From Candidatus Sulfotelmatobacter sp. (GTDB taxonomy: Bacteria > Eisenbacteria > RBG-16-71-46), in assembly GCA_035498555.1 (NCBI GenBank), contig DATKAB010000082.1:1-37225 (forward strand): 37,225 bases of DNA, in the 5' to 3' direction. Position numbers and translations under genes: made by a program. Positions 1 through 37,225 of this stretch are shown here, one piece after another. The notes below the pieces were generated by a model that saw only the letters and a list, made by a program, of their open reading frames with translations, ran no database searches and was not told the origin of the DNA. Each line of letters opens with the position of its first letter. The stretch's first letter is position 1.

Positions 1-777
1 ATCTCGCTCAACTGCGCGGCGGTGCCACGCGACATGATCGAGAGCGAGATGTTCGGCCACGTGCGCGGCGCGTTCTCGGGCGCGGTGGTCGAGCGGATCG
101 GCATGGTCGAAGCGGCCGCCAACGGCACCCTATTCCTCGACGAAGTCGGCGAAATGTCCGAGGCCATGCAGGCCAAGCTCCTCCGCTTCCTCGAGAGCGG
201 CGAATACCGCCGCGTGGGCGAGAGCACCAATCGCCACGTGGCGACGCACGTCGTGGCCGCCACCAACGTGCCGCGCGATCGGCTCGGCCGCGGCGAGGGC
301 TTCCGCCAGGATCTCTACTGGCGACTGGCGCAGGGCGTGCTCGAAGTGCCGGCGCTCCGGCATCGTCCCGGCGACATCGGCCTGCTCGTCGACCACTTCC
401 TGCGTCTCGAGTCGAAAAAGATGGCCAAGCCGGAGCTGTCGCTGAGCGACGAGGCCCGCGCCGCGCTGCTCGCCTACGGCTGGCCGGGCAACGTGCGCGA
501 GCTGGTCGGCGTGGTGCGGCGCGCGGTGGCGCTCGCCGAGCACACCATCCAGGTCGAGCATCTCGAGTTGGGCTCGGTGAGAGAGGTCGCGGTGACGCTC
601 ACCGAAGAGCTGGCCGAGGCCGAGCGCTCACGCATCGAGCATGCGATGCGCGAGAACGATCACTCGCCGACCAGCGCCGCGCGTGCGCTCGGCATTCCGC
701 GCACCACCCTGATCATGAAGCTCAAGCGCCTCGGGATCCGGGAGCGCCTCGCCGGCCCGAAGCCGCCCGCCGAGTAA
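1..777 (+). CDS. Sigma-54-dependent transcriptional activator, C-terminal part (5' end outside window)
   Basis: This is the back half of a bacterial enhancer-binding protein that remodels sigma-54 RNA polymerase with ATP. The open frame runs into the window's left edge, so Walker A and any receiver or sensor domain are not visible. It begins in the GAFTGA region: NCAAVPRDMIESEMFGH, then GAFSGA (residues 23-28 of the visible part), where Ser replaces the usual Thr of the sigma-54-contacting loop. Walker B follows as GTLFLDEVGEM, then the arginine-rich sensor segment (FRQDLYWRL) and sensor II (GWPGNVREL). The C-terminus has a Fis-type helix-turn-helix, roughly visible residues 211-247 (SAARALGIPRTTLIMKLKRLGI). 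It converges with the next gene, the two stop codons lying 6 bp apart. With rpoN in the same window it is a plausible but unproven regulator of nearby sigma-54 promoters. Confidence 0.93.
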   Translation: MSLNCAAVPRDMIESEMFGHVRGAFSGAVVERIGMVEAAANGTLFLDEVGEMSEAMQAKLLRFLESGEYRRVGESTNRHVATHVVAATNVPRDRLGRGEGFRQDLYWRLAQGVLEVPALRHRPGDIGLLVDHFLRLESKKMAKPELSLSDEARAALLAYGWPGNVRELVGVVRRAVALAEHTIQVEHLELGSVREVAVTLTEELAEAERSRIEHAMRENDHSPTSAARALGIPRTTLIMKLKRLGIRERLAGPKPPAE

Positions 778-783
778 CGCGCG

Positions 784-1614
784 CTACCCCCTCAGCCCCT
801 CGAACAAATCCGTCTCGCGCTTCCTCCCGCCGTTCACCGTGCTGAACACGCGGTAGAACGACTGCCAGCCCCATAACGCCTCGTGGTTCTTGGGGGACAG
901 GTGCGCGAGCTTCTCGTAGGCGGTGATCTGCGACTGGTGGCACGACACCGCCTTCCACACCGTGTCCCACACGCTGCGCGTGTCGAGCACGGTCGTCACC
1001 GCCCAGTCGGGCCACGACTTCGACTCGCGCTCGACGCCATCCACCATCGAGGTGAGCTTGCGGAAGGCTTCCTCGTAAGCGCCCATCGCGCTCGCCGGCC
1101 AAGCGATGTAGTAGAGCTTCGAGATCGCGTGGGGCGCGAGCGCCGCCGCCTCGCCACCCAGCCTGAAGCCGGCATCGGAAGATGCTGCCGCCGCGGCGCA
1201 CGTGAACTGGCAGATCGCGATGTGATCGGGGTGCCCGTAGCCGCCCTCGGGATCGAAGGTCATCACCACCTGCGGACGCCAGCGCCTCATGTGCGCGACG
1301 ATCTTGCCGATCGCCTCCCGCGGCTCGGCCCGGTCGAGCAGCTGATCCTTGTAGTCGAGCAACGCCAGCTCGCGAATACCGAGCGTCTTCGCCGCCTCGC
1401 GCAGCTCGCCCTCGCGGATCCTGGCGAGCGCGTCGGCGCCCGGATGCTCGGGCGGCTCGCGAAAGCCGCGGAAGCGGCCGGCCTCGCCGCGCGTCGCAGT
1501 CACGAGATACGTCTCGACGCCCTCGGCCGCGTACTTGGCGAGCGTGCCGCCAAAGCCGAGCGACTCGTCGTCGGGGTGGGCGAGGACCGCCATCAGGCGC
1601 AGGGGGGCAGCCAT
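784..1614 (-). CDS. PIG-L family (LmbE-like) zinc-dependent N-deacetylase
   Basis: The 276-residue protein is a LmbE/PIG-L-type deacetylase, the family that removes acetyl groups from GlcNAc-type sugars, including the thiol-cofactor enzymes MshB, Mca and BshB. The N-terminal metal-binding motif AHPDDES lies at about residues 11-17, followed by TATRGEAGRFRG. The second metal/active-site motif GGYGHPDHIAI lies in the middle. The start at 1614 (MAAPLRLM) puts the first strand and AHPDDE at the normal distance from the N-terminus; the frame stays open further upstream, but that extension is Arg/Pro-rich and not family-like. The substrate cannot be fixed from sequence. Thiol-cofactor biosynthesis or conjugate hydrolysis is one possibility, with no partner gene nearby to support it. 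It is divergent from pyrG and convergent with the sigma-54 activator. Confidence 0.88.
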   Translation of the reverse strand: MAAPLRLMAVLAHPDDESLGFGGTLAKYAAEGVETYLVTATRGEAGRFRGFREPPEHPGADALARIREGELREAAKTLGIRELALLDYKDQLLDRAEPREAIGKIVAHMRRWRPQVVMTFDPEGGYGHPDHIAICQFTCAAAAASSDAGFRLGGEAAALAPHAISKLYYIAWPASAMGAYEEAFRKLTSMVDGVERESKSWPDWAVTTVLDTRSVWDTVWKAVSCHQSQITAYEKLAHLSPKNHEALWGWQSFYRVFSTVNGGRKRETDLFEGLRG

Positions 1615-1674
1615 GGCGGCGCAGAGTAGCTCAGGACGCGATCGGGCGCCTGCACGGCTCGCCCCGCACTCCCC

Positions 1675-1882
1675 GGGGCGGGCTCGCCGCCCCGTCCAAA
1701 TTGGATCTGGATCCAAATCGGTCTACCCGACCGCGGTCCCTTCAACCCGCCGCACGGCGGGTTCGCCGTCCCCGACGGATCTCAGGTCAGCCCGTGAAAT
1801 GTCCTCCCGGAAGGCAACCTCCTCATTTCACATGCTCCAGAGCATGTAACGGGGTCGCCCGACTGGTTCCGGAACCAGTCGG
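1675..1882. repeat. Array of eight consecutive non-identical inverted repeats in the pyrG upstream region
   Basis: The following inverted repeats can be read directly. 1675-1693 (GGGGCGG/CCGCCCC), 1701-1716 (TTGGATC/GATCCAA), 1729-1738 (palindrome GACCGCGGTC), 1744-1763 (AACCCGCC/GGCGGGTT). 1766-1778 (CCGTC/GACGG), 1794-1831 (GTGAAATG/CATTTCAC), 1830-1847 (ACATGCT/AGCATGT) and 1859-1882 (perfect 24-bp palindrome). The arms differ from one another, so this is not a tandem family of one element. No coding frame here has gene-like content. It lies between divergent genes and could be a structured leader RNA, a small RNA, a set of protein sites or decayed palindromic repeats. Confidence 0.7.
1859..1882. 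repeat. Perfect 24-bp palindrome
   Basis: The half-site CCGACTGGTTCC is followed immediately by its exact reverse complement, with no spacer. As DNA it would suit a symmetric dimeric DNA-binding protein; as RNA it could form a stem only with a few central bases unpaired. It is the last and longest unit of the inverted-repeat run upstream of pyrG. Confidence 0.85.
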
Positions 1883-1913
1883 CGGCCCGATTTCACGCGC
1901 CCGGGCCCCGCTT

Positions 1914-2004
1914 GCGCCCGCCGCCCTCTTCGGCGAGACTCCCCGAGCGGAGTCGCGCCCAGCCTCTCCGGCAGAAACCGACGGCGGGCGCGGCCCGCAT
2001 TTTT
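1914..2004 (+). promoter_or_regulatory. Candidate pyrG attenuator: terminator hairpin with competing antiterminator
   Basis: A hairpin at 1984-1998 (GCGGGC, 3-nt loop, GCCCGC) is followed by A and five T (2000-2004), the form of an intrinsic terminator, ending about 60 bp before the pyrG start. Its left arm lies inside 1982-1991 (CGGCGGGCGC), which is the exact complement of 1914-1923 (GCGCCCGCCG). The upstream segment could therefore pair with and disarm the terminator. pyrG is regulated by attenuation in some Gram-positives; whether this leader senses CTP is inference. High GC makes chance pairing likelier. Confidence 0.5.
1984..2004 (+). terminator. Intrinsic terminator-like hairpin with U-tract in the pyrG leader
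   Basis: Six G-C pairs close a GCG loop, and the sequence continues A-TTTTT-CG. It is one of only two hairpins I found in this window with a clear T tract on the exit side. It points toward pyrG with no gene immediately before it, so it acts either as an attenuator or as the end of a short upstream transcript. Confidence 0.6.
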
Positions 2005-2063
2005 CGTTGGGTTCGATTCCGCGCCGGGCCCAGGAGCCCGCGCTGAACAGGGAAGGACGGGAC

Positions 2064-3718
<1,655 letters not shown>

Positions 3719-3722
<4 letters not shown>

Positions 3723-4540
3723 GATCCTTCCACGTCGGCGGCGCCGAGATCGGCGCCGAGCGGCTCTGCATCCTGGCCGGCCCGTGCGTGGTCGAGAGCG
3801 AGGAGATGTGCTTCGAGGTCGCCTCGCGCCTCAAATCGGCGTGCGAGGCGCGCGGCCTGCCGCTGATCTTCAAGGCGTCGTATCGCAAGGCCAACCGCTC
3901 GAGCGCCTCGTCGTTCGAGGGGCTGCCACTCGCTCAGGCGCTCAGCGTCCTGGGTCGCGTGCGGCACGAGCTGGGCATTCCGGTGCTCACCGACGTGCAC
4001 GCCGAGAGCGAGATCGAGGCCGCCGCCGAAGTCGCCGACGTGCTGCAGATCCCGGCATTCCTGTCGCGCCAGACCGCGCTGCTCGCCGCCGCGGCGCGCA
4101 CCGGACTCGCCGTCAACGTGAAGAAGGGTCAGTTCCTGGCCCCCGATGACATGGCCAACGTGGTCGAGAAGCTGGTGGCCGCGGGTTGCGATCGCCTGAT
4201 GCTGACCGAGCGCGGCACCAGTTTTGGCTATCACGATCTGGTGGTGGACATGCGCGGGCTCGTCACCATGCGCGAGCTCAACTGGCCGGTGGTGTACGAC
4301 GCGACCCACAGCCTGCAGAAGCCCGGCGGCAGGGAGAGCGGCGGCGATCGCCGCTTCGCGTTCCCATTGATGCGCGCAGCGGTGGCGTGCGGCATCGACG
4401 GCCTGTTCTTCGAGACGCACCCGGATCCACCGCGCGCCAAGTCCGACGCCGCGACCCAGCTGCCGCTCGCGCTCGCCGAATCGTTCCTCGACGAGGCGCT
4501 TCGCGTTCGCGAAACCGTCGCCACCTCGCCCCATGCCTGA
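3719..4540 (+). CDS. kdsA: 3-deoxy-8-phosphooctulonate (Kdo-8-P) synthase, metal-dependent class
   Basis: It condenses phosphoenolpyruvate with arabinose 5-phosphate to give Kdo 8-phosphate, the committed step to the inner-core sugar of LPS. The 273-residue protein has the typical length. The N-terminal motif ILAGPCVVESEE places a cysteine (Cys23) where metal-dependent enzymes such as that of Aquifex have their metal ligand; E. coli-type enzymes have Asn. Other family signatures are FKASYRKANRSS, VLTDVH, KKGQFLAPDDM, TERGTSFGYHDLVVDMR and DATHSLQKPGG. The start is GTG at 3719, giving the 4-bp GTGA overlap with pyrG and an N-terminus of normal length. It overlaps kdsC by 8 bp. Confidence 0.97.
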
Positions 4541-5096
4541 GCCCGCGGCGGCAGCTCGAGCGGGTTCGAAGGCGGGCGGCCCGGGCGGGGTCGCCGCGAA
4601 GGTCAAAATCCTGTTCCTCGATGTCGACGGCACGCTCACGGACGGCATCATTGGTTTCTCGAAGGACGGCGACCTGCGCCACTTCTGGGTGCGCGACGGC
4701 CTCGCGCTCGAATGGGCCCGCGATCTGGGCCTCCTGCCGGTGGTGATCTCGGGGCGCAGCTCCGAGGCGGTCGAGGCACGCATGCGCGATCTCAAACTCG
4801 AGAATTATCTGGGGGTGAAAGACAAGGTCGCGGTCGCCGAGAAGGTGCTGGCGCGCGAACGTGCCAACTGGGACGAATGCGCGATGGTCGGCGACGATCT
4901 GCCCGACGTGGCGATGCTCAGGCGCGTGGGCTGGCCGATCGCGGTGGCCGACGCATCCGAGGAGCTGCATCGCTTCGCCCACACGATCACGCGCCACCGT
5001 GCCGGTTTCGGCGCCGTGCGCGAGGTGGTGGAGATGCTGTTGCGACACAACGGCGTCTGGGACCAGGTGCTGAAGCGCTACGAGGTGTTGCCTTGA
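4533..5096 (+). CDS. kdsC: Kdo-8-phosphate phosphatase (HAD superfamily)
   Basis: It hydrolyses Kdo 8-phosphate to Kdo, the step after KdsA. The 187-residue protein is a cap-less HAD phosphatase of the C0 type. The catalytic loop FLDVDGTLTDG has nucleophile Asp30 and acid/base Asp32. VVISGRSSEAVEARMRDL is the motif II region, and MVGDDLPDVAMLRRVGWPIAVADA holds the metal-binding acidic pair. The family-typical end ITRHRAGFGAVREVVEMLL is present. The first 22 residues (Ala/Gly-rich) precede the domain and may be a short extension. The ATG lies inside the kdsA stop region, so the two are translationally linked; kdsD follows after 25 bp. Confidence 0.95.
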   Translation: MPEPAAAARAGSKAGGPGGVAAKVKILFLDVDGTLTDGIIGFSKDGDLRHFWVRDGLALEWARDLGLLPVVISGRSSEAVEARMRDLKLENYLGVKDKVAVAEKVLARERANWDECAMVGDDLPDVAMLRRVGWPIAVADASEELHRFAHTITRHRAGFGAVREVVEMLLRHNGVWDQVLKRYEVLP

Positions 5097-5121
5097 GGAT
5101 CTGCGGGAGAGGGGCCCTCGA

Positions 5122-6099
5122 ATGAAGGCCACCCGCGATCTGATCGAGCTGGCGCGCGAGGTGGTGCGCACCGAAGCCGCGGCGGTCGCGGCGCTCGAGG
5201 GCAAGCTGGGCGACGAGTTCCTCGCCGCCGTCGACCTGCTGGCCGGATGCCGCGGTAAGCTGGTGGTGTCGGGAGTCGGCAAGTCGGGGCTGATCGCGCA
5301 CAAGCTCGCCGCGACCCTGACCAGCACCGGGACCCCCGCAGTGTTCCTGCATCCCGCCGACGCCTTGCACGGCGACGCCGGCCTCTTCGCCGCGGGAGAC
5401 GTCGCGCTGTTCATCTCGAAGAGCGGTGGCTCCGAGGAGCTGGTGGCGCTGCTGCCCTATCTCGAGCGCATCGGCATTCCGCTGGTCAGCATCGTCGCCA
5501 CGCCGCAGTCGCCGCTCGCGCGGAAGTCACGGGTGACGCTGGTCACCGGACCGGTGCGCGAGGCCTGCCCGATGGATCTCACGCCCACCACCAGCATCAC
5601 GCTGGTGCAGGTGCTGGGCGACTGCCTGGCGGTGGCGCTGCTCGAGCGCCGCGGCTTCACCGCTGACGACTTCCGCTTCCTGCATCCGGGAGGAGTGATC
5701 GGGCGCACCGCGTCGCGCCGAGTCGAGGAGCTGATGCACGACGGCGACGCGCTGCCGCGCGTGGGGGAGCGGGCCACGCTTCGCGAGGTCATGCTCGAGA
5801 TCATGAACAAGCGGCTCGGCGTCACGGTGGTGGTGGACGGCGCCGGCGCGCTGGCGGGGGTGGTAAGCGACGGGGACTTCAAACGCATCCTGATGAAGCA
5901 CGCCGATCCCTGGGGGCTCACCGCCGGCGACGTGATGAATCCCGCGCCGAGCACGATTGGACCCGACTCGCTGGTCGCCGCGGCGGTGCGAGCGATGGAG
6001 GAGCGTCCGGCCGGGCCGATCACGGCCCTGGTGGTGGTGGACGATGCGCGACGCCCGATCGGCATCCTCCATCTCCACGACTGCCTGCGGGCGAGCTAG
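5122..6099 (+). CDS. kdsD: D-arabinose 5-phosphate isomerase (KpsF/GutQ family)
   Basis: It converts ribulose 5-phosphate to arabinose 5-phosphate, the substrate of KdsA, completing the Kdo branch encoded by the two preceding genes. The 325-residue protein has a SIS sugar-phosphate domain (about 35-175) with SGVGKSGLIAHKLAATLTST, FLHPADALHGDAG and ISKSGGSEE. Two CBS repeats follow (about 205-325), the standard architecture of the family. The ATG at 5122 is preceded by a purine-rich GGGAGAGGGG. The order kdsA-kdsC-kdsD supports the call over the glucitol-associated paralogue GutQ. Confidence 0.95.
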   Translation: MKATRDLIELAREVVRTEAAAVAALEGKLGDEFLAAVDLLAGCRGKLVVSGVGKSGLIAHKLAATLTSTGTPAVFLHPADALHGDAGLFAAGDVALFISKSGGSEELVALLPYLERIGIPLVSIVATPQSPLARKSRVTLVTGPVREACPMDLTPTTSITLVQVLGDCLAVALLERRGFTADDFRFLHPGGVIGRTASRRVEELMHDGDALPRVGERATLREVMLEIMNKRLGVTVVVDGAGALAGVVSDGDFKRILMKHADPWGLTAGDVMNPAPSTIGPDSLVAAAVRAMEERPAGPITALVVVDDARRPIGILHLHDCLRAS

Positions 6100-6125
6100 T
6101 CCTCGCGCCTCGCGGGTTCGCCGCC

Positions 6126-6668
6126 GTGCCGCAGGCCCTGCTCACGATCGGTCACTCGAACCGAGCGCTCGAGGAGTTCGGCGCGCTGTTGCGCGCGCAC
6201 GGCATCCAGCACCTCGCCGACGTTCGCCGGTTCCCGCGATCGCGTCGCAACCCGCACTTCTCCAGCGCGGCGCTCGAGCAGTGGCTCGCCGCTCAGCGCA
6301 TCGGCTACGCCCATCTCGAAGCGCTCGGCGGCCATCGAGAACCGCGGCCCGACTCGCCCCATTTCGGGCTCGCGACCGGCTGGATGCGCGGCTTCGCCGA
6401 CCACATGGAGACGCCCGAGTTCGTCGCGGCGCTCGATGCCCTGCTCGCGATCGCGGCCGGCCGCCGCACGGCGGTGATGTGTGCGGAAGCCGACTGGCGC
6501 GAGTGCCACCGCCGCCTGCTCGCCGACGCGGTGGTGTCGAGGGGCGTGCCCGTCGAGCATGTTCGGGATGCTTCCCATGCCGAGCCGCACTCCGCCACCC
6601 CCGGCATCGAGCGGATTGGAGGACGCCTCATCTATAGGAGTGTCGCGCCGCGCCTGCCCGGTCTGTGA
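6126..6668 (+). CDS. DUF488 family protein
   Basis: This 180-residue protein belongs to the DUF488 family, small cytoplasmic proteins of unknown biochemical role. Visible signatures are LLTIGHSNRALEEFGALL at the N-terminus, ADVRRFPRSRRNPHFS, LGGHREPR, and the conserved C-terminal cysteine motif VMCAEADWRECHR followed by LLADAV. The start is GTG at 6126, since the TIGHSN strand is normally within the first ten residues. It lies 26 bp after kdsD and is followed by a 162-bp gap holding sigma-54-like promoters, so it probably ends the pyrG-kds transcript. Nothing in the sequence ties it to LPS synthesis. Confidence 0.88.
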   Translation: MPQALLTIGHSNRALEEFGALLRAHGIQHLADVRRFPRSRRNPHFSSAALEQWLAAQRIGYAHLEALGGHREPRPDSPHFGLATGWMRGFADHMETPEFVAALDALLAIAAGRRTAVMCAEADWRECHRRLLADAVVSRGVPVEHVRDASHAEPHSATPGIERIGGRLIYRSVAPRLPGL

Positions 6669-6774
6669 CCCTGCCCACCGGGGCGACGAAGGCGTGACGA
6701 CTCGCGTCAGAAAGTCTTCAAGGCCGGCGGGGGTTGAGTCGATAACCTTTTGTGATTGCAGGCCCATCGACCGC

Positions 6775-6790
6775 TGGCACACACTGTGCT
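6775..6790 (+). promoter_or_regulatory. Sigma-54-type promoter ahead of the lptC-lptB-rpoN operon (upstream copy)
   Basis: The sequence TGGCAC, five bases, then GTGCT has GG at 6776-6777 and GC at 6788-6789, with exactly the 10-bp spacing sigma-54 requires. Against TGGCAC/TTGCW it differs at one base (GTGC for TTGC). The predicted start of transcription is near 6801, about 30 bp before the first lptC ATG. rpoN is the third gene downstream, so this would be an autoregulatory loop. The match is seen; use is inferred. Confidence 0.5.
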
Positions 6791-6796
6791 TGATGC

Positions 6797-6813
6797 TCGG
6801 CAAACCCTTTGCT
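6797..6813 (+). promoter_or_regulatory. Second sigma-54-type promoter match, 23 bp downstream of the first
   Basis: GG at 6799-6800 and GC at 6811-6812 have the required 10-bp spacing. The -12 box TTTGCT is a perfect match, while the -24 box CGGCAA matches the consensus at four of six bases. The predicted start near 6824 would give a very short leader to the ATG at 6831 but a normal one to the alternative lptC ATG at 6855. Confidence 0.38.
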
Positions 6814-6830
6814 AGCGTGGGTTCCACGTC

Positions 6831-7463
6831 ATGACCGGACCCCGAGAAACTGGCATGAATCACGCCCGCAGGGCGCCCCCCGGCAGCCACCGCGGCCGGG
6901 TGCTGCTGGCCGCGCTCGGGCTGGGGCTCGCGGCGTTGATGGCGGTGGGCTGCGGCGAACGCCGCACGGTGGGCATGTCGGGCAAGACCGGCGAACTGCC
7001 GGACCAGGAGGTCCAGGATTTTTCGCTCACCGAAACCAATCAGGGCGCGGTCGAGTGGAGGCTGTTCGCCCAGTACGCCGCCATGTACGACGTGAAGAAC
7101 CTCATCACGGCTCGCGGCGTTCGGGTGGACTTCTACGACGAGAAGTCCACGCGCACCTCGCAACTCACCGCGCGCGAGGGCGAGATCAATCAGCTCACCC
7201 GTGACATGACTGCACGCGGCAACGTGGTTCTCCAGAGCTCGGACGGCACCCGGATGTCCACCCAGGTCATGCACTTCCTCAATCGCGAACAGAAGGTCCA
7301 ATCCGACGATCTGGTGCGCGTGGAGCGCGCCGGCGACGTGCTGACCGGCGTGGGTTTCGAGAGCGATCCCGAGCTGAAGCACTTCAAGTTCCGCTCGAAA
7401 GTGCAGGCCACCGTGCACTCCAAGTCGGAAGACCTGCTGGGGCCGAGGAAGCCAACCAAGTGA
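6831..7463 (+). CDS. lptC: LPS export ABC transporter periplasmic protein LptC (predicted lipoprotein)
   Basis: LptC sits in the inner membrane and passes LPS from the LptB2FG transporter to the periplasmic bridge. The 210-residue frame has an Arg/His-rich N-terminus, a hydrophobic stretch (about 24-39) and then AVGC, a plausible lipobox with Cys41. This differs from the uncleaved single helix of E. coli LptC. The rest resembles the LptC/OstA beta-jellyroll: FSLTETNQGAVEWRLFA, then VRVDFYDEKS and LTAREGEINQLTRDMTARGNV. A second in-frame ATG at 6855 would give a more typical 32-residue signal peptide, and neither start has a strong Shine-Dalgarno. It overlaps lptB by 4 bp (GTGA), which supports the assignment. 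Two sigma-54-like promoters lie immediately upstream. Confidence 0.87.
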   Translation: MTGPRETGMNHARRAPPGSHRGRVLLAALGLGLAALMAVGCGERRTVGMSGKTGELPDQEVQDFSLTETNQGAVEWRLFAQYAAMYDVKNLITARGVRVDFYDEKSTRTSQLTAREGEINQLTRDMTARGNVVLQSSDGTRMSTQVMHFLNREQKVQSDDLVRVERAGDVLTGVGFESDPELKHFKFRSKVQATVHSKSEDLLGPRKPTK

Positions 7464-8218
7464 ACGCCACGCCTTCCGAGCTCCCGCTGCCCGTGAACGA
7501 GGGCCTGGTGGCGGAGAATCTCATTCGCTATTACGGCCGCTGGCGGGTGGTCAACGACGTCACCATCCGCGTCCGGCGCGGGGAGGTGGTGGGACTGCTG
7601 GGCCCGAACGGTGCCGGCAAGACCACCTCGTTCTACATGATCGTCGGACTGCTGCGACCCAACAGCGGACGCATTCTGCTCGAGGGCGAGGAGATCACTC
7701 AGGAGCCGATGTACCGGCGCGCGCGGCGCGGGCTCGGCTATCTCGCGCAGGAACCCAGCATCTTTCGCCGGCTGTCGGTGCGCGACAACGTCATGGCGGT
7801 GCTCGAGACCATGAAGATGCCCCACGCCGAGCGCGAGCAGCGCCTGGCGCGGCTGCTCGAAGATCTCAATCTCTCGCACCTTGCCACCCGGCAGGCCAAC
7901 AAGCTTTCGGGCGGCGAGCGGCGGCGGGTCGAGATCACGCGCGCCCTGGCGCGCGAACCGTCCTACATGCTGCTCGACGAGCCGTTCGTCGGCATCGACC
8001 CGATCGCGGTGTCGGAGATCCAGGACATCGTCGGGCGCCTGCGTGACCGCGGACTCGGGGTGCTGATCACCGACCACAACGTGCGCGAAACGCTGAGAAT
8101 CACCGACCGCGCCTACATCATGTACGAGGGCCGGATCCTGCTGCAGGGCACCGCGGAAAAGCTGGCCAACGATTCCGAAGCCCGCAAGATCTATCTCGGC
8201 GAGCGGTTCACCCTCTAG
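7460..8218 (+). CDS. lptB: LPS export ABC transporter ATP-binding protein LptB
   Basis: It is the ATPase of the LptB2FG complex that extracts LPS from the inner membrane. The 252-residue protein has Walker A GPNGAGKTT (48-56), a Q-loop in YLAQEPSIFRRLSV, the ABC signature LSGGERRRVEITRAL, Walker B YMLLDEPFVGIDP and the switch histidine in ITDHNVRETL. The motifs LAQEPSIFRRLSV and GIDPIAVSEIQ are typical of LptB rather than amino-acid transporter ATPases. The GTG start overlaps the lptC stop. rpoN follows after 14 bp, the order lptC-lptB-rpoN-hpf being widespread in proteobacteria. Confidence 0.97.
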   Translation: MNATPSELPLPVNEGLVAENLIRYYGRWRVVNDVTIRVRRGEVVGLLGPNGAGKTTSFYMIVGLLRPNSGRILLEGEEITQEPMYRRARRGLGYLAQEPSIFRRLSVRDNVMAVLETMKMPHAEREQRLARLLEDLNLSHLATRQANKLSGGERRRVEITRALAREPSYMLLDEPFVGIDPIAVSEIQDIVGRLRDRGLGVLITDHNVRETLRITDRAYIMYEGRILLQGTAEKLANDSEARKIYLGERFTL

Positions 8219-8232
8219 ATCGGGACCTTCCC

Positions 8233-9669
8233 ATGGAAATGAAACACTCGCTGAACATGAGCCTGCGGCCGGCGCTGATCATGACGCCGCGCCTGCAGCA
8301 GGCCCTGAAGCTCCTCCAGGTCCCGACTCTCGAGCTGCAGGCGATCCTCAAGCAGGAGATCATGCAGAACCCGCTGCTCGAGGAAGTGGACGAAGTCACC
8401 GAGAGCGAGGACCTGGCCAAGGAAGACGCGCCCGAGGAGACCGCCAATCAGGAGTCCGACGATCCCGCCCAAGAGGATCCGGTGGACTGGACCGAGTACC
8501 TGCAGGAAGGCTCGTTCGATCGCCCCTACGTGCCGCAGAGCGAGGTGAGCGAGGAGTTCCTCGAGAAGGTGCAGATCACGCGCACCAGTCTGGCCGACAG
8601 TCTGCTCGAGCAGCTTCACTTCCTGAGTCTGCCGGAGCCGACCATGCAGCTCGCCGAATTCCTGGTGGGGTCGCTCGACGAACGCGGCTGGCTGGCGACG
8701 CCGCTCGATGAGGTGGCGCAGGCCACCGGGCGAACGTTGGAGGAATGTGAAGCCGTGCTCCGCGTGATCCAGGCGCTCGAGCCGCCCGGGGTCGGGGCGC
8801 GGGACCTCCGCGAGTGTCTGCTCATCCAATTGGAGGCGCGTAACGAGAAGGACACGCTGCCCTGGCGACTGATCCACGATCAGTTCGACCACCTGGTGAA
8901 CCGGCGCTTCCCCGAGATCGCGCGCCAGCTCAAGGTGTCGGTCGAGGAGGTACAGGTGGCGGCGGACGTGATCGCGACGCTCAATCCCCGGCCGGGGCTC
9001 CAGGTGTCGAGCGAGGATCCCAAGTATGTGGTTCCGGATCTGCTGGTCGAGCGGGTGGACGACGAATACGTCGTGATGCTCAACGACCGGCACCTGCCAC
9101 GGCTGCGGATCTCCTCCGCCTACGAAAGCGTGCTGCGCGAGAAGAAGAAGTCCGAGTGCTCGGCGGGAGAGAAGGAGACGCGCGAGTACATTCAGGGCAA
9201 ACTCAACTCCGCGCGCTGGCTGATTCAGACCATCGAGCAGCGCCGGCGCACGATGATCAAGGTCATGAACTGCATCATCCGCGAGCAGCGCGAATTCTTC
9301 GACAAGGGCATTGCATTTCTGCGGCCGCTGACCTTGCAGCAGGTCGCGCGCCAGATCGACATGCACGAATCCACCGTGAGCCGCGTGTGCAGTGGCAAGT
9401 ACGTGCAGACGCCGCGCGGCGTGTTCGAGCTGAAGTTCTTCTTCTCCAGCGGGCTGGAAACGACGGACGGGGAGGACGTCTCGGCGCGAACCGCGAAGAA
9501 CACCATCAAGACGCTCATCGACGAGGAGGACAAGAAGAACCCTTATTCCGACGACGCGATCGCGAAGATCCTCCATGATCGCGGGCTCAAGATCGCTCGC
9601 CGGACCGTCGCAAAGTACCGCGAGCAGCTCAACATCCTGCCGGCCCGCTTCCGCAGGCGGGTGGCCTGA
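8233..9669 (+). CDS. rpoN: RNA polymerase sigma-54 factor
   Basis: It directs RNA polymerase to -24/-12 promoters and needs AAA+ activators. At 478 residues it is complete. Region I is the Gln/Leu-rich start LNMSLRPALIMTPRLQQALKLLQ, followed by the acidic region II (about 60-100). The core-binding domain and the HTH segment MHESTVSRVCSGKYVQTPRGVFELKFFF come next. The RpoN box ARRTVAKYRE lies close to the C-terminus. The start ATG at 8233 leaves a canonical N-terminus. The gene lies downstream of two sigma-54-like promoter matches, and part of a sigma-54 activator is at the left edge of the window. Confidence 0.98.
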   Translation: MEMKHSLNMSLRPALIMTPRLQQALKLLQVPTLELQAILKQEIMQNPLLEEVDEVTESEDLAKEDAPEETANQESDDPAQEDPVDWTEYLQEGSFDRPYVPQSEVSEEFLEKVQITRTSLADSLLEQLHFLSLPEPTMQLAEFLVGSLDERGWLATPLDEVAQATGRTLEECEAVLRVIQALEPPGVGARDLRECLLIQLEARNEKDTLPWRLIHDQFDHLVNRRFPEIARQLKVSVEEVQVAADVIATLNPRPGLQVSSEDPKYVVPDLLVERVDDEYVVMLNDRHLPRLRISSAYESVLREKKKSECSAGEKETREYIQGKLNSARWLIQTIEQRRRTMIKVMNCIIREQREFFDKGIAFLRPLTLQQVARQIDMHESTVSRVCSGKYVQTPRGVFELKFFFSSGLETTDGEDVSARTAKNTIKTLIDEEDKKNPYSDDAIAKILHDRGLKIARRTVAKYREQLNILPARFRRRVA

Positions 9670-9679
9670 TCCACGTCGC

Positions 9680-9718
9680 GCCGGCGGTTCGCGCCGGCGG
9701 CACCGGCTGTCAGGCCGG
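9680..9718 (+). other. Two small GC-rich hairpins in the rpoN-hpf gap
   Basis: GCCGGCG/CGCCGGC at 9680-9698 with a 5-nt loop is followed by CCGGC/GCCGG at about 9703-9718. No T tract follows, so termination is unlikely. They could stabilise or process the polycistronic RNA so that hpf is expressed differently from rpoN. This is chance-prone in GC-rich DNA. Confidence 0.3.
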
Positions 9719-9730
9719 ACGAGGTCACCG

Positions 9731-10093
9731 ATGCAGATCAGCACGACCGCAAGACATTGCGAGATCAGCCCCGAGCTTCGAGAGCTGGCGCAGGCCAAGT
9801 TGCAGCGTGCCGGCCGGTTCGCCCAGGACATTCGAGAAGTCCATCTGACCGTGACCGGCGAAAGATCCCGGCACGTTGCCGAAATCACGCTGCGGTTGGA
9901 TCATCACGAACTGGTGTGCCGCGAGGAATCCACCGAGCTCCGGGCGTCGATCGAAGGCGTGATCGACCGGCTCGAGGAACAGTTGCGGCGGTTCAAGGAC
10001 CGTCGTACCAATCATCAGCGTGTGAATCACGAGATCCAGCCGGGGCGCGCCGGCGCGGATTCGTGGGCCGAGGACGAGGAAGCCGAGGACTGA
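9731..10093 (+). CDS. hpf: Ribosome hibernation promoting factor, short form (HPF/RaiA/YfiA family)
   Basis: It binds the 30S decoding centre in slow growth and promotes ribosome dimerisation or silencing. The protein has 120 residues. The beta-alpha-beta-beta-beta-alpha fold is visible as MQISTTARHCEISPELRELA, the strand VHLTVTGERSRHVAEITLRLD and the final helix IEGVIDRLEEQLRRFKDR. An acidic tail (WAEDEEAED) follows instead of the C-terminal dimerisation domain of long HPFs, so it is a short type. The start ATG at 9731 is set by the family N-terminus MQI. Placement right after rpoN is the classical arrangement. Confidence 0.93.
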   Translation: MQISTTARHCEISPELRELAQAKLQRAGRFAQDIREVHLTVTGERSRHVAEITLRLDHHELVCREESTELRASIEGVIDRLEEQLRRFKDRRTNHQRVNHEIQPGRAGADSWAEDEEAED

Positions 10094-10096
10094 TTC

Positions 10097-11068
10097 GTGG
10101 AATCCCTGAGCGCGGCTCGACTTTTCGAGGATGAGCGACAGGATCTGCAGCTCGATCAGCTCACCGAATCGCTGGCCTCCCGGCGCGAGATCACCGTCAG
10201 CGACATCCACCGCCCGGGCATGGCGCTGATGGGCTTCGTCGAGAACTTCCTCCCCGAGCGCATCCAGATCCTCGCCCAGACCGAGCTGACCTATCTGTCG
10301 TCTCTCACTGCCGACCAGGTGCGCCAGGCGCTCGATCGGCTGTTCCAGTTCGACATGCCGCTGATCGTGGTCTGCAAGGGGCTCGAGGTGCCCGAATACC
10401 TGCTCCAGCAGGCCAACCGCAACCAGGTGCCGGTGCTGCGCACGCCGCAGAGCACCACGCCCTTCATCCACTCGTTGACCGCGTACCTCGACCACATGTT
10501 CGCGCCACAACTGTCGGTGCACGGCTCGCTGGTCGACGTCTACGGCTGCGGGCTGCTGTTCACCGGGCGTAGCGCGATCGGCAAGTCCGAGACCGCGCTC
10601 GATCTGGTCGAGCGCGGTCACCGGCTGGTGGCCGACGACGTGGTCACCATCACTCGCCGGCACGGCGACGTGCTGATCGGCAGCGGCAACCAGCTGCTCC
10701 GGCACCACATGGAAATTCGCGGCCTCGGCATCATCGACGTCCAGGCGGTCTTCGGCATCCGCTCGATTCGCCTGCAGAAGCGCGTCGAAGTCGAGGTGCG
10801 GCTGAGCGAATGGTCGAGCGAGGCCGACTACGAGCGCATCGGGCTCGACGAGCACAAGACCTCGATTCTCGACGTGCAGATTCCGCTGGTCGAGGTGCCG
10901 ATCACGCCGGGCAAGAACATCACCGTGATCGCCGAGGTGATCGCCCTCAACTATCTGGTGAAGGTGTACGGTGGCTACTCGCCGGCCGAACGCCTGAACC
11001 AGCACCTGATCGAGATCATGAAGCGCAAGAGCGCGGCCCGCGCCTGGGTTCGAGAAGACACGGAGTAG
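10097..11068 (+). CDS. hprK: HPr kinase/phosphorylase
   Basis: It phosphorylates HPr on Ser46 and removes that phosphate, setting PTS and carbon regulation. The 323-residue protein has the DRTGG-like N-terminal domain (about 30-130), the catalytic HGSLVDVYG (His142), a P-loop GRSAIGKSE (157-165) and the family signature MEIRGLGIIDVQAVFG (205-220). The P-loop has Ala where most HPr kinases have Gly (GxSGxGKSE). The C-terminal IPVxPGKNITVIAEV-like segment is present. The GTG start at 10097 leaves a 3-bp gap after hpf. The matching target Ser46 is present in the HPr encoded at 15490. Confidence 0.96.
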   Translation: MESLSAARLFEDERQDLQLDQLTESLASRREITVSDIHRPGMALMGFVENFLPERIQILAQTELTYLSSLTADQVRQALDRLFQFDMPLIVVCKGLEVPEYLLQQANRNQVPVLRTPQSTTPFIHSLTAYLDHMFAPQLSVHGSLVDVYGCGLLFTGRSAIGKSETALDLVERGHRLVADDVVTITRRHGDVLIGSGNQLLRHHMEIRGLGIIDVQAVFGIRSIRLQKRVEVEVRLSEWSSEADYERIGLDEHKTSILDVQIPLVEVPITPGKNITVIAEVIALNYLVKVYGGYSPAERLNQHLIEIMKRKSAARAWVREDTE

Positions 11069-11070
11069 CC

Positions 11071-11460
11071 ATGGTCCCCGCATTGCTGGTGATGCACGCC
11101 GATCTGTCCGCCGCACTGCTGCGCGCGGCGGCCCAGGTCTACGGGGAGGTGCAGGGGGTCGCGACCATGAGCAACGAGGGCCTGTCGAAGGAGGCGCTCG
11201 AAGCCGAGATCGAGGATCGGGTCGAAGGCTGGCGCGAAGGCGGTCTGGTGTTCACGGATTTCTTCGGTGGATCCTGCCACCTGTGCGGGCTACGGGCGGC
11301 GCGTGAACACGGCGACATCGTGGTCGTGAGCGGACTCAATCTTCCGATCCTGCTCGACTACCTGCACAACCGCGACAAGTTCGGCGTGCGCGAGCTGGCC
11401 GAGCGCCTTCAGAAGAAGGGCCAGGATTCCATCCGGCTTCAGTTCCCCTCGGCGGCATGA
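11071..11460 (+). CDS. PTS mannose-class EIIA component
   Basis: This is the cytoplasmic IIA domain that takes phosphate from HPr. The 129-residue protein starts MVPALLVMHADLSAALLRAA, with the phosphoryl-accepting histidine at His9, and has FTDFFGGSCHLCG in the position of the family's TDLFGGSP motif. The SGLNLPILLDYL segment is also typical. The ATG at 11071, 2 bp after hprK, is preferred because the histidine strand must be N-terminal. It overlaps the IIB gene by 4 bp (ATGA). Linkage of such a IIA to hprK and rpoN is common in deltaproteobacteria-like genomes. Confidence 0.93.
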   Translation: MVPALLVMHADLSAALLRAAAQVYGEVQGVATMSNEGLSKEALEAEIEDRVEGWREGGLVFTDFFGGSCHLCGLRAAREHGDIVVVSGLNLPILLDYLHNRDKFGVRELAERLQKKGQDSIRLQFPSAA

Positions 11461-11945
11461 GCTGGATCCTGCACCGCGTGGATGACCGCCTGATCCACGG
11501 CCAGGTGCTGATCGCCTGGGGCCAGCGCCTGAATCCCCGGCGCATCGTGGTGGCGGACGACGCGAGCGCCGCGGATTCCTGGGAGCGCGAGCTGCTGCAG
11601 TCCGCCGCGCCCGACTCCGAGGTGAGCGTCTGGACGATCGCTCAGGCCGCCGCCGGCTACGCCGCCGAGGCCGCCGCACCCGGCACCGCATTCCTGCTGG
11701 TTCGCAATCTCCAGTCGGCGCTCGCGCTGGTGGAGGCCGGTGCCGCGATCCCTTCCTTCACGCTCGGCGGGCTCCATTACGCGCCCGGGAAGATCAAGGT
11801 CAACGAATATCTCTACCTCGACGAGCGCGATCGCGCCGCGGCGCGATCCCTGCTGGCGCGTGGCGTCGCGCTGCTGGCGCAGGACGTTCCCGCCTCGCGG
11901 CCGCTGCCGCTGCGCGAGTTGGTTCCCGAGCTGGCCGCCTCGTGA
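11457..11945 (+). CDS. PTS mannose/fructose/sorbose-class EIIB component
   Basis: IIB receives phosphate from IIA and transfers it to the incoming sugar. The 162-residue protein has the family start ILHRVDDRLIHGQVLIAWG with the phosphorylated histidine at His14. IVVADDASAADSWERELLQSAAP and the Gly-rich LGGLHYAPGKIKVNEYLYLDERD match the fold's later segments. The start overlaps the IIA stop (ATGA) and the stop overlaps the GH57 start (GTGA). Sugar specificity cannot be read from sequence. Confidence 0.95.
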   Translation: MSWILHRVDDRLIHGQVLIAWGQRLNPRRIVVADDASAADSWERELLQSAAPDSEVSVWTIAQAAAGYAAEAAAPGTAFLLVRNLQSALALVEAGAAIPSFTLGGLHYAPGKIKVNEYLYLDERDRAAARSLLARGVALLAQDVPASRPLPLRELVPELAAS

Positions 11946-14017
11946 GCGAAGGTCCCGCCGCTTCCCCCTCCGGTGGGCGGTCGCCCGATAACGAAGTTAC
12001 CCTGGTGATGATCGTCCACGATCATCAGCCGGTCGGAAACTTCGACCATGTCTTCCGCGGCGTCTACCGCGACGCCTATGCGCCCTTCCTCGAGTTCCTC
12101 GAGGCCCATCCCGCGTTCCGCCTCGCGCTCCACACCAGCGGTCCGCTGCTCGAATGGCTGGAAGAACAGGAGCCCCAGTATCTCGAGCGGCTGCGCGCAC
12201 TGGTGGAGCGCGGCCAGATCGAGCCATGGAGCGGGGGATTCTACGAACCGATCCTGCCGGTGATCCCCGAGCGCGATCGGCGGGGACAGATCCTGGCGAT
12301 GACGAAATGGATCGAGCGCCGTCTGGGCGTGCGCCCGCGCGGGCTGTGGCTGGCCGAGCGGGTCTGGGAGCCGTCGCTGGCCTCGAGCCTGGCCGAGGCC
12401 GGCATCGAGTACACCGCGGTGGACGACGCCCACTTCGTGGCCGCCGGCCTCCAGCGCGAGGAGCTGTGGAGCCCGTTTCTCACCGAGGACCAGGGGCTCG
12501 CGCTCCGCTTGCTGCCGATTCATCGCGAGCTGCGCTACGCGATTCCGTTTGCCGAGCCCGAGGCCACCGTCGAGCTGCTGGCTCGCGCCGCCCGCGGCGG
12601 GCCCGATCGTGTCGCGGTGCTGGGCGACGACGGCGAGAAATTCGGCTCGTGGCCCGGAACTCGCGCGCGCTGCTACGACGAGGGATGGCTGGAGTCGTTC
12701 GCGAGGGCGCTCGAAGCCTCGCCGTGGATTCGGCTGCGAACCCCGTCGGAGGTCATCGACCGGCTCCCGGCACGCGGTCCCGTCTATCTCCCGACCGCTT
12801 CCTATCACGAGATGGAGGAGTGGTCGCTGCCGCCCGAGGCGCAGGCGACCTACGAGCAGGCCGCGGCGCGGCTCGAGCCGGTGGCGGGCGAGGGGGCGCG
12901 CGATCTCCTGCGCGGTGGCCACTGGCGCGGCTTCCTGTCGCGCTACCCCGAGGCCAACCGCCTGCACAAGCGCATGCTGCGCGCCTCGCGCCGGTTGTCG
13001 CGCTCGGCGCCGGCCGGCCCGGCTCGAGCGCGAGCACGCACTCATCTGTGGCGTTCGCAGTGCAACTGCCCCTACTGGCACGGCGTGTTCGGCGGACTCT
13101 ATCTGCCGCATCTGCGGGCCGCCGCCTATCACGAACTGATCGCCGCGGAATCCCTGGGGGTGCGTGGCCTCCATACCGAGCGGAGCGACGTGGATCTCGA
13201 CGGCTGGGAAGACGGTCTGCTCGAGGGTCCGCGCTGGGCGGCATGGATTTCCGCACGCGGCGGCCGGTTGTGGGGCTTCGACGATCGCGCCGCCCGGTGG
13301 AGCTGGACCGACACGCTGGCGCAGCGGCTCGAGCACTATCACGAGAAGCTTGCGTCGGCCGAAGTCGGCGGCGGCGAGGGCGAAACCATCCACGCCGCGA
13401 TCCGGCTCAAGGAGCCGGGGCTCGCCAGGCTGCTGGCCGAGTACGACGACCATCTGCGCGATTGGTTCCTCGACCGCTGGCGCGAGGACGGCGCGGCATT
13501 CGGAGCGAGTGATTCGCGCGCACGGCTGACGGTGTCGAAGCAGTCGGTGAGCGCGAGTCTCGCCGAGGGGGAGTGGCCGGCGATCGACAAGCAGTACCGC
13601 TCGGACCGTCACGGTGGCCTCGAGGTCCAGTACGCCCTGCGCTCCTCGAGGGCGCGCCGCGGCGAGCTCACCGTCGAGCTCAACGTCGCGCTCCACGTGC
13701 GCGAGGCCGAGGATCGCTGGATCGAGGTGAACGGGCGGCGCGCCGATCCGCCGGCGCCGGGTGCCGCCGCCAGCCATGTCGGAGTCACGTGCGTCGGCTT
13801 CGTCGACGAATGGGCGGGTCGCCGGCTGGAGGTCGAGACCAGCCGCGAGGCGCAGCTTCGCCGCGCGCCGATCGACACGGTCTCGCTCTCCGAGGCCGGC
13901 GCCGAGCGCGTCTTCCAGGGCGTCGAGGTCCGCTGGACCTTTCCGGTGGAGCTGGCGCCGGATCGACCCTGGGCGCTCCGGTTCAACGTGCGGCCCTCGC
14001 ACCGGAAGGCGTCGTGA
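11942..14017 (+). CDS. Glycoside hydrolase family 57 enzyme, probable 4-alpha-glucanotransferase
   Basis: The 691-residue protein is a GH57 (alpha/beta)7-barrel enzyme with the C-terminal DUF1925/DUF1926-type beta-sandwich region of the Thermococcus glucanotransferases and related alpha-amylases. The first motif is MIVHDHQPVGNFD (about 23-35). The nucleophile lies in WLAERVWEPS (Glu139) and the acid/base in LGDDGEKFGSWPG (Asp229 or Asp230). The Cys/Trp-rich LWRSQCNCPYWHGVFGG region is typical of the family. It lacks a signal peptide, so it acts in the cytoplasm, probably rearranging or degrading alpha-1,4-glucans. It is coupled by GTGA overlaps on both sides to PTS IIB and IIC, an unusual position. 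Alpha-amylase activity is the main alternative. Confidence 0.92.
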   Translation: MSEGPAASPSGGRSPDNEVTLVMIVHDHQPVGNFDHVFRGVYRDAYAPFLEFLEAHPAFRLALHTSGPLLEWLEEQEPQYLERLRALVERGQIEPWSGGFYEPILPVIPERDRRGQILAMTKWIERRLGVRPRGLWLAERVWEPSLASSLAEAGIEYTAVDDAHFVAAGLQREELWSPFLTEDQGLALRLLPIHRELRYAIPFAEPEATVELLARAARGGPDRVAVLGDDGEKFGSWPGTRARCYDEGWLESFARALEASPWIRLRTPSEVIDRLPARGPVYLPTASYHEMEEWSLPPEAQATYEQAAARLEPVAGEGARDLLRGGHWRGFLSRYPEANRLHKRMLRASRRLSRSAPAGPARARARTHLWRSQCNCPYWHGVFGGLYLPHLRAAAYHELIAAESLGVRGLHTERSDVDLDGWEDGLLEGPRWAAWISARGGRLWGFDDRAARWSWTDTLAQRLEHYHEKLASAEVGGGEGETIHAAIRLKEPGLARLLAEYDDHLRDWFLDRWREDGAAFGASDSRARLTVSKQSVSASLAEGEWPAIDKQYRSDRHGGLEVQYALRSSRARRGELTVELNVALHVREAEDRWIEVNGRRADPPAPGAAASHVGVTCVGFVDEWAGRRLEVETSREAQLRRAPIDTVSLSEAGAERVFQGVEVRWTFPVELAPDRPWALRFNVRPSHRKAS

Positions 14018-14721
14018 CGCGCACGTTGCTGCTCACGTTCCTGCTCGGCGGGGTGGCCGCGGTCGACGCGACTCCGGTGGCGCAGACACTGTTCTCCCAG
14101 CCGCTCGTCACCTCGGCGCTGCTCGGCTGGTGGTGGGGAGACTGGAAGACCGCGCTGGAGGTCGGGATCGTGCTGCAGCTCCTGGCCGCGAGCACTCTTC
14201 CAGTCGGCGCGCGCACGCCCGAGGACTACGCGACCGGCGGCGTGATCGGGACGGGACTGGCGCTGTCGCTGGCCGGGCAGGAACCGTTCGAGATGTCGCG
14301 TGCCTCGAGCGCTCTGCTCGGAGTGCTGGCCGGGCTGGTCACCGCGAAGCTCTCGGTGCCGCTGCTCAAGTGGCAGCGGAGGCGCAACGAATCGCTGGCG
14401 CGCTGGTGCGAGGCGGAGCTGCGCGCCGGGCACGAGCGCGCGCTCGGCCAGGCGCAGTGGGCCGGCGTTGTGCTCGCGTTTGGAGTCGGTGTAGGTTTCA
14501 CGGCCCTTGCGCTGGGACTCGGGACTCGAACTCTTCACGGCCTGGTGGCGAATCAATCGCTTCGGTTGTCGCGCGCCTGGGCGATCGCGCAGCCGCTGTG
14601 GCTGGGGCTCGGTCTCGCTCAACTACTTCAGGCATTCCTGCAGCGCCGGCTGGCGCGCGCCGCGTTGTTCGGACTCGCGCTGCTCTCGGCATGGCTGTTC
14701 CTGGTGGTGAGGACACCGTGA
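14014..14721 (+). CDS. PTS mannose-class EIIC membrane component
   Basis: IIC forms the sugar channel with IID. The 235-residue protein is hydrophobic, with several predicted membrane helices. The family segment QPLVTSALLGWWWGDWKTALEVGIVLQLL is followed by PEDYATGGVIGTGLALSLAG, comparable to QPLV-G--LGD and P-D---G---GTALA in known IIC proteins. The GTG at 14014 overlaps the GH57 stop by 4 bp and gives an N-terminus directly preceding the first helix. It is slightly shorter than most IIC proteins (about 250-270). It overlaps IID by 4 bp. Confidence 0.9.
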   Translation: MTRTLLLTFLLGGVAAVDATPVAQTLFSQPLVTSALLGWWWGDWKTALEVGIVLQLLAASTLPVGARTPEDYATGGVIGTGLALSLAGQEPFEMSRASSALLGVLAGLVTAKLSVPLLKWQRRRNESLARWCEAELRAGHERALGQAQWAGVVLAFGVGVGFTALALGLGTRTLHGLVANQSLRLSRAWAIAQPLWLGLGLAQLLQAFLQRRLARAALFGLALLSAWLFLVVRTP

Positions 14722-15470
14722 GCGGACGGCTTCGCGAGGGGGACTTGTGGAGGATGGCATTGCGCGCCTCGTTGCTCCAGGCCACCTGGAACTTCGAGCG
14801 CCAGCAGGGCATCGGCTGGGCATGGGCGCTGGAGCCGGCGCTCGATCGCCTCTATCCCGATCCCGCGGTCCGCTGCGAGCGGCTGGCGGAGCACACCGCC
14901 TACTTCAACACGCAGCCGACCCTCGCCTCGCTGGCCCTGGGCGCGGTGGCGGCCCTCGAGGAGCGGCGCGCGGCCGGCGACGGTCCGGATGGCGAGGCGA
15001 TCGCGCGCGTCAAGAGCGTGCTCGGCTCGTCGCTCGCGGCGATGGGCGATCGCCTGTTCTGGTTCACGTTGCGACCGGTGGCCGCCTGTCTCGGCATCTG
15101 GGCGGCGCTGGCCGGGCATCCGATCGCGGCGCTGGTGATGTGGATCGCCTACAACATTCCGCATCTGGGGCTGCGTGTGCTCGGGGTGCGCTGGGGCTAT
15201 CAGCTGGGCCCGGCGGTGCTCAGCGGCGCGCTGCGCCGGCAGCTCGAGAGCCTGACTCGGCTCCTGAACGCGCTCGGGGCCGCGCTGATCGGTGTCCTGC
15301 TCGCCTGGATCATCGCGCCGGGCGGCGAGCCGCACCTGCTGGTATTCGAAGCCACGCTCGGCGCGGGACTCGGGCTCGGATTCCTCGCCGCACTGCGACC
15401 ACGTCCTTCGCCAACCGAGTGGGCGCTGGGGCTGGGCGCGCTGTGCCTGATCGCGGTGTGGTTCCGATGA
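14718..15470 (+). CDS. PTS mannose-class EIID membrane component
   Basis: IID is the second membrane subunit of mannose-family permeases. At 250 residues, the soluble N-terminal half has LWRMALRASLLQATWNFERQQGIGWAWALEPALDRLY and then EHTAYFNTQPTLASLALGAVAALEE, matching the family's R-----Q-SWN-ERMQ--G and FNT-P pattern. The C-terminal half is membrane-embedded. The GTG at 14718 overlaps IIC (GTGA). With IIA, IIB and IIC it completes a transport-competent set, so this cluster is not only a regulatory PTS remnant. Confidence 0.93.
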   Translation: MSGRLREGDLWRMALRASLLQATWNFERQQGIGWAWALEPALDRLYPDPAVRCERLAEHTAYFNTQPTLASLALGAVAALEERRAAGDGPDGEAIARVKSVLGSSLAAMGDRLFWFTLRPVAACLGIWAALAGHPIAALVMWIAYNIPHLGLRVLGVRWGYQLGPAVLSGALRRQLESLTRLLNALGAALIGVLLAWIIAPGGEPHLLVFEATLGAGLGLGFLAALRPRPSPTEWALGLGALCLIAVWFR

Positions 15471-15489
15471 AGCCGGGGCGAGGAGCGCG

Positions 15490-15759
15490 ATGACCGAGAC
15501 CGAGCTGCTGATTCGCAATCAGCTGGGGCTCCACGCGCGCGCGTGCGCTCTGTTCGTCAAGACCGCGGCCAAGTTCCAGTCCAACGTGATGGTGAGCCGC
15601 GATGATCTCGAGGTGAACGGCAAGAGCATCATGGGCGTGATGATGCTGGCGGCCGAAGAGGGCAGCACGATTCGCGTCAAGGTCGACGGCCCCGACGAGA
15701 CGCAGGCGATCGCCGCTCTGACCGAGCTGGTGGACGGCAAGTTCGGGGGGGAGCCGTGA
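15490..15759 (+). CDS. ptsH: Phosphocarrier protein HPr
   Basis: HPr shuttles phosphate from EI to IIA. The 89-residue protein has NQLGLHARACALFVKTA with catalytic His15 and NGKSIMGVMMLAA with Ser46 at the exact position phosphorylated by HPr kinase. A Shine-Dalgarno GAGGAG lies a few bases upstream of the ATG. It is 19 bp after IID and overlaps ptsI by 4 bp (GTGA). Ser46 plus hprK in the same operon argues for active kinase control of the PTS. Confidence 0.97.
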   Translation: MTETELLIRNQLGLHARACALFVKTAAKFQSNVMVSRDDLEVNGKSIMGVMMLAAEEGSTIRVKVDGPDETQAIAALTELVDGKFGGEP

Positions 15760-17513
15760 AATTCAACGGCATCGCCGCCTCGCCGGGCATCGGCGTCGGG
15801 CCGGTGTTCCGCTTCGAGCGCGAGGATCTGCAGGTGCACGAGACCCCGGTGCCCGCCGAGCGCGCCGACGAGGAGCTGCGGCGTTTCCGTGAGGCGCTGG
15901 ATCGCTCCCACGAGGACCTCACTCAGATCCGTGACGGCATCGCGACCGAGCTGGGTCGTGACGAGGCGGCCATCTACGAAGCGCACCTCATGATCCTCGA
16001 CGACCCGGAGCTGCGCCACGCCGTCGAGCAGGGTGTGCGAGGCCAGGGGTTGAACGCCGCCTGGGTGTTCCGCAATTACATGCGCGGCATGGTCGCCAGG
16101 TTCGACCACATGCAGAACGAATATCTCAAGCAGCGCCGCGACGACCTGGTGGACGTGTCGCGGCGCGTGCTGCGCCACCTGCTGGGCGAGGGCTCGCGCG
16201 CGCTGCCCCTGATCGAGCGCCCGGCGGTGCTGGTGGCACACGACCTCGGCCCCAGCGAGGTCGCGCTGCTCGACCGCACCCGGGTGCTCGGCGTGGTCAC
16301 CGAGGTGGGCGGCCGCACCTCGCACGGCGCGATCGTCGCGCGCGGGCGCGGCATCCCGGCGGTGGTGAGCGCACGCGGCATCATGCCCGAGGTGCGGAGC
16401 GGCGATCTGGCGGCGGTGGATGGCTACGTCGGCTGCGTCGAGGTGCGGCCCGATCCCGACACCGCGCGCTTCTACGCCACGCGCCGGGAGGCGCTCGAGC
16501 AGGAATCGAGCGCGCTCGAAACCATGCGCGCCGAGCCGGCCGCGACTCTCGACGGCCGCCGGGTCGAGCTGTCGGCCAACATCGAGCTGCCCGAGGACGT
16601 GGATCAGGTGCTGGAAGCGGGCTCCGACGGCATTGGGCTGTTCCGCACCGAGTTCTTCTATCTCGGCCGGCTCGAGATGCCGAGCGAGGAGGAGCAGTAC
16701 CGTGCCTATCGCCGCGTGGCCGAGCGCATGGCGCCGCGGCCGGTGATCTTCCGCACCATGGATCTGGGTGGCGACAAGGTCGCTTCCTACCTCGGCACCA
16801 CGCACGAGAGCAATCCGTTCCTCGGCTATCGCGGCATCCGCCTCGCGCTCCATCACCCCGAGATGTTCCGCACCCAGATCCGCGCGATCTATCGGGCCAG
16901 TGCGCACGGACGGGTGCGCATGATGTTCCCGATGGTGACGACGCTCGAGGAGTTCCGCCGCGCGCGGGCGCTGTGCGACCAGGTGCGCGACGAGCTGGCG
17001 AATGCGAAAACCGCGCACGACGCGAATCTCGAAATCGGGCTGATGATCGAAACGCCGAGCGCGGTGTGGCTCGCCGATCATCTGGCGCGCGAAGCGCAAT
17101 TCCTGTCGATCGGCTCGAACGATCTGATCCAGTACACCCTGGCCATAGATCGCGACAACGAACGCCTGAGCGGACTCTACGAGCCGCTCGAGCCCTCGGT
17201 GCTGCGCGGCATCCAGCACGTGATCGCGGCCGGCCAGGCGGCCGGACGCTGGGTGGGGATCTGCGGCGAGATGGCCGGCGATCCGCGCACCGCGGTCCTG
17301 CTGCTCGGGCTCGGCATCGACGAGCTGTCCATGTCCTGTTTCGACCTGCCGCGCGTCAAAGCGGCGATCCGCAGCCTGCGCTTCGAGGTCGCTCGCGAGA
17401 TCGCGCGCGAAGCCGTGCGGCTGCCGTCGGCCGCCGCGGTCAAAGAGCTGCTGCGCGCGCGCATCGAAACGCTGTTGCCGAGCTTCCTGGTGGCGAAGCG
17501 GAGCCCGTTGTGA
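15756..17513 (+). CDS. ptsI: PTS enzyme I (phosphoenolpyruvate-protein phosphotransferase)
   Basis: EI starts the phosphorelay by taking phosphate from PEP. The 585-residue protein has the N-terminal HPr-binding helical domain and the active-site loop GGRTSHGAIVARGRGIPAVV with His190. The PEP-binding barrel follows with FRTEFFYLGR, FRTMDLGGDK, NPFLGYRGIR, SIGSNDLIQYTLAIDRDNE and GICGEMAGDP. Length and all motifs are as in functional EI. The start is GTG at 15756, inside the HPr stop. Its stop overlaps the isomerase gene by 4 bp. Confidence 0.98.
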   Translation: MKFNGIAASPGIGVGPVFRFEREDLQVHETPVPAERADEELRRFREALDRSHEDLTQIRDGIATELGRDEAAIYEAHLMILDDPELRHAVEQGVRGQGLNAAWVFRNYMRGMVARFDHMQNEYLKQRRDDLVDVSRRVLRHLLGEGSRALPLIERPAVLVAHDLGPSEVALLDRTRVLGVVTEVGGRTSHGAIVARGRGIPAVVSARGIMPEVRSGDLAAVDGYVGCVEVRPDPDTARFYATRREALEQESSALETMRAEPAATLDGRRVELSANIELPEDVDQVLEAGSDGIGLFRTEFFYLGRLEMPSEEEQYRAYRRVAERMAPRPVIFRTMDLGGDKVASYLGTTHESNPFLGYRGIRLALHHPEMFRTQIRAIYRASAHGRVRMMFPMVTTLEEFRRARALCDQVRDELANAKTAHDANLEIGLMIETPSAVWLADHLAREAQFLSIGSNDLIQYTLAIDRDNERLSGLYEPLEPSVLRGIQHVIAAGQAAGRWVGICGEMAGDPRTAVLLLGLGIDELSMSCFDLPRVKAAIRSLRFEVAREIAREAVRLPSAAAVKELLRARIETLLPSFLVAKRSPL

Positions 17514-18595
17514 ACGCGGCGCCCGGTCTCGAGCCGCCCTACGGGTCACGCGACGCCCACGACATGGGCGGGCGCATCGCGCGCATTCCCGAACAGATCG
17601 AGGAAGCGCTCGCGGCGGTTCGCGCCACGCCGTGGCGCGTGCCGGGCGCCGCTCCCGACCTGCTGGCGGCAGGCGGCATGGGCGGCTCGGCGATCGCCGC
17701 CGATCTCGTGTCGTCGCTCGAAGCCGACCGGCTCCCGCGGCCGCTGGTGGTGGTGCGCGAGTATCGCTGGCCGGCGTGCGTCACGAGTCGCTCGCTGGCG
17801 CTGCTCTGCTCGTACTCGGGCAACACCGAGGAGACCCTCGCGCTCGAGGCCGAGGCCTCGCGGCGGGGCATCCCGCGGGTGGCGCTCACCACCGGCGGCG
17901 AGCTGGCGGCGCGCTGCGAGCGCTCGCACGTGTTCGCGATGCGCATGCCGGGAGGCTCGCCGCCGCGCGCCGCGCTCTACGGTGCCTGGGTGCGGGTCTC
18001 GGCCCTGCTCAGCGCCCTGGGCTGGCTGCCCGATCCCGGCGGGGACTGGGAGCGCGCCGCGCACGCGGCGCGCGCGGCCGGGGAGGCGCTCGGCCCGGCG
18101 CGTGCCGAGCGCGAGAATCCCGCCAAGCAGCTGGCGCGCGCGCTGGCCGGGCGGCACGTGTTCCTCTATGCGGCTTCCGAGCGGCTCGGCGCGGTGGCCA
18201 CGCGGTGGAGGCAGCAGATCAACGAAAATGCTAAGGTTCCCGCCCATTCGGCACTGGTGCCGGAGCTCAACCACAACGAGATCGTGGGCTGGGAGAGCGG
18301 TGGCGCGTTCGCGGCCCAGAGCGCGGTGGTGCTGCTCCGGGATCCGGAGGACGCGGCCGATGTGGCGACGCGGCTCGCGCTCACCGGCGAGTACGCGGCG
18401 CGACAGGGTGCGCGCGTGCACCAGGTGTCGGTCCCGGGCGAATCCCGGCTCGAGCGTGCGGTGAGATTCTCGCAGTACGGCGACTGGGTCAGCTTCTATC
18501 TCGCGTTGCTGAATGGAGTGGACGCGACGCCGATCGCCAGCATCGACGAGTTCAAGCGGCGGCTGGACGAAGCGGGCCGCCGCGGCCGCGCCTGA
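17510..18595 (+). CDS. Bifunctional phosphoglucose/phosphomannose isomerase (SIS family)
   Basis: It interconverts glucose 6-P, fructose 6-P and mannose 6-P, directly downstream of PTS sugar phosphorylation. The 361-residue protein is the compact archaeal/deep-bacterial PGI/PMI type. Two SIS folds are visible: [16 protein letters not shown] and [16 protein letters not shown] in the first, and the C-terminal [12 protein letters not shown] with the Glu and His expected in the active site. The start is taken as GTG at 17510 because of the 4-bp GTGA overlap with ptsI, and because the family begins shortly before the [13 protein letters not shown] segment. It ends the operon; a strong hairpin follows. 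Confidence 0.93.
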
Positions 18596-18609
18596 AGTCG
18601 AGGCGCGAA

Positions 18610-18638
18610 GGCCGGCGTCCCGTTTCGGGGACGCGGCC
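18610..18638 (+). terminator. GC-rich hairpin after the PTS operon
   Basis: An 11-bp stem with one bulged G (GGCC-G-GCGTCCC, loop GTTTCG, GGGACGC-GGCC) starts 15 bp after the isomerase stop. No T tract follows. It is the likely 3' boundary of the operon, or it may belong to a metK leader; I found no recognisable SAM riboswitch in the 137-bp gap. Confidence 0.5.
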
Positions 18639-18732
18639 GGGGCGGGGTGGAGGCTCAGGGCGCGCGGACGGCCTGGTGGCGCCGCGATCGCCGATCACGA
18701 CAACATCATCCGTGGGACAACGAGGATCAGGC

Positions 18733-19869
18733 ATGGCTCGCCATCTCTTCACGTCTGAGTCGGTGACGGAAGGTCACCCGGACAAGATCGCGGATCAGAT
18801 TTCCGACAGTCTGCTGGACGCGTTGATCGCCAGGGACAAGAACAGCCGCGTCGCGTGCGAGACGCTGGTCACCACCGGGCTCGCGGTCGTGGCGGGCGAG
18901 ATCTCGAGCCGCGCCTACGTCGAGATCCCCGAGCTGGTGCGCCGGGTGATCGGCGAGATCGGCTATGACAGCGCCGAGTACGGCTTCGACAGCCACACCT
19001 GCGCGGTGATGACCACCATTGACAATCAGTCGCCCGACATCGCCCTGGGTGTGAATACCGGCGGCGCCGGCGATCAGGGGCTGATGTTCGGCTTCGCCTG
19101 CCGCGAGACCCGGCAGCTCATGCCGCTGCCCATCATGCTGGCCCACGCCCTCACCCGCCGGCTGGCGACGGTGCGGCGTCGGGGCGTGATCCCCTACCTG
19201 CGCCCGGACGGCAAGTCGCAGGTGACGGTCGAATACGAGAACGACCGCCCGACCCGCGTGGATACGGTGGTGGTCTCGACCCAGCATGCGGACGGCATCA
19301 CGCAGAAACGGATCCACGCGGACATTCGCAAGCACGTGATCGAGCCGGTGTTGCCGAAGAAGTACGTGAAGGGCCGTATCCACTACCACATCAATCCCAC
19401 CGGCTCGTTCGTGAAGGGCGGGCCGATGGCCGACACCGGGCTCACCGGGCGCAAGATCATCGTGGATACCTACGGGGGGGTGGGAAGTCACGGCGGTGGC
19501 GCCTTCTCGGGCAAGGATCCGACCAAGGTGGATCGCTCGGCCAGCTACGGCGCGCGCTACGTGGCCAAGAACCTGGTGGCGTCCGGGCTGTGCGACCGGG
19601 CCGAGGTGCAATTCGCCTACGCGATCGGCGTTTCGGATCCGGTCTCGATCATGGTCGACACCAACGGCACCGGAAAGGTGAGCGACGAGAAATTGACGCA
19701 GCTGGTGCGCAAGCATTTCGATCTCACGCCCCGCGGTCTGATCGAGCACCTGAAGCTGCGTCGCCCGATCTACCGGAAGACCGCGGCCTACGGTCATTTC
19801 GGCCGGAGCGAGCCGAGCTTCACCTGGGAGCGGACCGACAAGGCGGGGCTGCTGGCGCGGAGCGTGTGA
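18733..19869 (+). CDS. metK: S-adenosylmethionine synthetase
   Basis: It makes S-adenosylmethionine from methionine and ATP. At 378 residues it has full length. Family motifs are [20 protein letters not shown] at the N-terminus, [13 protein letters not shown] (ATP/methionine binding), [20 protein letters not shown] and the Gly-rich loop [19 protein letters not shown]. The ATG at 18733 sits just before the conserved N-terminus, with GAGGAT upstream; the frame is open earlier without similarity. The next gene starts within 2 bp or overlaps by 4 bp. ahcY, which removes the by-product SAH after methyl transfer, lies 1.9 kb downstream. Confidence 0.98.
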
Positions 19870-19871
19870 GC

Positions 19872-20888
19872 ATGCGGCTGCTGGTGATCGGCGGCACCCG
19901 CTTCCTCGGGCGCCACGTCGCGGCCGAAGCGCTGAAGCTCGGTCACTCGGTGACGCTGTTCCATCGCGGGAAGACCGGACCATCGTTGTTCCCCGAGGCC
20001 GAGCACCGGATCGGCGATCGGGACGGCGGCCTCGACGTGCTGCGTGGGGAGACCTGGGACGCGGTGGTGGACACCTGCGGCTACGTCCCGCGGGTGGTCC
20101 GGCAATCCGCCCGGATGCTGAGCGGCGCCGCCGGGCACTACACCTTCGTCTCCAGCATCTCGGCCTACTCGATGCCGCTGGCGGCCGGCGCCGACGAGCG
20201 CGCCCCGCTCGCGGTGTTGAAGGACCCCGCAACCGAAGTGGTGGACGCCGCGAGCTACGGCGGGCTCAAAGCGCTGTGCGAGCAGGAGGTGCGAGACGCC
20301 TTCGGCGACCGCGCGCTGGTGGCGCGGGCCGGCCTGCTGGTGGGCCCCTGGGACTACCTGGACCGCTTCACCTACTGGGTGAGGCGACTCGCGCGCGGCG
20401 GCGACGTGCTGGTGCCCGAGGGGGCCGGCGATCCGCTCCAGATCGTGGACGCGCGCGACTGCGCGCGGTGGATCCTGGACATGGCGGGGCGCGGGGCGGG
20501 GGGTACGTTCAACATGACCGGCCCCGAGCGGCCTTACCGACTCGGGGACTTCTTCGCGCGGGTGAGCGAGATTCTGGGCGTCCCCTCGCGGCGGATCGCA
20601 GTTCCTGCGGCATTCCTGACCGAGCGCGGTGTGGTGCCGTTCGCCACGCTGCCGCTGTGGGCGCCGGGCTCGGGCGGGTTCATGGACGTGAGCATCGAGC
20701 ACGCGGTCCGCTCGGGGCTCCGCTTCCGCCCGCTGGAGGCCACGGTGAGAGACACGCGCGATTGGCTGGGCGGATCGGAACCCCCACAGCCCGGGGCGCG
20801 TCCGGAGCTTTCGATCCAGATCCCGCCGGCGCTGACGGCCGAGCGCGAGGCCGAGCTGCTCGAGCAATGGCGAGCGACCGCCGGCTGA
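19872..20888 (+). CDS. NAD-dependent epimerase/dehydratase (extended SDR family)
   Basis: The 338-residue protein is an extended short-chain dehydrogenase. The Rossmann motif GGTRFLGRHVAAEAL is at the N-terminus, a serine in SSISAYSM and the catalytic pair in SYGGLKALCE (Tyr-x3-Lys). This GGTRFLG subgroup resembles CSP41-like and isoflavone-reductase-like proteins, and its substrate is usually unknown. An in-frame GTG at 19866 would give a 4-bp GTGA overlap with metK; the ATG at 19872 fits the family start equally well. Co-transcription with metK is likely from spacing. Its stop codon lies in the arm of a terminator shared with the convergent toxin gene. Confidence 0.85.
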   Translation: MRLLVIGGTRFLGRHVAAEALKLGHSVTLFHRGKTGPSLFPEAEHRIGDRDGGLDVLRGETWDAVVDTCGYVPRVVRQSARMLSGAAGHYTFVSSISAYSMPLAAGADERAPLAVLKDPATEVVDAASYGGLKALCEQEVRDAFGDRALVARAGLLVGPWDYLDRFTYWVRRLARGGDVLVPEGAGDPLQIVDARDCARWILDMAGRGAGGTFNMTGPERPYRLGDFFARVSEILGVPSRRIAVPAAFLTERGVVPFATLPLWAPGSGGFMDVSIEHAVRSGLRFRPLEATVRDTRDWLGGSEPPQPGARPELSIQIPPALTAEREAELLEQWRATAG

Positions 20889-20918
20889 CGCCGGCGCGGT
20901 CGCGGCGTCAGCCGGCGG
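20878..20918. terminator. Bidirectional terminator hairpin pairing the two convergent stop codons
   Basis: A perfect 15-bp stem (20878-20892 with 20904-20918) encloses an 11-nt loop. The epimerase TGA (20886-20888) lies in the left arm and the complement of the toxin TGA (20908-20910) in the right arm, so the two stop codons pair with each other. No T tract is present on either side, but the stem is the longest perfect one in the window and is symmetric for both strands. Confidence 0.75.
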
Positions 20919-21414
20919 ACGTCGGTCCCGGCGCGAGCACCCGGTAGCGGCGCCGGCCGGCGTTGTAGCGCCCGGCGGGGGCGGGGCGCAACGGATTCTC
21001 GACGGTGAGAAAGCGATATCGCTTCATCCCGGGCTCGAGACTCCACAGCTCGCGGACACCGTGCTCCCGGAGGAGCGCGGCCGTCTCCAGACCTGGCGGC
21101 AGGCCCCGGCCGATCGGGGTCAGCGCCAGCACTTCGCGGATCACAGCCGCATGCCGCCGGGTGGGCGAAAGCGGATGGACCGAAGGGCTCGCGAGCAGCA
21201 GCTCGAGAACCCCAGCCGCGTCATCGGCGCCGAGCGGGCGCGCCACGGTGTGCGGGTGGGCCACGCGCCGCAGGAACTCGTGACACTCGCTCCACGGCAG
21301 CGCCCACGGAGCGTCGCCGTTGATCAGATCCTCGATCAGCCGCGCGGCGCGCGAGTGCTCGGGTGCCCACCGATTGACCGCCACCGCCAGCAGTCCGGCA
21401 TCCACGGCGCGCAC
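20908..21414 (-). CDS. PIN-domain protein, VapC-type toxin with degenerate active site
   Basis: VapC toxins are PIN-fold ribonucleases held inactive by VapB. The 168-residue protein follows the family layout: VDAGLLAVAVN at the N-terminus, WSECHEFLRRVAHP with Glu43, and a C-terminal LREHG---LWS-----YRFLTVENPL. Asp5 and Glu43 are kept. The Asp expected in P-DAHLAAL is Gly108 here, and the usual STDRDF is SLEPGM (Glu127, Gly129). Two of the four acidic ligands therefore look lost or altered. A 30-residue Arg-rich extension follows the PIN domain. The GTG start is 2 bp from the antitoxin stop. It may be a weak or inactive toxin, or use other acids. Confidence 0.8.
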   Translation of the reverse strand: MRAVDAGLLAVAVNRWAPEHSRAARLIEDLINGDAPWALPWSECHEFLRRVAHPHTVARPLGADDAAGVLELLLASPSVHPLSPTRRHAAVIREVLALTPIGRGLPPGLETAALLREHGVRELWSLEPGMKRYRFLTVENPLRPAPAGRYNAGRRRYRVLAPGPTSAG

Positions 21415-21416
21415 CT

Positions 21417-21647
21417 TCAGAGCTCTTCGACGACCCTTCGCCCCGTCGCGGTCTTCGAACCGCCGGAGGCGAGGAACGGACCCAGGTCGTAGGAGGGGAG
21501 CGTCACGCGCGCCCGTCGGGCCGGCGCGGTCAGGCCGAGGCGGAGCGTCCGCTCCACCATTTCGGTGAGGGTGACGCGATCGCCGGCGGCGCGGCGGCGC
21601 AGTTCCCCGATCAAATCGTCGTCGAGAAGCAGCGTGGTCCGTTTCAT
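21417..21647 (-). CDS. VapB-type antitoxin, ribbon-helix-helix
   Basis: The 76-residue protein begins MKRTTLLLDDDLIGELRRRAA and continues VTLTEMVERTLRLGL, a typical ribbon-helix-helix DNA-binding domain (about 1-40). A C-terminal tail (LPSYDLGPFLASGG) would wrap the toxin. It precedes the PIN gene with a 2-bp gap, the standard antitoxin-toxin order. The start at 21647 is chosen because the RHH strand must be at the very N-terminus; an ATG four codons upstream (21659) is possible. There is no Shine-Dalgarno, and a promoter-like sequence lies so close that the mRNA may be leaderless. Autoregulation at the adjacent inverted repeat is likely. Confidence 0.85.
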   Translation of the reverse strand: MKRTTLLLDDDLIGELRRRAAGDRVTLTEMVERTLRLGLTAPARRARVTLPSYDLGPFLASGGSKTATGRRVVEEL

Positions 21648-21683
21648 ATGACTAAGCATATCAATTTTGGGAATGGATGCCCA
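21646..21683 (-). promoter_or_regulatory. Candidate vapBC promoter and operator at the antitoxin start
   Basis: On the minus strand TGGGCA (21683-21678), 17 bp, then TATGCT (21660-21655) resembles a sigma-70 promoter, with the -10 box ending 7 bp before the antitoxin ATG. The inverted repeat ATATG-N6-CATAT (21646-21661) overlaps it and the start codon, and would suit a ribbon-helix-helix dimer. The stretch is AT-rich in a very GC-rich region. Confidence 0.45.
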
Positions 21684-21777
21684 GGGTCGAAAACCGGTTG
21701 AGCGGGCCTCCCGACTCGTGCACACTCTGGCCTCCAGGACGAACTCATCGCCGTCATCCATTCACCAAGGAGTCCAG

Positions 21778-23079
21778 ATGCCCAGGAATTCGAAGACCAA
21801 CGGCGCGGCCAACGGCCAGGTGCCCGGCCACGTGCGCGACCTGAAGCTCGCGCGCGCCGGCCGCATGCGCATCGAGTGGGCCGACCAGAACATGCCAGTG
21901 CTCCGCGCGATTCGCGCCCGCTTCGCGAAGGAGCGGCCGCTGAAGGGCCTGCGCATTGCGGCCTGCCTGCACGTCACCACCGAAACCGCCAATCTGGCGC
22001 GCACGCTCAAGGCCGGCGGCGCCGAGGTCTATCTGTGTGGCTCGAATCCGCTCAGCACGCAGGACGACGTGGCGGCCGCGCTCGTCGCCCACTACGGGAT
22101 CGCCACCTTCGCGATCAAGGGCGAGGACCACAAGACCTACTACTCGCACATCGTGTCGTGCATCGAGGCACGCCCGCACATCACCATGGACGACGGTTGC
22201 GACCTGGTGACAGTCCTGCACACCAAGAAGCGCAACTACCTGCGCGACGTGTTCGCCGGCACCGAGGAGACTTCGACCGGCGTCACGCGCCTGCGCGCCA
22301 TGGCGGCGGGCAAGGTGCTTCGCTATCCGGTGATCGCGATCAACGACGCCGACACCAAGCACCTGTTCGACAACCGCTACGGCACCGGCCAGAGCACCAT
22401 GGACGGCATCCTCCGCTGCACCAACATGCTGGTGGCGGGCTCGACGGTGGTGATCGCGGGCTATGGCTGGTGTGGCCGCGGCCTCGCCGCGCGCGCCAAG
22501 GGCATGGGCGCGACCGTGCTGGTGACCGAGGTCGAACCGGTGCGCGCGCTCGAGGCGGCGATGGATGGCTACCAGGTGGTCTCGATGGCCGAAGCGGCCC
22601 CGCGCGGCGACCTGTTCATCACCGTGACGGGCAACAAGAGCGTGCTGCGCCGCGAGCACTTCCTGGCCATGAAGGACGGCGCGATCGTCGCCAACAGCGG
22701 GCACTTCAACGTCGAAATCGACATCCCCGCGCTCGATCGGCTGGCCGGCGGACGCAAGCGCACGGTCCGGCCGTTCGTCGAGGAATACCGGCTGGCGGGC
22801 GGGAAGCGCGTCCATCTGCTGGGTGAGGGGCGCCTGATCAATCTGGCCGCCGCCGAAGGGCACCCGGCGATGGTGATGGACATGTCGTTCGCCAATCAGT
22901 CGCTGAGCGTCGAATTCCTGAAGAAGAAGGCGAAGACGCTGAAGAAGGACGTCTACGTGGTCCCGAAGTCCATCGACGGCCAGGTGGCGCGGCTCAAGCT
23001 GCGCAGCATGAACATCTCGCTTGAATCCCTGACCGGCGAGCAGGAGCGCTACATGTCGACCTGGAGCGAAGGCACCTAG
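21778..23079 (+). CDS. ahcY: Adenosylhomocysteinase (S-adenosyl-L-homocysteine hydrolase)
   Basis: It splits S-adenosylhomocysteine into adenosine and homocysteine, relieving inhibition of methyltransferases. The 433-residue protein shows CLHVTTETANLARTLKAGGAEV, GEDHKTYYSHI, MDDGCDLVTVLH, GTEETSTGVTRL and NDADTKHLFDNRYGTGQS. The NAD-binding Rossmann motif is VIAGYGWCGRGLAARAKGMGA, then NSGHFNVEID. It ends EQERYMSTW, so it lacks the KPDHYRY tail of eukaryotic-type enzymes, as bacterial and archaeal short forms often do. A clear AAGGAG Shine-Dalgarno supports the ATG at 21778. It is divergent from the toxin-antitoxin pair. No SAH riboswitch pattern was recognised upstream. Confidence 0.97.
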   Translation: MPRNSKTNGAANGQVPGHVRDLKLARAGRMRIEWADQNMPVLRAIRARFAKERPLKGLRIAACLHVTTETANLARTLKAGGAEVYLCGSNPLSTQDDVAAALVAHYGIATFAIKGEDHKTYYSHIVSCIEARPHITMDDGCDLVTVLHTKKRNYLRDVFAGTEETSTGVTRLRAMAAGKVLRYPVIAINDADTKHLFDNRYGTGQSTMDGILRCTNMLVAGSTVVIAGYGWCGRGLAARAKGMGATVLVTEVEPVRALEAAMDGYQVVSMAEAAPRGDLFITVTGNKSVLRREHFLAMKDGAIVANSGHFNVEIDIPALDRLAGGRKRTVRPFVEEYRLAGGKRVHLLGEGRLINLAAAEGHPAMVMDMSFANQSLSVEFLKKKAKTLKKDVYVVPKSIDGQVARLKLRSMNISLESLTGEQERYMSTWSEGT

Positions 23080-23110
23080 ACGCCGCTTCGAGCTGGATCG
23101 AGGAATCACC

Positions 23111-23145
23111 CGCGCCGGCGCCCGGTCCCACCCCGCGCCGGCGCG
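23111..23145 (+). terminator. Terminator-like hairpin after ahcY
   Basis: An 11-bp perfect stem (CGCGCCGGCGC/GCGCCGGCGCG) with a 13-nt loop is followed by ATTTCC, a weak T stretch. It lies 32 bp past the ahcY stop in the 163-bp gap before the thioredoxin-like gene. Confidence 0.6.
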
Positions 23146-23242
23146 ATTTCCATTGATCGGCGGGCGGTCGCGACGCATGCTGGTGGGCGTGCGCTCCAAT
23201 CCGGTTCGAGGGCGCGCGCGAGTTCCAGGGAAGGGACGTCTC

Positions 23243-23800
23243 ATGCGCCTGCTGTGGGTGTGGTTCCTCGCGGTGATGGCATTCCCCATCGCCCAGTCCG
23301 CTCATCCCGCCTCCCCGGCCGGGGCGGGTCACCCCGGGCACTGGAACGGCCCGCTCAAGGGAGTGCTCAATCAGCTCGATTGGGTTGGCAACCGGCGCGC
23401 GAAGGAGAGCGATCTCGCCGGCCAGGTGGTGGTGGTCGAGTTCTGGGCATTCCAGTGCGTCAACTGCCAGCGCAGTCTGCCCGCGGTGCGGCAGCTGTCG
23501 GCGCGCTATCGCGACTCCGACGTCCGTCTGATCGGCATTCACACGCCGGAACTCCCCGACGAACGCGTGGCGGACAACGTCACGAAGGCGGTGGCTCGCG
23601 ACTCGATCGACTTCCCGGTGGCGCTCGACCCCGACGGTGAGGCCTGGGAAGCGATCGGGAATCAGTACTGGCCGTGCTTCTACGTCCTCGATCGCGCCGG
23701 CAAGGTGAGCTACAAACACGTCGGCGAGCTGCACCAGGGCACACCCGGCTGGGATGAGTTCGTGAAGCGGATCGAGGCGGCGCGAGCGGCGTCGAGCTGA
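23243..23800 (+). CDS. Secreted thioredoxin-like protein (TlpA/DipZ-type thioredoxin domain)
   Basis: The 185-residue protein has an N-terminal signal peptide (MRLLWVWFLAVMAFPIAQS) and a single thioredoxin fold. The redox motif is CVNC (Cys72, Cys75) in VVVVEFWAFQCVNCQRSLP, close to the FWTYTCINC pattern of DipZ C-terminal domains. Later segments LIGIHTPE, DFPVALDPDGEAWEAIGNQYWPCFYVLDRAG also match that family, with the cis-Pro in YWP. It probably acts in the periplasm on disulfides or as a reductase partner; no DsbD/CcdA-like electron donor is adjacent. The ATG at 23243 follows AGGGAAGGGA. It converges with the pyrophosphatase gene. Confidence 0.88.
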   Translation: MRLLWVWFLAVMAFPIAQSAHPASPAGAGHPGHWNGPLKGVLNQLDWVGNRRAKESDLAGQVVVVEFWAFQCVNCQRSLPAVRQLSARYRDSDVRLIGIHTPELPDERVADNVTKAVARDSIDFPVALDPDGEAWEAIGNQYWPCFYVLDRAGKVSYKHVGELHQGTPGWDEFVKRIEAARAASS

Positions 23801-23825
23801 GCGCGCGCCATTTCGGAGCGAAAAG

Positions 23826-23862
23826 ACCACGGGCCCCTCGCTCGAGGCGAGAGGCCCGTGGT
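23826..23862 (-). terminator. Terminator between convergent thioredoxin-like and pyrophosphatase genes
   Basis: A 10-bp stem (ACCACGGGCC/GGCCCGTGGT) continues, after one unpaired base on each side, into an inner 5-bp stem (CTCGC/GCGAG) with a 5-nt loop. Read on the minus strand the hairpin is followed by CTTTTCG, so it fits an intrinsic terminator for the pyrophosphatase gene. It may also stop the plus-strand transcript. Confidence 0.8.
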
Positions 23863-23876
23863 GCGCATTGGGCACG

Positions 23877-26288
<2,412 letters not shown>

Positions 26289-26669
26289 CGGCTGCTCCTC
26301 GTGAATTTCGGTGCGTTGACCGGCGCTGGAGGCCGGGAGATCACGCCGTCCGCAGGGCTCGATCCTGGCTGGAATCGCGGCCCGGCCGGCGGGAGGGATG
26401 GCTTCCTTGGCGGGCGTGCCCGCGCAAAGGACGGCGGAATCTACCCGAGGCCGGTCCGGCCCGGCAAGTCCGCCGGCCGCTTGGCGAAACGTCGATCGAC
26501 CGAGGCCGTGAACCGGCAACCAGGCCGCCTCGATCGGCGGTTTGGTGCAACGTGCCATGGCGGGAATTGCGGAGTGAGGCTGGCGCGGAGCGTGCTATTC
26601 TCGTGAGCACGCGCCACATCATCTCGCTCGAGAGCGAATCGTCACCTCGCCGATCCCCAGGAGCCCGTC
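26289..26669. other. 381-bp divergent intergenic region
   Basis: This stretch separates hppA (minus) from the secreted-protein pair (plus) and has no gene-like frame. I see the hppA ribosome site at its left end, a small GCGGGC/GCCCGC hairpin at 26410-26423, an imperfect hairpin at 26581-26616 overlapping a sigma-54-like element, and an AGGAG ribosome site at 26659-26663. No clear sigma-70 promoter could be assigned to either side. Confidence 0.6.
26581..26597 (+). promoter_or_regulatory. Possible sigma-54-type promoter before the secreted-protein pair
   Basis: TGGCGC with GG at 26582-26583 and GC at 26594-26595 (GTGCT) has the 10-bp spacing of a -24/-12 promoter and two mismatches to TGGCAC/TTGCW. 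It lies about 75 bp before the ATG at 26670. An imperfect inverted repeat (TGGCGC/GCGCCA) overlaps it, so it may be another kind of site. Confidence 0.28.
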
Positions 26670-27263
26670 ATGATCCGTGCGACTTGTCCCTCTTCCCCCG
26701 CCGCCCGGCGCGCGGCTCCGAGCCGCCTGGTCGCCGGCGGATCGCTGGTGCTCCTCGCTCTGGGCGCGCCGTTCGCTTACGCCGGCGGGGCTTCATGCAC
26801 CACCGCGAACGCGGCCTGCGCCGTTCACTGTGCTCAGGCGAACCGTGCAAACTGCACGGCGGCCGCCACCGCAACCGCTTCGTCGGGTGCCTCTGCCGCC
26901 GCTGCGGCAGCCACGACCCCGCTCCCCGCGCTGGCCGCCTTCGCTCCGCGCGGAGAGGCCGAGCTTCGCGCGGTTCGCGACCCGGAATCGGGCGGTTGGA
27001 CGCTGGCTCCGCTGTGGGCCACCGCGATGCCCCTGGAGCAGATCGCGGCGCGCAACTTCTCGTCCGACGGCCTGGTGTTCGAGACCCTGCCCGACGGCGG
27101 GGTGGCCGTGGACCTGCAGGGCCGCTTCCAGAGCTTCTCGGTCGCGCGCCGCGCGCTCAACGGCGAGCTCGAGAGCGGCTGCACGGATTCGCCGTCTTCG
27201 TTGTTCGAGTGGTTCTATGGGCTCGCGCCCTCGACCCCGCCGGTTGCGCGGGCGGAGCGCTGA
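26670..27263 (+). CDS. Secreted protein of unknown function with Cys/Ala-rich N-terminus
   Basis: I do not recognise this 197-residue protein. It has a signal peptide (about 1-39, ending near FAYAGG) and then a cluster of five cysteines in about 28 residues (CTTANAACAVHCAQAN followed by NC). An Ala/Thr/Ser linker follows, then a region without cysteines until CTDSPSSLF near the C-terminus (PEQIA-like MPLEQIAARNF, LPDGGVAVDLQGRF). The ATG has AGGAG at the right distance. The next gene, a secreted metalloprotease, starts 2 bp after the stop, so the two are almost certainly co-expressed. A role as substrate, chaperone or inhibitor of the protease is possible but unsupported. Confidence 0.75.
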   Translation: MIRATCPSSPAARRAAPSRLVAGGSLVLLALGAPFAYAGGASCTTANAACAVHCAQANRANCTAAATATASSGASAAAAAATTPLPALAAFAPRGEAELRAVRDPESGGWTLAPLWATAMPLEQIAARNFSSDGLVFETLPDGGVAVDLQGRFQSFSVARRALNGELESGCTDSPSSLFEWFYGLAPSTPPVARAER

Positions 27264-27265
27264 CC

Positions 27266-28957
27266 ATGCGCCGCTCGAACTTCGCGACCCTGCTCGGCGC
27301 AGCCGTGTTGTGCAGCGCGCTGCTCGCCGCCGTGGCCCATGCGGCGACCATCGTCATTCAGAACGGTGATCCCGCCGGTGTGGGATTCAACGACACGACG
27401 CCGGCCGCCCCGGTGGGTGGCAACCCCGGCACCACCATCGGCCAGCAGCGATTGAACGTGTTCAATCAGGCGGCCTCGATCTGGAGCGCGATCCTGCCCG
27501 ACCCGGTGACGATCGTGGTGCAGGCGCAGTTCACCGCGCTGTCTTGCAACGCCACCAGCGCCGTGCTCGGCAGCGCGGGTCCGGTCAACGTCATCCGGGA
27601 CTTCAGCGGCGCCGAGATCGGGTCCACCTGGTATCACGCCGCGCTCGCCAACAAGCTCGCGGGCGTCGATCTGATCCCCGCCAATCCCGACATCAGCGCC
27701 AATTTCAACGTGAACCTCGGCCAGCCGGGCTGCCTCACCGGCTCGTTCTTCTACTACGGCTTCGATCACAACGAGGGCACGAACATCGACCTGCTGGCGG
27801 TCGTGATCCACGAATTCGCGCATGGACTCGGGTTCAGCACGCTGGTGAACCTCTCGACCGGCACCATCTTCAGCGGCTTCAACGACCTCTACGAGCGGCA
27901 TATCCTCGACGACACCAGCGGCCTTCACTGGGACGCGATGACCGACGCGCAGCGCCAGGCATCCGCCGTCAACACCGGCAACGTGGTGTTCGATGGACCG
28001 GCCACCAATCTCAAGACCTCGACGATTCTGAATCGTCGCCAGCAGGTGGTGGTGAATTCGCCGCCGGGGATCGCCGGCACCTACACCAGCGGCTCGTCCA
28101 CTTTTGGTGGCCCGCTGACCGTGGCCGGCGTGACCGCCAGCGTGGTGCAGGCCGACGACGGCAGCGCCCCCAACAGCGACGCCTGCTCGCCGCTGATCAA
28201 CGCGGCGGCCGTGGCGGGCAAGATCTGTCTGGTGGATCGCGGCACCTGCCCGTTCGCGACCAAGGCCGAGAACGCCCAAGCCGCCGGCGCGGTGGCGGTG
28301 ATGATCGTCAACAACGTGGCGGGCGCGCCGGCGGAGCTGGGCGGCGTCGATCCGACCGTGACGATTCCCGTGCTCAGCCTGTCGATGACCGACGGCAACA
28401 ACATCCGGGCGCAGCTGGGCGGTGGCGTGAACGCGACGGTGGGTGAGAGCTCGATCCATCTCGCCGGCGCCGACAACAACAATCGCGCGCTGCTCTACAC
28501 GCCCAATCCGGTCCTGCCGGGCTCGACGATTTCACACTGGGACGTGAGCGCCGCGCCGAGCCTGCTGATGGAGCCGATCATCACCCCCGATCTCACCTCG
28601 TCGGTGGATCTCACGCGCTACGCGTTCGAGGACCTTGGCTGGCTGCCGCGCACCAGCGGTGTTCCGCAGTCACCGGTCGCTTCGCCGGAGCAGAGCTTCA
28701 ATTCGCCCAATCCGTTCTCGTCGAGCACCACGATTCATTTCGCGCTGGCGCGGCCGTCGTCTGTGGACCTCGCGGTCTTCGACCTCGGTGGCCGTCTGGT
28801 GAAGCGCCTCGCGCAGAGTCCGCTCGCGGCGGGCTCCCAGACCGTGAGCTGGGACGGCACCGACGCGGAAGGCCGCAGGATGGAGCCCGGCGTCTACCTG
28901 TACCGGTTGCGCGCCGGCGAGCAGCTCGAGTCGCATCGGATGGTGCTGTTCCGCTGA
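27266..28957 (+). CDS. Secreted zinc metalloprotease-like protein with PA domain and FlgD-type C-terminal domain
   Basis: The 563-residue protein starts with a signal peptide (about 1-28, ending VAHAA). The protease-like region contains VIHEFAHGLGFSTL with His182, Glu183 and His186; the residue three after Gly is Thr, not the His or Asp of typical metzincins. A protease-associated (PA) domain occupies about 275-395 (GKICLVDRGTCPFATKAENAQAAGAVAVMIVNN). The last 95 residues form a FlgD/Por-like beta domain: SPNPFSSSTTIHFAL, VDLAVFDLGGRLVKRL, WDGTDAEGR, then PGVYLYRL. That tail type is used for surface attachment or secretion in FCB bacteria. It is likely exported and acts outside the cell. It follows the unknown secreted protein by 2 bp. 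Confidence 0.87.
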   Translation: MRRSNFATLLGAAVLCSALLAAVAHAATIVIQNGDPAGVGFNDTTPAAPVGGNPGTTIGQQRLNVFNQAASIWSAILPDPVTIVVQAQFTALSCNATSAVLGSAGPVNVIRDFSGAEIGSTWYHAALANKLAGVDLIPANPDISANFNVNLGQPGCLTGSFFYYGFDHNEGTNIDLLAVVIHEFAHGLGFSTLVNLSTGTIFSGFNDLYERHILDDTSGLHWDAMTDAQRQASAVNTGNVVFDGPATNLKTSTILNRRQQVVVNSPPGIAGTYTSGSSTFGGPLTVAGVTASVVQADDGSAPNSDACSPLINAAAVAGKICLVDRGTCPFATKAENAQAAGAVAVMIVNNVAGAPAELGGVDPTVTIPVLSLSMTDGNNIRAQLGGGVNATVGESSIHLAGADNNNRALLYTPNPVLPGSTISHWDVSAAPSLLMEPIITPDLTSSVDLTRYAFEDLGWLPRTSGVPQSPVASPEQSFNSPNPFSSSTTIHFALARPSSVDLAVFDLGGRLVKRLAQSPLAAGSQTVSWDGTDAEGRRMEPGVYLYRLRAGEQLESHRMVLFR

Positions 28958-28969
28958 TTCGTGCCACGT

Positions 28970-28997
28970 GCGTCGCGCCGCTTGGCCGGCGCGACGC
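28970..28997 (+). terminator. GC-rich hairpin after the metalloprotease gene
   Basis: An 11-bp perfect stem (GCGTCGCGCCG/CGGCGCGACGC) with a 6-nt loop begins 13 bp after the stop codon. GGGTGTGAC follows, so there is no T tract. Its position suggests transcript end or 3' protection. Confidence 0.6.
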
Positions 28998-29018
28998 GGG
29001 TGTGACACTCTGCGGGCC

Positions 29019-29561
29019 ATGCCCACTTCGGAGCACCGGCAGATTCCGTACGTCTGCGATGTTCTGGTGCGCGAGCGTCCCTCCACCGTGCTCGATGTCG
29101 GCGCCGGCTACGGAAAATACGGCCTGCTCGCGCGCGAATTCGGCGGCGCCAGGCGCGTCGACGCGATCGACACCCAGGCGCCGCGTTTTCCCGTCTACGA
29201 CCACGTCTATCTCGGCGATTTGCGCGGGCTCGATTCGCTGCTGCCCGCAGACGCGCCGCGCTACGAGCTCGCGCTCTTCATCGACGTGATCGAGCACCTC
29301 GAGAAGGACGACGCCTGGAGGTTCCTCGATGCGCTCACCCGGCGCGCGCGCAAGGTGTTGATCACCACGCCGTGGGGATTTCGGCCGCAGCGGATCGAGG
29401 GCATGCCGTGGGAAACGCATCGCTCGGGATGGTTTCCGTGGGAATTCGGCCGGCGCTTTCGCGTCGAGCGCTGGCGGGTGTTCCCGGGACAGTACTCGCG
29501 CTTCCTCCACCGGCCGCGGCTCTGGCAGGTGCTGGTGCTGCTGTCCGCGCGCCCCGGTTGA
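29019..29561 (+). CDS. Class I SAM-dependent methyltransferase-like protein
   Basis: The 180-residue protein has the SAM-binding motif VLDVGAGYGKYGLLAREFG near residues 24-42, an acidic residue after the second strand (VDAIDTQ) and the motif ALFIDVIEHLEKDDAWRFLDAL, which is typical of small methyltransferases with DVIEHL. A later segment VLITTPWGFRPQR fits strand 5. The fold is short, ending soon after the core, so the substrate domain is minimal. The ATG at 29019 is selected to keep the conserved part near the N-terminus; the frame stays open upstream into the hairpin. Substrate unknown. Confidence 0.82.
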   Translation: MPTSEHRQIPYVCDVLVRERPSTVLDVGAGYGKYGLLAREFGGARRVDAIDTQAPRFPVYDHVYLGDLRGLDSLLPADAPRYELALFIDVIEHLEKDDAWRFLDALTRRARKVLITTPWGFRPQRIEGMPWETHRSGWFPWEFGRRFRVERWRVFPGQYSRFLHRPRLWQVLVLLSARPG

Positions 29562-29599
29562 GGCGCCGGCGGCGGGGCGGCCGGCCGGGTTGGCCGGCC
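29562..29599 (+). terminator. Nested GC-rich hairpin after the methyltransferase gene
   Basis: GGCCGGCC at 29579-29586 and 29592-29599 pair around a GGGTT loop, and outer GCCGGC repeats at about 29565 and 29606 may extend the stem. No T tract follows. It sits at the start of the 124-bp gap before the acyl-CoA dehydrogenase gene. Confidence 0.5.
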
Positions 29600-29685
29600 T
29601 CGGCAGCCGGCGTTAGTCTCGGGTTCCCAGTGGCCGATACCCCATCCAAAGGAGTGATGCGGGTTCGGGGAGGCAGGGAAAGATC

Positions 29686-31602
29686 ATGAGCGATCCCAAG
29701 TCGAGTGGACACGTTTCCGAAGCCGAAGCCCGGGCGGTCGCCGAAGCTTCTCGTGAGACCAGCTGGGAGGCGCCTTCGTTCGTACGCGAGCTGTTCCTGG
29801 GGCGACTGGCCCTCGATCTCATCCATCCCCAGCCCCAGCCGGATCCCGACGAGCAGAAGCGGGCCGCGGTCTTCTTCGAGAAGCTCGAAGTCTTTCTCCA
29901 GGACGTGGATGCCGACCGGATCGAGCACGAGGCGCGCATTCCGAGCGAGACCATTCAGCGCTTGAAAGAGCTCGGCGCCTTCGGCATCAAGATCCCGCGC
30001 GAGTATGGCGGCCTCGAGCTGTCGCAGTACAGCTACGGCCGCGCCATGGCCCTGATCGGCACCAAGAGCGGCGCGCTGGTCGCGCTGCTCTCGGCGCATC
30101 AGTCGATCGGGGTTCCCCAGCCGCTCAAGCTGTTCGGCACGCCCGAGCAGAAGAAGAACTGGCTGCCGAAGCTCGCGAAGGGAGCGATCTCGGCGTTCGC
30201 TCTCACCGAGAACGACGTCGGTTCCGATCCGGCCCGCATGTCCACGACCGCGGTTCCTTCGGCGGACGGCGCGCACTGGATCCTCAACGGCGAAAAACTC
30301 TGGTGCACCAACGGCGCGATCGCCGACGTGCTGGTGGTGATGGCGCGCACTCCGGGCAAGGGCGGCAAGCCGGGTCCCATCAGCGCCTTCATCGTCGAGA
30401 CCCGGTCGCCCGGCGTGGAAGTCACGGCGCGCCTCGAGTTCATGGGCATTCGCGGGATCGAGAACGCGCTGCTTCGCTTCCACGACGTGCGCGTGCCGAA
30501 GGACAACCTGCTCGGCGCCGAGGGCAAGGGTCTCAAGCTCGCGCTCGTGACGCTCAACACCGGGCGCCTCACGCTACCGGCGACCTGCGCGGCCGCCGGC
30601 AAGTGGTGTCTTCAAGTCTCGCGGCGCTTCGCCGCCGAGCGCGTCCAGTGGGGCAAGCCGGTCGGGCACCACGAGGCGGTGGCGCAGATGCTCGCCGACA
30701 TCGCGGCGCGCTCCTACGCCATGGACGCGGTCGCCGATCTCGGCGCGCTACTCGCGGATCGCGGCAGGAGCGACATCCGGCTCGAAGCCGCGATCGCCAA
30801 GCTCTGGAACACCGACGTCGCCTGGGAAGTGTGCGACGAGGCCGTGCAGGTGCGCGGCGGTCGCGGATACGAAACCGCGCGCTCGCTGGCGTCGCGCGGC
30901 GAGGCGCCGGTGCCGCTCGAGCAGCTCATGCGCGACCTGCGCATCAACCGCATCTTCGAAGGCACCAATCAGGTGATGCGCCTGTTCATCGCGCGGGAAG
31001 CGCTCGACGTGCACCTGCGCGTGGCGGGCGACGTGGTGATGCCGGGCGTACCGATCGGGCGCCGGCTCACCGGCCTCGTGCGCGCCGGATTCTTCTATCT
31101 GTTCTGGTATCCGAGCCGGTGGTTTGGCTGGGGACGCTGGCCGCGCTACGCCGAGTTCGGGAAGCTCGCCGGACATCTGCGCTGGGTGGATCGCACCGCG
31201 CGTCGCCTTGCGCGCCAGCAGTTCCACCTCATGGTGCTGAACGGTCCGGCGCTCGAGAAGAAGCAGGCGCTGTTGTTCCGGTGCGTCGACATCGGCGCCG
31301 AGCTCTACGCGATGGCCGCCACCTGCGTCCGCGCGCAGGACGACGTCCGCAGGAACGCCGCCGATCGTACGCCGATCGAGCTCGCCGACGTGTTCTGCCG
31401 GCACTCGCGCGCCAAGGTCGAGAAGCTGTTCGAGGACATCCGCTCGAACGCCGACGTCGCGACCTATCGTGTGGCGCGCGGCATTCTCGATCGCCGCTTC
31501 GACTGGCTCGAGAACGGCATCGTCGACGCGCCGGATTCCGCTTCGCCCGGCGCCGCGGCGCCGGCCGAGCGCGAGACGCGCCACGCCGCCGTCGGCCGCT
31601 AG
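29686..31602 (+). CDS. Acyl-CoA dehydrogenase (VLCAD/ACAD9-like, with C-terminal extension)
   Basis: It oxidises acyl-CoA to enoyl-CoA using FAD. The 638-residue protein has the three-domain dehydrogenase core at about 60-450: LGAFGIKIPREYGGLELS, AFALTENDVGSDP (FAD/acyl binding), LNGEKLWCTNG, and catalytic Glu425 in RIFEGTNQVMRLFIAREAL. About 200 further residues form a helical C-terminal domain as in very-long-chain enzymes, with a hydrophobic aromatic patch (FFYLFWYPSRWFGWG) that could associate with the membrane. An AGGGAAAG ribosome site precedes the ATG. DUF4126 follows after 15 bp. No other beta-oxidation gene is adjacent. Confidence 0.93.
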   Translation: MSDPKSSGHVSEAEARAVAEASRETSWEAPSFVRELFLGRLALDLIHPQPQPDPDEQKRAAVFFEKLEVFLQDVDADRIEHEARIPSETIQRLKELGAFGIKIPREYGGLELSQYSYGRAMALIGTKSGALVALLSAHQSIGVPQPLKLFGTPEQKKNWLPKLAKGAISAFALTENDVGSDPARMSTTAVPSADGAHWILNGEKLWCTNGAIADVLVVMARTPGKGGKPGPISAFIVETRSPGVEVTARLEFMGIRGIENALLRFHDVRVPKDNLLGAEGKGLKLALVTLNTGRLTLPATCAAAGKWCLQVSRRFAAERVQWGKPVGHHEAVAQMLADIAARSYAMDAVADLGALLADRGRSDIRLEAAIAKLWNTDVAWEVCDEAVQVRGGRGYETARSLASRGEAPVPLEQLMRDLRINRIFEGTNQVMRLFIAREALDVHLRVAGDVVMPGVPIGRRLTGLVRAGFFYLFWYPSRWFGWGRWPRYAEFGKLAGHLRWVDRTARRLARQQFHLMVLNGPALEKKQALLFRCVDIGAELYAMAATCVRAQDDVRRNAADRTPIELADVFCRHSRAKVEKLFEDIRSNADVATYRVARGILDRRFDWLENGIVDAPDSASPGAAAPAERETRHAAVGR

Positions 31603-31617
31603 GGCGCGCGATCCTCG

Positions 31618-32193
31618 ATGTCGCTCGAGCTGATCCTCAGCGTCGCGATCGGGCTGGCGTTGGCCGCCGCCTGCGGGCTGCGAGTCTTCGCGCCGATTTT
31701 CCTGCTCGGGCTCGCGGCGCACTTCGGCCGCCTGCATCTGGCGTCGGGATTCGCCTGGGCGGGCACCACGCCGGCGCTGGTGGCGCTCGGCACCGCCACC
31801 GTGGTCGAGATCGTCGCCTACTACGTGCCGTGGCTCGACCACGCGCTCGACGTGATCTCCGCGCCGGCCGCATTGATGGCCGGTGCGGTCGCCACCGTGG
31901 CCGTGCTCGGCGATCTGCCGCCCTGGCTGCGCTGGACCACCGGCATCATCGCCGGCTCGGGGCTGGCCGGCTTCACCAAGGGCGCCGCGGCGCTGCTGCG
32001 CGTCAAGTCGAGCGCCGCGACCGGCGGCCTCGGCAATCCCGTGGTCGCCACCGGCGAGTCGGCGGGCGCGGTGGGGATCTCGCTGCTCGCGCTGGTGGTT
32101 CCGCTGCTGGCGCTACTGCTGGTGATCGGGCTCGTCATCGTGGTCTTCCGGGTCGCCCATCGCGTGGCATTCGGCGGCCGCCCGGCCGCCTGA
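31618..32193 (+). CDS. DUF4126 family integral membrane protein
   Basis: The 191-residue protein is very hydrophobic, with about five membrane segments. It matches DUF4126 in layout: GLALAAACGLRVFAPIFLLGLAAHFG at the N-terminus, then VVEIVAYYVPWLDHALDVISAPAALMAGAV, a GAAALLRVKSSA loop, GNPVVATGESAGAV, and a final helix pair. Function is unknown in the family. The gene is close behind the acyl-CoA dehydrogenase (15 bp), so co-transcription is likely. There is no strong Shine-Dalgarno before the ATG. Confidence 0.85.
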   Translation: MSLELILSVAIGLALAAACGLRVFAPIFLLGLAAHFGRLHLASGFAWAGTTPALVALGTATVVEIVAYYVPWLDHALDVISAPAALMAGAVATVAVLGDLPPWLRWTTGIIAGSGLAGFTKGAAALLRVKSSAATGGLGNPVVATGESAGAVGISLLALVVPLLALLLVIGLVIVVFRVAHRVAFGGRPAA

Positions 32194-32240
32194 GCGCGGC
32201 ATTGCCCCAGGCCCACCCTTTGTGCAAAATGGCGACGCGT

Positions 32241-32290
32241 GCCCGCCAGGGAGGCGGGCGGCCGGCCGTCATGCCCTGATTCCGGCCGGC
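32241..32290 (+). other. Two hairpins in the DUF4126-ftsK gap
   Basis: GCCCGCC/GGCGGGC (32241-32259, 5-nt loop) is followed by GCCGGCC/GGCCGGC (32261-32290, 16-nt loop). No T tract follows. They lie mid-gap between DUF4126 and ftsK and may mark the end of the upstream transcript or sit in the ftsK leader. Confidence 0.4.
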
Positions 32291-32380
32291 AGGGTCGGCG
32301 CTGAAGCAAGTTCTCAAGTCTCGCGTGGCAGATTGTTCCGCCGACCGCAGTTGGTACCAGGGACGAGCCCTCCCAATCCC

Positions 32381-34696
32381 GTGGCCTCATCGATCTCCGA
32401 ACGACGACAGCAGCAGATTCTCGCGGTGACGCTGGCCGCCTTCGCGGTGTTGAGCGTGGCGAGCCTCGCGACTCATCGGAACCCGCTTCCGGGTCACGGC
32501 CCCTGGGACAGCCCCAACGCCTGCGGTCCGGTGGGGGCGACACTGGCGTTCGGGCTGGTGTGGTCGTTCGGGACCATCGCGGCCTTCGGAGTTCCACTGC
32601 TCGCGGCGCTGTGGGCCTGGAACCGGCTGCGCGGAAGGCCGGCGCTGCCGCTGGTGATCTCGTCGCTGCTCGGCGCGCTGCTGCTGTTCGAGATCTGCGC
32701 CCTGATGGGCCTCGCCGGGCTCGATCGCTGGCTCTGGACGGGAGCGTGGGGGCTCGCCGCGTCGCTCGCGCTCCATTCGGCGCTCGGCAGCGTCGGCTCG
32801 TGGGTGGTGGCCGGTGCGCTGTTCGGGATCACCGCGCTGGCCGCGAGCGAACTCGGCTTCCACTGGATCCACCATCTGGTGCATGGCGCGGTGCTCCGCC
32901 CGGCCGCCGGGCTCGGCGGGCTGTGGACGACGTGGCAGGAGCGGCGGGCTGCCGATGCGAAAGCTCGCGTCGCGGCCAGGAAGAAGGAGGTGCGCGAGTC
33001 GCGGAAACGCGAGAGCGCGGAAGAAGGCCCGCGCGTCATCGGGCTTCCCGACGTGGAGAGGCCGCGAGTCGCGGTCGCTGCTCCCGGCCCCGAACACGCC
33101 GACGAGGCCCCGGCGGCGAAGACCCTACGTCCGCCGCAGCTCGAGCTGCCGGGATTGCCACCCCGGCCGAAGCCTCAGCCGCGGCCCAAACCCGCCGCCG
33201 CGCCGTCGGCGGCAACGGGTTCGGGCGAGGCGCTCCCCTCGCTCTCGATGCTGGCGATGCCCGTGCAGCAGGAGGACCTGATCACCGCCGCCGATCTGAC
33301 GGCGGAGGCCAGCCTGCTGGTCGCGAAGCTCGGTGACTTCGGCATCGAGGGCAAGGTCACCGAGATCCACCCCGGTCCGGTGGTCACCACCTTTGAATTC
33401 GAGCCGGCCGCCGGGGTCAAGGTGAACCAGATCGTGTCGCGGGAGGACGACCTGGCGCTGGCCCTGAGGGCCCAGCGCATCCGAATTCTCGCCCCGATTC
33501 CCGGAAAAGGCGCGGTCGGCGTCGAGATCCCGAACCGGCGGCGCCGTACGGTGTATCTCCGCGAGGTGCTGTCCTCGCAGCCGTACGAGGCCAGCGACGC
33601 CGCGCTCAAGGTTCCACTGGGCGTGGACGTCGTCGGCCAGCCCTTCGTCTCCGACCTCACCCGCATGCCCCATCTGCTGGTTGCGGGAGCGACCGGTTCC
33701 GGCAAGAGCGTGTGCCTGAACGCCATCATCACCGGACTCCTGTTCCAGCACGGCCCCGAGACCCTGCAGATGGTGATGGTGGATCCCAAGATGCTCGAAC
33801 TCTCCGCCTACAACGGAATCCCTCACCTGGTGATGCCGGTGGTGACCGAGTCGAAGAAGGCGAGCCGGGCGCTGCGCTGGGCGGTGGGAGAGATGGAGAA
33901 GCGCTACAAGCTCATGGCCACCACCGGGGCCCGCAACATCGCCGCCTACAACGACAAGATCGACAAGGGCCAGGTGCCGGCCGCCGAGGAGGGCGCGCCG
34001 CCGCCGAGCCGGCTCTCCTACGTCGTGGTGGTGGTGGACGAGCTCGCCGACCTCATGCTCACCGCGCCCGCCGAGATCGAGGAGCCGATCGCGCGGCTCG
34101 CGCAGATGGCGCGCGCGGTCGGCATCCATCTGGTGCTGGCGACGCAGCGTCCGTCGGTGGACGTGATCACCGGCGTGATCAAGGCCAACTTTCCGTCGCG
34201 AATCGCGTTCCAGGTCGCGAGCAAGACCGACTCGAGAACCGTGCTGGACATGAACGGCGCCGAGAATCTGCTCGGGCACGGCGACATGCTGTTCACGCCG
34301 GCCGGCAAGCCCGAGCCTTACAGGGTCCACGGAGCATTTGTGAGTGAGGAGGAGAGCGCGCGCGTCGTCGACTTCTGGAAGGCCAAGTCGCAGCCGGGCG
34401 CCGCGCCGCCGCTCGCGACCGAAGTGGTGCTCCCCAGCGACGACGAGGCGGCGACCGACGAGTACGATTCCGATCCGTTCGACGACGAGCTGATTCGCGA
34501 GGCGGCGAAGCTGGTGGTCTCGCATCAGCAGGGCTCGACCTCGCTGCTCCAGCGCCGCCTCAAGGTGGGCTACTCGCGCGCCGGCCGGCTCATGGACCAG
34601 CTCGAGGAGCTGGGAGTGGTGGGTCCGTTCCAGGGTTCCAAGGCTCGCGACGTGCTGGTGGATCTGCATTGGCTGGAGGAGCGCGGCTTCGAGTGA
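32381..34696 (+). CDS. ftsK: DNA translocase FtsK/SpoIIIE
   Basis: It pumps chromosomal DNA across the septum and activates dimer resolution at dif. The 771-residue protein has four membrane helices in the first 190 residues, a Lys/Arg/Pro/Ala-rich linker (190-290) and then the alpha-beta motor. Walker A is GATGSGKS (436-443), Walker B is VVVVDELADLM (Asp553), and the QRPSVDVITGVIKANFP segment is typical. The C-terminal gamma winged helix (EAAKLVVSHQQGSTSLLQRRLKVGYSRAGRLMDQLEELGVVGP) is complete. The start is uncertain: GTG at 32381 leaves a short cytoplasmic tail before helix 1, but TTG at 32351 is also possible. It overlaps rimO by 4 bp. Confidence 0.95.
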   Translation: MASSISERRQQQILAVTLAAFAVLSVASLATHRNPLPGHGPWDSPNACGPVGATLAFGLVWSFGTIAAFGVPLLAALWAWNRLRGRPALPLVISSLLGALLLFEICALMGLAGLDRWLWTGAWGLAASLALHSALGSVGSWVVAGALFGITALAASELGFHWIHHLVHGAVLRPAAGLGGLWTTWQERRAADAKARVAARKKEVRESRKRESAEEGPRVIGLPDVERPRVAVAAPGPEHADEAPAAKTLRPPQLELPGLPPRPKPQPRPKPAAAPSAATGSGEALPSLSMLAMPVQQEDLITAADLTAEASLLVAKLGDFGIEGKVTEIHPGPVVTTFEFEPAAGVKVNQIVSREDDLALALRAQRIRILAPIPGKGAVGVEIPNRRRRTVYLREVLSSQPYEASDAALKVPLGVDVVGQPFVSDLTRMPHLLVAGATGSGKSVCLNAIITGLLFQHGPETLQMVMVDPKMLELSAYNGIPHLVMPVVTESKKASRALRWAVGEMEKRYKLMATTGARNIAAYNDKIDKGQVPAAEEGAPPPSRLSYVVVVVDELADLMLTAPAEIEEPIARLAQMARAVGIHLVLATQRPSVDVITGVIKANFPSRIAFQVASKTDSRTVLDMNGAENLLGHGDMLFTPAGKPEPYRVHGAFVSEEESARVVDFWKAKSQPGAAPPLATEVVLPSDDEAATDEYDSDPFDDELIREAAKLVVSHQQGSTSLLQRRLKVGYSRAGRLMDQLEELGVVGPFQGSKARDVLVDLHWLEERGFE

Positions 34697-36090
34697 CCCG
34701 TTCTCCCGCCACCCTGGCATTCGTCACGCTCGGCTGTCCCAAGAACACCGTGGACTCGGAGGCGATGCTCGGCCTCCTGGTGAAGGACGGATTCCGAACC
34801 GTCGGCGATCCGCGCGACGCCGATGTCGCGGTGGTCAACACCTGTGCGTTCCTGCAGAGCGCGATCCGCGAATCGCGCCAGGCGATCGGCGAGGTGGCGC
34901 GGCTCAAGCGCGAGGGCCGGCTGCGCGGCTTGATCGTCACCGGCTGCCTCGCGCAGCGCGCCGGATCCGGCCTGCTCGACGACTTCCCCGAAGTGGACGC
35001 GGTGCTGGGCACCGGCCAGTGGCGCGACGTCGTGCACGCCGCGAGGCACGTGCTGGCGGGGGGGCGCGAGCGCATGGTGCGCACCGACGCGCCGGGCGGT
35101 GCGCTCGACCCCGAGGCGCCGCGAGCGATGTCGACGCCCGCTCATCTGGCCTATCTCAAGATCTCCGAGGGCTGCGACCATCGCTGCACCTTCTGCATCA
35201 TTCCGAAGCTGCGCGGCGATCAGCGCAGCCGCTCGATCGCGGATCTGGTGGCCGAAGCCGGTCGCCTGGCCTCGCAGGGCGTGCGCGAGCTCAATCTCAT
35301 CGGCCAGGACACGACCGGATGGGGCTCGGACCTGCCCGGGAAGCCCGAGCTGGCGGATCTGCTGGCGGCGCTCGACCAGGTGGACGGCATCACCTGGATC
35401 CGGGTCCAGTACACCTATCCGCGGTTGTGGAGCGACCGGCTGATCGAGACCTGGGCGCGCGCACGGCGCGTGGTGCCCTACGTGGACATGCCCCTCCAGC
35501 ACATCGCCGCCGACATGCTGCGCACCATGGCGCGCGGCATGACCGCGCGCGACACGCGGGCGCTGGTGCGGCGCATCAAGGAAGGGATTCCGGGCGTCGC
35601 CTTCCGCACCAACTTCATCGTCGGCTTCCCGGGCGAGACCGACGAGCACTTCGAAGAACTGGAGCGCTACCTCGAGGAGGAGCCGTTCGACCACGTGGTC
35701 GTGTTCCAGTACGAGCGCGAGCCCGACACGCCGGCGTGGGAGATGGAGCCGCGGGTGTCGCTGCCGTCGCGGCGCCACCGCCGCGCGCGCCTGCTCGCCC
35801 GTCAGCAGCGGCTGTCGGCCGAGCGGCTGCGGCGCAGGATCGGCCAGCGCCTTTCCGTCATGATCGACGGGCCGAGCGGGGGCCGTGACAAATCCATCGG
35901 GTCGCGCCAGTATGCGGCGCGAACTGCGGGCTCGGCCTGGGAGGTGGATGGCGGCGTGGCGGTGGAGGGCGAGCATCTCGAGCCCGGAGCTCTGGTACCG
36001 GTTCGCGTGACCGGTTCGGCCGCCTACGACCTGTTCGCACGCGTGGATCGAAACGACAACCTGATTTCCCTGGTGAAAGGACCGGCCTGA
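34693..36090 (+). CDS. rimO: Ribosomal protein S12 methylthiotransferase
   Basis: RimO is a radical-SAM enzyme that adds a methylthio group to an Asp of ribosomal protein S12. The 465-residue protein has the N-terminal UPF0004 domain with three cluster cysteines (Cys15 in TLGCPKN, Cys51 in NTCAF, Cys85 in TGCLAQR). The radical-SAM triad follows in GCDHRCTFCIIPKLRG (Cys161, Cys165, Cys168), and a C-terminal TRAM domain comes after about residue 390. CPKNTVDSE and the KLRGDQRSR segment favour RimO over the tRNA enzyme MiaB. The GTG start lies in the ftsK stop (GTGA). The next gene starts on its stop codon (TGATG). Confidence 0.96.
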   Translation: MTRSPATLAFVTLGCPKNTVDSEAMLGLLVKDGFRTVGDPRDADVAVVNTCAFLQSAIRESRQAIGEVARLKREGRLRGLIVTGCLAQRAGSGLLDDFPEVDAVLGTGQWRDVVHAARHVLAGGRERMVRTDAPGGALDPEAPRAMSTPAHLAYLKISEGCDHRCTFCIIPKLRGDQRSRSIADLVAEAGRLASQGVRELNLIGQDTTGWGSDLPGKPELADLLAALDQVDGITWIRVQYTYPRLWSDRLIETWARARRVVPYVDMPLQHIAADMLRTMARGMTARDTRALVRRIKEGIPGVAFRTNFIVGFPGETDEHFEELERYLEEEPFDHVVVFQYEREPDTPAWEMEPRVSLPSRRHRRARLLARQQRLSAERLRRRIGQRLSVMIDGPSGGRDKSIGSRQYAARTAGSAWEVDGGVAVEGEHLEPGALVPVRVTGSAAYDLFARVDRNDNLISLVKGPA

Positions 36091-36842
36091 TGCTCGTCCG
36101 GTGTGGCCTCACGCTCCTCGCCCTGCTTGTCCTGTCATCGCCCGCGGAGGCCAAGAAGTTCCGCTATTCGGAAGGACCCAAGCCCTCGGCCGACACCACG
36201 CTCACCAGCGCGCAGGTGGAAATGGAGCCGTCGGTGAGTCCCAACGGGCCGAAGCTGCCGCCCACCAATCTCCAGCTCATCTCGATGGTGGCCGATCAGG
36301 CGATCTCGCGCGCCATGAAAACCGTGCCCATCGACAGCGGCTCTCACGTCACCATCGCTCCGGCCGAGAGCCACCCGCTCAATTTCGTGGTCGAGCACGC
36401 GCTGCTGCACGAGCTCTCGCGTCGCGGCGTATCGGCCACGGTGCGCCACAGCCTGGTGCCCGACGACAGCCTGTCGACGCTGGCCGCGATCGATCGCGAT
36501 CCGCTGCTCGAGTACCAGCTCGCTTCCGCGCGCATCGCTTATCTGCGGCTCGAGGGCGGCTACATCCTGCCCAGCCGCACCAAGGTCGAGCGGCAGGGAC
36601 TGGTGGAAGGCGGCCTGGTGATGCGCGACCCGGCATCGGCGCGCGTGCTCTGGAGCGCCGACGCGAGCGCGAATCTGGTCGATCGTGTGCAGCGCAGCCA
36701 GATCAAGCTGGTCGAAGACGAACGCTTCACCGACCTCAAAGGCGAGATCCCCGAGCGCAATCTCGGCCGCTACGTCGAGCCGCTGGTGGTGATCGCGGTG
36801 GTGACGGGCCTGGTCGTGCTCTTCTTCCAGAATCGCCCGTGA
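36090..36842 (+). CDS. Exported protein of unknown function with C-terminal membrane anchor
   Basis: I do not recognise this 250-residue protein. It has a signal peptide (about 1-21, LLALLVLSSPAEA) and ends in a single hydrophobic helix (about 229-246, VEPLVVIAVVTGLVVLFF) followed by four residues, so it would be anchored by its tail. The middle part alternates strands and helices: AISRAMKTVPIDSGSHVTIAPAES, then LVEGGLVMRDPASARVLWSADA. This pattern vaguely recalls FlgO/CsgG-type outer-membrane-associated proteins, but I would not assign it. It overlaps rimO by 1 bp and the BamD-like gene by 4 bp, which suggests an envelope role. Confidence 0.8.
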   Translation: MLVRCGLTLLALLVLSSPAEAKKFRYSEGPKPSADTTLTSAQVEMEPSVSPNGPKLPPTNLQLISMVADQAISRAMKTVPIDSGSHVTIAPAESHPLNFVVEHALLHELSRRGVSATVRHSLVPDDSLSTLAAIDRDPLLEYQLASARIAYLRLEGGYILPSRTKVERQGLVEGGLVMRDPASARVLWSADASANLVDRVQRSQIKLVEDERFTDLKGEIPERNLGRYVEPLVVIAVVTGLVVLFFQNRP

Positions 36843-37225
36843 GGCGCGAGCTGATCACGCTCCGGCGGACCTCGCTCGGCCTGCTCGCCGCCGCCCTCGC
36901 GGTGGTGGGAATCTGGGGCTGCGGCGCGAGCGTGCTTCCCGAAGTGCATTCCGAGCAGGAACGCCTGGCCACCGCTCGCCGGCTTGCCGGCAGCGGCGAT
37001 TACGGAACGGCGGCCGAGATGCTCAAGACCTATGTCGATCGCAACGCCGGTGCGTCCGATGAAGACGGCGCGATCTACCTGCTCGGCGAGTGCTACCTCA
37101 ACATGCGCGAGTGGGCGTCGGCCCAGCTCGAGTTCGAGCGACTGTTGCGGGACTACCCCGAGAGCGACTCGGCTGGATCGGCCTCGTTCCGTCTCGGCGA
37201 GGCGCTGTTCGGTCAGTCCAAGATG
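36839..37225 (+). CDS. BamD/YfiO-like outer-membrane assembly lipoprotein (3' end outside window)
   Basis: The frame starts at GTG 36839 (GTGA overlap with the preceding stop) and is open to the window edge, giving 129 residues. It begins with a basic N-terminus and a hydrophobic run, then a lipobox-like IWGCGAS (Cys28), so it is a predicted lipoprotein. The rest shows tetratricopeptide-type repeats: RRLAGSGDYGTAAEMLKTYV, then IYLLGECYLNMREWASAQLEFERLLRDYPES and SASFRLGEALF. A lipoprotein with TPRs of the YPxS type is typical of BamD, which assembles outer-membrane proteins with BamA; a YbgF/CpoB-like protein is the alternative. Only the start is visible. Confidence 0.75.
   Translation, partial: MRRELITLRRTSLGLLAAALAVVGIWGCGASVLPEVHSEQERLATARRLAGSGDYGTAAEMLKTYVDRNAGASDEDGAIYLLGECYLNMREWASAQLEFERLLRDYPESDSAGSASFRLGEALFGQSKM

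Follow-up and report, generated by a model that had tools for sequence, protein, structure and literature searches.

The operon that encodes sigma-54 (rpoN) appears to be preceded by a sigma-54 site that overlaps a sigma-70-type promoter in a fixed arrangement, which suggests that sigma-54 controls its own production and probably limits it. The DNA analysed, referred to as the window, is a stretch of 37,225 nucleotides from a genome of 3.8 Mb. The features on which the argument depends are as follows.

1-777, + strand: fragment of a sigma-54 activator gene, cut by the contig end (Pfam Sigma54_activat)
6669-6830: gap of 162 bp between a DUF488 gene and lptC-lptB-rpoN, holding all predicted promoter elements
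6718-6746, + strand: sigma-28 (FliA/WhiG)-type element TCAAG-N16-TCGATAAC, predicted start near 6752
6774-6790, + strand: predicted sigma-54 -24/-12 site CTGGCACACACTGTGCT (element 1), with GG at 6776-6777 and GC at 6788-6789, predicted start near 6801
6790-6795, + strand: sigma-70-type -35 TTGATG, directly after the sigma-54 -12 GC; TTG invariant in 15/15 family genomes
6797-6813, + strand: second supposed sigma-54 match (element 2), CGGCAAACCCTTTGC at 6798-6812, GG-N10-GC, kept only in the window (1/15)
6810-6818, + strand: extended -10 TGcTAGCGT, 17 bp from the -35, predicted start 6825-6827
6831-7463, + strand: lptC (Pfam LptC, 2.8e-18), alternative start at ATG 6855
7460-8218, + strand: lptB (Pfam ABC_tran), 62-85% identical to relatives in the same place
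8233-9669, + strand: rpoN, with AID, CBD and DBD domains and an intact RpoN box, ARRTVAKYRE
9575-10093, + strand: hpf/S30AE-type gene (Pfam Ribosomal_S30AE), start uncertain because the listed reading frame overlaps rpoN
10097-11068, + strand: hprK (Pfam Hpr_kinase N and C), followed by PTS genes

In many bacteria, lptA sits between lptC and lptB; in the window (6831-8218), lptB directly follows lptC without lptA between them. The closest relatives in the named collection were all Candidatus Eisenbacteria. The DNA upstream of rpoN was taken from these relatives, lptC and lptB were located in it, and 15 genomes of the same family were aligned.

A conserved sigma-54 site ahead of lptC-lptB-rpoN

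A sequence-only reading of the window had proposed tandem sigma-54 promoters on the strength of two GG-N10-GC elements 23 bp apart in the 162-bp gap, and both elements are literally present. Element 1, TGGCACACACTGTGC (6775-6789), combines the GG-N10-GC spacing with an exact -24 box, TGGCAC. Its -12 box is GTGC in the window, the TGC being invariant and preceded by G in 12 and by C in three of the 15 family genomes, with TTGC found in some other families. Against YTGGCACG-N4-TTGCW the element scored 11/13, and since this score was reached at only four places in 74 kb (both strands), about 0.009 such matches would be expected on one strand of the gap. The pattern TGGCAYN6TGCWT occurred a single time in the 3.8-Mb genome.

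The core of element 1 was invariant in all 15 aligned family genomes, in which three conserved blocks stood out against columns near background level: TCAAG...CCGATAAC, TGGCAC(A)...TGCTTG and TTTGnTAGCGTG. The second and third of these blocks were also found on other contigs of G012 and G019, bringing the count to 17/17 family genomes with available DNA; G009, G011 and G015 lack the site because their contigs end or rpoN is missing. Conservation of this kind marks element 1 as what is, as far as sequence comparison goes, a real sigma-54 -24/-12 site, and sigma-54 very probably binds ahead of lptC-lptB-rpoN, with the conservation following the first gene of the operon.

An overlapping sigma-70-type promoter

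Of element 2, the GG survives only in the window, and it was rejected as a sigma-54 promoter. The spacing on which it had been recognized, GG-N10-GC, occurs at 864 places in the window (both strands, at 69% G+C). Because element 1 was kept in 15/15 family genomes and element 2 in 1/15, the former is regarded as real and the latter as a chance match, lying over the -10 region of a sigma-70-type promoter. Retention of GG and GC in an alignment of the gap from relatives, which had been suggested as a check, was therefore seen for one element of the proposed tandem and not for the other: its first member stands, whereas its second belongs to the overlapping promoter.

The TTG of this promoter continues as TTGAC or TTGC in relatives, the -10 TAGCGT was invariant in 15/15 family genomes, and the TG extending it was kept in 14/15. 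TTG-N20-TAGCGT was present in all 15 and occurred genome-wide 23 times, as against nine for the reversed pattern. TTGATG and TGcTAGCGT together are accordingly best described, from their sequence, as a predicted sigma-70-type promoter with an extended -10 that overlaps the sigma-54 site, and as TGnTAGCGT lies 17 bp from a TTG that directly follows the -12 GC, the overlap has a fixed geometry. The start expected from the sigma-70-type promoter lies no more than a few bases from ATG 6831 (window 6813-6855), so lptC may have a very short leader or may start at ATG 6855.

The junction across the phylum

The composite of sigma-54 site and sigma-70-type promoter was found once per genome in 25 of 47 genomes of the phylum, with a single match to the reversed pattern in the 47 genomes together, the pattern having been chosen after the family had been seen and related genomes being counted as separate. 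It lies ahead of the rpoN operon in 23 of the 25, the exceptions being G039 and G032, and in G032 its context is unclear. The G039 copy (L245 1501-1544, G039:C73, opposite strand) stands ahead of an MFS-like transporter gene and is the only clear occurrence away from rpoN. A scan of 15 non-family upstream regions, less biased although its pattern was chosen likewise, found the site with TTG directly adjoining it six times on the forward strand and never on the reverse strand; 200 shuffles yielded no such site. The sigma-54 -12 GC runs straight into the -35 TTG in 15/15 family genomes and at 6/7 sites outside the family. No composite turned up in family f5 (five genomes, over 6-12 kb upstream), in f3 or in one f8 genome.

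Several other families have one more gene at the head of the operon, encoding a lipid A acyltransferase (Pfam assignment in L048). In L048, L054, L056 and L057, the sigma-54 site was found ahead of that additional gene, about 2.3 kb before rpoN. In L047 and L058, the distance from the site to rpoN is about 1.4-1.5 kb. The predicted site and its junction with the sigma-70-type promoter are thus nearly unchanged across much of the phylum and track the start of the operon.

An upstream sigma-28-type element

The block further upstream, which the sequence-only reading had not noted, was also kept in 15/15 family genomes, CGATA being invariant and the distance from AAG to CGATA mostly 20, and a de novo motif search recovered it in 12/15, compared with six in shuffles. 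The sigma-28 consensus is TAAAGTTT-N11-GCCGATAA; TCAAG-N-CGATAAC resembles it, with a distance of 19-20 as against 19 in the FliA consensus. In front of flagellin-like genes, G000 and G005 show a distance of 19 or 20. A first sigma-28 pattern, with two mismatches allowed, gave no real excess in the genome (136 versus 124). TCAAGT-N15-CCGATAA with one mismatch occurred 17 times in this genome (G000), whereas its reversed version gave 0 matches, and other genomes of the family showed a comparable excess; the copy in the window has two mismatches to TCAAGT-N15-CCGATAA. These 17 copies are taken to be a putative sigma-28-like regulon. At rpoN, the element was seen only in the family and in a genome of the same order. 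All three predicted elements of the gap, the way they are spaced and their association with the start of the operon can be read directly from the sequence comparisons.

FliA/WhiG-family sigma factors were above the cut-off in 37 of 39 genomes, and flagellin was detected in seven of 19. An operon encoding a histidine kinase, an NtrC-type activator, receiver proteins, a ParA/FlhG-like ATPase and a FliA/WhiG-type sigma factor, with a sigma-28-type motif upstream, is present in this genome (L210, G000:C203, 3281-8931) and in G006 (L314, G006:C31, 542-6629), where flagellin was not detected. We infer that the sigma factor of this operon reads the upstream element of rpoN.

Elsewhere (L305, about 1278-1370, G004:C158), a sigma-28-type motif and then a sigma-54 site precede a pilin-like gene without a sigma-70 -10; apart from that absence, the arrangement resembles the rpoN gap.

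Sigma-54 sites, activators and enhancers in the genome

A type IV pilin gene that immediately follows a PilS-PilR-like pair has a near-consensus site, TTGGCATGCGCTCTGCA, in front of it. A sigma-54 site at a pilin gene beside PilS-PilR is an arrangement known in other bacteria, and this copy serves as a predicted positive control for sigma-54 in this genome. A one-mismatch scan of the genome for sigma-54 sites gave no excess (43 versus 51 reversed); no target list can therefore be drawn from such matches, and only conservation and context are persuasive.

The genome has about 18 strong Sigma54_activat matches. It had been suggested that the activator at the left edge of the window might act on the rpoN operon, but neither this gene nor its PIG-L neighbour was matched anywhere in stretches of 10-17 kb ahead of rpoN from five relatives, and it was rejected as a linked regulator for want of synteny. 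Apart from the sigma-28-type motif, a search of 320 bp revealed no conserved enhancer-like dyad or spaced pair. The broader proposal, that the rpoN operon is under sigma-54 control, survives through the site conserved ahead of the operon start, shorn of the tandem pair and of the left-edge activator.

Autogenous occlusion as a proposed mechanism

The reading that is somewhat favoured on this layout is that sigma-54 holoenzyme occludes the sigma-70 promoter of the rpoN operon, forming a negative feedback, and that a sigma-28-type promoter stands further upstream. The gap before lptC would then be a compact multi-sigma control region. The sigma-70-type promoter would drive lptC-lptB-rpoN, and sigma-54 holoenzyme, held as a closed complex on the overlapping site, would exclude sigma-70 polymerase, so that RpoN would limit its own synthesis. 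With an activator, the same sigma-54 complex could also fire from about 6801, and the separate sigma-28-type promoter (6718-6746) would provide a second input. Autogenous occlusion is considered likeliest on three grounds: the -35 is overlapped by the sigma-54 site, the search of 320 bp revealed no conserved enhancer, and RpoN is encoded two genes downstream. Occupancy of the site, the direction of its effect (repression or activation) and the identity of the sigma factor reading the upstream element are inferred from this arrangement. Since sigma-54 at its site would sit over the sigma-70 -35, activation is no likelier than repression by occlusion. A fixed junction can be reconciled with repression and also with a choice between the two promoters.

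Another possibility, that both promoters work, with sigma-70 giving basal expression and sigma-54 with an activator raising that of rpoN (positive autoregulation), is credible but rather unlikely. Activation is possible since the genome is rich in activators, and enhancers can be distant or poorly conserved; a near-consensus -24/-12 with GC at -12 would suit it, as would the reported inclusion of rpoN in the sigma-54 regulon of several groups (PMC12316311). However, no conserved enhancer was found within 320 bp, the left-edge activator is not syntenic, and tandem promoters need no fixed junction, yet GC and TTG abut at nearly every site inside and outside the family. A further explanation, that the middle block is not a sigma-54 site but a palindromic operator, GCAC-N5-GTGC, for a repressor overlapping the -35, would account for the dyad seen in 12/15 family genomes and for a G before TGC that is commoner than the T of the sigma-54 consensus. 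It was rejected as improbable, because the dyad is broken in three of the 15 family genomes and at all sites in other families, although TGGCAY-N6-TGC is kept in each case. In G+C-rich DNA a degenerate consensus can be matched by chance, as GG-N10-GC is at 864 places, and this explanation holds for element 2. For element 1, chance is refuted by the invariance of the element in 15 family genomes and its recurrence ahead of the operon in other families, and as a general explanation it deserves almost no weight.

Comparison with known systems

Occlusion of this kind has a precedent in E. coli, where in vitro work showed that sigma-54 represses the sigma-70 promoters it overlaps, the sites concerned invariably having C at -12 (PMC4551910). 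The class I/II sigma-54-repressed promoters of that study (argT, chaC, mdfA and patA) show the same sigma-54/sigma-70 overlap with C at -12, and sigma-54 competes at them in vitro; the targets there are scattered, whereas the junction described here belongs to the operon of rpoN itself and keeps its geometry across many genera. At Neisseria pilE (PMC6755734), sigma-70 and sigma-54 promoters likewise overlap or neighbour each other and sigma-54 is able to hinder sigma-70, but the target is a pilin gene, not rpoN.

The rpoN gene of Rhizobium leguminosarum is, going by its citation in PMC3538637, negatively autoregulated. Limitation of its own expression is reported there and proposed here; as far as that citation goes, the comparison covers the regulation, and phylum and operon differ. 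Sigma-54 promoters ahead of rpoN are described for several classes (PMC12316311), and the predicted sites in these and in Geobacter (PMC2725144) have similar neighbours (lptB-like, hpf and hprK); neither a fixed overlap with sigma-70 nor an element of the sigma-28 type is mentioned in the passages of these two sources on rpoN.

Implications

A literature search returned nothing on sigma factors in Candidatus Eisenbacteria. To our knowledge, how the level of sigma-54 is set is known in few bacteria; thanks to the fixed sigma-54/sigma-70 junction, purified polymerase would allow a direct test of autogenous occlusion at rpoN. The link between the sigma-28-type element and the operon encoding a sigma-54 activator suggests a wider circuit, also in genomes in which flagellin was not detected. 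The FliA/WhiG-type sigma and the activator are encoded in one operon, which carries the same promoter motif as that of rpoN. A three-sigma switch may tentatively be envisaged, in which the FliA/WhiG-type sigma would turn on both the NtrC-type activator and rpoN, while competition between sigma-54 and sigma-70 would set the sigma-54 level. If true, this would be a conserved circuit joining three sigma factors in an uncultivated phylum.
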